Assembly: GCA_029243395.1 (NCBI GenBank)
Contig: JAQWSE010000002.1
Span: 248,001-312,000 of the forward strand
Reading direction: 5' to 3'
Source: Paracoccaceae bacterium
GTDB lineage: Bacteria > Pseudomonadota > Alphaproteobacteria > Rhodobacterales > Rhodobacteraceae
Length of the DNA: 64,000 nt
The notes beneath the pieces are model-generated. The model had not been told where the DNA came from. It made no database searches and saw only the letters and a list, made by a program, of their open reading frames with translations. This document shows, in pieces, positions 1 to 64,000 of the stretch (position 1 is its first letter; every line of letters begins with the position of its first letter). A program made the position numbers and the translations under genes.

Positions 1-788
1 GTCACCGGAGCCGCTAGTGGAATAGGTGAGGCATTGGCTAGGCATTTTGTCAAGTTGAAGGCAAACGTTTTTTAGCTGACATAGACCAACCGAGATTAAG
101 TCTTGTTGCGGAGACATTGAGCTGCTCCTATTATGTATGTGACGTAGCAAATGAGGAGAATATCCTTGCGCTAGTGAATCAGGCAGATACTGAATTAGGC
201 CAAATAGACCTATTTTGTTCTAATGCCGGAATCCTTTTTAAGGGTGAAGCAGCCCCTCTAGCGTTAGATGAGCAATATTGGATGAAATCTTGGTGTGTTA
301 ATGTTATGTCACATGTTTATGCAGCTCGGTATGTTTTACCTCAAATGATACAAAGGCAATCAGGTTATTTCCTTCAGATAATATCAGCTGCAGCTTTGCT
401 ATCACAGATAGGAGCACCAGCTTATTCTGCTACCAAAAGCGCTGCATTGAGTTTTGCAGAGTCATTAGCAATTAGTTATGGTCATAAGGGGATTAAAGTT
501 TCTGCAGCATGTCCCCAGTACGTGGCAACACCCATGCTTGGTTTTGAAGACACCAAGCTACCGAGAGATGCTAAGAACTTAATTTCTGCCGATGAAGCAG
601 CACTACGAATTATTGATGGGGTGCTCCAAGAAAAGTTCTTAATCCTTACAGATTCCGATTTAATAAAATTCTTTGAACGAAAACGCAAAGATTACGATCA
701 ATGGATAATCGGAATGCAAAGGTTGCAAAATAAAATTGCTCATGAAACAGGAGAAATAAATTTAGACCATATGTATAAATTTATTTAG
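1..788 (+). CDS. SDR-family oxidoreductase, 5'-partial, frameshifted
   Basis: Short-chain dehydrogenase/reductase with a Rossmann fold binding NAD(P). The first frame (1-72) encodes the TGxxxGIG cofactor motif (VTGAASGIGEALA) and then meets a TAG at 73-75. The continuation LADIDQPRL and the rest of the fold lie in another frame from about 72 onward, so one base appears to be missing in the six-T run at 68-73. Downstream I see the SNAG motif, the catalytic Ser about 12 residues before the active site, and the YSATK active-site Tyr/Lys. If the downstream frame were translated alone, the first usable start is a TTG at 117, which would lack the nucleotide-binding motif. It is either a sequencing or assembly indel or a recent pseudogene; the substrate is unknown. 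Confidence 0.8.
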
Positions 789-842
789 GTGAGGTCTATC
801 AATATAAAAACGGGTGTTTTTCACGAACATTCAGAAATCATT

Positions 843-1700
843 TTATTCAAGGCTTAAAATATTATTTCTTAACACACCAATATTTGAAATTTCAATTTCT
901 AAAAAATCCCCATTTTGTAGAAATTGATGAGGGTCTTGGCTCATTCCAGAGCCTTCTGGAGACCCAGTGGCAATAATGTCGCCTGCTTTTAAAGTAAAAA
1001 TTGTGGAAATATAAGCAATTATTTCCGCAGACTTAAATATCATTTTTCCAATTTTTGTTTTTTGGACCAGTTGATTATTTAGTTTTGTAGTAAGTAGAAA
1101 ATTTTCTTGTTGAAGTTCCTTTTGATTAACGAGGACACATGGCCCACAGGAGCTAATATATTCAAAATTCTTTCCAGCAAAAATGCTATGTTTCTGCCAA
1201 TCACGAATGGAACCATCATTTACGATAGTAAATCCAAAAATATGCTTGTGAGCGTCTTCACGTCTTATATTCTTACCTGATTCTCCAATAATGAGGCCTA
1301 ATTCTCCTTCATAATCAAGTGATTGTCCTGCACGTCCCTTTGGAACAATAATGGGGGAATCAGAACCAACAAAACAATCTGGTCCTTTAGAGAAAAGAAT
1401 CATTTCAGTGTTTTCGCTTAATGAGGAATCCAGTACATATTTTTTAGGATAATTTAACCCAACGCAGATAATTCGACTGCTTCGACAAATCGGAGGTAAC
1501 ATTTCTACATGCTGAACCCAGTATCCTTGCTCATTTTTTTTTATACTGTGTCTTAAATCATCAACGGCATTTTTTTCTATTACAGATCTAATACACTGAT
1601 GCTCCAGTCTAAATTTTTTTGAAACGGGATAAACTTTTCCTTCACGGTATTCGCCAAAGGTATTATAACCATTAATTCTAAAATTTGAGATTCTTAACAT
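843..1700 (-). CDS. Fumarylacetoacetate hydrolase (FAH) family protein
   Basis: A 285-residue FAH-fold protein, the family that hydrolyses or isomerises beta-diketo acids in aromatic and sugar-acid catabolism. The C-terminal catalytic domain is recognisable from the metal-binding DYEGELGLIIG segment (two Glu ligands), the following IVNDGSIRDWQ segment and the late GDIIATGSPEGSG loop. The N-terminal ~90 residues are the usual divergent cap domain. It converges with the SDR gene to its left and runs in the same direction as the cyclic-nucleotide-binding gene to its right. Substrate cannot be assigned; the fold is clear. Confidence 0.85.
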   Translation of the reverse strand: MLRISNFRINGYNTFGEYREGKVYPVSKKFRLEHQCIRSVIEKNAVDDLRHSIKKNEQGYWVQHVEMLPPICRSSRIICVGLNYPKKYVLDSSLSENTEMILFSKGPDCFVGSDSPIIVPKGRAGQSLDYEGELGLIIGESGKNIRREDAHKHIFGFTIVNDGSIRDWQKHSIFAGKNFEYISSCGPCVLVNQKELQQENFLLTTKLNNQLVQKTKIGKMIFKSAEIIAYISTIFTLKAGDIIATGSPEGSGMSQDPHQFLQNGDFLEIEISNIGVLRNNILSLE

Positions 1701-1753
1701 TATTCTAAGTATTAATCGTCTTTCTTATATACAGAGCCTAATAGTAATCAATG

Positions 1754-2221
1754 CTAATCCATATACTTGTTCGCATTCAATTTAGTTCGTATTCCTTCGA
1801 TTATCTTATCAATTTTGGTAGTGTCTGACTTTGTTTTCTCAATTAATGTGGCCAATTTTTCTATTTCATTAGAAAAATCTTGGCTTTGAGTATTTGAGTC
1901 CATTAGCCTCAGTTGCGTTTTTCGTATTATGGCGGCTAGCGCTGTGTCCTTTTCCATAAGCTGTAAGAAACTTATCTTAGGTATATAACTGGCGAAGACT
2001 GGAAATTTACCGGTTTTTGCTGTGACTGTTCTTTTTGTATTTAATATAATCGACGACTCACCAAAGATCTCGCTATCACCAATTTCATTTAATTTCAGCC
2101 CATCAGGGGTGTAAAGAATAACTGTCCCTTCTTTGATTAAATAAACAGCATCTGGTTCATCGCCAGCTGAATAAATTACTTCATAGGGCTTCCAGTTTAT
2201 AATCTTTGGAGTTAAGGACAT
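1754..2221 (-). CDS. Cyclic nucleotide-binding domain protein (single domain)
   Basis: A 155-residue protein with a CRP/CAP-type beta-roll: YSAGDEPDAVYLIKEGTV near the N terminus and a phosphate-binding-cassette-like IFGESSII at about residues 53-60. No helix-turn-helix follows; the C-terminal ~50 residues are charged and helical (SQDFSNEIEKLATLIEKTK), probably a short coiled coil. It therefore lacks a DNA-binding or kinase output and may act as a sensor subunit or protein-protein switch. A second output-less protein of the same kind lies at 5648-5986 and a class III cyclase at 8242, so a cyclic-nucleotide circuit is plausible. Ligand binding is inferred, and the typical Arg of the cassette is not obvious. 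Confidence 0.75.
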   Translation of the reverse strand: MSLTPKIINWKPYEVIYSAGDEPDAVYLIKEGTVILYTPDGLKLNEIGDSEIFGESSIILNTKRTVTAKTGKFPVFASYIPKISFLQLMEKDTALAAIIRKTQLRLMDSNTQSQDFSNEIEKLATLIEKTKSDTTKIDKIIEGIRTKLNANKYMD

Positions 2222-2280
2222 CTACACATCAATACATTATTTCCCATTCCTATTCAATTTTTATAAAATTATTGAGGTAA

Positions 2281-3903
2281 TCAATAACCTACATTGGACA
2301 ACCACCATTCTTTTCCAGTTTTGGTTTGAATATAATCTGGCCATGCGAAATGGATTGGTGGGTCATAATCGCATAGAGGTGGAATCCATTTGGATCCATG
2401 AATACCTCCGCCAGTTCTCTTCGTGAATTCATTTTTGGCTTTTTTTAGTTTATCAGGGTTTGTCAGCATGGTTGTAAATGATAAACCTATGGTCTTTGCA
2501 GCAGTCATAATCATTGGATCAATTGTTTCTGGAATGCCACCCAGGGCATTCATAACCCAATTAGGAAATGAAAAACCTTTGACTGGAGCTAACATTGGTC
2601 TTGCTATGTATAATCTGGCAGTGGGCACGTGCCAGCACATTTCTGTATAATCGTCTGATGTAAAGTTCAACTGTGAGGGTGGTAGATCTTTGCGAACAAT
2701 TTCTTCAGCCACTTTGGGATCTATAATTTTTTCGGATTCCTCCAAAAAGGGGTTTTTGGTTTTGGATAATCCAAGATTACTTCTTATATCGTTGGCTATT
2801 TGCTTAGCTTTCACTCCCCAGACAGGAGTACCAACTTCCTTTAAAGCCTCGAAAACCAAATTAGAAATAGCATGATTGGGCAGACCGGGGCGTGATTTCG
2901 AAATCCAGTGCTTGCTAAATTTGCAATTAGTCATTTTTGCCGCTGCTGATGCATTGTTATCAAGGAAAGTCGTCACTTTCTGAGCCTGCTCAATAGTTGG
3001 GACCCTAATCATGTATTGTAATTCTGATATTTGAGGAGCTAAGTTGTCGGCAGTTGCTTGACCGGAAGTTAAAATGATTTCATTCATGGACCAGCTACCG
3101 TTATGGGGTAGCATTGAGTCTCTAAGGCTACGAGAGCTCGAATACATTAGAAAAAGTGCATCATTGGCACCAGGTGTCCTTGCTTCTGAGTGTGATTGCG
3201 GGATTGGTGCATTTTGGTCAATTTGTCGGTTTAGCCAGTTCTCTGGTTCAAGGCTTTCAAAGCGATAAATCATTGCAAAGGCTGCACCACAATGTATATT
3301 CCAGCGGACTGTGTTGCACCATGGTATCATATAGCATGGGTGAAAGCTTATCATGGCATCTAAACCATCATAATAACCGTGGGCGGCATGTATTGGTTTA
3401 GATCCTCTCAATTTTTCTGCAGGTTCTCCGGTAAAACAAAGTGTGCCTTTAATATTGTGTTTTTCCATTGTTGCCTTCGTAGCCAATAGACCGCCAAGTG
3501 CACTAATCCCAAGGGCTGAGTGAGGATCGGTGTGTCCACTAGCATGTTGGGACAAATTCTCTCTAGGTGACTGATATGTTGTGGCTGCCTGGCACTGTCC
3601 TGGAACAGCATCATACTCGGCGTAGGTTGCTAGATTAGGTCCATTACCATTGCCCCATTCTGCATGAAATGCAGTTGGCATTCCAGCCGAATTTCTTTCT
3701 ACCTTAAAACCATTTTTCTTCAAGATATCTATATAAAAATTTACTGATTCATATTCTCTCCAGGCAGGTTCAGCTAGCTCCCAGATGATTTGATTCCACC
3801 TAGACAGGTTCTCAGCATTTGCATTGACCCACTTAAAAACAGTTTTACTTATTTCACTAGTCATTGGCTCATTCTTGTATATTTTTTTTCTAGAGGAATT
3901 CAC
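2281..3903 (-). CDS. M20-family amidohydrolase, AbgB-like
   Basis: A 540-residue metallo-amidohydrolase resembling p-aminobenzoyl-glutamate hydrolase subunit B and related M20D peptidases. Visible are the GHTDPHSALG metal segment, the following GEPAEK Glu region, the FHP motif and a late HVPTARLYIARP segment typical of AbgB-like proteins. The central ~100 residues form the dimerisation lid. The frame opens at a GTG (3903); an internal ATG giving MTSEISK at 3867 is equally plausible because neither has a strong Shine-Dalgarno. It lies between the cyclic-nucleotide-binding gene and mtgA on the same strand. Substrate is unknown; no AbgA-like partner is adjacent. Confidence 0.8.
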   Translation of the reverse strand: MNSSRKKIYKNEPMTSEISKTVFKWVNANAENLSRWNQIIWELAEPAWREYESVNFYIDILKKNGFKVERNSAGMPTAFHAEWGNGNGPNLATYAEYDAVPGQCQAATTYQSPRENLSQHASGHTDPHSALGISALGGLLATKATMEKHNIKGTLCFTGEPAEKLRGSKPIHAAHGYYDGLDAMISFHPCYMIPWCNTVRWNIHCGAAFAMIYRFESLEPENWLNRQIDQNAPIPQSHSEARTPGANDALFLMYSSSRSLRDSMLPHNGSWSMNEIILTSGQATADNLAPQISELQYMIRVPTIEQAQKVTTFLDNNASAAAKMTNCKFSKHWISKSRPGLPNHAISNLVFEALKEVGTPVWGVKAKQIANDIRSNLGLSKTKNPFLEESEKIIDPKVAEEIVRKDLPPSQLNFTSDDYTEMCWHVPTARLYIARPMLAPVKGFSFPNWVMNALGGIPETIDPMIMTAAKTIGLSFTTMLTNPDKLKKAKNEFTKRTGGGIHGSKWIPPLCDYDPPIHFAWPDYIQTKTGKEWWLSNVGY

Positions 3904-3924
3904 CCAACAGATTTATATCAATTT

Positions 3925-4719
3925 TTATTTATTCAGAAAGCAAGAAGCTCTTCCTTCCATTTTGAGGGTAGTAGCGCCTATTCGTACTCTTTTAGCTTGA
4001 TTTTTTAGTTTTTGACTTAGGTTTACAGCATTTCTTTTCTTGGGACTCGGAAGTGTTACAGCTATGTGGGAGGCTTGTCTCAAAGATAATTCATTAGTTT
4101 TCTTACCAAAGCGTTTCATTGCAATTGATGACATTCCAAAATAACCTTTCCCAGTTTCAGCAATATTTAAATAAACCTCTAGAATTCTTTTCTTTGGCCA
4201 CAAGGTTTCAATTAGAACTGTCATGAATGCTTCCAGCCCCTTTCTCAGCCAGGATCTATCACGCCACAAGAAAAGATTTTTTGCAACCTGTTGGCTAATG
4301 GTTGAGGCTCCTCTCAGGGTGCCTTGTTTCCTGACTTTAAAGATTTCAGAGAGATCGAAACCATGGTGGGCACAAAAATTTGAGTCTTCTGAGGCCACTA
4401 CTGACAATAAAATATTCTCTCCTAAGTGATCTAAAGGTGTCCACTCCAACTCTACACTTTCTTGTAGGGTCATTTTTTCTGAAATAATTACAGATGTAGT
4501 GGTGGGGTTAACCCATCTTAGAAGTATGATAAGTATCAAGAATGCCCCTATTATGGTGATTAATATCCTTATCATCCATTTGACTGCATTCACCAGTCTG
4601 GTTTTCTTTTTGAAGGGGAGGTTCTTACTCATCAATCTGATACCATGGGTATTTGGCATTAGTTTTAGTATAAGATTATTTGCCAAATAAAGATATGTAA
4701 TTCCAAATGGCTGGTACAA
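3925..4719 (-). CDS. mtgA: Monofunctional peptidoglycan glycosyltransferase MtgA
   Basis: GT51 glycosyltransferase that polymerises lipid II into glycan strands at the inner membrane. One N-terminal membrane helix (ILITIIGAFLILIILLRW, about residues 52-69) is followed by the catalytic EDSNFCAHHGFD segment, the RGASTISQQVAKNLFL motif and the KKRILEVYLNIAETG motif, all diagnostic. There is no transpeptidase domain, and length (~230-264 residues) fits MtgA. The listed start is a TTG at 4719; ATGs at 4659 and 4632 are alternatives, the latter giving MSKNLPFKKKTRL with the expected basic patch before the helix. Its strand neighbour is the AbgB-like gene 21 bp downstream. Confidence 0.9.
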   Translation of the reverse strand: MYQPFGITYLYLANNLILKLMPNTHGIRLMSKNLPFKKKTRLVNAVKWMIRILITIIGAFLILIILLRWVNPTTTSVIISEKMTLQESVELEWTPLDHLGENILLSVVASEDSNFCAHHGFDLSEIFKVRKQGTLRGASTISQQVAKNLFLWRDRSWLRKGLEAFMTVLIETLWPKKRILEVYLNIAETGKGYFGMSSIAMKRFGKKTNELSLRQASHIAVTLPSPKKRNAVNLSQKLKNQAKRVRIGATTLKMEGRASCFLNK

Positions 4720-4823
4720 ATTATCCTTTTCACTTTTGTTGCTACAATGTTATAGAGTAGCTAAATAATCATGGAGGGAATGAAGTAATTCTCTCATGTG
4801 ATTTGGTTAAATGCGAGGTTTTT

Positions 4824-5621
4824 ATGGAAATAGAATTTCACGGGGTTAGAGGCTCAATCCCGATTCCATCAGAAAATTTTTTGGAGTATGGGGGCAACAC
4901 TACTTGCATAGAAATAAGTTCTAAAGACTTTCAGTTAATAATTGATGCTGGCTCAGGATTTAAGAATGTCAGAATTAGTGATGAGAGGCCAACTTTTTTG
5001 ATTTTTTCTCACTTTCACCACGATCACTTACAAGGATTACCTTTCAATGAGGCACTCTTTTCTACGAAACATCAGATTCATATTGGATCTGGTCTGGTAG
5101 GAAAAGAAGGACTCGAGGAGGCCTTATCGACGGCCTTTACTCCGCCTTTATTCCCGCTGGATTTAATTGGAGGTAATTTTGCTTTTAACCTTATGAATTT
5201 TGAAACTTTTCAGGCGGCGGCAATTGATTTTTTTTCTATAAAAACATTCCCACTTTCTCATCCTGGCGGAGCGGCCGGCTACAAGATAACCGCAGGGAAT
5301 AGGTCTATAGTTTGCGGTTTAGACCACGAGTATGGATTGGACAAAAAACTCGATGCTCATTTTCAAGGTGCATCAGATAATTCCAATTTAGTTATTTGGG
5401 ATGGTATGTTTACCAATTCAGAACTCAAGGATAAGCAAGGTTGGGGGCATAGTACCATCGAACAGGCAATTGCATTTTCATCTACTTGTAATCCAAATTT
5501 ACTTTGTATCACTCATCATTCTCCACAAAGGAAAGATCAGGAACTTAATCAATTAGCTCGTGATTTATTGCCAGGTAGAGTTAAATTCGCTAAGGAAAAT
5601 ACAAAGTTTGAAATTTCATGA
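4824..5621 (+). CDS. MBL-fold metallo-hydrolase
   Basis: A 265-residue metallo-beta-lactamase-fold protein. The metal motif HFHHDH is at residues 63-68, preceded by the IIDAGSG strand-loop, and later His residues occur in LSHPGG and CGLDHE and near the end (ITHHSPQ). The start ATG at 4824 is chosen over an upstream in-frame TTG because GAGG lies 6 bases before it and the MBL fold starts directly (MEIEFHGVRGS). The next gene, a cyclic-nucleotide-binding protein, begins 26 bp later, so they are probably co-transcribed. MBL proteins of this shape include cyclic phosphodiesterase-like and RNase Z-like enzymes; given the neighbour, phosphodiester hydrolysis is possible but unproven. Confidence 0.85.
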   Translation: MEIEFHGVRGSIPIPSENFLEYGGNTTCIEISSKDFQLIIDAGSGFKNVRISDERPTFLIFSHFHHDHLQGLPFNEALFSTKHQIHIGSGLVGKEGLEEALSTAFTPPLFPLDLIGGNFAFNLMNFETFQAAAIDFFSIKTFPLSHPGGAAGYKITAGNRSIVCGLDHEYGLDKKLDAHFQGASDNSNLVIWDGMFTNSELKDKQGWGHSTIEQAIAFSSTCNPNLLCITHHSPQRKDQELNQLARDLLPGRVKFAKENTKFEIS

Positions 5622-5647
5622 TAGAACGTAAAACTAAAGAGGCATAA

Positions 5648-5986
5648 ATGGAGAAAATTACCTACAATACTGGGCAATATGTTTTTAAGGCCGGTGATAA
5701 GTCCGATAAAGTGTTTCTCTTAATGGAAGGCGAGGTAGGAATTTTTTTACCAACCAATGAAACACAGCAACCAAACCACAAGATAGAAATAAATGAGATA
5801 TTTGGAGAAATGGGTGTTATAGAAGGAAAACTTCGTATGGCTGATGCGAGATGTTTGTCATCAGCCACGATTATGGCAATTTCAAAGGATCAATTTGAAA
5901 AAAAAATAGAAAGTTCTGATCCGTTCATAAGAGGACTGATAAGAATCTTGTCTTCTCGGGTCAGGGCATTACAGAAGAATAAGTAA
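5648..5986 (+). CDS. Cyclic nucleotide-binding domain protein (minimal)
   Basis: A 112-residue protein that is essentially one CRP-type cyclic nucleotide-binding domain: YNTGQYVFKAGDKSDKVFLLMEGEV forms the first strands, and NEIFGEMGVIEGKLRMADARC is a good phosphate-binding cassette (FGEMG...R.A). The tail is the usual short C-helix; there is no DNA-binding or catalytic domain. It follows the MBL hydrolase by 26 bp. Alphaproteobacteria commonly carry such stand-alone domains, whose partners are mostly unknown. Together with the similar protein at 1754-2221 it suggests small cAMP/cGMP-responsive adaptors. Confidence 0.85.
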   Translation: MEKITYNTGQYVFKAGDKSDKVFLLMEGEVGIFLPTNETQQPNHKIEINEIFGEMGVIEGKLRMADARCLSSATIMAISKDQFEKKIESSDPFIRGLIRILSSRVRALQKNK

Positions 5987-6105
5987 GTATTTTTCAAAAT
6001 TGAAGATTGAGTCAATGCAAGATAATTTCATCAAAGGAAATTGATTTCAATTGGAAAAAGACTGGAACAAGGTTATTTAGTTTTCTAAATAAAACTTAAA
6101 ATTAC

Positions 6106-6624
6106 ATGAAAAAAAAACTAATAATATATTCTACTACTGATGGGCAGACTTTGTTAATTTGCCAAAGAATCAAGGAAATTTTAAATGAAAAAGCAGAAGT
6201 TTCACTGTTAGCATTACCTGAATGTTCAGAAAATGATTTAAAAAAAGTTGATCATATAATACTTGGTGCCAGCATTAGATATGGCAAACATAAACCAGCA
6301 GTTCACAAGTTTGTAGAACTGAATAGGAAAATCTTGGAAGAAAAAAGAACAGCTTTTTTTACAGTTAATGTTGTAGCTAGAAAACAAAATAAAAACAGTC
6401 CTGCAACAAACCCATATTTGAAGAAATTTCTTAATACCACTTCTTGGAATCCTGATGTTTTAGGAGTATTTGCAGGCAAAATAGATTATCCCAAATATGG
6501 GTTTTTCGATAAACATGTCATTCGGTTAATAATGTATATTACAAGAGGACCTACTGACATGAAAGGAACTTATGAGTTCACAGACTGGAAAAAAGTCAAG
6601 GATTTTGCCACCGAGCTAAATTAG
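6106..6624 (+). CDS. hemG: Menaquinone/ubiquinone-linked protoporphyrinogen IX dehydrogenase HemG
   Basis: Flavodoxin-fold protein of 172 residues. The N-terminal IIYSTTDGQT is the FMN-phosphate loop, LGASIRYGKHKPAVHKFVELN is the family's signature second segment, and MYITRGPTD near residue 145 matches the MxxTGGPTD-type motif of HemG. HemG oxidises protoporphyrinogen IX to protoporphyrin IX in haem synthesis, passing electrons to the respiratory chain. No other haem gene is adjacent. Start ATG at 6106 directly precedes the flavodoxin strand. Many alphaproteobacteria use HemJ instead. Confidence 0.85.
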   Translation: MKKKLIIYSTTDGQTLLICQRIKEILNEKAEVSLLALPECSENDLKKVDHIILGASIRYGKHKPAVHKFVELNRKILEEKRTAFFTVNVVARKQNKNSPATNPYLKKFLNTTSWNPDVLGVFAGKIDYPKYGFFDKHVIRLIMYITRGPTDMKGTYEFTDWKKVKDFATELN

Positions 6625-6787
6625 TTGCCTTAACAGATGGCTTACCATTAGAGGGCTGGTCTTATCGCATAAAATCCATAAAATTATTTAAACTAATTTT
6701 GTCATTAATGAAAAGAATCAGTATTAGAAAAACTCTTATAAGCAAGGACAATTCGGTTATTTAAATTCAAATTTGTTAAAAGAATTA

Positions 6788-6819
6788 TTAAAAGAGGGTA
6801 TAGAACTACCCTCTTTTAA
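6788..6819. terminator. Bidirectional terminator hairpin between hemG and hsp20
   Basis: Perfect 13-bp inverted repeat (TTAAAAGAGGGTA / TACCCTCTTTTAA) with a 6-base loop. The stem is A-rich on one side and T-rich on the other, so it can end transcripts from either direction. It lies between the convergent hemG (ends 6624) and the small heat-shock gene (ends 6868). Confidence 0.8.
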
Positions 6820-6867
6820 AAACCAATTATTAAATTGATCCTTTAATTTTACAAAAGCCTTTTTCAG

Positions 6868-7314
6868 TCAGGCAGCTTTTTTAGATAAAGATTTTGCAGA
6901 GCTCCTAATGGCAATCTGCTTGGGTTGCTCAGCTTCAGGAACATTTTTGTGTAGAGAAATGACTAGCATGCCATTTACCAACTCTGCATCTAAAACGTCG
7001 ATGTTTTCAGCCAGTCGAAATTGTCTGTTGAACGGTCGCTTTGCTATCCCACGGTGAATGAAAGAAGTGGGTTCGCATTCATCTTCCGTTGAGGATGCCG
7101 TTACTGTCAATATGCTATCCTTCATCTCAGCACTAATATCTCTTTCTGAGAATCCAGCAAGCGCTAGTGAGATTTTATAATCCGTATCACTCACTTTCTC
7201 TATGTCATAAGCTGGGTAGGATTGGTCCTTAAAATTCGCTATTCGGTCAAATTCATCAAATAAATTATCGAAGCCGACAAAAGATTTTATTAATGGACTA
7301 GTTATAAAAGTCAT
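6868..7314 (-). CDS. Small heat-shock protein, Hsp20/IbpA family
   Basis: A 148-residue alpha-crystallin-domain chaperone of the IbpA type (ATP-independent holdase for unfolding proteins). The N-terminal arm has SFVGFDNLFDEFDRIAN, typical of IbpA; the domain runs from YPAYDIEKVSDTDYKISLALAGF through FIHRGIAKRPFNRQFRLAE to GMLVISLHK. The C-terminal tail has a PKQIAIRS stretch close to the I-x-I/V anchoring motif. The ATG at 7314 is preceded by a strong AGGAG. A near-consensus sigma-32 promoter lies about 95 bp upstream, so heat-shock control is strongly suggested by sequence. Confidence 0.92.
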   Translation of the reverse strand: MTFITSPLIKSFVGFDNLFDEFDRIANFKDQSYPAYDIEKVSDTDYKISLALAGFSERDISAEMKDSILTVTASSTEDECEPTSFIHRGIAKRPFNRQFRLAENIDVLDAELVNGMLVISLHKNVPEAEQPKQIAIRSSAKSLSKKAA

Positions 7315-7407
7315 GATTTTCTCCTTTTTTAAGCAAGATAAGATTCAGTCCTTAAAGCAACTCAACCTTGGTTTGTTTGTGGCCCTATGTAAGCGACCAC
7401 AGTTTTG

Positions 7408-7435
7408 ATATGGGTGCTATCTACTCAATTTCAAG
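7408..7435 (-). promoter_or_regulatory. Sigma-32 (RpoH) promoter for hsp20
   Basis: Reading the minus strand, CTTGAAA (7435-7429) is followed after 14 bases by CCCATAT (7414-7408). The heat-shock sigma consensus is CTTGAAA, an 11-16 base spacer, then CCCCATNT, so only one base differs. It sits about 95 bases before the hsp20 start codon, leaving an untranslated leader of roughly 85 bases. Confidence 0.75.
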
Positions 7436-7449
7436 CGTCTTGAAAATAT

Positions 7450-7788
7450 TTAATAATTATTGTTAGTGCTCTTTTCCAAAGAAACACCACCGTCACAAGA
7501 CCCACCAGAACTACAAGAGATGGAATCACTTTTTGACTGGTTAGCTACCCCACCAAATGTTTTAAGGTTTTCCGTGTTCGAACCAGTATTTAAGGTTAAG
7601 CCACTACTAAAACCCTTTTCTTTTCCCCATACATTTAATTTACCTATATTAAGGTTCTTAAGTTGTTTTTTCCCCGGGAAAATTAATAAAACCTCTCCTG
7701 TGTCCATATCAACCATCGTACCGCGCACCTCATGTGGTTGCCCCGATGCCATAGAAATACCAAAAAGTGTTAACATTAAATAATTCAT
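7450..7788 (-). CDS. Hypothetical exported small protein
   Basis: A 112-residue frame starting with a short hydrophobic segment that resembles a signal peptide (MNYLMLTLFGISMASG). The middle (RGTMVDMDTGEVLLIFPGKKQLKNLNIGKLNVWG) looks like ordinary beta-rich protein, and the tail is Ser/Asn/Gly-rich with two Cys (SCSSGGSC). No family recognised and no clear Shine-Dalgarno. An almost equally long frame lies on the opposite strand (7460-7783) but lacks a signal and has poorer composition, so the minus strand is preferred. It diverges from the next gene and follows the hsp20 control region. Confidence 0.45.
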   Translation of the reverse strand: MNYLMLTLFGISMASGQPHEVRGTMVDMDTGEVLLIFPGKKQLKNLNIGKLNVWGKEKGFSSGLTLNTGSNTENLKTFGGVANQSKSDSISCSSGGSCDGGVSLEKSTNNNY

Positions 7789-8241
7789 TTATTTGAACTT
7801 GCTTGAGGATTTAATTATTAAATGGTTATATATTAAAATTATTGGCTTTAAGATAAAACGTCTTATGAGCCAACTTGTTTATCTAGTTTTCCGTTTGGTA
7901 AGACAAATATTATATGAAAATGAAAAATTTTAAAAGGTTTGCCATGATTATTTTTTGCCTTGGTTCAAATTGTAGAAAGATTTTTTAGAAGTGCTTAACA
8001 TCTATGCAACTTTCTTTTGGTCATGGAACCTCAAGAAAAGCATTTCTGACGGCTCTTGTTGATGGGACGATTCTTATATGATATATCACGGAGATTCAAA
8101 TCTAGTGGGTAATTTCCCCCATGCAAAAAAATAATTCTTACTTATTTAATGCCCTATTTAGTTACAACCTAGGGTTCAATCTTGAGAAAAAAAACCAAGT
8201 TAGCTGTGTCACAATATGACAATATGAATTGAGGCAATGGA
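7789..8241. other. Intergenic, no gene seen
   Basis: About 450 bases of A+T-rich sequence between two divergent genes. I see no convincing open frame, tRNA or long inverted repeat. It presumably holds the promoter of the cyclase gene; a short repeat of CAATATGA near 8211-8226 precedes its start. Confidence 0.5.
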
Positions 8242-9534
8242 TTGGATATAGAAGAGTTTATCAACCGAGAGCGAATAGTCGATCTAAGTTTCTTTAATTT
8301 TGAAAATGCCGTAACTGCTGCCTATTATGCCAATGAAAAGCTAGAAATACAGAAGACAAATAAGAATTTTGCAAAATTTTTTCCTATATTAGGAAATGTT
8401 ACCAATGCTTATTTTCCAAATGTGTTGAAGCAACTTGGAATTCCTGAAGAACAGATTTTACAGTTTGAATCACAAATTGAAGAGAAGGGATCGGTCTTAA
8501 TACCACAGATTAAAATAATTATTGATGGTGAAGAACGGATGTTCTCATTACTTTCTGCCAAGACGAGGAATGACGATTTCTCTTTTCTTAACGGGGTACA
8601 GGGACAATTCGTTGATAGAACGAACGAGTGGGTTCTTAGAAAAGAAAGAGAAGAATTAATCGCACAAAAGGAACGTGACAGTGATTTAATTAAAGAGAAA
8701 AGTCTTCAACTAGAAAATTTAGCGACGCGGTTGGCAAAATACCTGTCTCCTCAAATCTATCAAAGTATTTTTGAGGATAAGGAAATGGTAGAGTCAAAAC
8801 ATTCTAGAAAAAATCTCACCATTTTCTTTTCTGATATTGTAAAATTTACTGATATTACAGATTCTACTGAGCCAGAGAGACTAGCTACTATTGTTAATTC
8901 TTATTTGTCTGAAATGTCTGCTATAGCACTGGAATATGGAGGCACAATAGATAAATTTATTGGTGATGCCATTCTTATCTTTTTTGGCGATCCTGAAACT
9001 AAAGGGGATGTGGAAGACGCCCTAAGCGCTATTGAGATGTCGATAAGAATGCAAAAACGAGTAATGGAACTGCAAAAAAACTGGAAAAAATTGGGCTTGA
9101 CCGATGGACTGACGGTAAGAATGGGTGTCTCCACCGGTTTTTGCACCGTAGGAAATTTTGGTTCAGATCTAAGATTGGATTACACAGTATTGGGTAGCCC
9201 AGTTAACTTGGCGGCTAGATTACAAGGCATGGCAGAGCCTGGAGAAATTGTCATAGATGAAACTACCCAGAATCTTGTAGGGGATGAATTGGATGTTATT
9301 AAACACAAAACCTTTACCCCTAAAGGCTTTGTTAGGCCAATAAATACATTCAAAGTGGAACGTTTTAAGAAAATAGAGCATAGAAAGTTAAATAGAAAAC
9401 TTTCCCGAGCAGGTAAAAGGGTAGAAATAAACGTTATTGATAGTTCTGACATAAGAGCCGCTCTTGAAGAGTTAAAACAGATCCAAGATGCATTTGAGAA
9501 AGAGTATGCTGAAGATTATAAGGAAAAGAAATAA
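8242..9534 (+). CDS. Class III adenylate/guanylate cyclase with PAS-like sensor
   Basis: A 430-residue soluble cyclase making cAMP or cGMP from the nucleoside triphosphate. Residues 15-130 look like a PAS-type sensor (ANEKLEIQKTNKNFAKFF, ending in a VDRTNEW-type motif), 133-165 form a coiled coil, then LAKYLSPQIYQSIF leads into the catalytic domain. Metal-binding Asp198 (FFSDIVKFT) and Asp242 (FIGDAILIFFGD), Lys238 and the Asn322/Arg326 transition-state pair (VNLAARL) are all present, so it should be active. The TTG start at 8242 has GAGG seven bases upstream. It is close kin to the PAS-less cyclase at 32956-33909. Lys in the base-recognition position favours ATP. Confidence 0.93.
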   Translation: MDIEEFINRERIVDLSFFNFENAVTAAYYANEKLEIQKTNKNFAKFFPILGNVTNAYFPNVLKQLGIPEEQILQFESQIEEKGSVLIPQIKIIIDGEERMFSLLSAKTRNDDFSFLNGVQGQFVDRTNEWVLRKEREELIAQKERDSDLIKEKSLQLENLATRLAKYLSPQIYQSIFEDKEMVESKHSRKNLTIFFSDIVKFTDITDSTEPERLATIVNSYLSEMSAIALEYGGTIDKFIGDAILIFFGDPETKGDVEDALSAIEMSIRMQKRVMELQKNWKKLGLTDGLTVRMGVSTGFCTVGNFGSDLRLDYTVLGSPVNLAARLQGMAEPGEIVIDETTQNLVGDELDVIKHKTFTPKGFVRPINTFKVERFKKIEHRKLNRKLSRAGKRVEINVIDSSDIRAALEELKQIQDAFEKEYAEDYKEKK

Positions 9535-9566
9535 GAATTATCAATTAAACTTGGGTTTTTTTCTGT

Positions 9567-10205
9567 TTGAAGGCTGTTAATTCAGCTAGAGAGATGGGTT
9601 TGTCAAAATTTATCCAGCAAGAGTTTTATGTTCCGATCTTACATTTCTTTGATTTGCTTGAAGATCGTAGAAGGGGTGTCAGTACTCAACAAAACTTTGA
9701 GTTAGGTGATTTGGGTGTTTCTAGTCATCTTGGTAATAAATATCAGCCTGTTGGTTACAGAAGGCTTAGGCAGGTTTTAAGGTTAGCAAGGCGCATGAAC
9801 CCGCAATCAACGTTTGTTGACATCGGGTGTGGTCTGGGAAGACCCATTATTCTTGCCTTAGAATTGGGTTTTCCAAACGTCATTGGTATTGATATATCTG
9901 ATAAACTAATAGATTTATGCAAGAAAAATATCCCTAAGGGGCAAGACAACGTGAAATTGACATGCTGTGACGTAGAAGATTACTGTTTTCCGATCGGGTC
10001 TTTAACTGTTTTTCTTTTTAATCCTTTTGATAGGAACCGATTAGAGAATCTAGTTTCAAAACTGGAAGAAACGAATTCCAATTGTCTTATTATTTATTTC
10101 AATCCAAAATATTATGATGTATTTAAAAAAAACAAACTGGTCAGGGAATTGAAGTGGCAAAATTTTGGTCTCTTTGAGGAGAAATGCCATTTTTACAGGT
10201 GCTGA
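9567..10205 (+). CDS. Class I SAM-dependent methyltransferase-like protein
   Basis: A 212-residue protein with a Rossmann-type methyltransferase core. Motif I is FVDIGCGLGRPIILA, followed by the acidic-loop segment VIGIDISDKLIDLCKKN and a motif IV-like VFLFNPFDRNRL. The N-terminal ~65 residues (QEFYVPILHFFDLLEDRRRG) are not assigned. A TTG at 9567 or the ATG at 9594 may be the start; neither has a clear Shine-Dalgarno. It follows the cyclase by 32 bp and may be co-transcribed with it. The methyl acceptor is unknown; the NPFD motif resembles NPPY-type methyltransferases only loosely. Confidence 0.75.
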   Translation: MKAVNSAREMGLSKFIQQEFYVPILHFFDLLEDRRRGVSTQQNFELGDLGVSSHLGNKYQPVGYRRLRQVLRLARRMNPQSTFVDIGCGLGRPIILALELGFPNVIGIDISDKLIDLCKKNIPKGQDNVKLTCCDVEDYCFPIGSLTVFLFNPFDRNRLENLVSKLEETNSNCLIIYFNPKYYDVFKKNKLVRELKWQNFGLFEEKCHFYRC

Positions 10206-10241
10206 ATATGACAAGATATCTTTTTTGGTACTGGATTAGTG

Positions 10242-10274
10242 ACTCTAAAGATAAAATGACTTACGCTTTAGAGT
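10242..10274. terminator. Possible terminator hairpin after the methyltransferase gene
   Basis: Inverted repeat ACTCTAAAG / CTTTAGAGT (9 bp) with a 15-base loop, followed about ten bases later by a T6 run. The loop is long, so this is a moderate call. Confidence 0.45.
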
Positions 10275-10332
10275 AAATAGGGCTTTTTTAGTCAAAGCTG
10301 TTTCTTTGATTGCTATTTTTTGGAGAAAATTC

Positions 10333-11718
10333 ATGAGTAGATTACTATTTTTTTTCATTTTATTTATGTCTACAGCATTTCTAGCTAAGGCTGATATCGA
10401 CGACAAAGGTGTGCAAGCACTTTTGGATGGCGATTATGAGACCGCTTACAATGAATTAATGCCTTTGGCTGAACGCGGCCATCCTAGGTCGTTATACAAT
10501 ATTGGTTATATGTATTTTTATGGCGCCGGTCTTGAACAAAACTTTAATGAGGCTTTTAAATTTTATGAGCAAGCAGCTGAAAAAGAATTTCCTATGGCTT
10601 TCCATCAAATAGGTTATTATTTTGATGATGGCATTGGTAGAGAAGTCAATGTTCAGGAAGCGGTAAAATGGTATGAAAAAGCTGCGGAAAAAGGAGTTTT
10701 AATCTCTCATCACAACTTAGGTTTTATCTATGAGACAGGAAGATTAACCGGGAAAAGTGATTATGCTGAAGCAGCTCGCAGGTATAAGTTTGCTGCAGAG
10801 GGGGGGAATGCAGACTCACAAGTTAATTTAGGAATTTTGTATGATGATGGATTAGGAGTAATTCAAGATGATAAGGAGGCTGTCAGGCTGTTTACTCTTG
10901 CAGCAAATCAAGGATTTCCAAATGGTATGTTTAGGTTAGCGCTCATGTATATTCATGGCGAGGGTGTTACACAAGATGATAATAAAGGCTTAGAGCTAAT
11001 TACCAAAGCCGCCGAATTAAATTTGCCGGAGGCTCAACATGATCTGGGGCTATATTATGCGGATGGACAACTCGGAGTTAAACAAGACAAATCAATTGCT
11101 GCGCAATGGTATCGGCGAGCAGCGGAACAAGGTTATGCAGGCTCCCAAGTTAATTTGGGAATCTTATATGATAACGGTGATGGAGTTCCATTAAATGATG
11201 AAGAGGCATTCAAATGGTTTACGCTGGCTGCAAACCAAAACCAGCCTTTAGGTCAGTACTATCTCGGCACTATGTACGAATTTGGAGAAGGTATAGCTCA
11301 GAATTTTGAAGAAGCCGGTAGTTGGTATAGTACTGCGTGCGACAATAGTAATGAGCCTAGCTCTTGCTTTAGGCTGGGGTTTTTATTCGAGAACGGGTCC
11401 CTTACTAGCGATAATCCTTTTTTAGTTCCTTCACTTTTTGAAAAGGCCGCTGAAGGAGGCAATGTTGAAGCTCAATTTAGACTAGGTACTATACTTTATT
11501 TTGGCGAATTAAACGGGTTAATTGATAAGGTCCAAGCTTATATGATGTTTAATATTGCTGCTATGAATGGGCATGAAACTGCTATCGAAAATAGGGACGT
11601 GATGGTAGGAGAACTTACTTCTGCAGAACTAGAAAAAGGCCAAAGCCTATCAAAACAGTGCTTGGAAAAAAATTTAAAAGACTGCATTTGTTGGGACTGT
11701 CTTCAATCATCGAATTAA
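10333..11718 (+). CDS. Exported Sel1-like repeat (SLR) protein
   Basis: About 461 residues: a signal peptide (MSRLLFFFILFMSTAFLAKA, cleavage near AKA-DI) followed by roughly ten Sel1-like helical repeats of ~36 residues, each of the type A..G...A...LG..Y..G.GV..D...A..W...AA. SLR proteins are alpha-solenoid scaffolds in envelope signalling or protein complexes. The ATG at 10333 is chosen because GGAG lies seven bases before it and the signal peptide then starts cleanly; an upstream TTG at 10306 would add nine residues. The end has a Cys cluster (CLEKNLKDCICWDC) outside the repeats, an unusual tail that may form disulfides or bind metal. Confidence 0.85.
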   Translation: MSRLLFFFILFMSTAFLAKADIDDKGVQALLDGDYETAYNELMPLAERGHPRSLYNIGYMYFYGAGLEQNFNEAFKFYEQAAEKEFPMAFHQIGYYFDDGIGREVNVQEAVKWYEKAAEKGVLISHHNLGFIYETGRLTGKSDYAEAARRYKFAAEGGNADSQVNLGILYDDGLGVIQDDKEAVRLFTLAANQGFPNGMFRLALMYIHGEGVTQDDNKGLELITKAAELNLPEAQHDLGLYYADGQLGVKQDKSIAAQWYRRAAEQGYAGSQVNLGILYDNGDGVPLNDEEAFKWFTLAANQNQPLGQYYLGTMYEFGEGIAQNFEEAGSWYSTACDNSNEPSSCFRLGFLFENGSLTSDNPFLVPSLFEKAAEGGNVEAQFRLGTILYFGELNGLIDKVQAYMMFNIAAMNGHETAIENRDVMVGELTSAELEKGQSLSKQCLEKNLKDCICWDCLQSSN

Positions 11719-11743
11719 TGAGACAAATAGTTATAATCGAAGA

Positions 11744-12487
11744 ATGGATGAAGGGGACATGAGTGCAAAGAAGCCTGTTACGCTTGTTGTCGGAGCGGGA
11801 GATTATTTAGGTTCTGCGATTGCAAAAAGATTTTCAAAAGGTGAATTAAAAATAGCCGCCTCTCGAAGAAGAGGAAATTTGACAAACCTGATTGAATCAA
11901 TACGGGGTTCTGGCGGAGAAGCTATTGGTTTTCATTCTGATGCCAGAAGTGAAAAGGAAGTCAGGGACCTGATAAAGAATGTTGAAACCCAATTAGGCCC
12001 TATAGATGTATGTATTTATAATGTAGGAGGAAATGTGAAATTTCCCATTCTCGAAACGACTAGTCGGGTTTATCGTAAAGTTTGGGAAATGTGTGCTTTG
12101 GGAGGGTTTCTTGTCGGGAAAGAGGTCCTCCGATATATGCTTCCTAGAAAAAGGGGTACCATTTTATTTACAGGAGCATCAGCCAGTATAAGAGGAAAAA
12201 GCGGTTATTCTGCTTTTTCAGGAGGCAAACAAGCTTTACGTGCGCTGGCTCAAAGCATGGCTAGAGAAGTGGGTCCTAAGGGTATTCATATCTCGCATGT
12301 TATCATCGATGGATTGATAGAAAACGATAATACGAGATCATTGTTCCCAGAAGATTTTGACTCTAGACCCAAAGATGGCATCTTACAGCCGGCTGAAATA
12401 GCTGAGGTATACTGGCAGCTGTATCGGCAACCTAAGAGTGCTTGGACTTTTGAAACCGAGCTTCGGCCGTATTCAGAGTCTTTTTAG
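11744..12487 (+). CDS. SDR-family protein with Phe in place of catalytic Tyr
   Basis: A 247-residue Rossmann-fold protein of the short-chain dehydrogenase family. The cofactor loop is VVGAGDYLGSAIA instead of TGxxxGIG, and the active site reads SAFSGGKQALRALAQSMAR, putting Phe where the YxxxK Tyr should be while keeping Lys. The downstream GPKGIHISHVIIDG stretch is typical of a known divergent SDR subgroup with the same F-x-x-x-K pattern, so this is probably a family property and not decay. Activity is uncertain. ATGs at 11744 and 11759 are both possible starts. It converges on pyc. Confidence 0.8.
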   Translation: MDEGDMSAKKPVTLVVGAGDYLGSAIAKRFSKGELKIAASRRRGNLTNLIESIRGSGGEAIGFHSDARSEKEVRDLIKNVETQLGPIDVCIYNVGGNVKFPILETTSRVYRKVWEMCALGGFLVGKEVLRYMLPRKRGTILFTGASASIRGKSGYSAFSGGKQALRALAQSMAREVGPKGIHISHVIIDGLIENDNTRSLFPEDFDSRPKDGILQPAEIAEVYWQLYRQPKSAWTFETELRPYSESF

Positions 12488-12526
12488 CCAAGAAGAATTA
12501 TATTTGAATGGCAACCGAAAGCACCT

Positions 12527-15500
12527 TTATTCTAACTCAATTAGGAGATCTTTCGCATCAATTTGGGTACCAGTTTTTACATAAATTTTTCTTATTTTTC
12601 CTTCTCGTTCGGCATTAAGTGCAGTTTCCATTTTCATAGCTTCAATGGTCAGCAAAACGTCACCTTTTTTGATCGGTTGCCCTTCCTTTACCGCCACTAA
12701 TGTGATCGCTCCAGGCATCGGGGCAGATATATGTTTGGGGTTCTTTAATTCTGCTTTTGGTTTTTCTTTAACTTTATTTTTCATAATACCCTGGTCAGTA
12801 ATTCTGATAATTCTTGGTTGCCCGTTTAACTCAAAAAAGGCCTTAATTTCTCCTTCCTCATTTATTTCACTTATGGCTTGAAGACGAATTTCTAGGGTTT
12901 TTCCAGGATCAATTTCGACACTTAATTCTTCACCATTTTTCATTCCATAAAAATATATGTCACTTGGTAGAGTTCTTACAGGCCCGTAGATAGAATGGTG
13001 TTTTAGATACTCAGCAAAAATCTTTGGATACATTAGATAGCTACAGAAGTCTTCTTCATCTATTTCACTTAGAGAAAGATCAGAACAAGCCTTATCTCGA
13101 ATTTTATCCAAACTTTCTTGCTTTATTCTTGATCCTGGTCTGCTAGTAAAAATTTCACCCTTTCCAAGAGCTTTTTTGACTATTGATTTAGGAAAACCAC
13201 CTGGTGGTTGACCTAAGTTACCTCTAAGCATGTCAAGAACCGATTCGGGGAAAGCAACTTCTATTTTGGGATCTTGCACTTGTTCTTTGGTTAACCCTTG
13301 AGAGATCATCAACAAGGCCATATCTCCAACCACTTTTGAAGAGGGAGTGACTTTGACAATATCTCCAAACAATTGGTTTACATCAGAATAGGTTTTTGCA
13401 ATTTCTGGCCATTTATTGGTTAATCCCAAGCTTTTGGCTTGGGATAGCAGATTGGTAAATTGCCCCCCGGGCATTTCGTGGAGATATACTTCAGAGGCTG
13501 GAAAGGTTACACCTTGGTCGAAAGCGCTATATTGCTTTCTAACGGTTAGCCAATAATTTGATATATCCCTGACTTCATCAATTCTAACAGATGACGCTCT
13601 TTCAGTATTTTGTAGAGTTTCTAGAATTGAGCCAAGACAGGGTTGGGATGTGCTTCCAGAAAAAGCATCCATTGCACAATCAACAACATCTACTCCTGCT
13701 TCAGAAGCAGCAAGCAAGGTTGCTATTCCTGCTCCACTGGTGTCGTGCGTGTGTAGGTGAACTGGTAGCCCTGTTTCATCTTTTAGTGTCTTAATTAAAA
13801 GTTTAGCAGCAGATGGTTTTAGCAAGCCAGCCATGTCTTTTAATCCCAGTAAATGAGTACCAGCCTTTTGTAATTCTTTGGCCATTTTTACATAATATTT
13901 TAAATCATATTTTGATCTGGTAGGATCTAATATGTCTCCAGTATAACATATTGACGCTTCAAGAATTTTCCCTGTTTCGAGGACTGCGTCCATAGATAAT
14001 CGCATGTTTTCTACCCAATTGAGGCTGTCAAATACTCTGAAAAGGTCTATTCCAGACTGGGCTGCTAAGGTTACAAAATATTTTACGTAATTGTCAGGAT
14101 AATTGGTATAGCCCACTCCATTGGATCCCCTCAAAAGCATTTGTAAAAGGGTATTGGGCATCTTATTTCTTAAATCCCTGAGCCTTTGCCAGGGGCATTC
14201 CTGAAGAAATCGATAGGCAACGTCAAAGGTTGCACCCCCCCAACACTCAACGGAAAACAATTCTGCAAGATTACCATCATAGCGATCCGCAACTTTGAGC
14301 ATATCAATAGATCTCATTCTGGTAGCCAGCAGGCTTTGATGCCCATCACGCATCGTGGTGTCCGTGATAAGCAATTGCCTTTGATTTAGAGTCCAGGAAG
14401 CAACTGCATCCGCTCCTTTTTTATCAAGAATTTTCTTTAAGTTTTTTGAAGAATTTTCTTTCCTAGTCTTCTTAGTGTTTCGGAAAGAAAATGTATTGCT
14501 GTCAGGTCTTTTTTTATTTTTTGTTTCCGGATGACCTTCAATACTGATTGATGCTATGTAGGTAAGTAGTTTAGTGGCTCTATCTTGACGCTCTGAGAAT
14601 TTAAATAACTGCGGCGTGGAATCAATAAACTTGGTGGTATAAGAATTATTGAGAAAGATTTCATTCTTTAACAAATTTTCTACAAATGAAATGTTTGTCG
14701 AAACGCCACGGATACGAAATTCACGAAGAGCTCTGTCCATTCTTGCTATCGCATCTTCCGCTGTTGGAGCCCAAGCAGTTACTTTCTCCAGTAAGCTATC
14801 ATAAAACCTCGTAATGATAGCACCAGAGTAAGCAGTCCCTCCATCTAACCGGATTCCCATGCCAGTTGCTCCTCTATAGGCAGTTATCCTTCCATAGTCC
14901 GGAATGAAATTATTTAGAGGGTCTTCCGTCGTGATTCTACATTGTAAAGCGTGACCGTGGCATTGTATTTCTTCTTGATTGTTTTTGCCCGTGGCTTCTT
15001 TTATTGAGGAACCTTCAGCAAGCATTATCTGGGCTCTGACAATGTCAATTCCTGTAACTTCCTCGGTAACGGTATGTTCAACTTGAATTCGTGGGTTTAC
15101 CTCTATGAAAAAGAAATTTCCATTCGATACATCCATTAAGAATTCAACTGTTCCAGCACATTGATAACCAACCATTTGGCAGATTTTTCCTGCCATTTTA
15201 CATACCTCATTTCTTTGAGGTTTAGTTAGATATGGGGCAGGTGCTCTTTCAATGACTTTCTGATTTCTTCTTTGAATTGAACAGTCCCTTTCCCACAAAT
15301 GGTAAATATTCCCATCTTTATCCCCTAGAATTTGAACCTCTACATGCCTGGCATTTTCAATATATTTTTCCAAAAATGATTCTGAATTTCCAAAGGCATT
15401 CTTAGCTTCTCGTTTTCCTTCTAGAACATTTTTTTTTAAATCTTTGAAGCTTTTGATGAGCCTCATACCGCGACCACCTCCACCCCAAGAGGCTTTCAAC

Positions 15501-15976
15501 ATTAAGGGTAACCCGACGTCTTTTGCCATCTTTTCTAGCTTGTCAGTACTTTCAGGTAATATATCACTAGCTGGTATGACTGGTACTCCTGCCTTAACGG
15601 CCATTTTCCTGGCTGTGGCTTTGTTACCTAATTGTCGCATTGTTTTGGGAGATGGGCCAATGAAAGCTAGCCCAGCTTCTATACAGGCTTCTGCAAATTC
15701 AGGTTTTTCCGATAAAAGCCCGTAACCGGGGTGAATTGCATCTGCATCAGCCATTTTTGCTACTTGGATAATTTCTTGAATATTTAGATAGGCGGCAACA
15801 GGTCCCATTCCTTGCCCTATTTTATAGGCTTCGTCTGCTTTGAATCTATGTAGAGAAAGTTTATCTTCTTCTGCAAAGATAGCCACGGTAGATTTACCCA
15901 TTTCATTTGCGGCTCGCATAACTCTTATGGCGATTTCACCCCTATTGGCGATCAAGATTTTCTTGAACTTTTGCAT
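12527..15976 (-). CDS. pyc: Pyruvate carboxylase
   Basis: Full-length single-chain biotin enzyme (about 1149 residues) that carboxylates pyruvate to oxaloacetate to refill the TCA cycle. Domains in order: biotin carboxylase (ILIANRGEIAIRVMRA at the start, ATP-grasp loop WGGGGRGMR, ENARHVEVQ, EVNPRIQVEHTVTE), carboxyltransferase from about residue 530 (DTTMRDGHQSLLATRMR, HTHDTSGAGIAT), allosteric linker, and the C-terminal biotinyl domain with the EAMKMET biotin-attachment site. The ATG at 15976 is preceded by AAGGA about ten bases upstream; a TTG codon directly before it is probably not used. It converges with the SDR gene and diverges from the helicase gene. Confidence 0.97.
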   Translation of the reverse strand: MQKFKKILIANRGEIAIRVMRAANEMGKSTVAIFAEEDKLSLHRFKADEAYKIGQGMGPVAAYLNIQEIIQVAKMADADAIHPGYGLLSEKPEFAEACIEAGLAFIGPSPKTMRQLGNKATARKMAVKAGVPVIPASDILPESTDKLEKMAKDVGLPLMLKASWGGGGRGMRLIKSFKDLKKNVLEGKREAKNAFGNSESFLEKYIENARHVEVQILGDKDGNIYHLWERDCSIQRRNQKVIERAPAPYLTKPQRNEVCKMAGKICQMVGYQCAGTVEFLMDVSNGNFFFIEVNPRIQVEHTVTEEVTGIDIVRAQIMLAEGSSIKEATGKNNQEEIQCHGHALQCRITTEDPLNNFIPDYGRITAYRGATGMGIRLDGGTAYSGAIITRFYDSLLEKVTAWAPTAEDAIARMDRALREFRIRGVSTNISFVENLLKNEIFLNNSYTTKFIDSTPQLFKFSERQDRATKLLTYIASISIEGHPETKNKKRPDSNTFSFRNTKKTRKENSSKNLKKILDKKGADAVASWTLNQRQLLITDTTMRDGHQSLLATRMRSIDMLKVADRYDGNLAELFSVECWGGATFDVAYRFLQECPWQRLRDLRNKMPNTLLQMLLRGSNGVGYTNYPDNYVKYFVTLAAQSGIDLFRVFDSLNWVENMRLSMDAVLETGKILEASICYTGDILDPTRSKYDLKYYVKMAKELQKAGTHLLGLKDMAGLLKPSAAKLLIKTLKDETGLPVHLHTHDTSGAGIATLLAASEAGVDVVDCAMDAFSGSTSQPCLGSILETLQNTERASSVRIDEVRDISNYWLTVRKQYSAFDQGVTFPASEVYLHEMPGGQFTNLLSQAKSLGLTNKWPEIAKTYSDVNQLFGDIVKVTPSSKVVGDMALLMISQGLTKEQVQDPKIEVAFPESVLDMLRGNLGQPPGGFPKSIVKKALGKGEIFTSRPGSRIKQESLDKIRDKACSDLSLSEIDEEDFCSYLMYPKIFAEYLKHHSIYGPVRTLPSDIYFYGMKNGEELSVEIDPGKTLEIRLQAISEINEEGEIKAFFELNGQPRIIRITDQGIMKNKVKEKPKAELKNPKHISAPMPGAITLVAVKEGQPIKKGDVLLTIEAMKMETALNAEREGKIRKIYVKTGTQIDAKDLLIELE

Positions 15977-16236
15977 CAATTAATGTTCCTTGAATAAATG
16001 CATTTGAGTCGCGGTTTATAGTATATCAGTATATCCGGACAACAACCATTTTGTAACACGATAATTTGTAAAACATCCTCTCAAAAGCAGGTTGAAATGA
16101 TTCATCCCTATTAAGAATTCATTTTATATAATTACAAGCCTTTCAATTTATTCAAGGCTTAGGTAAGTTTCATCCATGAGAAAAAGCAACGAAAAGATGG
16201 TATTGGTTTTCAGTGAAATATACAGGGATTTTTCAA

Positions 16237-18576
16237 ATGGATGAACACAATTTGAAGAAACCCAAAAGCTTGGCGGAAAAAGCTTTATTGAACCGCTCCT
16301 GCAATTATCTAAATGATTTAAATGAGAAACAGAGGGAAGCGGTCGAAAAAATTTCTGGCCCACTTTTGGTGTTAGCTGGAGCTGGAACCGGTAAAACACG
16401 AGCGCTAACGGCGCGCATTGCTTATCTTATAGATAGAGGTCACGCTAGGCCTAATGAAATTTTAGGTGTGACGTTTACTAACAAGGCAGCCCAGGAGATG
16501 AAACAGCGTATTGGTAAGTTTTTGGGAGCTGCTGTTGAAGGTATGCCCTGGTTAGGCACATTTCACTCTATTGGTGCTAAATTATTGAGAAGGCATGCAG
16601 AGCTCATTAAGCTCAAGACAAATTTCACTATCTTAGATGTTGATGATCAGTTACGTCTTCTTAAACAGCTCATATCTCTTGAAAATATTGATGAAAAGCG
16701 TTGGCCAGCAAGAAACCTTGCAGGTCTCATTGATCACTGGAAGAATCACGCCTGGCTTCCCGATAATCTGCCATCAAGTGAGACAAATGCTTACGACGGG
16801 AAAGGTCCTAAACTGTACAAATTATACCAGGAAAGGTTGAGCATATTAAATTCTGTTGACTTTGGTGATCTTATTTTACTGCCTATTCGTTTAATGCAAG
16901 GTAATCCTGATTTGCTAGAAAAATATCAGGGAACCTTAAGGTTTATATTAGTTGATGAGTATCAGGACACAAATGTTGCTCAGTATCTGTGGCTTAGATT
17001 ATTAGCCGAAGGGCATAAGAACATTTGCTGTGTAGGAGATGACGATCAATCAATATATGGTTGGCGAGGTGCAGAAGTAAGAAATATCTTATCATTTGAA
17101 AAAGACTTTCCAGGAGCAAAAATAGTCAGGTTGGAACAAAATTACAGATCTACACCTCACATTTTGGCTGCAGCATCTTCACTGATAGCTACAAACACTA
17201 AGCGACTGGGGAAAACCCTATGGACGGATACCAAATCAGGAGAAAAGGTCAAACTAATCAGTCATTGGAACGGCGAGGAAGAGGCTAGATGGTTAGGGGA
17301 TGAAATAGAAAGCCTATGCCTTGGTACTAGAGGGATGAAGCCTTTTAAATATGATGAGATTGCTTTATTAGTGAGAGCTTCCTTTCAAATGCGTGTTTTT
17401 GAAGATCGGTTTGTTCAAATGGGGTTGCCCTACAGGGTAATTGGGGGACCTAGATTTTATGAAAGGAAAGAAATAAGGGATGCTATAGCTTACTTTAGGG
17501 CCAGCTTAAGTTTTGACGATGGTTTAGCGTTAGAAAGAATTATAAATACACCCAAGCGCGGTTTTGGGGAAAAGTCCTTACAGGTGATGAATCTTATAGC
17601 CCGGGAACGGGGTATAAGTTTGATGGCTGCAGCTAGAATTGCTGTTGATGATGGTATGCTTCCACAAAAAGTATCTAGTGATTTGGATGGGCTCCTTAAT
17701 AACTTTAAACGTTGGAACGAAGATTTTCTAAATGGATTGAAACAGCACACTGAGGTTGCTGAAGCCATCTTAGATGAATCGGGGTATACTGAAATGTGGC
17801 AATTGGAAAAATCTCCTGATGCCCCAGGTCGACTCGAAAATCTAAAAGAACTAATAAAAGCCATGGGCGAGTTTGAGAACATTCAGGGGTTTTTAGAACA
17901 TATATCCTTAATTATGGAAATGGAGTCTGACAACAATGTTCCCAAAGTTTCCATAATGACCTTACATGCAGCTAAAGGATTAGAGTTTCCCGTTGTTTTA
18001 CTACCTGGTTGGGAGGACGGGTTGTTTCCCTCGCAGCGATCTATGGATCAAAAGGGATTAAAAGGATTAGAAGAAGAGAGGAGATTAGCTCACGTAGGTA
18101 TCACAAGGGCAGAAAGTTATTGCATAATAAGTTTTGTTTCCAATCGCAGAATATTCAACCAATGGCAGAACGCAATTCCTTCCCGCTTTATTGATGAATT
18201 GTCAGAAAAAGACATTGAAATATTAAATAGCAGTGGGGGTTATGGAGCTAATTTAGCAGAAGCTTTTCCGGAGTCATGGAGATTTGATAATTTAGGCACA
18301 GATAAACAGATAAACGATGGAGGAAAGTATGATTCTCCTGGTTGGCAAAGGATGGAAAAAAACTTAAAACAGCATATTTTTAAGCCGAAGGTATCAAGAC
18401 ATTTTCAATCAGTAGACCAGACTCATGATTTCAATGTGGGGGATAGAGTTTTTAATCAGAAATTTGGTTATGGAATAATAGAAAGTATGGATGGGATTAA
18501 TTTGAAAGTTAATTTTGAAAAAGCCGAAACCAAGAATGTCAGGGCCTCATTTCTGGTGCATGAAGATGATGTTTAA
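16237..18576 (+). CDS. UvrD/PcrA-type superfamily 1 DNA helicase
   Basis: A ~779-residue 3'-5' helicase of the UvrD/PcrA family, acting in nucleotide-excision and mismatch repair and in replication-fork clearance. Motifs in order: Walker A AGAGTGKTRALTARI (Ia FTNKAAQEM), motif II DEYQDTN, III GDDDQSIYGWRGA, IV QNYRST, V MTLHAAKGLEFPVV and VI EERRLAHVGITRA. The extreme C terminus (GDRVFNQKFGYGIIE) is the PcrA-type RNA polymerase/DNA-interaction Tudor-like fold. The ATG at 16237 is favoured over an upstream GTG (16213) because an AGGGA lies eight bases before it. It diverges from pyc. It would cooperate with UvrB, whose gene is interrupted in this window. Confidence 0.93.
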   Translation: MDEHNLKKPKSLAEKALLNRSCNYLNDLNEKQREAVEKISGPLLVLAGAGTGKTRALTARIAYLIDRGHARPNEILGVTFTNKAAQEMKQRIGKFLGAAVEGMPWLGTFHSIGAKLLRRHAELIKLKTNFTILDVDDQLRLLKQLISLENIDEKRWPARNLAGLIDHWKNHAWLPDNLPSSETNAYDGKGPKLYKLYQERLSILNSVDFGDLILLPIRLMQGNPDLLEKYQGTLRFILVDEYQDTNVAQYLWLRLLAEGHKNICCVGDDDQSIYGWRGAEVRNILSFEKDFPGAKIVRLEQNYRSTPHILAAASSLIATNTKRLGKTLWTDTKSGEKVKLISHWNGEEEARWLGDEIESLCLGTRGMKPFKYDEIALLVRASFQMRVFEDRFVQMGLPYRVIGGPRFYERKEIRDAIAYFRASLSFDDGLALERIINTPKRGFGEKSLQVMNLIARERGISLMAAARIAVDDGMLPQKVSSDLDGLLNNFKRWNEDFLNGLKQHTEVAEAILDESGYTEMWQLEKSPDAPGRLENLKELIKAMGEFENIQGFLEHISLIMEMESDNNVPKVSIMTLHAAKGLEFPVVLLPGWEDGLFPSQRSMDQKGLKGLEEERRLAHVGITRAESYCIISFVSNRRIFNQWQNAIPSRFIDELSEKDIEILNSSGGYGANLAEAFPESWRFDNLGTDKQINDGGKYDSPGWQRMEKNLKQHIFKPKVSRHFQSVDQTHDFNVGDRVFNQKFGYGIIESMDGINLKVNFEKAETKNVRASFLVHEDDV

Positions 18577-18650
18577 TAATGCTTTGACGAAAAAAAACAT
18601 TTCTGCTGATCTTAAAGAGTAGCTATAGTATAGGTTATGCAGGTGTAAAT

Positions 18651-20399
18651 TTGTATTCAAAATATTTTCCCATATTAGAATGGTCAAAGTCCTATACTTA
18701 TAAAGACTTTGCTGATGATTCTTTGGCAGCGATAATAGTTACCATAATGCTCATCCCGCAGTCCTTGGCATATGCCATGTTAGCGGGCTTACCACCTGAA
18801 ATGGGTTTGTATGCCTCAATCATACCTTTAATTCTGTATGCTATATTTGGGACATCAAAAACTTTGGCTGTTGGACCTGTAGCCGTGATTGCTTTGATGA
18901 CTTCTGCTTCTTGTAGTCAATTTGCAAACCCGGGCAGTACAGATTATGCGATATTGGCAATTATCTTAGCAGTAATGTCTGGAATGATGCTTATCATCAT
19001 GGGATTACTGAAATTAGGTTTCATAGCTAATTTTCTTTCACATCCTGTTATTTCAGGTTTTATAACGGCATCTGGTCTAATAATAGCCGCTAGTCAGCTA
19101 AACCACATCTTCGGCATAGAAGGACGGGGGAGCAATCTTTTTGATATACTGCTGAACCTTGCACAAAATTTTACTGATTTAAACTTTCATACATTGGTAA
19201 TTGGTACAGTTGCGTTGATAATTTTGTTTTGGTGCAAGAAGAAACTAAAAAAATTCATGCTGGATAAAGGATCTAGTCCTCTAGTGTCAGATATTGTTTC
19301 AAGGACTGGCCCAGTAATAGCAGTAGTTTTAACTACTCTGGCTGTTTGGTTATTTGGTTTGGGTATTAATGAAGTGGCTATAGTAGGAAGAATCCCAGAT
19401 GGATTACCTTCATTAGGCATCCCTTACTTTAGTTTTTCAATATGGGTTGAATTACTTGCTCCTGCACTTTTAATTTCGCTGGTCGGGTATGTTGAAACCG
19501 TCTCTGTTGCTCAAACATTGGCTTCTAAAAGAAGGCAAAGAATTGATCCCAATCAAGAACTAATAGCCCTAGGTTTCTCAAATTTAGGCTCTGGCACATC
19601 TGGAGGATTTCCTGTGACTGGAGGATTTGCTAGATCGGTAGTTAACTTTGATGCTGGTGCCAAGACACCAGCAGCAGGTGCTTTCACAGCAATTGGAATA
19701 GCGTTTGCAACACTATTTCTTACACCCTTTCTTTTTTATCTACCCAAAGCAACGCTTGCGGCTACTATAATAGTTGCTGTTTTATCACTTGTAGACTTCA
19801 AATCTGTTTTAAGAATCTTTTCATATTCGAAATCAGATGGAGTGGCAATGTTATGTACTATCCTCAGCACACTTTTAATGGGGGTAGAGATTGGTATTAT
19901 CTCTGGTGTCGTTATTTCCTTACTAATGTACCTATATAGGACATCAAGACCTCATATTGCTAGAGTTGGTCAAGTTCCAGGAACTCAACATTTTAGAAAT
20001 GTGAATAGGCATTTAGTGATTACTAGTGAGAAAGTCATATCACTCAGAATTGATGAAAGCTTATATTTTCCGAATGCAAGATTCTTGGAAGACAGTGTAT
20101 ATGCTTATATAGGGAGGGAACCTGAAATTAAGGATATGATACTTGTGTTTTCAGCTATTAATTATTTAGACGCCAGCGCACTGGAGAGCTTGGAAGCTAT
20201 TAATAGAAGATTAGCAGATGCAGAGGTCAATTTACATTTTAGTGAAGTGAAAGGGCCTGTAATGGACCAGCTTCAGAGAACTCACCTCTTAGCAGAATTA
20301 AGTGGCCAGGTTTTCCTGAGCCAATACGATGCATTTAAGACCTTAGAGCCAGAGCTTTCTAAAAAAAGTCTTACACCAAATAAGAGTCAGGCTAGTTAA
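18651..20399 (+). CDS. SulP-family anion transporter with STAS domain
   Basis: A 582-residue inner-membrane transporter (sulfate/bicarbonate/dicarboxylate class). Ten or more hydrophobic segments run from about residue 25 to 430, starting with the SulP signature IVTIMLIPQSLAYAMLAGLPP and including GSGTSGGFPVTGGFARSVVN. The soluble C-terminal STAS domain (about 445-560) contains SAINYLDASALESLEAI, its typical strand-helix. The TTG at 18651 has AGGTG nearby and the STAS domain is complete. No sulfate-assimilation gene is adjacent, so the substrate is open; bicarbonate or sulfate are equally possible. Confidence 0.9.
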   Translation: MYSKYFPILEWSKSYTYKDFADDSLAAIIVTIMLIPQSLAYAMLAGLPPEMGLYASIIPLILYAIFGTSKTLAVGPVAVIALMTSASCSQFANPGSTDYAILAIILAVMSGMMLIIMGLLKLGFIANFLSHPVISGFITASGLIIAASQLNHIFGIEGRGSNLFDILLNLAQNFTDLNFHTLVIGTVALIILFWCKKKLKKFMLDKGSSPLVSDIVSRTGPVIAVVLTTLAVWLFGLGINEVAIVGRIPDGLPSLGIPYFSFSIWVELLAPALLISLVGYVETVSVAQTLASKRRQRIDPNQELIALGFSNLGSGTSGGFPVTGGFARSVVNFDAGAKTPAAGAFTAIGIAFATLFLTPFLFYLPKATLAATIIVAVLSLVDFKSVLRIFSYSKSDGVAMLCTILSTLLMGVEIGIISGVVISLLMYLYRTSRPHIARVGQVPGTQHFRNVNRHLVITSEKVISLRIDESLYFPNARFLEDSVYAYIGREPEIKDMILVFSAINYLDASALESLEAINRRLADAEVNLHFSEVKGPVMDQLQRTHLLAELSGQVFLSQYDAFKTLEPELSKKSLTPNKSQAS

Positions 20400-20471
20400 T
20401 TGGACTGATGGGGAACAAGCTTTAAGTAATCATTAACTCACTATTATGACCTTCAAGATGAGGACCATCGA

Positions 20472-20585
20472 ATGGCTCACGTTGATAATTTTGGCCCGCT
20501 GACCGCCATAGTCGTGACGGATCATACTTCGGGTAACAGCTTTCATCCTGAGAAAGTCAGGTTTCAGGTCAAAAGCTCATTATAA
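20472..20585 (+). pseudogene. Short G+C-rich ORF-like remnant
   Basis: A stretch of about 55% G+C (my count over 20461-20520) in a ~37% G+C background, with an open frame reading MAHVDNFGPLTAIVV...FQVKSSL and continuing in frame upstream without a start. It has protein-like composition but no recognised family and no Shine-Dalgarno. It may be a leftover of a foreign gene; it could equally be chance. Confidence 0.2.
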
Positions 20586-20604
20586 ATTTTCTATTCGGGG
20601 ATAC

Positions 20605-21024
20605 TTAATTAACTTTGTTCCAGTTTTGGGCTTTACAGATCCAAAGGATGCATCCGCTAACACTCAACATGTTTCCTTTAAGTTCCATTTTCGATTTATA
20701 TATTTTTTTAGAACCGTCGTCCTTTGGGTCACTGGGATCCCAAATTTTCCCACCGCCATACTTTCCATTGCCTTCGTCTACCATATCCCAGACAATATTT
20801 TCTCCTACAACTTTAGAATTTTTATTCTTTGATCCATTTTTCTTATAGGATCCTTTTATATTGCCACAGGTTAATTTCTTGTCATTAGAACAAGCCCCAA
20901 ATCTTACTTGAAGATACGCACCTTCATCATTTGGCTCAGTTTTGTAAGTTCCAGTTAATACACCCGCGCTTACTACTGAAGATAGAAGAGAAAAAACTGT
21001 TGTTAGTGTTAAAAAAAATTTCAT
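20605..21024 (-). CDS. DUF2147-family exported protein
   Basis: A 139-residue protein with a signal peptide (MKFFLTLTTVFSLLSSVVSA) and a lipocalin-like DUF2147 core: GGKIWDPSDPKDDG and YKSKMELKGNMLSVSGCILW match the family's conserved second half, ending in a Trp-containing strand. Function of DUF2147 is unknown; members are periplasmic and often near stress genes. The ATG at 21024 is chosen because GGAG lies seven bases before it. An upstream ATG-like start at 21051 would place non-signal residues first. Confidence 0.85.
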   Translation of the reverse strand: MKFFLTLTTVFSLLSSVVSAGVLTGTYKTEPNDEGAYLQVRFGACSNDKKLTCGNIKGSYKKNGSKNKNSKVVGENIVWDMVDEGNGKYGGGKIWDPSDPKDDGSKKIYKSKMELKGNMLSVSGCILWICKAQNWNKVN

Positions 21025-21491
21025 ATTGATCTCCATAAAATGACCTGGCAAAAGCTATAAAGCATTGCTACTCCAAAGACAAGAATATAAGAGTGGATAT
21101 GAGGGAGTTTAGGATTATTTTCTATCCAGGTTTTGATCTTATCAATGGTAATTGTGGTCTTTTAGGACAGGGCAAGAAGGCACGAAATAGGAGGCAGCGG
21201 ATGTCTTGTTTCATTATTTGGTCATTATTTGGTATTGTTGGAGATTAGGGGCATGTCATTTGCTGAAGTATTAGATGTTTGAGAGCAAAGAACGGGAATT
21301 TCTAGTTTATCTGAAAAATTAGGCAAAAAAGTTAAAGCTAAAACAAAGGAACCATTCATATTTTCTTGATTCATGTAAAAATAGTTAATTTTAATCTGGT
21401 AACCCTTTTGAACCTTGTATCAACTTGAAAAAATTTGGTTAGAGCATAGATTTGAAACTCAGGGCGTATTCTTCGAAAGGTATTTTGAATA
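21025..21491. other. Intergenic, no gene seen
   Basis: Between divergent DUF2147 and glutathione-peroxidase genes. It contains a short tandem of TCATTATTTGG (about 21211-21234) and no convincing open frame or hairpin. Both promoters must lie here but none is clear by eye. Confidence 0.5.
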
Positions 21492-22052
21492 ATGCATAAC
21501 GTATATGTGAGGTTTTGTGCTTGCCTATTGGTCACGTTGTCGTTGTTTTCGGGATCTGCTCACGGAAGTGTAAATGGATTGGGAATAATGAAGCAATTTG
21601 AATTTGATTCGATAGATGGAGGTAGGATAAACTTAGGAGAATTTGGTGGTAATCCTATACTGATCACCAATACTGCTTCCAATTGTGGGTTTACTAAGCA
21701 ATATAATGACTTACAGAAATTACATGATGATTTTTCCGATGCTGGCCTCGTGGTGCTTGCGGTCCCCTCAGAAGATTTTTTTCAAGAATTTAGTGAAAAC
21801 CAAAAGGTAAAAGAGTTTTGTGAGGTAAATTTTTCGCTAACAATTCCCATGACTACAATAACAAGTGTGAAGGGCAGAACAGCTCATCCACTATATAAAT
21901 GGTTGGCGTCTGAGCACAATTTTCGACCTGCATGGAATTTTAACAAGATTCTTTTTAATGGCGCAGGAGATTTTGTTGGTAGCTTTGGAGCATTTACTAA
22001 TCCAAACTCCAAAAAAATTAGAACAAAAATTAAAGAATTATTGCAAAAATAG
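21492..22052 (+). CDS. Glutathione peroxidase-family protein, exported
   Basis: A 186-residue thiol peroxidase of the GPx fold with an N-terminal signal peptide (CACLLVTLSLFSGSAHG). The peroxidatic Cys is in NTASNCGFTKQYNDL and the WNFNKILF segment supplies Trp and Asn of the active site. The usual Gln-bearing VPCNQF loop is VPSEDFFQEF, so the classic Gln is displaced, as in several bacterial branches. It uses Cys and no selenocysteine. It probably removes peroxides in the periplasm using thioredoxin-like donors (inference). It is followed 100 bp later by a tiny lipoprotein gene. Confidence 0.9.
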   Translation: MHNVYVRFCACLLVTLSLFSGSAHGSVNGLGIMKQFEFDSIDGGRINLGEFGGNPILITNTASNCGFTKQYNDLQKLHDDFSDAGLVVLAVPSEDFFQEFSENQKVKEFCEVNFSLTIPMTTITSVKGRTAHPLYKWLASEHNFRPAWNFNKILFNGAGDFVGSFGAFTNPNSKKIRTKIKELLQK

Positions 22053-22151
22053 TTAGTTTTACATTTACCTCTTTATGAAAATGTTCTACATACATAGCAG
22101 AAAGATTGTCTTTGTCTGATGATAGTTAAATATTGAAGTAAGGGAATAAAT

Positions 22152-22235
22152 ATGAAAAATTTGGTAATTCTAGTTTCTTTAGTGATCTTGTCTGGATGCT
22201 CAACCTTTGATGTTCCATTGGTACCTTGGTTCTAG
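22152..22235 (+). CDS. 27-residue lipoprotein
   Basis: A complete micro-gene. The ATG at 22152 is preceded by AAGGGA about seven bases upstream. The product starts with Lys-Asn, has a hydrophobic core and a lipobox LSGC with Cys at residue 16; the mature peptide (CSTFDVPLVPWF) is only 12 residues, giving a lipidated peptide ending in an aromatic tail. Asp at +5 is not the Asp+2 inner-membrane retention signal, so outer-membrane sorting is possible. It is too short for standard gene finders. No function assigned. Confidence 0.65.
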   Translation: MKNLVILVSLVILSGCSTFDVPLVPWF

Positions 22236-22615
22236 GACTTAAGAATTGTCTTTATAAGTAATCGGACTGTTCTAGGCCCTGAATAATTGAAGATTTTGGG
22301 GCATGTTCATTAAGGATGGTAACAAGTTGGAATCGGTTCTTGGAGCAGATTTGAGCGTGATATAACTAGGGATCTAGTGGTCTTTAGGTGCTAGTGAGGA
22401 CAGGTAGTCATTCTAAGGCCGTAGCTTATTACGCAAAATAGTTTGGTTCGATCAATTGAATGCTGAGCCATATTGAATGCTATTGTTTGACTAGGTCACA
22501 CGCTGATATCAGTCTTTAATATAATTCTGACTGGGGGCTGACTTGGGAAAAAATTTGAAATTCAAAAAAAATCCAATGCAATTACCCGGATCTTTGTTGG
22601 TAGTTTAAGTCAGTA
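22236..22615. other. Intergenic, no gene seen
   Basis: About 380 bases with many stops in all frames and no tRNA or long inverted repeat. Composition is close to the local average. It separates the mini-lipoprotein from the valine operon's control region. Confidence 0.5.
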
Positions 22616-22627
22616 TTACACGTGTAA
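22616..22627. promoter_or_regulatory. Palindromic operator candidate upstream of mmsA operon
   Basis: Perfect 12-bp palindrome TTACACGTGTAA, 33 bases before the mmsA start codon. Its position and symmetry fit a dimeric repressor or activator site; the regulator gene is not in the immediate neighbourhood and its family is not known. Confidence 0.4.
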
Positions 22628-22660
22628 ACTAAGCTAAAAAAAATAACTTGGGAGAATTAA

Positions 22661-24160
22661 ATGAAAGTAATTGGACATTTTATAAACGGTCGAGAAGTGG
22701 CTAGTAATTCCCAGAGAACGACAAATATTTTTAACCCAGCCACTGGGGAGGTTCAAAATAAGGTAGCACTAGGGTTAGCCTCTGAATTAGATGATGCTGT
22801 CGAAAAAGCAAGGAAAGCTCAGGTTGAATGGGCAGCTACTAACCCACAGAGAAGAGCTAGAGTTATAATAAAATTTATTGATCTTCTTCATAGGGACATG
22901 GATGAACTAGCACGGGTTCTTTCATCTGAACATGGAAAAACTCTACCAGATGCTAAAGGTGATATCATCAGGGGACTCGAGGTTGCAGAATTTTGTATTG
23001 GTGCTCCGCATCTCCTAAAAGGAGAGTTCACGGATAGTGCAGGTCCAGGTATTGATATGTATTCAATGCGCCAACCATTGGGTGTGGTGGCTGGAATAAC
23101 ACCATTTAATTTTCCAGCTATGATCCCAATGTGGAAATTTTGCCCCGCAATTGTAGCGGGAAATGCTTTCATATTAAAACCATCTGAAAGAGACCCCTCG
23201 GTTCCAATGATGTTGGCTAATCTGATGCTTGAAGCAGGTTTGCCAGAAGGCATACTGCAGGTTGTTAATGGAGATAAAGAAGTGGTTGATGCTATCCTGG
23301 TCAATCCTGATATATCAGCAATAGGTTTTGTAGGCTCCACACCAATTGCTGAGTATATTTATTCTAAAGGATGCGCTAATGGAAAAAGAGTGCAGTGCTT
23401 TGGTGGAGCAAAAAATCATATGATTGTGATGCCAGATGCAGACTTAGATCAGGCGGCGGATGCCCTTGTAGGGGCAGGTTATGGCGCAGCCGGAGAAAGA
23501 TGTATGGCAATTTCTGTGGCATTGCCAGTAGGTAAAGAAACTGGTGATAAATTAGTAGAAAAATTGATACCAAAGATAGAGTCCTTAAAGATTGGCCCCT
23601 ATACTTCAGACCATGAGGTAGATTTTGGACCGGTCGTGACTAAGGAGGCTCAACAGAGGATTTTTGCTCTGGTTGATTCAGGTGTAAAAGATGGCGCGAA
23701 GCTTGTGGTTGATGGCAGGGATTTTAGAATGCAAGGCTATGAGGAAGGTTTCTTTGTGGGCGCATGCCTTTTTGACAATGTCAAAACTGATATGGAAATC
23801 TATAAGCAGGAAATTTTTGGACCAGTTTTGTCCACTGTTCGGACTGACAGCTATGAAGAGGCACTTTCCATTGCTATCAATAATGAGTATGGAAATGGAA
23901 CAGCGATATTTACCAGAGATGGTGACACAGCAAGAGATTTTGCAAATAGGATCAATATTGGCATGGTTGGCATAAATGTGCCAATACCTGTTCCTTTGGC
24001 CTACCATACGTTTGGTGGTTGGAAAAAATCAGCTTTTGGCGATTTAAATCAGCATGGTCCAGATGCGTTTCGATTTTATACCAGAACTAAAACAATTACT
24101 TCTCGTTGGCCTACAGGAATAAAAGAGGGAGCAAAATTTTCTATTCCTACTATGGAATAA
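22661..24160 (+). CDS. mmsA: CoA-acylating methylmalonate-semialdehyde dehydrogenase
   Basis: A 499-residue aldehyde dehydrogenase-superfamily enzyme converting (methyl)malonate semialdehyde to propionyl-/acetyl-CoA, last step of valine (and thymine/beta-alanine) breakdown. The start GHFINGREVASNSQRTTNIFNPATGEVQ, TPFNFPAMIPMWKFCPAI, and the catalytic GYGAAGERCMAIS with the active Cys are characteristic of MmsA and not of general ALDHs. The start has GGGAG seven bases before the ATG. It is the first gene of a tight four-gene operon (gaps of 20, 12 and 18 bp). Confidence 0.96.
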   Translation: MKVIGHFINGREVASNSQRTTNIFNPATGEVQNKVALGLASELDDAVEKARKAQVEWAATNPQRRARVIIKFIDLLHRDMDELARVLSSEHGKTLPDAKGDIIRGLEVAEFCIGAPHLLKGEFTDSAGPGIDMYSMRQPLGVVAGITPFNFPAMIPMWKFCPAIVAGNAFILKPSERDPSVPMMLANLMLEAGLPEGILQVVNGDKEVVDAILVNPDISAIGFVGSTPIAEYIYSKGCANGKRVQCFGGAKNHMIVMPDADLDQAADALVGAGYGAAGERCMAISVALPVGKETGDKLVEKLIPKIESLKIGPYTSDHEVDFGPVVTKEAQQRIFALVDSGVKDGAKLVVDGRDFRMQGYEEGFFVGACLFDNVKTDMEIYKQEIFGPVLSTVRTDSYEEALSIAINNEYGNGTAIFTRDGDTARDFANRINIGMVGINVPIPVPLAYHTFGGWKKSAFGDLNQHGPDAFRFYTRTKTITSRWPTGIKEGAKFSIPTME

Positions 24161-24180
24161 TTTTTTGATTTAGGATCAAA

Positions 24181-25314
24181 ATGGATTTCTCCCTTTCACC
24201 AGAGCAAAATTTAATTTTTGATACTGCATTTGAATTTGGTCAAAAAACTATAGAACCGCATGCCTTGGAGTGGGAAGATAGTTTTATTCCAAGAGATATC
24301 TTAAAGGAGGCTGGTGAATTAGGATTTGCAGCTCTTTATGTTGATGAAAAAGATGGCGGATCTGGGTTATCAAGATTGGACTCGATTTTAGTATTTGAGG
24401 CCTTAGCCATGGCTTGTCCTTCAGTTTCTTCATTTATTTCGATTCACAATATGTGTGCGTGGATGATTTCACGATATGGAAACAGCCATGTTAAAGATGA
24501 ATTCTTAGCACCTATGATAAAAATGGACAAGATATGTTCATATTGTCTGACAGAGCCAAATTCAGGTTCTGATAGTGCTGCACTCCAAACCAGCGCTGAA
24601 AAGACTAACGATGGATTTAAACTCAATGGTTCTAAGGCTTTTATTTCTGGAGGGAATTTTTCAGATTTCTATCTAAGTATGGTTCGGACAGGAGGGATAG
24701 GTCCAAAAGGAATATCTGCTGTCCTGGTCAAGCAGGGGACTAAAGGCCTGAGTTTTGGAAAACCTGAGCAGAAGATGGGGTGGAAATCTCAACCAACTGC
24801 TGAGGTAATATTTGCGGATTGTAGTATACCAGCAAGGAATCTTTTGGGGAAAGAAGATGAGGGATTCACTTATGCAATGCAAGGGTTGGATGGTGGTCGG
24901 TTGAATATTGCTGCTGCTGCTTTAGGGGGCGCGCAAACTTCTCTCAATAAGGCAAAGCAGTACATGAAAGAAAGACCTGCTTTTGGAAAGAAATTAAGAG
25001 ATTTTCAAGGTCTCCAGTTTAAAATAGCTGATATGGAGATTGCAATTAATGCCTCAAGGACGTTTTTAAGAGAAGCTGCGTGGAAGCTTGATAACGGTAG
25101 TACAGATGCCAGCATCTACTGTGCCATGGCCAAAAAGTTTGTCACTGACCATGCCTTTACGGTGGCAAATGATGCACTCCAATTACTTGGGGGTTATGGT
25201 TATCTGGCAGATTATGGGATGGAGAAAATTGTCCGAGATTTGAGAGTACATCAGATACTGGAAGGCACCAACGAGATCATGCAAGTCATTATAGCTAGAC
25301 ATTTTCTGAGATAA
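24181..25314 (+). CDS. Acyl-CoA dehydrogenase, probably isobutyryl-CoA
   Basis: A 377-residue FAD flavoenzyme. The CLTEPNSGSD and GSKAFISGG segments form the FAD/substrate region; the catalytic base is the Glu in ILEGTNEIMQ near the end. Similarity to mammalian ACAD8-type sequences and the position between mmsA and 3-hydroxyisobutyryl-CoA hydrolase point to oxidation of isobutyryl-CoA to methacrylyl-CoA. Start ATG at 24181, 20 bp after mmsA. A wider branched-chain acyl-CoA range cannot be excluded. Confidence 0.93.
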   Translation: MDFSLSPEQNLIFDTAFEFGQKTIEPHALEWEDSFIPRDILKEAGELGFAALYVDEKDGGSGLSRLDSILVFEALAMACPSVSSFISIHNMCAWMISRYGNSHVKDEFLAPMIKMDKICSYCLTEPNSGSDSAALQTSAEKTNDGFKLNGSKAFISGGNFSDFYLSMVRTGGIGPKGISAVLVKQGTKGLSFGKPEQKMGWKSQPTAEVIFADCSIPARNLLGKEDEGFTYAMQGLDGGRLNIAAAALGGAQTSLNKAKQYMKERPAFGKKLRDFQGLQFKIADMEIAINASRTFLREAAWKLDNGSTDASIYCAMAKKFVTDHAFTVANDALQLLGGYGYLADYGMEKIVRDLRVHQILEGTNEIMQVIIARHFLR

Positions 25315-25326
25315 TGGGCTGCATTT

Positions 25327-26355
25327 ATGGCTGACATAGTAATTCAAAAAAAGGGTAAAGTAGGCCAAATCACTCTTAGTAGACCCAATGCCTTGAACGC
25401 TTTAACTTATGAAATGATCACTTCAATAGAAAAGGCTCTAATAGAATGGGAAAATGACATATCTGTACAAGCCATTCTAGTTGATGCAGAAGGCCCTCGT
25501 GCATTTTGTGCTGGGGGAGACATTTCAGAACTTTATAAACAGGGCGAGAGAAAAAATTATGAATTTGGGCAGAAATTCTGGGCCGATGAGTATCGGTTGA
25601 ATGCACTTATAGACATTTACCCCAAGCCTTATGTGGTCTTTATGCAGGGTTTTACCATGGGTGGTGGAGTTGGAATTTCTTGCCATGGCAGTCATCGAAT
25701 TGTAGGTGAAAGTAGCCGCATTGCCATGCCAGAATGTGGAATTGGATTGGTTCCTGATGTTGGAGGTTCCTTCCTTTTGACTCAGAGGTCAACCAACTTA
25801 GGGATTTATCTTGGAATTACGGGTAGCCAAATGGACGCTAGTGATGCAATTTTTGCTGGTTTTGCAGACCATTTTATACCTGAGACTAAGTGGGATATAG
25901 TTAAGCGTAAACTTATACAAACAGGTGATCCACATTTTATCGAAGACATAGAAGAAGATCTTCCACCGTCTCATTTATCAAAGAACTTTGATACTATTGT
26001 AAAAGTTTTTTCAGAAAGTGACCCTATATCTATCATTAATAGAATGATCCACTATCCTGAACTGGAAAGCAGTTTGGCAAGACTTAGAAAAGCTTCGCCT
26101 CTTTCGGTTTTAGTTACTTCATACATGCTTAGAATTCCTGAGATTTCTCAATCAGTTAAAGCTGCGTTGAAAATTGAGTATCGCTATACAGCTAGAGCCC
26201 AGGAATTCACTGATTTTCAAGAAGGGATAAGGGCCATGGTAGTAGACAAAGATAGGAATCCAATTTGGAAGCATTCTTCTCTTGAGGCTGTAACTAAAGA
26301 GGAGGCTTTATGTTTATTAAAACCTCTCGGTAGTCACTTAGAATTAAGACTGTAA
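25327..26355 (+). CDS. 3-hydroxyisobutyryl-CoA hydrolase (crotonase fold)
   Basis: A 342-residue crotonase-superfamily protein. The oxyanion-hole segments are FCAGGDISELYKQG and GFTMGGGVGISCHGSHR, and the catalytic Glu is in MPECGIGLVPDVGGSFLL, a pattern of HIBCH-type hydrolases and not plain enoyl-CoA hydratases (length >330, extended C-terminal half). It would release 3-hydroxyisobutyrate for the next enzyme, MmsB. A separate enoyl-CoA hydratase for methacrylyl-CoA is not in this operon and must be encoded elsewhere. Confidence 0.92.
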   Translation: MADIVIQKKGKVGQITLSRPNALNALTYEMITSIEKALIEWENDISVQAILVDAEGPRAFCAGGDISELYKQGERKNYEFGQKFWADEYRLNALIDIYPKPYVVFMQGFTMGGGVGISCHGSHRIVGESSRIAMPECGIGLVPDVGGSFLLTQRSTNLGIYLGITGSQMDASDAIFAGFADHFIPETKWDIVKRKLIQTGDPHFIEDIEEDLPPSHLSKNFDTIVKVFSESDPISIINRMIHYPELESSLARLRKASPLSVLVTSYMLRIPEISQSVKAALKIEYRYTARAQEFTDFQEGIRAMVVDKDRNPIWKHSSLEAVTKEEALCLLKPLGSHLELRL

Positions 26356-26373
26356 TTTTATTAGGAGGATATT

Positions 26374-27243
26374 GTGAAAGTAGGTTTTATTGGTTTAGGT
26401 AATATGGGTCTGCCAATGGCAGAAAATTTGTATGAAGCTGGATATGAAATTATAGGATTCGATTTAAAAACAGAAATTAAAGCAAAGTTTTCTGTTCTCA
26501 ATGAAATTGAACATGTTGTTAAGGATAAACAAGTTATTTTCACCATGCTACCAAGTGGTAGAGAGGTCATGGATGTTTATCGACAAATAGTGCCATTATG
26601 TGCTCCTGGGACGGTTATGGTTGATTGTTCGACCATTGACGTAAAGAGTGCTCATTTTGTAGGGAACTTAGCAAAGGACTCCCAATTGCTGACTTTAGAT
26701 GCTCCAGTTTCAGGTGGTGTTATAGGGGCTGAACAGGGAACTCTCACATTCATGATCGGAGGTGATCAGAAAGGCTTTGATGACATCAAACCACTTTTTG
26801 AGGTTATGGGAAAAAAGTCAGTGTATTGTGGCCATTCCGGTAGTGGCCAGGCGGCTAAGATTTGCAATAACATGATCCTAGGTGTTTCAATGATAGGGGT
26901 GTGTGAGGCTTTTTCATTAGCTGACAAGATAGGCTTGGATAGGCAGAAAATGTTTGAAGTTTCCTCTAATTCATCCGGTCAATGTTGGTCTTTAAACACA
27001 TACTGTCCAGCCCCTGGGGTGGGACCAAAGTCACCGTCTGATAACGAGTATGAACCAGGTTTTGCTACTGAGTTAATGTTAAAAGACTTATTGCTAGCTC
27101 AAGAAGCCGCAGAACAAGTTCATGCCCATACGCCGCTTGGAAAGCATGCCAGCAACATTTATCAAGATCTGGTCAAAAATGGAGGCCTTGGCAAGGATTT
27201 TTCATGTATCTTACCATTTTTTAAAGAGAAAAAGAGAGTTTAA
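26374..27243 (+). CDS. mmsB: 3-hydroxyisobutyrate dehydrogenase
   Basis: A 289-residue beta-hydroxyacid dehydrogenase oxidising 3-hydroxyisobutyrate to methylmalonate semialdehyde with NAD+. The N-terminal VGFIGLGNMGLPMAENL is the nucleotide loop, DAPVSGGVIGAEQGTL is the substrate-binding segment, and GQAAKICNNMILG carries the catalytic Lys. A good GGAGG precedes the GTG/ATG region (GTG at 26374). Its product feeds MmsA encoded first in the operon, closing the pathway. Its stop codon overlaps that of the convergent methyltransferase. Confidence 0.95.
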   Translation: MKVGFIGLGNMGLPMAENLYEAGYEIIGFDLKTEIKAKFSVLNEIEHVVKDKQVIFTMLPSGREVMDVYRQIVPLCAPGTVMVDCSTIDVKSAHFVGNLAKDSQLLTLDAPVSGGVIGAEQGTLTFMIGGDQKGFDDIKPLFEVMGKKSVYCGHSGSGQAAKICNNMILGVSMIGVCEAFSLADKIGLDRQKMFEVSSNSSGQCWSLNTYCPAPGVGPKSPSDNEYEPGFATELMLKDLLLAQEAAEQVHAHTPLGKHASNIYQDLVKNGGLGKDFSCILPFFKEKKRV

Positions 27244-27845
27244 GTATTCTGTCGAGCAAAAAGATGCAGGACTTCGATAGGTTTTCCGTCAAAACTAGAG
27301 CTTTTTTCTCTGAAAAATTTAAATATGGATAATCTGTTAAAGGAAAAGATAGCTCTCAAATCCTTTTCAGATCTGGGTACATAAAGTCTGCCTAACTGAT
27401 CTCTGTAACTTTGACTGCCTTCGTGCATTCCAAGGTAGAAAACCCCTCCTTTATTGAGAGTTTTTGGAATCTTTTTTAAGAGTTTGTTTTGTTCATTAAT
27501 TTTCAAATGTTGTATAGAAAATGAAGCCCATATGCCATCAAATTTTTCTTCATGTTTTAGCCTGGTTATGTCCATTTGAGAACAAAATACTCCTTGAGCA
27601 TCATTTAGAAATTTTAGCATCTCTTCTGATGCGTCGACGGCTTTGACATTTAATCCATTATCCCTAAACCACAGACTTTTCTCCCCCGTACCGCAACCCA
27701 GATCTAAGATATAACCACCTGGCTTCGTATATTGGAGGAAAACTTTTTGGGCTTGGTCTGGACTCTGATCAGACCTCCATTTTGAATATTTTTCTGCATT
27801 GTGGTCATAAAAATTGATAGTTTTTTCATCCATATTCAACCCCAA
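27240..27845 (-). CDS. Class I SAM-dependent methyltransferase
   Basis: A 201-residue methyltransferase of the Ubie/Tam type. Motif I is ILDLGCGTGEKSLWF, followed by the ribose-binding acid region VKAVDASEEMLKFL and DGIWASFSIQHL as motif IV. The substrate is unknown. It converges with mmsB, the two stop codons overlapping by a few bases. Confidence 0.85.
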   Translation of the reverse strand: MGLNMDEKTINFYDHNAEKYSKWRSDQSPDQAQKVFLQYTKPGGYILDLGCGTGEKSLWFRDNGLNVKAVDASEEMLKFLNDAQGVFCSQMDITRLKHEEKFDGIWASFSIQHLKINEQNKLLKKIPKTLNKGGVFYLGMHEGSQSYRDQLGRLYVPRSEKDLRAIFSFNRLSIFKFFREKSSSFDGKPIEVLHLFARQNT

Positions 27846-28258
27846 AAGTTGTTAAATCATGTGTTAAATTGAGTTCTGTATGAACTGGTGTTATTCTACT
27901 TCTTAATTAAATGCCTATTACTACTCTATGCTACCATACCAGAGGTAGATACTTGGACCTACTATTATTATAGTATCAAATCTGGTGAATAAATTTGGTT
28001 CCTCTGAAAAAATGATCAAATATCATCCTGAACAATAATTAAAAGCACCCCAAAGGAACTAGGAGATATACCTCAGCGTGGCGGTAGGTATGATTTAGCA
28101 GATAGTGACTGATTGCTGATGAAGTTTGTGAGTAAATCCATATAAATGTTTTTGATATTGCTATGAGAAATATTTTGGTTGAAAAAAAGTTGAAATTTAG
28201 ACGATATTCAGACTATGGTATTGTACTATTAGTTTAATTGCATGGTTATTTTCTGGAT
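27846..28258. other. Intergenic, no gene seen
   Basis: About 410 bases upstream of two divergent genes, rich in stops. No tRNA, long palindrome or plausible small gene was seen. It presumably carries promoters for the methyltransferase and the aminotransferase. Confidence 0.5.
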
Positions 28259-29650
28259 ATGGGTCAATTTATCAAAGGACTGAAAAATTCGCTTGAGTCG
28301 AAATCTTTGGAGCATCACCTGCATCCTTACACGAATCCCGAACTTGTTGCTGATATTGGGCCACAGATAATCCAATCTGGTGATGGTGTTAGGGTAACTG
28401 ATCTTGAAGGTAATTCATATATTGAAGGTATGAGCGGGCTATGGTGCGCCTCATTGGGCTTTAAGGAGCCTGAGCTGGTAGAAGCAGCAGTGTCACAAAT
28501 GAGGGAATTACCTTTTTACCACTCTTTTACTGGGAAGACTTCGGAGCCTACCATCCGATTAGCTGAAAAACTTGTTGAGATATCACCTAATAATTTGCAG
28601 CAGGTTTTCTTCTGTAATTCTGGATCTGAAGCGAATGATACTGCTATCAAGATTGTTTGGTATTATCAGGCCGCGAGAGGGCAAGCGCAGAAGCGGAAGA
28701 TCATCAGTCGCAAAGGTAGTTATCATGGCGTGACCTTGGCAGCTGCGAGCTTAACAGCATTATCTTATGCGCAAGAGGGTTTCAGCTTACCTTTGGATTT
28801 TGCTCTTCATACGACATGGCCGCATTATTTTCAGAATTCCCATGACAATGAGAGTGAGGAAGATTTCTCAAAAAGATTAGCGTCTGATCTCGAAAACCTT
28901 ATCACATTAGAAGGTGCTGAAAACATAGGTGCTTTTATAGCAGAACCACTTATGGGTGCAGGTGGTGTAATACTACCGCCAAAAGAATATTTTGAATTAA
29001 TTCAACCAATACTAAAAAAATATGATATTCTCATGATAGCTGATGAGGTAATTTGTGGCTTTGGAAGAACTGGTAATATGTGGGGCAGTGAAACCTTTAA
29101 TGTTTGCCCTGACATAATAACCTGCGCAAAAGGCCTATCTTCAGCATATATCCCCATATCAGCTGTTTTAATGTCAAAAGATATTGCTGATGAGGTTGAA
29201 AAACAGGCTGTAAGATTAGGTCAGTTTGGACATGGTTATACATATTCTGGACATCCTGTAGCTGCTGCAGTTGCTTTGAAAACTCTTGAAATCATGGAAG
29301 AGAGAAGCATTATAGATCATGTGAAAGGGTTGGAGGATCTTTTCCTAGAACGTGTTTCAGGTTTAAATGAATTTAGCTGCATTGGAGATACTCGAGCGAT
29401 CGGACTAATTGGAGCAGCAGAATTTATCAAACCAGGAACCAAAAGAACAAAACTAGATATAAAGCACAAATTTTCTACCAGGGCGGTGAAAGTCATTCAG
29501 GAAAATGGAGTAATTATTAGGGCGCTACCAATAGACGCCATTGCTTTTTGTCCTCCTTTAATTATTGAGAAAAAAGAGCTTAATGAGATGTTTGATCGCA
29601 TACATAGGGTTTTACCAAAAATAGATAAACTAGCAAAAACATTGACTTGA
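28259..29650 (+). CDS. Class III (omega) aminotransferase
   Basis: A ~463-residue PLP-dependent omega-aminotransferase. The GSEANDTAIKIVWYY phosphate/PLP region, the DEVICGFGRTG motif, and the PLP Lys in CAKGLSSAYIPISA are all present. Such enzymes transfer amino groups of beta-alanine, GABA, putrescine, taurine or related compounds to pyruvate. Homologues begin about 25 residues before LHPYTN, so the ATG at 28259 is used; a TTG at 28238 is an alternative. A role with the valine operon (beta-amino acids giving semialdehydes for MmsA) is inference. Confidence 0.88.
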   Translation: MGQFIKGLKNSLESKSLEHHLHPYTNPELVADIGPQIIQSGDGVRVTDLEGNSYIEGMSGLWCASLGFKEPELVEAAVSQMRELPFYHSFTGKTSEPTIRLAEKLVEISPNNLQQVFFCNSGSEANDTAIKIVWYYQAARGQAQKRKIISRKGSYHGVTLAAASLTALSYAQEGFSLPLDFALHTTWPHYFQNSHDNESEEDFSKRLASDLENLITLEGAENIGAFIAEPLMGAGGVILPPKEYFELIQPILKKYDILMIADEVICGFGRTGNMWGSETFNVCPDIITCAKGLSSAYIPISAVLMSKDIADEVEKQAVRLGQFGHGYTYSGHPVAAAVALKTLEIMEERSIIDHVKGLEDLFLERVSGLNEFSCIGDTRAIGLIGAAEFIKPGTKRTKLDIKHKFSTRAVKVIQENGVIIRALPIDAIAFCPPLIIEKKELNEMFDRIHRVLPKIDKLAKTLT

Positions 29651-29754
29651 ATTCAGAGTTTCAAAGCTATCCTTTATTTGAGGGCATTGAACTCATTGAA
29701 TCACACCTATTACGTGGATACGAATCCATGAATTCGAATAGAAAAGAATAGAAA

Positions 29755-30723
29755 ATGGACACTATACTAATCAATATTATCTTTTGTCTCGCAGGTCTTG
29801 CTGGTCTTTATTTTGGTGGGGAAAAACTGGTAACTGGCGCAGTCACCACGGCAAACAAGTTAAACATAAGGCCACAACTAGTCGCCATAACAATAGTGGC
29901 GCTTGGTACCTCTCTTCCTGAATTGTTTGTGTCAGTAAACGCGGTTAATCAAGGAGCGCAGGATATAGCATGGGGTAATGTTGTTGGCAGCAACATTTCA
30001 AATTTGTTCTGTGTATTGGGGGTTGCAGCGATTGTCTCACCATTATTAATTTCATCCAAGTCGTTAAAAGTCGAGGTTTTTTGGGTATTTTTCTCTTGCG
30101 GGGTTCTTGTTTTCTCTGCTCGAATGTTTTCGAGTATAAGTGTTTTGGGTGGAGCGTTACTACTCGTATTGTTGTTGGTGATAATATTTCATGTAAGTAT
30201 TACTGCACTGAAAACCCAAAAAAATAAGACTCAAAGTGATATTGATGATAGCTGGAAGAATTCTAAGATTTGGATTTCATTACTAACTATTTGTTTTGGT
30301 GCATTACTATTAATAGGATCGGCAGAATTAGTAGTTTTCTCAGCAAAAAAAATTGCTGAGATTCTTGTGATTCCAGAGGCTTTCATTGGTTTAACCATAA
30401 TTGCACTAGGTACATCCTTGCCCGAAGTGGCCGCTTCGATTGTTGCAGTTCAAAGGGGGCATTCAGACATAGCTATAGGTAATGTGATAGGATCCAACAT
30501 TTTTAACAGCCTGGGAATTATTGGTGCAGCGGCGATAGCCTCGGGAGCACAAAAATTTGCGGCTCCTGAAAACTTTGTAAGATTTGATATTCTAGTAATG
30601 TTTGCATCAACTTTAATCTTGGGAGTGATTTTCTTATATGCTAAGAGGATAGGGAGACGAATGGGCGCAATTTTTGTTTTCACTTATTTAGTGTATGTTT
30701 TGATTGCCTTCCATCAAGCCTAA
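29755..30723 (+). CDS. CaCA-family calcium/sodium antiporter, YrbG-like
   Basis: A 322-residue inner-membrane cation antiporter. It has two inverted alpha-repeats, GTSLPELFVSVNAVNQGAQD...GNVVGSNISN and GTSLPEVAASIVAVQRGHSD...GNVIGSNIFN, the transport-site signature of the CaCA superfamily, with about ten hydrophobic segments. Calcium is the likely main substrate by homology. It precedes a proton antiporter gene by 107 bp. Confidence 0.93.
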   Translation: MDTILINIIFCLAGLAGLYFGGEKLVTGAVTTANKLNIRPQLVAITIVALGTSLPELFVSVNAVNQGAQDIAWGNVVGSNISNLFCVLGVAAIVSPLLISSKSLKVEVFWVFFSCGVLVFSARMFSSISVLGGALLLVLLLVIIFHVSITALKTQKNKTQSDIDDSWKNSKIWISLLTICFGALLLIGSAELVVFSAKKIAEILVIPEAFIGLTIIALGTSLPEVAASIVAVQRGHSDIAIGNVIGSNIFNSLGIIGAAAIASGAQKFAAPENFVRFDILVMFASTLILGVIFLYAKRIGRRMGAIFVFTYLVYVLIAFHQA

Positions 30724-30830
30724 ATCTAAGATGATTAATTAAGATTGTAGAATTGAGAAAAATTCGCTATTACTCTGCAAAATGTACTGAGTGTCAGATA
30801 TTTGTTAGAAACAATAACAGGATATAGAGA

Positions 30831-32084
30831 ATGTTAGAATTACCAGCGATAGTTCTTATATGTGTAACAGTCTTTGGCTATGTGAATCACAAATACCTCA
30901 AATTACCCTTAACGGTTGGACTTGTCATTATTGCTTTAGTTTCAGGGCTGGCTGTCATTCTGCTAGATGTACTTTTCCCCAGTATGAAAGTTTCGTTAGC
31001 TTTAAATGGTTGGCTTGACGAAATCGATTTTAACCGAACCTTAATGAATGGTATGCTGAGTTTTCTTCTTTTTGCTGGGGCACTTCATGTTGACTTGGCA
31101 GGTTTAATGAAAGCAAAATTTCAAGTTTCTTTATTGGCTACCGTTGGGGTGCTGATTTCAACATTTATAAACGGTACCTGTTTTTATTTTCTTAGTAAGG
31201 CGCTTAGTTTCAATATTGAGTATATTTATTGTCTCATTTTTGGTGTGATAGTATCTCCCACTGACCCAGTTGCTGTTTTGGCTCTGTTAAAGAGATTGAA
31301 AGTTCCTAAACGCTTAGAATCTATGATAGGTGGCGAGAGCTTATTTAATGATGGGGTTGCGGTAGTGGTTTTTTCTGTACTGCTAGCAATTGCTTTTGGT
31401 AGTGCTACAGGCCATGGTCATGCTCCCAATATGGATGCCAATGCTATTGTTGGGTTATTCGTAAAAGAAGCATTTGGCGGTGCATTGTTGGGATTGATTG
31501 GGGGATATTTAACATTCCTTCTAATGAAGAGCATTGATGATTACATTATTGAAGTGATAGCCACTCTAGCCTTAGTCACTGGGGCGTATTCCATAGCCCT
31601 AAACCTACATCTTTCGGGCCCAATTGCCATGGTTGTAGCGGGTGTTTTTATAGGTAACACGGGTAAGGAATTTGCTATGAGTGAAAAAACTAGGCAACAT
31701 GTGACAGATTTCTGGCATCTAATAGATGAAATTTTGAATGCGGCATTATTTATTCTAATCGGGTTTGAAGTGGTAGCTTTGTCCAGTGAAAGTTCAGTCT
31801 GGCTTATTAGTGGTGTAGCTGTCATAGTAGCTGTTTTAGCGAGATTTATTGCAGTCTCCATCCCATTGACATTTCTTAGTACCTTGATTTCTAAGGAGCG
31901 GGGTGAAATTGTTATTCTCACCTGGGCTGGGCTTAAAGGTGGTATTTCAATAGCGTTGGCTCTTTCACTACCTGATATAGAAAGTAAACCTATAATTGTC
32001 ACTGCTGCTTATGCTGTGGTGGTTTTTTCTATCTTGATACAGGGATTGACTATCGAAAAAGTCATAGCTCGGATACATAAGTAA
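30831..32084 (+). CDS. CPA1-family Na+(K+)/H+ antiporter, NhaP-like
   Basis: A 417-residue membrane protein with about 12 hydrophobic helices. Diagnostic CPA1 motifs are SPTDPVAVLALLKRLKVPK, with the ion-binding Asp, and GGESLFNDGVAVVVFSV. It has no cytoplasmic regulatory C-terminus. Together with the CaCA antiporter before it and NhaA at 58637 it gives the cell several cation antiporters, fitting a saline habitat. Confidence 0.92.
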   Translation: MLELPAIVLICVTVFGYVNHKYLKLPLTVGLVIIALVSGLAVILLDVLFPSMKVSLALNGWLDEIDFNRTLMNGMLSFLLFAGALHVDLAGLMKAKFQVSLLATVGVLISTFINGTCFYFLSKALSFNIEYIYCLIFGVIVSPTDPVAVLALLKRLKVPKRLESMIGGESLFNDGVAVVVFSVLLAIAFGSATGHGHAPNMDANAIVGLFVKEAFGGALLGLIGGYLTFLLMKSIDDYIIEVIATLALVTGAYSIALNLHLSGPIAMVVAGVFIGNTGKEFAMSEKTRQHVTDFWHLIDEILNAALFILIGFEVVALSSESSVWLISGVAVIVAVLARFIAVSIPLTFLSTLISKERGEIVILTWAGLKGGISIALALSLPDIESKPIIVTAAYAVVVFSILIQGLTIEKVIARIHK

Positions 32085-32305
32085 CGAAGTTTCTTAATAT
32101 AGGTCAATCTTAAAGCTTTTCTTCATTAAGGTAAGATTAATTCTTTCAGAAGATTAAGACAAATCTTTCAAGATTTCTAATTGTAGAACCTACTTCCTGC
32201 ATTTGTACTCAAAAAAGGGTTTATTATATTTGTCTATCTTTACATCATGCATTAATTTTTAGTATTTCGAAGCAGTTGAAATAAAATGTTTCTAAGAGAT
32301 CTATT

Positions 32306-32755
32306 CTACTCTCTTTGGTCTAAATTTTCCAAGAGCTCTTGTAACCGTTCTAAGGTCCCATTGTCTTCAAGGGAAACAATTATTGAGGAAGCCTTTTGCA
32401 TCCATTTTGGTCTATTAGGACTCCATAATTCAACAGTTGGTTTGAATTCAATCTGACCATCTAATAAGCCCGCAGGGATATAGGCCATTCCCTCTAGTAA
32501 TTCTGGTTTATTATATATTAATGTGGAACAATCAGGGCAGTGAAAATAATGCATGTTTAAACCGCTACCTCCTACAATAGTATATGTCTTCATATCTCCA
32601 TTTATTTTGATCTCATGTTCTGGCCACGCCAGTGCAGACAACGAGGTTCCTAATCGTTGTTGGCATGTTGAACAATGACACTGGAACTGCATCATCGGGT
32701 CATGGTCCAAATCGAATGTTATCTTTTTGCAGTGACAATTTCCTGAGTAAGACAT
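32306..32755 (-). CDS. GFA-family zinc protein (glutathione-dependent formaldehyde-activating-like)
   Basis: A 149-residue GFA/CENP-V-fold protein. The metal Cys residues appear in NCHCKKITF, QCHCSTCQQRLG and FHCPDCSTLIY, the family's seven-Cys pattern. Physiological function of most bacterial GFA members is not established. It converges with the CPA1 antiporter. Confidence 0.9.
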   Translation of the reverse strand: MSYSGNCHCKKITFDLDHDPMMQFQCHCSTCQQRLGTSLSALAWPEHEIKINGDMKTYTIVGGSGLNMHYFHCPDCSTLIYNKPELLEGMAYIPAGLLDGQIEFKPTVELWSPNRPKWMQKASSIIVSLEDNGTLERLQELLENLDQRE

Positions 32756-32955
32756 TTTCCCCTCATTTTATAATCACAGGTTACACATTAGTCATTCTAT
32801 GACAGTACAGTAATGAGGGATAATCGAATAGCCAACATAAATTTAGCTAATTAAATAAAATTTATTGTTCTATTGTAATCAAAGCAGAAATTTTGATTCG
32901 AAATTTTTTTGTGCAGAAGTACCTAATAGATGCACAACAAGTCAGTGGATAAAAT

Positions 32956-33909
32956 ATGGAAGAAACTGAGGAAATTAGGGAAATAAAGAACCTTAAAAGA
33001 GAAGTGGCTAAACTCCGTTTAGAGGGAAACTTGCGGAAATCCTTATCTAATCAACTTACTATTCAAAAGAAGATTGCTGATGATGCCAAAGCCGAGGCAG
33101 AAGTTAAGTCGAAGGAACTTGAAGCTATATCTAATAAACTTGCCAAATACCTTTCACCTCAAATACATGAGCAAATATTCAGTGGCAAGCAGGATGCTGA
33201 AGTAAGAAGCAATAGAAAAAAATTAACAGTATTTTTCTCCGACATAGTTGGATTTACGGATATTTCAGACGAACTGGAATCTGAGGAGATGACAAATTTA
33301 CTAAATTTTTATCTTAATGAGATGTCCCAAATTGCTTTGAAATTTGGAGGTACAATTGACAAATATATAGGAGATGCTTTGATGATTTTTTTTGGTGATC
33401 CTGAAAGTGAGGGTCCTGAAAAAGATGCAAGAAAATGTTTGGAAATGGCTTCAGAAATGCAGCATCTTATGGAAGAGTTAAAAGGTCATTGGGGAAAGAA
33501 TTACAGTTTAAAGGATGATCTGCAAATTAGGATAGGAATAAATACTGGTTTTTGTACGGTGGGTAATTTTGGTAGTCTGGAGCGCGTTGACTATACCGCT
33601 ATAGGTAGCACTGTAAATTTGGCTTCTAGGCTGGAAGGCTTAGCTAATCCAGGAACTATTTTAATTTCAGAAGATACGCATTCTTTAGTAAAATCTTTAT
33701 TTACGTTTAAGAAACCAGTAGAGGTGGAAGTTAAAGGCTTTTTGAGGAAAATCAAATGTTTTGAAATTAAAGAAATCAATAAGTCAAGAGACGACATAGT
33801 GCAGATGAATGGCCGGGGATTTGACATAAAAATCAATACAAAACTGATTGATCAGAAAGCAATAGAAGATTTAAATGCTAAATTAGATGAGATAAAGAAA
33901 TCCTTTTGA
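32956..33909 (+). CDS. Class III adenylate/guanylate cyclase, coiled-coil only
   Basis: A 317-residue soluble cyclase: residues 1-60 are a charged coiled coil, then LAKYLSPQIHEQIF and the catalytic domain. Metal Asp96 (FFSDIVGFT) and Asp140 (YIGDALMIFFGD), Lys136, and Asn221/Arg225 (VNLASRL) are intact. It lacks the PAS-like sensor of its paralogue at 8242-9534 but shares the same linker and C-terminal extension, suggesting duplication and loss or gain of a sensor. It stands alone, with >150 bp before and >400 bp after it. Confidence 0.93.
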   Translation: MEETEEIREIKNLKREVAKLRLEGNLRKSLSNQLTIQKKIADDAKAEAEVKSKELEAISNKLAKYLSPQIHEQIFSGKQDAEVRSNRKKLTVFFSDIVGFTDISDELESEEMTNLLNFYLNEMSQIALKFGGTIDKYIGDALMIFFGDPESEGPEKDARKCLEMASEMQHLMEELKGHWGKNYSLKDDLQIRIGINTGFCTVGNFGSLERVDYTAIGSTVNLASRLEGLANPGTILISEDTHSLVKSLFTFKKPVEVEVKGFLRKIKCFEIKEINKSRDDIVQMNGRGFDIKINTKLIDQKAIEDLNAKLDEIKKSF

Positions 33910-34335
33910 TAGAAACTTTAATGTTTTAATAAGAGATAACAGTTCTTTTTAAATCAAATATATTCGGAAGGTAAGAGGACAATTACTTTGCCTGTTTTCA
34001 TGGGAAAACTTAATGAAATTCGTTGATTCAATTCAAGATTTTGATTGTTGTCCCTGGCATCAAAGTTTTGGATTTAACACTGACTTAAGTGGTTATGCTA
34101 GACTATTTCCAAGAAATTAGCTTTCCTTTTTTTAAAATCAATTTATTTTTTTTAAAATCAATTTATGATATGAACGGTAAACAAAAGTAGTGATATTGCT
34201 TTCATCTATGAGGTGAAGTAACTCATAAAGAGATTTGCTAATAAGAAAACTACAACTAGTATTAAATGACGGTTGAACAATTTTTGGATTGGGAACGCCA
34301 TTTTTTTCAAAAAATGTTAGAAGCTGGAACAGGAT
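33910..34335. other. Intergenic, no gene seen apart from a short tandem repeat
   Basis: About 425 bases, A+T-rich, without a convincing open frame. It holds the repeat listed separately and presumably the promoter of the TPR gene. Confidence 0.5.
34127..34165. repeat. Two-copy tandem repeat, period 20
   Basis: Two adjacent near-identical units of T7-8 followed by AAAATCAATTTA (34127-34145 and 34146-34165). It looks like a recent slippage or short duplication in a non-coding region. Confidence 0.8.
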
Positions 34336-36357
34336 TTGCTTGTCACTGACTATTTTGGATATCAGAGACTTCGTAGTAGTATGCTAAAGACATCATCTAA
34401 AACACAGCAACAAAATATCTTAGACACTCTCAAGCTTGATCAAGCATTATTACTTGCAGATCAACGTATCCAGTTAGGGCTTATAGACCAAGCGAGAGAT
34501 ATATATGAAGACATACTAAAGATTTTTCCCAACAATGATAATGCTGTTTTAGGAATTGCCTCAATAAATGTGATGAGCTCTGACCGTGAGGAAAATTCTT
34601 TCATGAAAAATGCACAACGTATACTTGATTTATATGATGAAAGAAAATTGGATCAGGCTTTAACTGAGGCAAACAAACTACTCAAACTTTTCCCGGAACA
34701 GGCTGGTCTTTATAATATTCTTGGCGCTATTTATTCTGCTTTGCAGCAATTTTCCATAGCCATTACTAATTATAAGCATGCTGTCGAACTCAAACCTGAC
34801 TATGCAGAGGCTTTTAACAACATGGGTAATGCTCTGAAGTTAAATGGTGAATTAGACGAGGCCATCAAAAGCTACAAGGAGGCCACAAGAATTGAGGCCG
34901 ACTTTTCAGAGGCGTACTTTAATATGGGTAATGCTTTAAAAGAAAAGGGAGAATTAGATCTAGCCATCGAATCTTTTAAGAGAGCAGTAAAGATCAATCC
35001 CAACTATGCAAAAGCTTATAATAATTTGGGGAGCACTTTGCATGATAGGGGTGATTTTGATTTAGCCATAGATAGTTACCAACAGGCTCTGAAGATTGGA
35101 TCTACTAATGTTGAGATCTACAACAACATTGGTAATACATGTCTAGAAAAAGGTAACTTTGATTTAGCTACACAAAACTACCGTCGTGCTCTTGAGATAA
35201 ATCCTAACTGCGAGAAAACTTACAATAATATGGGTAATGCATTTCAAGCAAATGGGCAATTTGATTTAGCGACCCGGAGTTATGAGCAAGCTCTCAGCAT
35301 TAATCCTAGTTGTGCAAAAAGCCACAATAATTTGGGTGTAATTATGTTGGCAAAGGGTGAGTTTGACAAAGCCTTATTAAAATACCGCCAAGCACTAAAA
35401 CTTGACTCCAATTACCCTAATGCCCTTTTGAATTCAGCATATGTATATTTTTTGAAAGGTGATTTTAAAAAAGGATTTGAACTTTACGAATGGAGATATA
35501 AGCAGACGGAAAATTGTCCAACCAGAGAACCTCGTCGGAACTTAATTTGGGATAGAAAAGAAAATCTAAAAGACAAGCATTTCTACGTTTATGAAGAGGG
35601 GGGATTGGGTGATGTGATCCAATTTTGCCGTTATCTACCAGCTCTGGAAAAGAATGGAGCTCGAGTTACTTTTTCAGTTAGAGAAAGCCTTCACAAATTA
35701 ATTAGGACGATGAATTCTAATGTAATTTTGACTACACAAGAGCCAGAGGAAAATAGTATAGATTTTGAAGCACCACTCATGAGTCTACCCTATCTTTTAA
35801 AAACAAGATTTACCGATATGGCTCCAGCTCTTTCTTATCTTAATGCCAATGATAATCTTATAAAAAAATGGCAAAAGAAATTGAAGGGAAACAAATTTAA
35901 AATTGGAATCTGTTGGCAGGGAAGCAATAGAAAAATTGATCGCAATCGTTCTTTCCCAGTTTCTTTATTCAGGGACATTGCAAATATTCCTGATGTTGAG
36001 TTAATTAGCCTGCATCGAGGACATGGTGAGGAACAGCTCGCAAGTATTGATTTTCAGGTCACAACCTTGGGGCAAAATTTTGATAGAGGTAAAAGTAGTT
36101 TCTTGGATACGGCAGCTGTTATGAAGAATTGTGATTTGATTATTACTTCTGACACTTCCATAGCCCACTTAGCAGGTGCCTTAGGCCGTCCTACCTGGGT
36201 GATCTTAAAACACGTACCAGACTGGCGTTGGATGGAAAGTGGGTTTAATTGTCCATGGTATGAATCAGTTTTTTTATATAGACAAAAGGTATCAAATAAT
36301 TGGAATCTTGTTTTTGATGAAATCATGCAGGATCTGCAGTTGATGTTAATCAACTAG
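34336..36357 (+). CDS. TPR protein with glycosyltransferase-like C-terminal domain
   Basis: About 673 residues. Residues ~30-390 are tetratricopeptide repeats of 34 residues (pattern AYNNMGNALKEKGELDLAIESF...), roughly ten copies. The C-terminal ~270 residues (YEEGGLGDVIQFCRYLPAL, FKIGICWQGS, DLIITSDTSIAHLAGALGRPTWVIL) resemble the ADP-heptose/GT9- and GT41-like fold of nucleotide-sugar transferases common behind TPR arrays in marine bacteria. The donor and target are unknown. The start is uncertain: TTG at 34336 or ATG at 34381. A good terminator hairpin is well downstream. Confidence 0.82.
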   Translation: MLVTDYFGYQRLRSSMLKTSSKTQQQNILDTLKLDQALLLADQRIQLGLIDQARDIYEDILKIFPNNDNAVLGIASINVMSSDREENSFMKNAQRILDLYDERKLDQALTEANKLLKLFPEQAGLYNILGAIYSALQQFSIAITNYKHAVELKPDYAEAFNNMGNALKLNGELDEAIKSYKEATRIEADFSEAYFNMGNALKEKGELDLAIESFKRAVKINPNYAKAYNNLGSTLHDRGDFDLAIDSYQQALKIGSTNVEIYNNIGNTCLEKGNFDLATQNYRRALEINPNCEKTYNNMGNAFQANGQFDLATRSYEQALSINPSCAKSHNNLGVIMLAKGEFDKALLKYRQALKLDSNYPNALLNSAYVYFLKGDFKKGFELYEWRYKQTENCPTREPRRNLIWDRKENLKDKHFYVYEEGGLGDVIQFCRYLPALEKNGARVTFSVRESLHKLIRTMNSNVILTTQEPEENSIDFEAPLMSLPYLLKTRFTDMAPALSYLNANDNLIKKWQKKLKGNKFKIGICWQGSNRKIDRNRSFPVSLFRDIANIPDVELISLHRGHGEEQLASIDFQVTTLGQNFDRGKSSFLDTAAVMKNCDLIITSDTSIAHLAGALGRPTWVILKHVPDWRWMESGFNCPWYESVFLYRQKVSNNWNLVFDEIMQDLQLMLIN

Positions 36358-36684
36358 GAATAAGGTGATAGTTTATAGTGCTGACTTTCAGAGTGACGAA
36401 GTTACAACTTAGCGTGGATTGAGTGGTAATTGCTAGTTCATGCAGTTAAGAGATCCATTGCAAGCTTGGTTGAGTCACAAGGATTTTAAAGACCTGGAAG
36501 TTGGTTAGAAAAATGACATTAACCTGAAGAGTTTATGATATTAGACTTTCTTAAGGTGGGAACTTGAAACCATCCACTATTTGACATCTGCTTTTAGCTC
36601 GCGTTATCAATGAGTTTCTAGAGGTACAAAAGGGTAAAAGGGTAAACCATAAATCCGCTGGCTTCCAAATTTATTATGGAGCTT
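36358..36684. other. Intergenic, no gene seen
   Basis: About 330 bases between the TPR gene and its distant terminator hairpin, with stops in all frames. No feature recognised. Confidence 0.5.
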
Positions 36685-36722
36685 AACCCTCTCATAAAAA
36701 CCTTGTGAGAGGGTTCTTTTTA
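36685..36722 (+). terminator. Rho-independent terminator before tRNA-Arg
   Basis: Perfect 10-bp stem AACCCTCTCA / TGAGAGGGTT with an 11-base loop, followed by CTTTTTAT. It would insulate the tRNA gene from upstream transcription. Confidence 0.8.
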
Positions 36723-36807
36723 TATTAAACCGATCATATTCCTTGAATTCATAACAAGGTTTAGAACCTCGTTAAACGTGGTACTAACGAATGTCTTGGT
36801 GTCGCAT

Positions 36808-36884
36808 GGTCGCGTAGCTCAGCTGGATAGAGCAACTGACTTCTAATCAGTAGGTCGCAGGTTCGAATCCTGCCGCGATCACCA
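36808..36884 (+). tRNA. tRNA-Arg (anticodon TCT)
   Basis: A complete 77-base cloverleaf with encoded CCA: acceptor GGTCGCG/CGCGATC, anticodon stem ACTGA/TCAGT around the loop CTTCTAA, and a T-arm containing GTTCGAATC. The anticodon TCT reads AGA. A partial inverted copy lies at 37421-37458. Confidence 0.95.
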
Positions 36885-36952
36885 AGAAAAACAATACCTG
36901 AACTAGTATATGGTTATAATAACTAGAGATTTTGCGCCCAAAAGGTTTCCAC

Positions 36953-37159
36953 TTAGGTTTCACCGTTAGCGTGATCAGGCCCTATTTGTGTGCTCATAGA
37001 CGCCTCAGAACCATCGTCGTATCTAAACTTGTAACTGTGTGGTTCCATCCCAATGGAGTAGTACTTTTCTAGCTGACAGGGGACTGCCCAAGGTCCATGA
37101 ACCACGGTTCTGGGGTTACTGAGTCGGATGGGAATGAATGATAGAGTGCTTGGATTCAA
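36953..37159 (-). other. G+C-rich ORF-like segment, possible gene remnant
   Basis: Open frame of 68 codons on the minus strand in a patch of about 53% G+C (36961-37020). The frame (…LEKYYSIGMEPHSYKFRYDD…) reads like real protein but no family is recognised and no Shine-Dalgarno is present. It may be debris of a foreign gene sitting between the tRNA and the TRAP remnant. Confidence 0.3.
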
Positions 37160-37295
37160 AGCTGTGGTACCAGATATGAGTATCAGCGACGTTTACAAGT
37201 CTACGTGGCCATTTGTGATCCTGTTTCTAATCGGTATTGCGGTCATCATTGCTGTTCCCGGCATTGCAATCTGGCTACCTAATCTGGTCGGATAA
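37152..37295 (+). pseudogene. C-terminal remnant of a TRAP transporter large permease (DctM-like)
   Basis: The frame ending at the TAA 37293-37295 reads GFKAVVPDMSISDVYKSTW then a hydrophobic helix and IAIWLPNLVG, the usual extreme C-terminus of DctM subunits (VP..DIYRGV.PF...IG....PGIA.WLP). No upstream body of the gene exists here; only ~45 codons survive. G+C is near 48%, above the surroundings, suggesting acquisition from another source followed by deletion. Confidence 0.6.
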
Positions 37296-37420
37296 ACAAC
37301 AGCTTTAAGTGGAAATTTTATAAGAGGCTGGGCGTTATTTTTCAGCAGCTTTACCGTAAAATGTGGTTCATAAGTCCTTGTAATACTCAATTGTTTTCAA
37401 GTGATTCTGTGGAAAAGTCT

Positions 37421-37458
37421 ATTAGAAGTCAGTTGCTCTATCCAGTTGGGCTACGGGG
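37421..37458 (-). other. 5' half of a tRNA-Arg-like gene (orphan fragment)
   Basis: On the minus strand this matches the 5' half of the tRNA-Arg at 36808 from the acceptor end to the anticodon loop: 25 bases ending CTTCTAAT are identical and only about two differences occur further 5'. It stops at the anticodon loop; the D-arm is intact but the T-arm and 3' acceptor are missing. It lies directly beyond the NDUFS4-like gene's stop codon. Confidence 0.75.
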
Positions 37459-37465
37459 TCTTAAA

Positions 37466-37777
37466 TTAATGAGTCCACGGTATTTTCTTTTCGAATTTAA
37501 AATTATCACCGTAACCATTCTCCCTCACAATATGCTTTCTTGCATTAGATTTCTGCACTATGAATGGTATACTGTTGTCTTTTGCAAATTTAATGGCCGC
37601 CTGCTCACTAGGAAACCGTATTTGAATTTGCCCTTTGGTTTCTTTGGTGCCTGTCCAACCCATTAAGGGATCAATGGTTTTAGCCAAGCTGTGCTCCAAT
37701 TCCATTACCCATGACTTAGTTTGTGCCATCCCAGATTGCATAGCAGATTTAGAGGGTTTAAATATTCTAGCTACCAT
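37466..37777 (-). CDS. Complex I accessory subunit, NDUFS4/ETC_C1 type
   Basis: A 103-residue protein starting MVARIFKPSKSAMQSGMAQTK and ending in the EKKIPWTH-type tail typical of the alphaproteobacterial/mitochondrial NADH dehydrogenase accessory subunit NDUFS4-like (ETC_C1). The central DPLMGWTGTKETKGQIQIRFPS and the YGDNF segment near the end are conserved. It would sit on the peripheral arm of respiratory complex I. The main nuo genes are not in this window. Start ATG at 37777. Confidence 0.88.
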   Translation of the reverse strand: MVARIFKPSKSAMQSGMAQTKSWVMELEHSLAKTIDPLMGWTGTKETKGQIQIRFPSEQAAIKFAKDNSIPFIVQKSNARKHIVRENGYGDNFKFEKKIPWTH

Positions 37778-38002
37778 AAGAACTTTCTATATTTTTCGAG
37801 TAGGAGTATAAAATACTCACATTTTAATGATCATGTTACAATCCTATTTTTTAACAACAAAAATAGAATTTGCAATAGTAGTGTATAGGTGTTGTTTTAA
37901 CCTGATTGTGTCTTTATAAGTATAAGAATTTTAAAAACAATTTTTTTTTATAATTTTTTATAATACTTTTAGAATGTTGAGTTCATTAGAGAAAATGTCA
38001 GA

Positions 38003-39127
38003 GTGAAGAAAAAGAAATTAGAGACTAGTAAGAGTTTTAACCTAAGATCCAATTTTTTACCCTCTGGAGATCAACCTAAGGCTATTGACAGTCTGGTTTC
38101 CGGGCTTCAGCAATCAGAGCGAAATCAGGTCTTATTAGGTGCTACTGGCACCGGTAAAACTTTTACCATGGCTCACATTATTGAAAGAACTCAGAGGCCA
38201 GCCCTTATTTTGGCGCCCAACAAAACACTTGCAGCACAATTATATGGAGAATTCAAAACATTTTTCCCCGATAATGCTGTAGAGTATTTTGTTTCATTTT
38301 ATGATTATTATCAACCGGAGGCCTATGTTCCAAGATCTGACACCTATATTGAAAAAGATGCTCAAATAAATGAACAAATTGATAGAATGCGCCATTCTGC
38401 AACCAGAGCACTTTTAGAGCGTGACGATGTTATCATTGTGGCATCTGTTTCCTGCATTTATGGTATTGGTTCAGTCGAGACTTATAGCGCGATGACACAA
38501 GAACTCAAAGCTAATAGTACTTATGATCTGCGAACTATAATTCAAACTTTAGTAGTCCAACAGTATCGTCGAAATGATCAAGCTTTCAAGCGGGGAACAT
38601 TTCGTGTTAGAGGTGATGCCTTAGAAATATGGCCTGCACATTTAGAAAATCGGGCGTGGCGTCTTTCATTTTTTGGTGAAGAATTAGAGAAATTGGATGA
38701 ATTTGATCCCTTGACCGGTGAAAAAAGTAGTTCCCTTGGAGCTATTAAGATTTATGCAAATTCTCACTATGTAACTCCGAAGCCCACTATTAAGCAGGCA
38801 ATTAAGAATATTAAAGTAGATTTAGCGAAAAGGTTACGGGAACTCACTGCAAATGAAATGCTACTTGAGGCTCAGAGACTAGAGCAGAGAACAAATTTTG
38901 ATCTGGAGATGATGGAGGCTACAGGGGCGTGTAGTGGTATAGAGAATTATTCTCGCTATTTAACTGGAAGAAAACCGGGCGAGCCTCCTCCAACTTTATT
39001 TGAATATATACCTGAAAATGCAATTGTTTTTGCAGATGAGAGTCATGTAGCAATTCCTCAGTTAGGAGGAATGTTTAGAGGAGACCATCGTAGAAAAACG
39101 ACTCTTTCGGACCATGGTTTCCGATAA
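38003..39127 (+). CDS. uvrB: UvrB, N-terminal part (gene cut by in-frame TAA)
   Basis: The first 374 residues of excinuclease subunit UvrB, which loads damage from UvrA for UvrC incision. Walker A GATGTGKTFTM, the beta-hairpin VSFYDYYQPEAYVPR, SVSCIYGIG and the DESH box are all normal. The sequence ends GFR, then TAA at 39125-39127, then P-S-C-M-D-N-R-P in the same frame. Most UvrB proteins read GFRLPS..DNRPL here, so the TAA stands where a Leu codon (TTA) is expected, a one-base change. Start GTG at 38003. Alone, this half lacks helicase motifs IV-VI and the UvrC-binding domain. Confidence 0.93.
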   Translation: MKKKKLETSKSFNLRSNFLPSGDQPKAIDSLVSGLQQSERNQVLLGATGTGKTFTMAHIIERTQRPALILAPNKTLAAQLYGEFKTFFPDNAVEYFVSFYDYYQPEAYVPRSDTYIEKDAQINEQIDRMRHSATRALLERDDVIIVASVSCIYGIGSVETYSAMTQELKANSTYDLRTIIQTLVVQQYRRNDQAFKRGTFRVRGDALEIWPAHLENRAWRLSFFGEELEKLDEFDPLTGEKSSSLGAIKIYANSHYVTPKPTIKQAIKNIKVDLAKRLRELTANEMLLEAQRLEQRTNFDLEMMEATGACSGIENYSRYLTGRKPGEPPPTLFEYIPENAIVFADESHVAIPQLGGMFRGDHRRKTTLSDHGFR

Positions 39128-39136
39128 CCTTCTTGC

Positions 39137-40141
39137 ATGGATAACCGTCCTTTAAAATTTGAAGAAAGGGATGCTATGAGGCCACAATCTATTTTTGTTT
39201 CAGCTACACCTGGCCAATGGGAGATGTCAGAAGCACAGGGAGTATTTGTAGAACAGATCATTAGACCAACTGGTCTAATTGATCCATTAGTAGAGATAAG
39301 GCCAGTAGGTGCCCAGGTGGATGATTTGCTCCATGAGGTGAGATTAGCTTCTAACAAGAATTTGAGAACCCTTTGTACTGTTTTGACAAAAAGAATGGCA
39401 GAAGATTTAACAGATTTCTTACATGAAAAAGGTATCAGGGTTCGTTATTTGCATTCTGACATTGATACTTTGGAACGAATTGAAATTTTAAGAGATTTAC
39501 GCGTTGGGACTTTTGACGTTCTTGTTGGTATTAATCTTTTGCGAGAAGGTTTGGATATACCTGAATGTGGATTAGTTGCTATTCTTGATGCAGACAAAGA
39601 GGGATTCTTAAGGTCGCAAACTTCATTAATCCAAACAATTGGACGTGCAGCTAGAAATGTTGATGGTAAGGTAATCATGTACGCCGACAAAATTACAGGG
39701 AGCATTAAAAGAGCATTAGAAGAGACTGAGCGTCGAAGGAAAAAACAAACAGAATACAATAAAGAGAAAGGTATAACACCCGAAAGTATTAGAAAAAATG
39801 TGGCAGATGTTCTTGAGGGAATTTATGGCGGGTCAGTTGATATGGAAAGAGTCACTGCTAATCTAGAAAAACCTGCCAAGTTAGGAAATAATTTGCAGTC
39901 TCATTTAAAAAATCTGAGAAAAGAAATGTTTTTGGCAGCTGAAAACTTAGAGTTTGAACAAGCTGCAAGCCTGCGAGATGAAATAAATCGATTGGAGAAA
40001 GCAGAGCTCGCTATAGGTGAAAAACCACTGATCAGACAATCTGAATTAAATCAGAAAAGTAATATTCAGAAAGTAAGTGGAAGGTCAAAAGGAGGTTTGG
40101 CCGGAACCCGTACTTTAAGGAGCAAAGCTAGAATGCTGTAG
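39137..40141 (+). CDS. uvrB: UvrB, C-terminal part (same frame after TAA)
   Basis: The remaining 334 residues, in the same reading frame as the preceding entry: helicase motifs IV-VI ([30 protein letters not shown]) and a C-terminal UVR domain ([31 protein letters not shown]-type helices) that contacts UvrC. The ATG at 39137 has no Shine-Dalgarno, so independent translation is doubtful. All conserved residues are intact, so the disruption is recent, erroneous or translated through. Combined length (712 codons) is normal. Confidence 0.93.
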
Positions 40142-40149
40142 GTGAGACC

Positions 40150-40171
40150 CTGAGAGTTTGTAAACTATCAG
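40150..40171. terminator. Possible bidirectional terminator hairpin
   Basis: Inverted repeat CTGA-AGTTT / AAACT-TCAG with one unpaired base on each side and a two-base loop, placed just after the uvrB stop and at the end of the convergent DUF4864 gene. No T-run follows, so this is weak. Confidence 0.35.
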
Positions 40172-40650
40172 GCCCCAGAGATTGATGACTGAACTGGGAA
40201 AACGCCATTGATAAGCCATTTATCAGGAGAGTATTTTTTTAGTTCGTAATCAAAAACAAATATTCGTTCTTGTGAGTCAACAAAGAGTACTCTTTGTATT
40301 AAAGAACCATTAAACAAATTAAAATCAAGAAATTTATAGTCTTTAGGTGCCCAAATCATAGGATATCCAGATCGAACCATTTTTCCAAAGATTTCAGCAT
40401 TTGCAAATTTGGATTTAATAAAAGGAGATGCAAAAGCATAAGCAGCATTTATATCCAATTTTTGGAATGCACCTATTTGCGATGAAATAACCTTATGTGC
40501 TTTTGCTTCAAGGGTAATTAAATCAGCTTTTTCTGACGTTTTGGTTGGTAATTCGGCTAGACCAAGATTGATTGAAGTAATGGCAACAATAGCCACTGAT
40601 AGTGTCAACAATTTCAGCAATTTATTTAGTTTTCTATTGTATGGCACCAA
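40168..40650 (-). CDS. DUF4864-family exported protein
   Basis: A 160-residue protein with an N-terminal signal peptide or anchor (LLKLLTLSVAIVAITSINLGLA) and a DUF4864 core: VISSQIGAFQKLDINAAYAFASPFIKSKF and FGKMVRSGYPMIWAPKDYKFLD. The fold is a cystatin/NTF2-like one of unknown function, common in alphaproteobacteria. It converges with uvrB. Confidence 0.85.
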   Translation of the reverse strand: MVPYNRKLNKLLKLLTLSVAIVAITSINLGLAELPTKTSEKADLITLEAKAHKVISSQIGAFQKLDINAAYAFASPFIKSKFANAEIFGKMVRSGYPMIWAPKDYKFLDFNLFNGSLIQRVLFVDSQERIFVFDYELKKYSPDKWLINGVFPVQSSISGA

Positions 40651-40784
40651 TTCATTACCTATTTTCGGAGGGATATTACTTAAAGGTTTTGTGCTTAAAC
40701 CCCAGATACTACAAAGATCCCCAGTCTGGAAAAGTAAATATTCACATGCATTATTACCATATATTTACTTATTATTTAAGGGAA

Positions 40785-42374
40785 TTAAAGACCAATTTTA
40801 TCAGCAATGAGATTTCTGGTTTCTTCAATCCCATATAAAGAAATAAAACCACCTAGACGTGGACCAGTTTTCGTTCCTAATAGAATTTCATAAATTGCTG
40901 TGAACCAATCTTTCAGTTGTTCAAAATTGTTTTCTTTGCCAACGGCATACACTAAAGATTGTAGCTCATCTCTTTCTGTGGAATTACTTATTTTTTCTAA
41001 CCTTTCATGAAGATCAATCAATGCTCGTCTTTCCTTCTCGTTAGCAGCTCGGAATTTTTTCTTTGGTTTCACGAAGTCCTTATAGTAACGCACTGCGTAT
41101 TTCACTGCTTTATCGAGTCCTGGATGTTCATTCCTTTTTATATTAGGCGCATAGCGATTAATGAACCCCCACAAGGTTGTTTCCTCTTCTGAACCACAGG
41201 CAGAAACAAGATTCAAAAGCATTGAAAAAGAAACAACCATATCAGATTTTGGAGGTGACCCTGAGTGCACATGCCATACTGGGTTATGTAACCTTTCGAT
41301 ATCACTTTGTGTCTGATATTTTTCCAGGTTTTGGTGATATTCATCCATCATTTTCGGTATGACATCAAAGAATAATCTTTTTGCGGTTTTTGGTTTTTGA
41401 AACATGAAATAGCTCAAAGATTCTTGACCAGCGTAACGTAACCAGTCCTCTATAGACAAACCATTACCTTTGGATTTTGAAATTTTCTGACCATGCTCAT
41501 CTAAAAAGAGTTCATAGTTAAGGAGTTCTGGTGGGTTCGCTCCCATAATTTTACAAATTCTCGATGCCAACTCAGCTGATGGTATTAAATCTTTCCCAAA
41601 CATTTCATAATCGACCCCCAATACAAACCATCGCATTGCCCAGTCAGGTTTCCATTGTAATTTTACATTTCCAGCCTTCACGGAAAGTTCAACGATTTCT
41701 CCATCGGGTTCTTTGTAGGTTATAGTTCCAGAGGATTTGTCAATGTGATCAATAGGAACTTGCAGTACTTTACCGCTTTTGGGACTAATTGGCAGAAACA
41801 GTGAATAAGTTTGCCTTCTTTCTGATCTTAAAGAAGGAAGCATGACATCCATGATTTTTTCATAATTTTCCAGAACGACCATTAAGGCATGGTCAAACAT
41901 TCCTCCCTGATATTTTGTGGTGGCAGATTCGAATTCATAATCAAATTTATATTGGTCTAGAAATTCTCGTAACTTAGCATTATTGTGATCACCAAAGCTT
42001 TTATATTTACCAAAAGGATCTCTTACGCAGGTTAATGGCAGATCTAGATCTTCCATTAAATTTTCAGCATTAGGAATATTTGTTGGAACTTTTCTTAGCC
42101 CATCCATATCATCAGAGAAGCATATTAATTTTGTTGGAATATCACTTAAATGCTCGAATGCTTTTTTTACCATAGTAGTCCGCACTACTTCTCCAAAAGT
42201 CCCAATATGTGGCAGCCCAGATGGACCATAACCAGTCTGGAAAGCAACAAATCCTTTTTCAGGAGGATTACCATTAAGAAAACGCTTTAAGACTCGCTTT
42301 GCCTCAGTGAAAGGCCATGAATCGGTATTGTTCAAGATGTCTTGATCAAAACTTCGGTAGTTTTTTTTTGCCAT
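40785..42374 (-). CDS. lysK: Lysyl-tRNA synthetase, class I
   Basis: A 529-residue class I LysRS. The HIGH motif appears as PSGLPHIGTFGE and the KMSKS motif as KISKSKGNG, separated by about 240 residues. Class I LysRS is the common form in alphaproteobacteria and archaea, replacing class II LysS. Start ATG at 42374. It is divergent from the TerB-like gene. Confidence 0.96.
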   Translation of the reverse strand: MAKKNYRSFDQDILNNTDSWPFTEAKRVLKRFLNGNPPEKGFVAFQTGYGPSGLPHIGTFGEVVRTTMVKKAFEHLSDIPTKLICFSDDMDGLRKVPTNIPNAENLMEDLDLPLTCVRDPFGKYKSFGDHNNAKLREFLDQYKFDYEFESATTKYQGGMFDHALMVVLENYEKIMDVMLPSLRSERRQTYSLFLPISPKSGKVLQVPIDHIDKSSGTITYKEPDGEIVELSVKAGNVKLQWKPDWAMRWFVLGVDYEMFGKDLIPSAELASRICKIMGANPPELLNYELFLDEHGQKISKSKGNGLSIEDWLRYAGQESLSYFMFQKPKTAKRLFFDVIPKMMDEYHQNLEKYQTQSDIERLHNPVWHVHSGSPPKSDMVVSFSMLLNLVSACGSEEETTLWGFINRYAPNIKRNEHPGLDKAVKYAVRYYKDFVKPKKKFRAANEKERRALIDLHERLEKISNSTERDELQSLVYAVGKENNFEQLKDWFTAIYEILLGTKTGPRLGGFISLYGIEETRNLIADKIGL

Positions 42375-42509
42375 AGTTATGTTCTAAATTCAGTTTTTAT
42401 GATTCTTCTGACTTGTATTATTGTTTGGTAGATTTACGTACCTATAAACTAGGATTTCTAATGTCGTCAAATCAAAAACATTATGCTACCTTGTTATAAG
42501 GAGGGTCTA

Positions 42510-42944
42510 ATGGTTAAGAATATTGATGGTACCCCATTAATGACAGGGCAGGATGCCTTAGTTGCGATAATGATAGCTGGTGGAGCATCTGATGAAAATA
42601 TATCAAATCGGGAATTAGTATCTATAAGTCGTATAGTGGACCATCTTCCCATCTTTAAGAACTATGATCCAGAAAAGATCAAAATCATTGCTGAAACAGT
42701 TTTCGATTTATTTGAAGAGGAAGATGGTTTAGATGCCTTATTTGGTTTGATAAAAGCAGCTTTACCAGAAAAACTATATGAAACAGCCTACGCCTTGGCT
42801 TGTGATGTTGCTGCATCAGATGGGAAACTACCTGAAGTACAATTACGCTTTTTGGAAGAAATTAGGCATGAACTCAATATTGATCGCTTGCATGGAGCAG
42901 CAATTGAAAGAGGAGCTAGGGCAAGACATATGTTGTTAGAATGA
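42510..42944 (+). CDS. TerB-family (tellurite-resistance-like) protein
   Basis: A 144-residue helical TerB-domain protein: MTGQDALVAIMIAGGASDENISNRELVSI and YETAYALACDVAASDGKLPEVQLRFLEEI are the two acidic-helix halves (D...E.S..E metal-like pattern). TerB proteins occur at the membrane in stress and phage-defence clusters; alone, function is unknown. The ATG at 42510 has AGGAGGG four bases before it, which decides it over an ATG at 42483. Confidence 0.85.
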   Translation: MVKNIDGTPLMTGQDALVAIMIAGGASDENISNRELVSISRIVDHLPIFKNYDPEKIKIIAETVFDLFEEEDGLDALFGLIKAALPEKLYETAYALACDVAASDGKLPEVQLRFLEEIRHELNIDRLHGAAIERGARARHMLLE

Positions 42945-42992
42945 TGAACTGAAAGTCATTTTACAACATGTAAAGTATAAGCGATGAAGATA

Positions 42993-43589
42993 TTAAGGCC
43001 ACACTCCTTTTGCCCGAAGTTCTGTAGAGGATACGTTTCTCATTGGACCGATGAGTAAAGTCCATACAGGTGGGGTAAGTGTAGAAAGCTTAAATGCTTG
43101 ATCTGGGGGGATTCTGAATCGTCTATAGCGAGTTGCGGCGGGAGATAATCCAGCTTTGATTTGTTCGCCTGGTCTAGCAAGAACTCCGATAGGAACGTTC
43201 TTGACTATCCAATTCCATTTGTCCCAGTGATGAAAATTTACTAGATTGTCTGCTCCCATCAGCCACACAAATCTTACTTGTGGATAAATACGCTGAAGTT
43301 TATAAATTGTTTCGGCTGTGAATCGTGATCCTAAGCTGCTCTCAATATTTGTTATTGTAACGGCGGGGTGTTTCATTATTTTTTTGCATGCTTTAAACCT
43401 TTTGGAAATCTTTTCAGGTTCCCAATCCTTCAAAGGATTACCGGGGCTTACCAACCACCAGATTCTTGATAAGTTGAAGGCTTTAATGGCTTGTTTAGTT
43501 ATATGAACATGACCTTCATGCGGGGGGTCAAAGGAACCGCCTAATAAGCCGATTGTTAAGCCTGGTACTCCTAATGGGTGAACTACCAA
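42993..43589 (-). CDS. nadD: Nicotinate-nucleotide adenylyltransferase
   Basis: A ~198-residue nucleotidyltransferase making NaAD from nicotinate mononucleotide. IGLLGGSFDPPHEGHVHI is the GxFDPxHxGH motif, followed by WWLVSPGNPLK and the C-terminal NVSSTELRAK (ISST-type) motif. The TTG at 43589 is chosen because AGGAG lies seven bases before it; a longer frame reaches 43676 but adds 29 non-conserved residues. NAD+ synthase (nadE) is 3 kb away, so both last steps of NAD synthesis are in this region. Confidence 0.92.
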   Translation of the reverse strand: MVVHPLGVPGLTIGLLGGSFDPPHEGHVHITKQAIKAFNLSRIWWLVSPGNPLKDWEPEKISKRFKACKKIMKHPAVTITNIESSLGSRFTAETIYKLQRIYPQVRFVWLMGADNLVNFHHWDKWNWIVKNVPIGVLARPGEQIKAGLSPAATRYRRFRIPPDQAFKLSTLTPPVWTLLIGPMRNVSSTELRAKGVWP

Positions 43590-43736
43590 ATTTTTCTCCT
43601 GTAAAATTAAAAGGTATTTTAGCTCATTCTTTTTGAGTAAATAAAGATAATCGAAGTTGTAAACTCGTTGTTGCAATACCTATAAGTTATTTAATATACA
43701 TTCAGCAGAAGTACAAATTCTTGTAAAGGATAAATT

Positions 43737-45404
43737 ATGGCATCTGTAAAATATATTTACCACATGAATGATGTTTCCAAGGCATTTCCAGGTGGAAAGA
43801 AGTGTTTTGAAAATATCCACCTATCCTTTTTACCTGGGGTGAAAATTGGTGTCGTAGGTGTTAACGGAGCTGGGAAAAGTAGCCTTATGAAAATTATGGC
43901 TGGTCTTGATGAGGAATATACTGGCGAAGCTTGGTCAGCTGAAGGTATAGATGTTGGGTACTTACCTCAGGAACCGCTCTTAGATGCCAGTCTTACAGTT
44001 AGGGAAAATATTTTAACAGCTGTAGCAGACAAGAAAAAGCTTTTGGATGATTTCAATCAGATAGCAAATAAGCTGGCGGAGAACTATTCTGAAGAAATTA
44101 TGGAAGAGATGACTAATTTACAAGATAGAATTGATTCAGAAAACCTTTGGGAACTTGATAATCAAATAAATGTGGCCATGGAAGCGTTGAGGTGCCCTAG
44201 TGATATAACTTCTGTGCATCAGTTGTCAGGAGGAGAGAAGAGAAGGGTGGCGCTTTGTCAATTACTTTTGAGATCTCCTGAATTATTGCTTCTTGATGAA
44301 CCAACCAATCATTTAGATGCCGAAACAGTGGATTGGCTGCAAAGGTATCTAATTGAATACAAAGGAACATGCTTAATTGTTACTCATGATAGATATTTTT
44401 TGGATCAAATAACAGGATGGATCCTTGAGCTCGATCGAGGTAGAGGGGTTCCTTATGAAGGTAATTATACAAATTGGCTTGAAAAAAAGGCTGAGAGAGT
44501 AAAACTAGAGGGGAAAGAGGATAAAAGAAAACAAAAAATTCTGGAAAAGGAGTTAGAATGGATTAGACAGGGAGCCAAGGCGCGACAAGCAAAACAGAAG
44601 GCTAGAATAAAGGCATATGAAGAACTGGCCGAGAGTTCTGAAAAGTTACAACTCTCTAGCGCCCAGATAGTAATTCCTAACGGCCCTAGGTTAGGTTCTA
44701 AGGTTTTGGAGGTTAGCGGCTTGACTAAGCATTTTGAAAATAAGGTTTTGTTCGAAAATTTATCTTTTTCATTGCCAGCGGGAGGCATTGTAGGGATTAT
44801 CGGCCCTAATGGTGCTGGTAAGACTAGTCTTTTCAAATTGATAATAGGATCTGAATTACCCACAAGTGGGGAAATCAGTTTGGGAGATACGGTTCAGTTG
44901 TCTTATGTGGACCAAACTAGAGATGAATTAGATTCTAAGAAGACGGTTTGGGAGGAAATTTCAGATGGTCAGGAAATAGTGAAACTTGGAGATGCAGAGA
45001 TCAATTCTAGAGCATATTGCAGTTCTTTTAATTTCAAGGGAACAGATCAACAGAAACCTATGGGAAAATTATCAGGGGGTGAAAGAAACAGAGTACATAT
45101 AGCAAAGATGCTTAAGACCGGTGGTAACGTGTTATTGCTTGATGAACCAACCAATGATTTGGATGTGGAGACTTTAAGTGCACTAGAACATGCAATAACA
45201 AACTTTGCGGGTTGTGCTATGGTGATTAGTCATGATCGCTTTTTCTTAAACAGAATTTGCACCCATATTCTAGCCTTTGAAGGGAATAGTCATGTTGAGT
45301 GGTTTGAAGGAAATTTTGAAGATTATATTGATGATAAGCGAAGGCGTTTGGGAGAAGATAGTGTGAGCCCTAAGCGCACCAAGTATAAGAAATTTGAGGT
45401 GTGA
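43737..45404 (+). CDS. ettA: Energy-dependent translational throttle protein EttA (ABC-F)
   Basis: A 555-residue ABC-F ATPase with two nucleotide-binding domains: Walker A GVNGAGKSS and GPNGAGKTS, signatures LSGGEKRR and LSGGERNR, Walker B LLLDEPTNHLD and LLLDEPTNDLD. The ~40-residue arm and the inter-domain charged linker (LEGKEDKRKQKILEKELEWIRQ) match EttA, which binds the ribosomal E site and throttles translation at low ATP. It is divergent from nadD. Confidence 0.95.
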   Translation: MASVKYIYHMNDVSKAFPGGKKCFENIHLSFLPGVKIGVVGVNGAGKSSLMKIMAGLDEEYTGEAWSAEGIDVGYLPQEPLLDASLTVRENILTAVADKKKLLDDFNQIANKLAENYSEEIMEEMTNLQDRIDSENLWELDNQINVAMEALRCPSDITSVHQLSGGEKRRVALCQLLLRSPELLLLDEPTNHLDAETVDWLQRYLIEYKGTCLIVTHDRYFLDQITGWILELDRGRGVPYEGNYTNWLEKKAERVKLEGKEDKRKQKILEKELEWIRQGAKARQAKQKARIKAYEELAESSEKLQLSSAQIVIPNGPRLGSKVLEVSGLTKHFENKVLFENLSFSLPAGGIVGIIGPNGAGKTSLFKLIIGSELPTSGEISLGDTVQLSYVDQTRDELDSKKTVWEEISDGQEIVKLGDAEINSRAYCSSFNFKGTDQQKPMGKLSGGERNRVHIAKMLKTGGNVLLLDEPTNDLDVETLSALEHAITNFAGCAMVISHDRFFLNRICTHILAFEGNSHVEWFEGNFEDYIDDKRRRLGEDSVSPKRTKYKKFEV

Positions 45405-45432
45405 TTTTTCTTTTAATAAGTGGATAACCTCT

Positions 45433-46758
45433 TTAAAGAGAAGGTATTTTTTGTAGTAGAGGCATTAATTTTGACATGTCTGGCCCGACATTTTTACCTG
45501 TAAGAGCTTGGCGGAGGGGCTTAAACAGGGCTTTACCCTTCCTTCCAGTTGCCTCTGATACCTTGTCTGTCCATATTTTCCATGTTTTTTCATCATGTGG
45601 TGGAACTGGTAATAATTCAAAAGCAATTTTGACATACGGGGTATCTTCGTTAAGCTCTACTACACTTGGACCATTTTTGCACAGATTCCATATCTCCATG
45701 ATATCTTGTCGTTTAGTTATGCTATCCCGAGCCATCTCCCAGAAAGGGATAAATTTATTCTCAGGAATGCCAATTTCTTTCAGGTCATCTTTGATGGTTG
45801 GCAAGGAAATAGAGTGTAACACCTTAGTAGAAATATTATGCAAAAGATCAGGATCGAATTTCGTGGGGGCAGAACTAAAAGAGCTCAATTCGAAGTTATC
45901 ATAAATTTCTTCAAATGAGTGGAAGATTCTGATAGCTTTGGATGATCCAAGAGCTGACAACATACTAACGATAGCCATTGGTTCAACGCCAGAAAATCTC
46001 AAGTCTCGAAGCGCTAAGGAGCCAAATCTCTTTGACAAATTGTTACCAGTAAGGCCAGTCAGCAATGAGTGATGCCCATAAGTAGGTATAGTAGATTTCA
46101 TGGTTTCTAAAAGTTGAATTTGGGTCGCAGTATTTGTCACATGATCGGATCCCCTTATGACATGTGTTATTCCAAAATCAATGTCATCACAGACTGATGC
46201 AATAGTATAAAGGAATTGGCCATCTTCCTTTACAAAGACTGGATCTGATACCGAAGCAAGATCAACTGAAATATTTCCAATTATTTGGTCATTCCATTGG
46301 ACTTTATGTTGCTGAAGTAGAAATCTCCAATACGGTTCTTTCCCTTCACTTCTAAATTTTTCTTTCATCTCATCTGATAGATTAAGCGCTGAACGGTCAT
46401 ATACGGGCGGTTTACCCATATTTAGAAGCTTTTTTCTTCTCAATTCCAGCTCATTGGTTGTTTCAAAGCATGGATATAATCTTTCATCGCTCTTTAACTT
46501 ATTCAGGACTTCATGATAACGGTCAAATCTTAGAGATTGCTTTTCAGTACTGTCCCATTCTATTCCCAACCATTCCAAATCCTTTTTTATTGAATCTTCA
46601 AAGAGTTGGCTGGATCTTTCCAAATCAGTATCATCTATTCGAAGCAAAAACTTCCCACCATTTTTTCTTGCTATCAAATAGTTGAACAGTGCTGTTCGGA
46701 TGTTACCAACGTGTAAATATCCAGTCGGTGAAGGTGCGAAACGAGTTTGTATTGTCAT
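45433..46758 (-). CDS. gltX: Glutamyl-tRNA synthetase (GltX2-like)
   Basis: A 441-residue class I synthetase. HIGH is APSPTGYLHVGNIRTALFNYL and KMSKS-type is LSKRFGSLALRDLR. The pattern around it (RFSGVEPMAIVSMLSALGSS) resembles the alphaproteobacterial GltX2 subfamily, which in some species charges tRNA-Gln before amidotransfer. The ATG at 46758 overlaps the nadE stop by four bases (ATGA), showing translational coupling; an upstream in-frame ATG at 46806 would duplicate nadE coding sequence. Confidence 0.93.
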   Translation of the reverse strand: MTIQTRFAPSPTGYLHVGNIRTALFNYLIARKNGGKFLLRIDDTDLERSSQLFEDSIKKDLEWLGIEWDSTEKQSLRFDRYHEVLNKLKSDERLYPCFETTNELELRRKKLLNMGKPPVYDRSALNLSDEMKEKFRSEGKEPYWRFLLQQHKVQWNDQIIGNISVDLASVSDPVFVKEDGQFLYTIASVCDDIDFGITHVIRGSDHVTNTATQIQLLETMKSTIPTYGHHSLLTGLTGNNLSKRFGSLALRDLRFSGVEPMAIVSMLSALGSSKAIRIFHSFEEIYDNFELSSFSSAPTKFDPDLLHNISTKVLHSISLPTIKDDLKEIGIPENKFIPFWEMARDSITKRQDIMEIWNLCKNGPSVVELNEDTPYVKIAFELLPVPPHDEKTWKIWTDKVSEATGRKGKALFKPLRQALTGKNVGPDMSKLMPLLQKIPSL

Positions 46759-48413
46759 AATGGTTCCGTCCATTTCTGAACTAGGGGATATCTTCGGCTT
46801 AACCAAAATGATCCTTTGGTTAGATGAACCCCTGGTGCAGACTGAAACCTCTTATATTCGGAGTTATAAACTAGCTTTTCAATTTTTTGGATCATTGTTT
46901 TATCTATTCCTAATGCAGATATTTCTTTGATCGACATATTTTTTTCAATCAAGCTTTCCAAGATTAAATCCAAAAGGTGATAGGGTGGAAGACTATCTTC
47001 ATCTTTTTGGTTTGGCTTCAATTCAGCTGAAGGGGGCTTTTCAATGATTTTTTCAGGAATTACTTTTCCATTAGGCCCTTTCATCCAAGATTCTTTGTGG
47101 GTATTTCTCCATTGGCAAATTTCATATAACCTAGTTTTGTAAAGGTCTTTGATTGGATTATAGCCGCCACACATGTCTCCGTAGATAGTAGAATAACCAA
47201 CCGCAACCTCTGATTTATTACCTGTAGTGAGAAGCATACTCCCAAATTTATTTGACATTGCCATTAATAGTAGACCTCTTATTCTTGATTGAAGGTTTTC
47301 TTCAGTCAAATCTTGTGGTTTATTCTTAAATTCTGGCGAAAGTAAATCTAGTAACATCTTATAAGGTTTGCTTATAGGGATAGTTTTGATTTTGCACTTT
47401 AGCTTTTCAGTTAATTCTTCAGCATGGTTTAAAGATCCTTCGCTTGAAAATTGAGAAGGCAACCTCACGCAGGTTACCCCATCTGGACCAAATGCATCTA
47501 CGGCAATAGTTGCGACCAAAGCGCTGTCTATTCCTCCAGACAAACCCAAAATTACTTTATCAAATCCAGATTTAAGAACATAATCTTTGGTTCCTGTTAC
47601 TATAGCTCGATAGTCTTGGGCTTTTTCATTGCCGATTGCTATTTTTGATTTGATAGTTCGAGTTAAACATTTTTTCTCGATGTCCAATTCTAACAATAGC
47701 TTCCTTTCTTCAAATTGAGGTAATTGTACCATCACTTTCCCTACCTGATTCATCATAAACGAACCGCCATCAAAAACTTGATCATCTTGTCCCCCCAAGA
47801 GATTAAGATAAATTATGGGTAAATTACTTTCCAAGCATCTTTGCTTCACTATATTATGTCTCAAAGCCATTTTGCCTCGCTCATAAGGCGATCCATTGGG
47901 TGAAATTAGGAGATCTGCACCTTTATTTTTTAGTTTTTTTATGACATCGCTGTACCAAATATCCTCGCAAATAGGACAGCCAATATTTGTGTCCTTTATT
48001 CTAAAAACTGTTGAGAGGTTCCCTGAACTAAAATACCTTTTTTCATCAAATATACCAGAGTTGGGAAGATGCTTTTTTTTTGTAACTATGCTAATCTTAC
48101 CATTTCTTAAGAGGAAATAACCATTAAACAATTTATTACCTTCTGATATAGGGGCTCCAAATAAAAGACATGAGTTTCCTGAACATTTGCTAATTAGTAG
48201 GGTCAAAAATCTAGAAACATCTTTTTGAAAAGAAGGCTTTAAAATTAAATCTTGAATTTGGTAGCCAGTTATGAACATTTCCGGGAAAACAACAAGATCC
48301 ACGTTCTTTTTATTAGCTTCTTGATATGTTCTTAATACCAATTCTGTATTTTTCTCTAAATCACCTACAGTAGGATTCAGCTGGGCTAAAAGTATTTGGA
48401 GGTCTTTGGTCAT
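46755..48413 (-). CDS. nadE: Glutamine-dependent NAD+ synthase
   Basis: A 552-residue two-domain enzyme: an N-terminal nitrilase-type glutaminase (catalytic Glu in VVFPEMFITGYQ, Lys in KKHLPNSGIFDEKRYF, Cys in CPICEDIW) and a C-terminal synthase with the ATP-pyrophosphatase loop LGLSGGIDSALVA. It amidates NaAD to NAD+. Its stop is embedded in the gltX start (ATGA). nadD at 42993 supplies its substrate. Confidence 0.96.
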   Translation of the reverse strand: MTKDLQILLAQLNPTVGDLEKNTELVLRTYQEANKKNVDLVVFPEMFITGYQIQDLILKPSFQKDVSRFLTLLISKCSGNSCLLFGAPISEGNKLFNGYFLLRNGKISIVTKKKHLPNSGIFDEKRYFSSGNLSTVFRIKDTNIGCPICEDIWYSDVIKKLKNKGADLLISPNGSPYERGKMALRHNIVKQRCLESNLPIIYLNLLGGQDDQVFDGGSFMMNQVGKVMVQLPQFEERKLLLELDIEKKCLTRTIKSKIAIGNEKAQDYRAIVTGTKDYVLKSGFDKVILGLSGGIDSALVATIAVDAFGPDGVTCVRLPSQFSSEGSLNHAEELTEKLKCKIKTIPISKPYKMLLDLLSPEFKNKPQDLTEENLQSRIRGLLLMAMSNKFGSMLLTTGNKSEVAVGYSTIYGDMCGGYNPIKDLYKTRLYEICQWRNTHKESWMKGPNGKVIPEKIIEKPPSAELKPNQKDEDSLPPYHLLDLILESLIEKNMSIKEISALGIDKTMIQKIEKLVYNSEYKRFQSAPGVHLTKGSFWLSRRYPLVQKWTEPL

Positions 48414-48657
48414 CAGTTAATAATATTCCTAAAAAATTCCCATTAACAGATTATGTTTTCTTTTACTATAAAAAGTTATCTAGGTGCTAACTTTATTTAC
48501 TAGTTGATTTGTTTGCAGCTTATGAACTAAATATGTAGCAGATAGTACTGTTTTATAGGTTACATTTGTTCTCCAAGTATTCAGCGCTCTTATGCGGGTA
48601 CTTTGCAAATACTAATTAAAGATAATGGTCTTTCTAGCAGACTATTAAGGAGTTAAA

Positions 48658-50064
48658 TTGAAAAATTTTGAATTGAAATTATTTGTCACAATGTTTTTGT
48701 TTTTACTGTCATCTATTTGTCAGTTCACTTTTGCTGATGAGGCTACACATATAAAGCAGTATGAAACTGGTGGCATATATGAAGGAGAATTTTTGGAAGG
48801 TAGACAGCACGGTAAAGGTAAATATAGTTTGCCGAATGGGTACGTTTATGAAGGCAATTGGGTCAATGGAAAAATAGAAGGAAAAGGAAATGCTAAGTAT
48901 CCTGATGGTTCAGTTTATGTAGGGAGATTTAAAGACGGCAAACACTTTGGTGATGGTATTCTCAGTTTCCCGGATGGAACTCAATATAAGGGGGAATGGA
49001 AAGATGGAAATTTCGATGGAATAGGGAAATTGCAGTATGCAAATGGAGTAATTCTTGAAGGAAATTTCATTAATGGAAAACTTGAGGGATTGGGTAAGCA
49101 AACTAGTTCGGACGGTTATTCTTACGAGGGGGATTGGTTAGATGGAAAAAAGGTTGGTCATGCTACCATTAACTATGCAGGAGGAGGAACTTATGTCGGA
49201 CAAGTTCTCAACGGAATAAGAGAAGGCGAGGGAAAATTAAGGCTAAAAGATGGTACTATTATGGAGGGGATTTATCAGTCTGGAACCTTAACGGGTCATG
49301 GGATAGTAAAATTCATTAATGGCGACCACTATTCAGGCCAAATATCAGAAGGTAAGATTGAGGGCGAGGGTAGAAAATATTACTCGTCAGGAGATTATTA
49401 TCAGGGGGGGTTTCTGAATAATCAGCATCACGGTCAGGGTCTTTATAGAACCACTAAAGGATATGTTGCGGAAGGTAATTGGTTAAATGGACAATTGCAG
49501 GGAAGTGGGAAACTGACATATCCAAATCTATCCACTTATGTGGGAGATTTAAAAGATGGCATCCCTCATGGCACAGGTACTATAACTTTCTCAGATGAAA
49601 GCAATTACATAGGACAGTGGGTCGACGGAAAGATCAATGGTTTTGGAACAGCCAAGTATTCAAATGGTCAAATATATGCTGGTAATTTCAAAAATGGTAA
49701 GAACCATGGTAAAGGCAAAATGACATTTGGAGATGGATATATTTATGAAGGTCTTTGGTCCAATGGTTTATTTGATGGTTTTGGAAAAGCAGAATATACT
49801 GATGGGTCTATTTATGAAGGAAATTTTAAACAAGGCAAGCGGCATGGGTCAGGAAAAATCATGATGGCCGATGGAGCTGTATTTGAAGGTAATTTTGAAA
49901 AAGGACAGATCAATGGTCAAGGAATAGCGCTTTACCCAAATGGTGACAGGTATGAGGGAGATTTCAAAAATGGTAAAAGAGAGGGGGAAGGAAAAATCAC
50001 TTATAAGTCGGGGCATACTTATGAGGGTAATTGGAAAGAGAATAAAAGACTTTCGGGAGAGTAA
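48658..50064 (+). CDS. Exported MORN-repeat protein (about 19 repeats)
   Basis: A 468-residue protein: signal peptide (FVTMFLFLLSSICQFTFA) followed by 18 full plus one partial 23-residue MORN repeats (Y.G.W..G...G.G...Y..G), with no spacing errors. Repeats alternate between a W-N-G/A-Y-P-D-G type and an F-K-D-G-K-x-H-G type, suggesting a 46-residue superunit. MORN arrays form elongated beta-sheets that bind lipids or proteins. The TTG start has AAGGAG six bases before it. Nothing else is in the protein, so it is probably a structural or binding platform in the envelope. Confidence 0.9.
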   Translation: MKNFELKLFVTMFLFLLSSICQFTFADEATHIKQYETGGIYEGEFLEGRQHGKGKYSLPNGYVYEGNWVNGKIEGKGNAKYPDGSVYVGRFKDGKHFGDGILSFPDGTQYKGEWKDGNFDGIGKLQYANGVILEGNFINGKLEGLGKQTSSDGYSYEGDWLDGKKVGHATINYAGGGTYVGQVLNGIREGEGKLRLKDGTIMEGIYQSGTLTGHGIVKFINGDHYSGQISEGKIEGEGRKYYSSGDYYQGGFLNNQHHGQGLYRTTKGYVAEGNWLNGQLQGSGKLTYPNLSTYVGDLKDGIPHGTGTITFSDESNYIGQWVDGKINGFGTAKYSNGQIYAGNFKNGKNHGKGKMTFGDGYIYEGLWSNGLFDGFGKAEYTDGSIYEGNFKQGKRHGSGKIMMADGAVFEGNFEKGQINGQGIALYPNGDRYEGDFKNGKREGEGKITYKSGHTYEGNWKENKRLSGE

Positions 50065-50259
50065 TAGTCTTTAATAATTTATTTGTAGGAAGACTTAACA
50101 ATTATTTATCTGTGTGGTTGGGATAGGCTTTTTCTTGAGTATATTTTTGTTTAGGGATTAAGAAAATTTTGATGTATAATAAAGCATTATACCGCGCTAA
50201 CATATTGGAAGAATTAAGAACAAATATGAATGCAAATATAAGCTTTCTTGGAGATAGAC

Positions 50260-51813
50260 ATGGCTAAGGTAGATAAGGAGCAAGTACTGATATTTGATAC
50301 TACGCTTCGTGATGGAGAACAAAGCCCTGGGGCGACAATGTCGCTATCTGAAAAAATTGAGATTGCTAGTCTCCTAGACGAGATGGGGGTTGATATTATA
50401 GAGGCAGGATTTCCAATTGCTTCCGAGGGGGATTTTGAGGCAGTTTCAGAAATTTCAAAGGTCATTGAAAACGCTAGGGTGTGTGGTTTAGCACGAGCAA
50501 ACAAAATAGACATCGAGCGGTGTTGGCGAGCAATAGATAGAGCAGATAAACCAAGAATACATACCTTTATTGGAACGTCACCTTTGCACAGAGAATTTCA
50601 GGTAAGATTATCTAAAGAGGAAGTTTTGGATAAAGTATTCGAGACGGTGCAGTATGCCAAGACTTTTTGTGAAGACGTTCAATGGTCCCCTATGGATGCT
50701 ACTAGGACCGAAATGGATTTTCTTATTAAAGTTGTAAGGTTAGCAATAGAGGCGGGGGCTTCAACAATCAATATTCCAGATACAGTAGGGTATACTGCCC
50801 CAAAGGAAAGTGCAGAAATAATAAGAGAATTGATCTCTGCAATCCCCGAACTAAAAGAAATTATTGTGTCTACGCACTGCCATAATGATTTGGGTATGGC
50901 AACTGCCAATTCTCTTGCAGCAGTAGAGGCAGGAGCTCGCCAGGTAGAGTGTACCATAAATGGACTGGGTGAAAGAGCAGGTAACACAGCTCTTGAGGAA
51001 ATAGCAATGGCTCTCAGGGTTAGGCAAGATATCATGCCTTTTACTACAAATTTGGATACCAAGAAATTAATGCGGGCTAGCCGTCTTGTCTCAACCGTTT
51101 CGGGATTCCCGGTTCAATTTAACAAGGCGATAGTGGGAAAAAATGCGTTTGCCCATGAATCGGGTATTCATCAGGATGGTATGTTGAAACATGCTGGAAC
51201 TTTTGAAATCATGAAACCCGAAGATATTGGACTAACTGAAACAAACTTAGTCATGGGGAAGCACTCGGGAAGGGCAGCTCTTAGGAAGAAAATTTCTGAC
51301 CTTGGGTTTAATTTGGGTGATAATCAGTTACAAGATCTTTTTATCAAATTTAAAGCTTTGGCTGATAGAAAAAAAGAAGTATATGATGATGATCTTTTAG
51401 CTTTGCTTTCTGAAAATTCAATGACTAGAAGTGATGAATTGCTACAGTTGGTAGATTTGGAAGTAACATGCGGTACTAAGGCTCCCCAAACTGCAAGAGC
51501 AAAGATCTCCATTGAAGGCAAAAATCACATTGTTGAATCCACTGGTGATGGTCCTGTGGATGCAACTTTTAATGCCATAAAGAAAGTTTTTCCACATTCA
51601 GCCCATTTGCAACATTTTCAAATACATGCAGTTACTGAGGGTACTGATGCTCAGGCAACTGTTTCAGTACGCTTAGAGGAGGCAGGTAAAATGGTTACAG
51701 GGCAGTCATCAGATACTGATACTGTAGTTGCTAGTGCTAAAGCATATATCAATTCTTTAAATAAGCTTGTGCTTAGAAGAAGAAAAAAAGCTCCAGAGGC
51801 TGTTGCAAATTGA
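50260..51813 (+). CDS. leuA: 2-isopropylmalate synthase
   Basis: A 517-residue enzyme for the first committed step of leucine synthesis (acetyl-CoA plus 2-ketoisovalerate). The DTTLRDGEQSPGATMSL motif, STHCHNDLGMATANSLAAVEAGA and the C-terminal LeuA regulatory domain (about 390-500, leucine feedback) are all present. The ATG at 50260 has GGAG about seven bases upstream, deciding it over 50248. A TATAAT at 50175-50180 is a possible promoter element, though its -35 is poor; no leu-rich leader peptide is seen. Confidence 0.95.
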   Translation: MAKVDKEQVLIFDTTLRDGEQSPGATMSLSEKIEIASLLDEMGVDIIEAGFPIASEGDFEAVSEISKVIENARVCGLARANKIDIERCWRAIDRADKPRIHTFIGTSPLHREFQVRLSKEEVLDKVFETVQYAKTFCEDVQWSPMDATRTEMDFLIKVVRLAIEAGASTINIPDTVGYTAPKESAEIIRELISAIPELKEIIVSTHCHNDLGMATANSLAAVEAGARQVECTINGLGERAGNTALEEIAMALRVRQDIMPFTTNLDTKKLMRASRLVSTVSGFPVQFNKAIVGKNAFAHESGIHQDGMLKHAGTFEIMKPEDIGLTETNLVMGKHSGRAALRKKISDLGFNLGDNQLQDLFIKFKALADRKKEVYDDDLLALLSENSMTRSDELLQLVDLEVTCGTKAPQTARAKISIEGKNHIVESTGDGPVDATFNAIKKVFPHSAHLQHFQIHAVTEGTDAQATVSVRLEEAGKMVTGQSSDTDTVVASAKAYINSLNKLVLRRRKKAPEAVAN

Positions 51814-51900
51814 CAAAAAAATCGTCTCTTGTGTCCCAATACAAATGTATTAGATTAATTAAAAGGTAAATAGATGACTTTTCTCAAAATTGAAAATTAA

Positions 51901-52962
<1,062 letters not shown>

Positions 52963-52995
52963 TACTTAATCTAATAGCATAATTTGGGAAGTTAA

Positions 52996-53862
52996 GTGAC
53001 AAAGATGACACTGCAAAGTCAAGGCGAATCCACATTGGTTTTTCGCTACATAGGATTAGCCGTAATTTTTCTTTTTCTCTTAGTAGTTTTTTTGCTTTGG
53101 AGGATCGACAATATGCGGGTTGAAAGATTTCGATTGGCACTTTTGAATGTGATAGTTCCCAATGTGACTTTCCTGACAAATCCCATTAAGTCAGTAGGAA
53201 GAATGGTTTCTGACCTTGCTTCATATGCCAATGTTCATGAGCAAAATAAGTCATTAAAGCTTGAGCTTGATCGAATGAAGAAATGGAGAGAAGCAGCTTT
53301 ACAGCTTGAACAAAAGAATGCAAAACTTCGAGTGCTTAATAATCTGAAATTAAACTCGGCACTTTCGTGGGTGACAGGTGAGGTATTATCAGACAGTGGC
53401 AGTCCCTTTAGTTCATCTATTTTGGTAAATTTGGGGAGTAAAGATGGCATAATCGATGGTGCAGCTGTAGCGGATGGATTAGGACTGATTGGAAGAGTTT
53501 CTGGGGTTGAGAGAAAACTTTCTCGTGTAATTCTTTTGTCTGATGTTAAATCTTTTGTTCCTGCAATAATCGAATCTAATAATCAGGAAGCCATAGTAAG
53601 AGGGGACAATACGCCTTTCCCGTTGATTGATTTTGTAAGGGGGACAACAAGGATACAACCGGGTGCAAGAGTTTATACCAGTGGAAAAGGGGGAGTCTAT
53701 CCTGCTAGTATATTAATAGGCAAAGCAGTTTTGTCAGCTGACAAAAAAATGAGAATTAAATTAGCAGCTAATTTAAATCAGTTAGATTATGTAAAGATAA
53801 TAATTAATAACGGATTAAAAATACCTCTAGATGCGGGTGGTATAATAAAATCACTGAAATAG
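52996..53862 (+). CDS. mreC: Rod-shape-determining protein MreC
   Basis: A 288-residue periplasmic scaffold: transmembrane helix at about 15-35, coiled coil at about 75-110 (EQNKSLKLELDRMKKWREAALQLEQKN), then the beta-rich MreC domain (LVNLGSKDGIIDGAAVADGLGLIGRV). It contacts PBP2 and MreD. GTG at 52996 has GGAAG five bases upstream; ATG at 53005 is possible. Confidence 0.92.
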   Translation: MTKMTLQSQGESTLVFRYIGLAVIFLFLLVVFLLWRIDNMRVERFRLALLNVIVPNVTFLTNPIKSVGRMVSDLASYANVHEQNKSLKLELDRMKKWREAALQLEQKNAKLRVLNNLKLNSALSWVTGEVLSDSGSPFSSSILVNLGSKDGIIDGAAVADGLGLIGRVSGVERKLSRVILLSDVKSFVPAIIESNNQEAIVRGDNTPFPLIDFVRGTTRIQPGARVYTSGKGGVYPASILIGKAVLSADKKMRIKLAANLNQLDYVKIIINNGLKIPLDAGGIIKSLK

Positions 53863-53948
53863 AAAAATGACCACGATTTTACATATTTGGCAATGGTCAA
53901 AGACAAGACATATGCTACAATTTGGCTCGTTGAAGAGACAATTACAAT

Positions 53949-54452
53949 ATGGGTGAAATTCTTATCAAAGGTTTGTACTTTCTTTTACTAGGAGTAATAG
54001 TAATCATCATTCCCATGGCCCCAATTTCTAGCACACCTACAATAATTGAAATACCAGACACTCTAATCTGTTTAATATTCTCGTGGTTGGTTTTAGATCA
54101 AAAAAGTGCACCCCTTTTATCAATTTTATTTTTATGCCTTTTGGCCGACATTTTGTGGATGAGACCAATTGGCCTTTGGCCTATGTTTATTCTTTTAACT
54201 TCTGAATTAGTGAGACATTATCGTTTAAGGATAGTTAATCAAAGTACCTTATTTAAATTTTTTTGTTTTTTACTTTTTTTCTCCATTATCAATGTTGGTG
54301 TAAAACTATTATCTCTTGTTGTGGCCTTAAAACCGCTAGATTTCATGATGTGGCTAAAATATTTCTTATTTACCGTCCTTTTATTTCCCATTGTTAATCT
54401 CTGCCTAGAATACACTATTTTCAGGCGTAAGCAGACCCTCAAGCAAAGTTGA
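53949..54452 (+). CDS. mreD: Rod-shape-determining protein MreD
   Basis: A 167-residue integral membrane protein with about five hydrophobic segments and little sequence conservation. Assigned mainly by position between mreC and mrdA and by its length and topology; the PDTLICLIFSWLVLD and LADILWMRPIGLWPM segments fit MreD. Confidence 0.85.
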   Translation: MGEILIKGLYFLLLGVIVIIIPMAPISSTPTIIEIPDTLICLIFSWLVLDQKSAPLLSILFLCLLADILWMRPIGLWPMFILLTSELVRHYRLRIVNQSTLFKFFCFLLFFSIINVGVKLLSLVVALKPLDFMMWLKYFLFTVLLFPIVNLCLEYTIFRRKQTLKQS

Positions 54453-54461
54453 TAGACTAAT

Positions 54462-56396
54462 ATGGAAAGAATTTCATTTCGTAAGGACTTGCTCAACAAG
54501 AAATTGGGCCGGAGAGCTTTCATACTAGGGGCTAGTCAACTTGTTCTTGTGGGTTTTCTAATCCGTAGGATGCGGGAATTACAATTACAGGAAAGTGAAA
54601 AATATCAGCTTTTGGCTGAAGAAAATAGAATAGACATTCGTATTCTACCACCTATGCGTGGTATAATTTTTGATGGAGATGGCAGGCCTTTGGCTAAAAA
54701 CCGTGAAAATTATCGCTTAAGAATTATTAAAGAGAAGGCCAAGGACCCTAGAGCAGTACTCAAAAATGTTTCTAGTTTGATCTTATTAAGAGATGAAAGA
54801 AAAGCAGATATATTATCAGAAATAGAAAGGAAAAAACCCTATATTCCGGTCACTGTAATTGAAAATATAAGCTGGAAAGATTTTATTCGAGTTACTGTAA
54901 ACCTTCCTTCGTTACCAGGTATAGTGCCTGAAGTAGTCTTCAAAAGATTTTATTTGGAAGATAACTTTCTAGCCCACGTCATTGGTTATGTTGGTTCAAT
55001 TTCCCAGTCTGATTTAAAAACTATTTCAACCGTAGATCCCATACTACAAATACCAGACTTCCAAATTGGCAAAGTGGGAGTGGAGAAGGGCCTGGATTCA
55101 CTTTTAAGGGGGAAGGTAGGTCTAATTAGGCATGAAGTAAATGCCTCTGGTAGGGTCATAAGAAAGTTAAATGAGGATCCAAGTTCTTCCGGTAAAGACA
55201 TACATTTAACTATAAACACTCTATTACAAGAATTTGCTATGTATAGGATTGAGGAATTTAGTGCTTCTGTAGTAGTCATAGATCTTGAGACTGGAGGTAT
55301 TCTCTGTTTGGCTTCAAGCCCAAGTTTTGATCCCAACCAGTTTGTTGAAGGTATGTCCCAGAAAGATTGGGATTCCCTCAGAAATAGTGAGAATCAACCA
55401 CTGGCAAATAGGGCAATTTCTGGGAATTACCCTCCAGGGTCAACCTTTAAGATGCTCGTAGCCATTGCCGGTATTGAGGCTGGCTTAATTGATCCTGAGG
55501 AACTGATTAATTGTTCTGGTTTCTATGAAATCAGTGATAGAAAATTTCATTGCTGGAAAGCCTTAGGTCATGGAGATAAGAATCTTGTTGAAGGTATTCA
55601 AGAGTCTTGTGACGTTTATTTTTATACGTTAGCACTGAGAGTGGGAATTGATAGGATTACTGAGACTGCCAAAAAATTTGGAATTGGTATGGCTGTCCCA
55701 TTACCTTTACCGGGAGTTTCTAAAGGCCTACTTCCCTCAAAAAGTTGGTTAAAGACTAATTATAAAAAACAGTGGGTTAAAGGTCATACCCTTAATTCAG
55801 GAATAGGGCAGGGTTTTCTGCTTTCAACTCCTTTACAAATAGCTGTTATGATTGCACGATTAGCTACTGGCCTGGAAGTAAAGCCACAACTCGTAAAAGC
55901 CATAGATGGTAAGCCTGTCAAGAATCAGAACAAAAGAATGATAGGTATTAAAAAAACTACTTTTTCAATAATTCAAAAAGCTATGTTTAATGTTGTAAAT
56001 GAGAAAACTGGAACAGCTTATAAATCCAGGGTAGTTGATAAAAGCAAAATCCTTGCAGGGAAAACTGGTACCTCCCAAATTAGGAAAATATCTGAAGAGG
56101 AGAGGTTAACAGGTATTAAGAAAAATGAAGAACTTCCAAGGGCTCAAAGGGACCATGCCTTATTTGCAGGCTATGCCCCATTCATTAATCCCAAATATGC
56201 CATTAGTGTTGTGGTAGAGCATGGTGGGGGTGGATCTAAGGTTGCCGCTCCAATAGCTAGAGATGTTCTTCTATTTGCTCTTTCGGGAGCTATACCAGCT
56301 CTAAATGCATATCCCATTGATCAAAGAAATGAAGTTAGATTAACGTTAGACAAGATTAGAGAAAAGTCTGCTTTAAAGAAAACAAAAAGAGGGTAG
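54462..56396 (+). CDS. mrdA: Penicillin-binding protein 2 (elongation transpeptidase)
   Basis: A 644-residue class B PBP: one membrane anchor (about 18-34), pedestal domain (RGIIFDGDGRPLAKNRENYRL), and transpeptidase with SxxK in GNYPPGSTFKML, a SxD-type ESCDVYFYTLA and KTG in LAGKTGTSQI. It cross-links lateral wall peptidoglycan with RodA, encoded next. It starts ten bases after mreD. Confidence 0.95.
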   Translation: MERISFRKDLLNKKLGRRAFILGASQLVLVGFLIRRMRELQLQESEKYQLLAEENRIDIRILPPMRGIIFDGDGRPLAKNRENYRLRIIKEKAKDPRAVLKNVSSLILLRDERKADILSEIERKKPYIPVTVIENISWKDFIRVTVNLPSLPGIVPEVVFKRFYLEDNFLAHVIGYVGSISQSDLKTISTVDPILQIPDFQIGKVGVEKGLDSLLRGKVGLIRHEVNASGRVIRKLNEDPSSSGKDIHLTINTLLQEFAMYRIEEFSASVVVIDLETGGILCLASSPSFDPNQFVEGMSQKDWDSLRNSENQPLANRAISGNYPPGSTFKMLVAIAGIEAGLIDPEELINCSGFYEISDRKFHCWKALGHGDKNLVEGIQESCDVYFYTLALRVGIDRITETAKKFGIGMAVPLPLPGVSKGLLPSKSWLKTNYKKQWVKGHTLNSGIGQGFLLSTPLQIAVMIARLATGLEVKPQLVKAIDGKPVKNQNKRMIGIKKTTFSIIQKAMFNVVNEKTGTAYKSRVVDKSKILAGKTGTSQIRKISEEERLTGIKKNEELPRAQRDHALFAGYAPFINPKYAISVVVEHGGGGSKVAAPIARDVLLFALSGAIPALNAYPIDQRNEVRLTLDKIREKSALKKTKRG

Positions 56397-56463
56397 TATC
56401 ATATCAGTTCATTATACTCAGGAATATAAGGAACTGCCTAAGGGAGTTCAGAAGCTTTTTTTC

Positions 56464-57552
56464 ATGCACTGGCCGCTTGTTATTTTAGTTTTGGTTATAG
56501 GGACATTTGGTTTTATTATGCTTTACTCTGTCGCTGAAGGTGATTTTGAAAAATGGGCAAGGCCACAAATTGAAAGATTTGTCATTGGTTTTGTCTTCAT
56601 GATAATAATTGGCCTCATACACATTGACTTTTGGCGGGTTTGTTCTCCATTTGTATATTTTTTCGGCATTTTTCTATTAATTTTCGTTCTTTTTTTTGGT
56701 GATTATGGAGGAGGTGCTAGAAGATGGCTTGAATTTGGTTCATTTCGGTTCCAACCATCAGAGATAATCAAGGTAGGTTTAGTCATGTTCTTGGCTATTT
56801 ATTATGATTGGTTGCAACCCGCAAAGGTATCAAAGATCTTTTGGGTTTGCATTCCAGCAACAATAATTTTGTTGCCAACAGCTTTAGTTATTCCTCAACC
56901 AGATTTAGGAACTGGTACCCTTATCGCGATCACAGGACTTACAATTATGTTTGTGGCAGGGGTGCATTACCTCTATTTTTTAGGAGGATTACTTCTTTTA
57001 CCTGGGTTACTTGGTTTGATATTTTACAGTCGTGGAACTTCTTGGCAGCTTGTAACTGATTACCAATTTGGAAGAATAGATACTTTCTTAAATCCAACTC
57101 ATGATCCACTAGGAGAAGGTTATCAGATAACCCAGTCAAAAATAGCTTTAGGGTCGGGTGGGCTGGAAGGTAAAGGGTTTATGCAAGGAAGCCAAAGTCA
57201 ACTTGATTTCTTGCCGCAAAAGCATACAGATTTTATCTTTACCACAATAGCAGAAGAATTTGGGTTTTTTGGTGGTGTTGGTTTGTTACTCATGTACTCC
57301 GTAATAATCATCTTTTGTATTGTGTCAGCCACTACAAATAAAAATAAGTTTGGAAGTTTACTGACAATAGGATTAACGACTGTGTTTTTCACATATTTTT
57401 TTATAAATATTGCTGCAGTTACAGGAATGGTACCTGTGACTGGTGTACCTCTACCATTAATCTCATACGGGGGATCTGCAATGTTGGTCGTCTTAGGAAC
57501 TTTTGGTTTAATCCAAAGTGCTCACATCCACCGTCTTTTGAAAAGAGACTAA
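56464..57552 (+). CDS. rodA: Rod-shape SEDS glycosyltransferase RodA
   Basis: A SEDS-family lipid-II polymerase of 362 residues with about ten membrane helices: GGGARRWLEFGSFRFQPSEIIKVG, DLGTGTLIAITGL and the late TGVPLPLISYGGSAML are diagnostic. The first ATG (56464) is inside the expected membrane entry. The frame is open upstream to about 56400, and reads QEYKELPKGVQKLFF, which resembles the pre-helix residues of other RodA proteins, but it holds no ATG, GTG or TTG start. The true start may be earlier at a rare codon. Confidence 0.93.
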   Translation: MHWPLVILVLVIGTFGFIMLYSVAEGDFEKWARPQIERFVIGFVFMIIIGLIHIDFWRVCSPFVYFFGIFLLIFVLFFGDYGGGARRWLEFGSFRFQPSEIIKVGLVMFLAIYYDWLQPAKVSKIFWVCIPATIILLPTALVIPQPDLGTGTLIAITGLTIMFVAGVHYLYFLGGLLLLPGLLGLIFYSRGTSWQLVTDYQFGRIDTFLNPTHDPLGEGYQITQSKIALGSGGLEGKGFMQGSQSQLDFLPQKHTDFIFTTIAEEFGFFGGVGLLLMYSVIIIFCIVSATTNKNKFGSLLTIGLTTVFFTYFFINIAAVTGMVPVTGVPLPLISYGGSAMLVVLGTFGLIQSAHIHRLLKRD

Positions 57553-57554
57553 GA

Positions 57555-58502
57555 ATGCGAATCTTATTCATGTCCAACCTATTTTCTTCTTATGAAAGTC
57601 CCCTAAGAAAGGCTTTGTTCGAATTAAATGTGGCTACATTTGATATGTCAGATAAACTACACGAAAGAATGCATGAGGTTGAATTTATTATTTATTCCCC
57701 TGTAAAGGTCGATGATCAGTTAATTGTTCAAGATTTCTCTATTTATGAGAATAATAAAGCTGTGTTTAGCTTATATGCTGGGGTAGAGCATATCATAAAC
57801 AACCCAAGCTTAGATCGCCCTTTGGTTAAGATGGTAGATGATGGTTTGACTAGTGGTATGGTTGAGTGGTGTGTTGCCCATACACTTAGGTATCATCTTG
57901 GGATTGATAGGCATATTTTGGGACAAGACGGTTTTTGGCGGCATAATATAAAACCGCCCTTAGCATGTGAGCGAAGGGTGGGTATTCTGGGGTTGGGTAC
58001 TTTAGGAGAACCTACTGCTAAAGCCCTCCAATATTTGAATTTTGATGTTGGTGGCTGGAGTAAAAAAGCAAAAAATATTAAGGGTATCAGATGCTTTCAT
58101 GGGAATGATGGCTTAAGAGACATATTGAATTTTACTGAAATTCTTATTGTTTTGTTGCCGCTAACAAAAGAAACATTTCATATCATAAATAGTGAAACTC
58201 TGTCATTCATGTCCAGAAATTCAACAATCATTAATGCTGGAAGAGGCGATTTAATAGATGATGGTGCCCTTCTCCAAAATTTAAAATCAGGCCATATTTC
58301 CAATGCAGTACTAGACGTTTTTTCCATCGAACCATTACCGTCAACGCATCCTTATTGGGTTCATCCCAAGGTTACTGTGACACCACATATTGCGGCAGAT
58401 ACCCCGATTGAATCTTCTTCTAAGGCAATTGCCAGAAATATAAAATTAATACTACAGGGTAAGGAACCCTTAGGTTTGGTAGATGTCAAAAGAGGTTATT
58501 GA
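57555..58502 (+). CDS. D-2-hydroxyacid dehydrogenase, GhrA-like (glyoxylate/hydroxypyruvate reductase)
   Basis: A 315-residue NAD(P)-dependent reductase. VGILGLGTLGEPTAKAL is the nucleotide-binding loop, INAGRGDLIDDGALL holds the catalytic Arg region, and VLDVFSIEPLP...HPKVTVTPHIA supplies the Glu and His. It begins two bases after rodA and is probably the last gene of that transcript, though its metabolic role (reducing glyoxylate or hydroxypyruvate) is unrelated to shape. Confidence 0.88.
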   Translation: MRILFMSNLFSSYESPLRKALFELNVATFDMSDKLHERMHEVEFIIYSPVKVDDQLIVQDFSIYENNKAVFSLYAGVEHIINNPSLDRPLVKMVDDGLTSGMVEWCVAHTLRYHLGIDRHILGQDGFWRHNIKPPLACERRVGILGLGTLGEPTAKALQYLNFDVGGWSKKAKNIKGIRCFHGNDGLRDILNFTEILIVLLPLTKETFHIINSETLSFMSRNSTIINAGRGDLIDDGALLQNLKSGHISNAVLDVFSIEPLPSTHPYWVHPKVTVTPHIAADTPIESSSKAIARNIKLILQGKEPLGLVDVKRGY

Positions 58503-58636
58503 TTTGATGGGCCAGTTAATGAATGCTGATTTATAGGAACGATCATATATTCTTGGCTTCAAACAATTGCCAATTTCTTTATACTGCCCTATAACATGGT
58601 TTAACAATTAATGGGATTACTGTTTAAGGAGGCATA

Positions 58637-59896
58637 ATGAATAGGACGTTAAGGTTTCTTTCTGAATATTCTCTTCTATTGATTATTGGTGCTGTAGTAG
58701 CCTTGATATGGGCAAATATTGATTACAAAAGTTACCACCATTTTGTAGAATTTCCGCTCTGGGAAGGTGGGTTCATTGGGCATGCTCATTTGGATGAACA
58801 TGGTCACATGCATCGGACCCTAACACTTCATTATCTTGTCAATGATTTGCTCATGGCTTTTTTCTTTGCAGTTGCAGGAAAGGAAGTTTGGGAAGCTGTT
58901 GCATTAAAGTCTGGTCCTTTAAGAGGAAAAAAGGCTCTCACTCCTTTAGTAGCTACTGCAGGAGGAATGTTTGGGCCAATTGGAGTATATCTCTGTTTAG
59001 CATATTTTATGGGGTCAGAGACATATTCTGCCGTAGCAAATGGCTGGGCAATCCCAACTGCAACAGATATTGCTTTTTCATATCTAATCGGGCGACTAAT
59101 CTTTGGAGCTGGGCATCCGGCCGTAAGGTTTTTGTTGCTCCTTGCTATTGCTGATGATGCATGTGGGTTGATAATCTTGGCAATTTTTTATCCGTCTGGT
59201 GAACTTCAACCAATGTTCATTCTATATGCTGGGATTGCAGCCTTTTTGGTATATTTACTAGCAAATTGGCTACCCAGAAAACTTGATGGAGACAATCCAA
59301 GTAAACCTGTGTCGGTATTAGTTAGGAGAAAATTATCTTTTTGGCCGTATGCAGCAGGTGGAATTATTACGTGGTTGTGTTTCCAAGAATCAGGAATTCA
59401 TCCTGCTTTAGGTTTGTTATTTATGGTACCAACTATTCCTCATGCCGAAGTTGATTTCGGTATTTTTGCTAGAGAAGAGAAACATCAAACTGATTTATTA
59501 AATGAGATAGAGCATGGATTAAAGACGCCAGTCGAATTCATACTGTTATTTTTTGGGCTTATGAATGCGGGAGTGGCATTTTCTGCCGTTGGGGACGCTA
59601 CCTGGCTGGTGCTTGCTGGTTTGTTTATAGGAAAACCTGTTGGGATTTTTATCTTTGGCTGGGTTGCTGCAAAACCTATGAATTTTGGGTTACCACAAGG
59701 AATGACTTATGCTGATCTTTTTGTTCTGGGAGCGGTAGCAGCTATTGGGTTCACAGTAGCTTTGTTTGTGGCATCCGTGGCTTTTAGCCCTGGTGATGTG
59801 CAGGATGCGGCAAAGATGGGGGCTCTACTAAGTTTTGGTGCCGCCATTATATCGATTATTCTTGGACATCTTTTTAAAATAAAGAAAGTGCAGTAA
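58637..59896 (+). CDS. nhaA: Na+/H+ antiporter NhaA
   Basis: A 419-residue pH-regulated antiporter with about 12 helices. The two essential Asp are in LAIADDACGLIILAIF, and the TATDIAFSYLIGRLIFGAGHPAVRFLLL and GFTVALFVASVAF segments match the family. It expels sodium in exchange for protons. The region after residue 20 (HAHLDEHGHMH) is His-rich, which is unusual and could tune pH or metal sensing. AAGGAGG precedes the ATG. Confidence 0.93.
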   Translation: MNRTLRFLSEYSLLLIIGAVVALIWANIDYKSYHHFVEFPLWEGGFIGHAHLDEHGHMHRTLTLHYLVNDLLMAFFFAVAGKEVWEAVALKSGPLRGKKALTPLVATAGGMFGPIGVYLCLAYFMGSETYSAVANGWAIPTATDIAFSYLIGRLIFGAGHPAVRFLLLLAIADDACGLIILAIFYPSGELQPMFILYAGIAAFLVYLLANWLPRKLDGDNPSKPVSVLVRRKLSFWPYAAGGIITWLCFQESGIHPALGLLFMVPTIPHAEVDFGIFAREEKHQTDLLNEIEHGLKTPVEFILLFFGLMNAGVAFSAVGDATWLVLAGLFIGKPVGIFIFGWVAAKPMNFGLPQGMTYADLFVLGAVAAIGFTVALFVASVAFSPGDVQDAAKMGALLSFGAAIISIILGHLFKIKKVQ

Positions 59897-59934
59897 ATAG
59901 GATAATTGATCCAAGCCTACTTATTAATTTTGAG

Positions 59935-59970
59935 GAGCCAGTTTCGCAGGGGTACTTGCGTCACTGGCTC
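59935..59970 (+). repeat. GAGCCAG-type hairpin, copy 1
   Basis: Stem GAGCCAGT / ACTGGCTC (8 bp) enclosing an inner stem CGCA / TGCG with an eight-base loop. It lies just after nhaA. A related stem at 60275-60303 and a third arm GAGGAGCCA at 60017-60025 suggest a small repeat family. Confidence 0.6.
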
Positions 59971-59985
59971 TAGAGGGTTTACTAC

Positions 59986-60016
59986 CCAGACTAACATTCT
60001 GTCTGGACGGGCTTTT
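59986..60016 (+). terminator. Terminator hairpin after nhaA
   Basis: Stem CCAGAC / GTCTGG with a nine-base loop, followed by ACGGGCTTTTT. The T-run after the stem supports rho-independent termination of nhaA. Confidence 0.6.
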
Positions 60017-60274
60017 TGAGGAGCCACCCAGATGGATAACTGCAAGAATTGGACCAAGCTATCTTTAAATTTTTATTTTTTTACTCTTCCACGGTTTTTT
60101 AAAATGACTCCTTATGCATTTTTTAGTTGAGTTTCTGTATTTGAGTTTTTAGTCGGAAAAGAATATAATAGTAATTAGATGATCAATGTCACGAATGGCT
60201 TAATTATTGCAATATTTTCAGTGATAAAGAGGTGGAAGATTTAATCGTCATAGACTTCACGTCTCCTATCGATC

Positions 60275-60303
60275 GAGCCAGTTGCACCAGTTGTTGCTGG
60301 CTC
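60275..60303 (+). repeat. GAGCCAG-type hairpin, copy 2
   Basis: Stem GAGCCAG / CTGGCTC (7 bp) around a 15-base loop, the same stem sequence as the first hairpin 340 bases upstream. It sits in a gene-free stretch next to a tRNA fragment. Confidence 0.55.
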
Positions 60304-60351
60304 ACCAACTTTTAATAGTTAATTTGGGACTATCTTTTAATTTTTTTATAG

Positions 60352-60397
60352 TGGCTGGGGTGGCTGGATTCGAACCAGCGGTACACGATACCAAAAT
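60352..60397 (-). other. 3' half of a tRNA-Gln gene (attachment-site remnant)
   Basis: On the minus strand it reads from a TTTTGG anticodon loop through a T-arm (GCTGG-TTCGAAT-CCAGC) to an acceptor arm and CCA (CACCCCAGCCA), the exact layout of a tRNA-Gln(TTG) 3' half. The 5' acceptor, D-arm and first half of the anticodon stem are absent. This is what an integrated element leaves at one end of a tRNA attachment site. Confidence 0.75.
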
Positions 60398-60501
60398 ACT
60401 GTGGAAAGTATACTCTCTAGTATCATGCTTCTCAGATATTCAATAAAATATGGGACAATCTGTTATTATCTTTCTCATGCTCATCATAGTTTATCTGTGG
60501 T

Positions 60502-60681
60502 TTATCCAAAATTCTCCCCCTTTTGTCCCCCTTGAATACTCTCCAATATACTAACCATCTTCTTTTTCTTTCTATTGAAGAAGTGAGAGTAAATATCCAT
60601 TGTGATGGCAATTGTTGAATGTCCTAATCTTCTGCTGATAGCTAATGGATAAATCTCTTTATCGATCAGATTGGAAGTGTA
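60502..60681 (-). pseudogene. C-terminal remnant of a tyrosine recombinase (integrase)
   Basis: Not longer than 60 codons. The minus frame reads NLIDKEIYPLAISRRLGHST then MDIYSHFF, containing the integrase LGH box and the catalytic Tyr, followed by a basic tail and TAA at 60504-60502. An in-frame TAA lies just upstream and no N-terminal part exists. It faces the tRNA-Gln 3' half 100 bases away, the usual int/att arrangement. Confidence 0.75.
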
Positions 60682-60904
60682 TTATCAGCGGAACTACATC
60701 CTGGGAGTAGTGTATGATTCTTTGGGATGGCCGTGGCCACAGCTAGCCTGGTCCTTACGATTAGGTCCCTATTTCAAAATTAATGATATGGATTTATGTG
60801 AATCTTTAGATGTTAATTTTTTATCGCTGTATTGAATATATGGGTAAAATAATTCTATAATATTTTTGATGTAAATCATTTGATGGATTGAAAGGCTGCT
60901 TTCA

Positions 60905-61651
60905 ATGAGTGAAAAAAATACTGTTCCAAGGAATTCATCTTTTAATAAGGTAAAAAATAATCTTAAAAAGCTTAGAAAAAAACGGGGGTACCTCCTACCT
61001 CATCACGGGCTTTTAGCTATTTCCTCACCAAAATTATTGGAGGCTTATGACTCGACTTATACAGCCTTGACGTTAGAGCAAAGAGTTTTAAGCGAATGGG
61101 AAAAGGAAATTGTATGGCTCGTTATATTGATTTCAACAGGAGAGGCTATAGCTACCCATCATCTTGATCGCTTAAAAAGAAGTGGTGGAAGTAAAGTTGA
61201 TGTTGAAAATACTCTTCTTATCGCAGCATGGGCAGAAGGAGCTAACCAGCATAATTTTGTGGAGGCGCATTGGGGAGAGCATTTGGATGAATTTGAGGCA
61301 ATAAAAGTTTACAGAAAGGGGCTGCGTAAATTAACTAAAGATTTTGGAATTGAACCTTGGCTTTTGGAAGTATCTTTAGCAGCCTGTCACCAATGTCATC
61401 GAAGATGGTTTTGGGTTCGAGAACATATTTTGGGAGCCTACAAACATAGTGTAGATGAAAATGCACTAGCTGAAGGTTTGAGTTTGGCAATGTTTCCTGG
61501 TGGCGTACCAAACTTTGTTGATGCATGTGATATTTGGAAAAAGCTGATTGCTGAAGATGCTGTGGCAGCATCTGAGCCATATAAAGCCTGGGCACTTATG
61601 AGTGGTCAAGGGGGATTTGATGAAGTAGTGAGAGCGAGTAAAAAGCAGTGA
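60905..61651 (+). CDS. AhpD/carboxymuconolactone decarboxylase-like protein
   Basis: A 248-residue protein with two AhpD/CMD-type helical halves. The second half holds CHQCHRRWFWVREHI, where the first two Cys give the CxxC redox pair followed by His (C-x-x-C-H), and the first holds the matching EKEIVWLVILISTGEAIATHHLDRLKRSG without Cys. Such proteins are peroxide- or lactone-acting; the Cys pair here is consistent with an oxidoreductase. It overlaps the next gene by four bases and may donate to or remove the peroxide of that GMC oxidase (inference). Confidence 0.8.
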   Translation: MSEKNTVPRNSSFNKVKNNLKKLRKKRGYLLPHHGLLAISSPKLLEAYDSTYTALTLEQRVLSEWEKEIVWLVILISTGEAIATHHLDRLKRSGGSKVDVENTLLIAAWAEGANQHNFVEAHWGEHLDEFEAIKVYRKGLRKLTKDFGIEPWLLEVSLAACHQCHRRWFWVREHILGAYKHSVDENALAEGLSLAMFPGGVPNFVDACDIWKKLIAEDAVAASEPYKAWALMSGQGGFDEVVRASKKQ

Positions 61652-63264
61652 AAGCTTCTATTAGTTACAGTCATATTATCGTGGGTGGAGGAGCAGCCGG
61701 TTGTGTTTTGGCTGCTAGGCTTTCCGAAAATAAAGATTTTAGAATTCTCCTTATAGAGGCAGGTGGGAAGGGTCGATTTGATCCAACTTTAAAGGTACCA
61801 CTTATGACAGCTATTCTGTTAAGAGGAAGGCGAAGATTATGGAATTTTAAAACAATGCCTGAGAATGGATTGAACGATAGAACTGTTGATTTACCGAGAG
61901 GAAAAGTATTAGGAGGCTCAACTTCTGTAAATGGCATGGTTTACGCCAGGGGGCTATCATTAGACTATGATTTTTGGGCGCAAAATGGGATGCCCGGTTG
62001 GTCATGGGAATCTGTACAGCCATATTTTCTAAAGTCAGAAGATTTCCTAGATGAAGAGTTTTTGGAGAATCATAATATCGGGGGAGAGTTAGCTGTTTCT
62101 AAACGGGTGATGCCCGTAAGCCCTTTAACCGATGCATTTGTAGAGGCAGGTATAGCAGCTGGTCATAATCGAGTTAATGACTTTAATTCACCAAATCCAG
62201 AAGGATTCGGCTATTATCATTTTAATATTAGAAACGGTCAACGTGAGAGTTCTTATACAGCTTTTCTAAAAGGTGTCGAAAGTCGGAAAAATTTAACAGT
62301 AAAAACTGGATTAGAAGTTTCAAGAATAATCTTCTCCAAGAATAAGGCAGTAGGTGTAGAAGTTTCCAAGGGCTCTAAAATAAGTCAAATAAGGGCTGAA
62401 GCTGAGGTTATACTGGCAGGAGGGGCAATAGGATCCCCAACTATTTTACTAAGGTCTGGTATTGGACCAGCAAATGACCTAATCAGAATTGGAATAAAAC
62501 CAAAATTAGACTCCCCTAATGTTGGGAAGAACTTGCAAGATCATGTCTTAGTAAGAGTCTCCCATAAAACTTCCTCAAGTGTTTCCCTTCATAAATTAAC
62601 GCGTATTGATTTAGCATCAATTTCATTCCTGCGTGCCTTGGTTTTTGGTACTGGCCCTATGAATGTCTTTCCATTAGAGGCAGGAGCATACATGCGCGGG
62701 CCTGGTGCTGATATACCCAATATTCAAAGTGCTTTTTTACCAGCCTTAACCACCGCAACTATAAGGTTTAACCCTTTTTCTAAGTTACAAAATAGTAGCG
62801 CAGGATTTATGGCGAATGCGTCAGTAATGAGGCCCTTGAGTAGAGGCAGCGTGCAACTTACCGGAAACAGTCTAAGCAATAAAGTTGAGATAAGACTTAA
62901 TTACCTTTCGGAGCCCCAAGACTTGGAAACATTGGTAGACGGGGTAGAACTTCTGAGAGATGTATTTAGTCAAAAACCATTCGATCCTTATCGAGGAGAA
63001 GAAATTGGACCAGGAATCAGTATTAAAAGTAAGTCTGGCTTAAGGGAGTGGGTTAAAAGAGAAGCAAACACTGTTCATCACTTGTCAGGGTCTTGCAGGA
63101 TGGGCGTAGATGAGGAATCTGTGACAGACCCTGAACTTCGTGTAAGAGGCATAACGGGCTTAAGGGTCGTAGATGCGTCTATATTCCCGTCAATTACTTC
63201 TGCTAACACGGCAGCTCCTACTATAATGGTTGCCGAAAGGGCAGTTGATTTTATATCTGGTTAG
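61648..63264 (+). CDS. GMC-family FAD oxidoreductase (choline dehydrogenase-like)
   Basis: A 538-residue flavoenzyme. The N-terminal IIVGGGAAGCVLAARLSE is the FAD dinucleotide loop, PRGKVLGGSTSVNGMVYARG is GMC signature 1, and the His pair is in HHLSGSCRMGVDEESVTDPELRVRG plus SANTAAPTIMVAERA at the end. It oxidises an alcohol; substrate unknown. The GTG start overlaps the stop of the previous gene. Confidence 0.92.
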   Translation: MKASISYSHIIVGGGAAGCVLAARLSENKDFRILLIEAGGKGRFDPTLKVPLMTAILLRGRRRLWNFKTMPENGLNDRTVDLPRGKVLGGSTSVNGMVYARGLSLDYDFWAQNGMPGWSWESVQPYFLKSEDFLDEEFLENHNIGGELAVSKRVMPVSPLTDAFVEAGIAAGHNRVNDFNSPNPEGFGYYHFNIRNGQRESSYTAFLKGVESRKNLTVKTGLEVSRIIFSKNKAVGVEVSKGSKISQIRAEAEVILAGGAIGSPTILLRSGIGPANDLIRIGIKPKLDSPNVGKNLQDHVLVRVSHKTSSSVSLHKLTRIDLASISFLRALVFGTGPMNVFPLEAGAYMRGPGADIPNIQSAFLPALTTATIRFNPFSKLQNSSAGFMANASVMRPLSRGSVQLTGNSLSNKVEIRLNYLSEPQDLETLVDGVELLRDVFSQKPFDPYRGEEIGPGISIKSKSGLREWVKREANTVHHLSGSCRMGVDEESVTDPELRVRGITGLRVVDASIFPSITSANTAAPTIMVAERAVDFISG

Positions 63265-63315
63265 AGATCTACAGTCGACCAAATAGCTCCAAAAAATATT
63301 GATAGTTCATTAAAG

Positions 63316-63346
63316 GGCTACAGCTTTTCTCAGTAAAGCTGTAGCC
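63316..63346. terminator. Bidirectional hairpin between GMC and TRAP genes
   Basis: Perfect 12-bp stem GGCTACAGCTTT / AAAGCTGTAGCC with a seven-base loop, midway between two convergent genes. Without strong T-runs it is likely but not certain to terminate. Confidence 0.6.
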
Positions 63347-63362
63347 ACTAAATGAGACCTAG

Positions 63363-64000
63363 CTAGATTGATTGTATCCGGTCATAAGTACCAGCACCAA
63401 ATATATCATCTGCAAGACCCTTAATCGCAGGAGCGAGCGTCTTTTGAGCAGCAGAAGCATCTAGAAGTGGAGTACTATCTTCACCGTTTAGTTCACGCCA
63501 TTTCTTAAAGTTTGAAATTTCGGCTTCCTCTGTTGCTCTAAAAAAATCCTGCGGTTCTAATTCATTAAAGGTTTCTGTCAAGATCTTTTGGTTCTTCTCT
63601 CCCAAGCTATTCCAAGTTCCCATGTTAATCATTTGTTTATCAAGACCGATTCCCCAGTCATTTTGGTAGCAATGCTTTACAACTTCGTAAAACTTCTGAC
63701 TGATCATAAGATTACCAAGAGTAGCCATGCCATCTACCACTCCCTGTTGAAGAGCCCCATATAATTCATTGAATGGTATAACTGTGGGCTTAGCTCCTAC
63801 CTGCTCTAAACCAGCTATAACCCCTTCAATTGAGGGAGCTCTGATCTTAAGTCCTTTTAAGTCATCAAAGGTTTCTAATTTTTGATTTGTGAAAAGCTTC
63901 CAGGGCCCAGCGCGTGCTACACTTAGATATCTGAGTGACGGATAACGCTTTTGAACTGCAGAGTTTAACTCCTCAAAAAGAAGATTATTTGCTATTGCTT
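63363..64000 (-). CDS. TRAP transporter solute-binding protein DctP-like (partial)
   Basis: The C-terminal ~210 residues of a DctP-family periplasmic binding protein, continuing beyond the window edge without a stop. AGPWKLFTNQKLETFDDLKGLKIRAPS and VIPFNELYGALQQGVVDGMA are the family's conserved second half (usually ...DLKGLKIR...P....ELY.ALQ.GVVDG). It feeds a substrate to DctQ/DctM membrane parts, presumably encoded off-window. The listed internal start at 63740 is not real; the gene is simply cut. Confidence 0.9.
   Translation of the reverse strand, partial: AIANNLLFEELNSAVQKRYPSLRYLSVARAGPWKLFTNQKLETFDDLKGLKIRAPSIEGVIAGLEQVGAKPTVIPFNELYGALQQGVVDGMATLGNLMISQKFYEVVKHCYQNDWGIGLDKQMINMGTWNSLGEKNQKILTETFNELEPQDFFRATEEAEISNFKKWRELNGEDSTPLLDASAAQKTLAPAIKGLADDIFGAGTYDRIQSI

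Follow-up and report, generated by a model that had tools for sequence, protein, structure and literature searches.

A lone in-frame stop codon in uvrB of a Rhodobacteraceae draft genome: probably a local consensus error or a fresh inactivation

The window analysed here is a stretch of 64,000 nucleotides (C8:248001-312000) from G000, a Rhodobacteraceae draft genome of 2.49 Mb in 13 contigs that is 98% complete and belongs to a mostly marine group. On the forward strand of the window, in frame 2, positions 38003-40141 hold a uvrB reading that is continuous apart from a TAA at codon 375 (39125-39127), around which positions 39116-39142 read GGT TTC CGA TAA CCT TCT TGC ATG GAT. This stop splits the gene into two open reading frames (ORFs) in the same frame: a 5' part at 38003-39127, whose 374 codons before the TAA encode the Pfam ResIII/DEAD N-terminal helicase part plus the UvrB interaction domain (UvrB_inter), and a 3' part at 39137-40141, which begins with the ATG of codon 379 and encodes 334 aa that match Pfam Helicase_C, UvrB and UVR. 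The TIGR00631 model spans both halves (G000:C8:286036-287994, model positions 2-657 of 658) with one TAA inside, and its score of 993.4 bits against a curated cut-off of 750.1 places the sequence in the UvrB family over the length of the model. The single continuous reading frame that is open in the compared relatives is, however, interrupted here at codon 375. A second uvrB copy in this genome was ruled out by a DNA search for the gene in G000, which returned a single place; the family model gave one match above its cut-off and three others that were weak and partial, and nine pattern matches on viral contigs included no related sequence.

A comparison with related genomes, which had been proposed as a check of this locus, indicates what the stop replaces. 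Relative loci were fetched with the N-terminal part of uvrB as the query, and a motif search found a leucine codon at the TAA site in 79 of 80 loci (the best 80 of 556 confirmed); at the 80th, L013, the motif failed through a neighbouring residue and the alignment shows Leu. The original prediction that a lone TAA replaces a conserved Leu in uvrB is thus borne out by 80 of these best 80 loci. Of the 40 relatives that were searched, G003 and G007 lie nearest; they share 95.4% and 94.5% uvrB DNA identity with the window, are both open, and are identical to the full reading at 38003-40141 in length, GTG start and TAG stop. Their alignment to the window is gap-free and, together with the TIGR00631 score, it confirms the further claim that the UvrB frame continues across the TAA.

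On a broader scale, no internal stop was present in the best aligned stretch of 105 distinct relative rows. A family search of 295 genomes found a UvrB match above the cut-off in 275, G000 included, and only weak matches in the other 20; none of the matches listed contained a stop inside uvrB. Weak partial matches, none of them above the family cut-off on recheck, were seen in G002 (same genus, 83% complete) and in G114, G184 and G227 (94-97% complete), and the absence of uvrB from some family drafts is either a real loss or an assembly gap. Among the relatives compared, the TAA in uvrB is a lesion private to this assembly.

The remainder of the gene looks constrained. When private codons were assigned by parsimony among G000, G003 and G007, the window had 29 synonymous and 7 non-synonymous uvrB codons, compared with 33 and 13 in G003, where an N accounts for one of the non-synonymous codons, and with 51 and 15 in G007. 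With the rest of uvrB carrying this signature (29 versus 7), the lesion is either of very recent origin or spurious. A decayed pseudogene was rejected on the ratio of 29:7, on zero indels relative to G003 and G007, and on there being one stop; only a second private change, W389R, points in the opposite direction.

This second change, a damaging codon at 39167-39169, reads AGG in the window and TGG in G003 and G007, and it lies 14 codons downstream of the TAA, at a position where all 109 relative rows carry Trp. It had been overlooked in the original prediction, which described all motifs as intact on both sides of the stop; that description needs amending at W389, which is Arg here. L375* and W389R are both T>A substitutions, at 39126 and 39167, 41 bases apart, a type that accounts for 17 of 355 private window substitutions across 18,767 positions aligned among G000, G003 and G007. 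In both of these columns the window alone departs among 106 distinct rows, and neither G003 nor G007 has any such column. A contrast based on invariant columns alone is weak, with one of the window's six non-synonymous changes besides the stop falling in such a column, compared with none in G003 and G007.

The rarity of such changes was assessed by counting radical replacements, defined as a BLOSUM62 score of -3 or lower, or a stop. The branch leading to the window has four of these in 13 genes aligned three ways, and L375* and W389R are the only internal ones; of the other two, one hits codon 3 of its ORF and one codon 166 in an ORF of 167 codons. In the latter (window 53949-54452), the codon-166 stop of G003 and G007 is CAA in the window, giving a two-residue C-terminal extension. 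As a background, 90 other genes (29,456 codons) compared between G003 and G000 contain 34 radical differences with one pair within 15 codons, these being unpolarised differences with gene ends trimmed by 12 residues, and from these counts we put the chance that another radical change would by accident fall 14 codons or fewer from the TAA at roughly 1.5-3%. This rarity and the 41-base spacing suggest that L375* and W389R share a cause, which could be a weak patch of consensus, one complex mutation, or drift after the nonsense change. Drift is probably the less likely of these. By our arithmetic, drift would place a mutation this close to the stop, 14 codons away or fewer, in only ~4% of cases (28/711 codons), a figure that weighs against a genuine inactivation.

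Two ways in which the cell could make a functional protein from the gene as it is written were considered. The first, that the TAA is read through often enough to yield working UvrB, would account for the persistence of frame and constraint on either side of the stop, yet it is very improbable. Every one of the 33 tRNAs listed carries a sense anticodon, and a UUA anticodon is not among them, although this list, drawn from 150 scored candidates out of 179, is incomplete. Over the 100 nt that follow the TAA, the RNA folds no better than shuffled sequences do (z 0.94). It is on these two observations that we regard readthrough as unlikely. In addition, the stop is conserved in no compared relative, Leu being found at all 80 loci (best 80 of 556), and W389R would probably harm a read-through product as well. 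No comparable mid-gene in-frame stop besides that in uvrB was present among the ORFs flagged in sampled stretches amounting to ~19% of the genome, and a changed genetic code is likewise unsupported, uvrB alone having a mid-gene stop among these flagged ORFs. Of the three options originally offered, a sequence error and a very recent mutation survive, while readthrough lacks support from the tRNAs, the downstream fold, the relatives or other genes.

The second possibility, a two-piece UvrB in which the second half restarts at the ATG at 39137 and the halves cooperate, draws on an in-frame start nine bases after the stop and on the complementary Pfam domains of the two halves. This arrangement is the least probable considered here: the same ATG is present in relatives with an intact uvrB, so it was not gained for restart, inspection by eye found no Shine-Dalgarno-like stretch upstream of it, the cut precedes the SATP motif of the helicase core, and W389R falls in the second piece.

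The quality of the draft bears on whether the stop is real. Sampled stretches of G000 (~19% of the genome) were scanned against G003 and G007 using mechanical ORFs above 130-150 aa. At the protein level, 81 comparisons with G003 and 52 with G007 flagged two and three places in G000, respectively; at the DNA level, 81 and 48 comparisons flagged three and five. The G003 copy of uvrB carries one N and was excluded from the comparisons with G003; the flag on uvrB therefore comes via G007 only. Two of the flagged places are true gene breaks in G000, the uvrB stop and a frameshift in a T run of a dehydrogenase gene. The remaining flags are ORF ends or N-terminal extensions of mechanical ORFs that precede a likely later start, and one, L211 4336-4839, is a piece of a gene that is open in G000 and has its frame broken in G007. 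A generally bad assembly was rejected on this basis, with just two gene breaks in 81 + 48 ORF comparisons.

The dehydrogenase ORF, named as SDR-type from its sequence, occupies window positions 1-785, with a gene start 27 bases before the window; its T run at 68-73 has one T fewer than in G003, so that only the first 33 of 271 residues stay in frame. A changed run length is a typical type of sequencing error; in good consensus sequences, wrong substitutions occur less often than wrong indels, which speaks against a miscalled base in uvrB. The search for a 16S gene gave none in G000, but it also failed in 5 of 14 control genomes; tRNA-Ile(GAT), tRNA-Ala(TGC) and tRNA-Ser(TGA) were absent from the incomplete list of 33 tRNAs. 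The rRNA operon seems to be missing from the draft, and the lack of 16S, tRNA-Ile(GAT) and tRNA-Ala(TGC) would suit a metagenome-assembled or short-read draft, although the draft type is uncertain.

On this evidence, we give roughly an even chance to the view that the one-off TAA is a local, base-level consensus error, in which the stop and W389R, 41 bases downstream, would have been miscalled together and living cells would carry an intact, single-copy uvrB. In its favour are the T>A pair, which comprises the sole internal radical changes in the 13 genes, the constraint on the rest of uvrB, and the T-run frameshift in the same draft. Against it, the draft is not generally poor, and a real double mutation would look identical.

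A very recent inactivation, meaning a real nonsense mutation carried by the strain or by the population behind the consensus, is a serious contender that we place somewhat below an even chance. In its favour, it takes the change of a single base, and few genes of this assembly are disrupted; W389R would derive from the same event or from later relaxed selection, a relaxation that it fits. Excision repair would then be lost, and a photolyase-family gene, which is open in G000 and above its cut-off, may deal with some of the UV damage. The 20 of 295 family genomes without a UvrB match above the cut-off, whether losses or assembly gaps, are also compatible with such an event, as is the published disappearance of uvrB and uvrC, with uvrA retained, in clam symbionts (PMC5310779). 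In contrast, uvrB is above the cut-off in 275 of the 295 genomes, and only 7 of the 36 private uvrB codons, the two lesions included, are non-synonymous, which argues against a long decay.

A further point against inactivation is that the partner genes uvrA, uvrC and mfd are likewise open, each scoring above its family cut-off. The only UvrD_C match found in G000 (window 17125-18141), also above its cut-off, lies in a 798-aa open frame. If the stop is real, the 374-aa product, without the C-terminal helicase half and the UVR motif, should be inactive. The loss of uvrB from an otherwise equipped repair system had been singled out as notable; the open uvrA, uvrC, mfd and UvrD-type helicase genes agree with the description of the system and make a loss mildly notable. 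One tentative proposal, which we regard as doubtful, is that a double T>A change in uvrB has only recently deprived a Rhodobacteraceae lineage of excision repair, with uvrA, uvrC and mfd open. Were it correct, this would be a naturally occurring uvrB mutant observed just as the function is lost, with its partner genes still open; if the cause is instead a wrong consensus, the locus illustrates why single stops in draft genomes call for read support. Consensus error and fresh inactivation are both ordinary, and a new mechanism is unnecessary for either.

Comparison with known systems places the gene within the UvrABC excision nuclease, as the intact G007 copy matches solved UvrB structures (PDB 9gy7, 3v4r, 2d7d and others) over residues 11-666. 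In the two solved UvrB alignments displayed, both structures have Leu where the window has its stop, and at the W389 position both have Phe, compared with Arg in the window and Trp in the relatives. A partial parallel exists in the symbionts of vesicomyid clams, intracellular bacteria with shrinking genomes, which are reported to have a largely deleted uvrB and a degraded uvrC alongside retained uvrA and mfd (PMC5310779). The likeness is that uvrB is broken while uvrA and mfd are retained, and the difference is that the gene described here has one stop and one missense change, is otherwise constrained, and is accompanied by an open uvrC. The loss of uvrB reported for the clam symbionts, by large deletions, is another stage of decay (PMC5310779).
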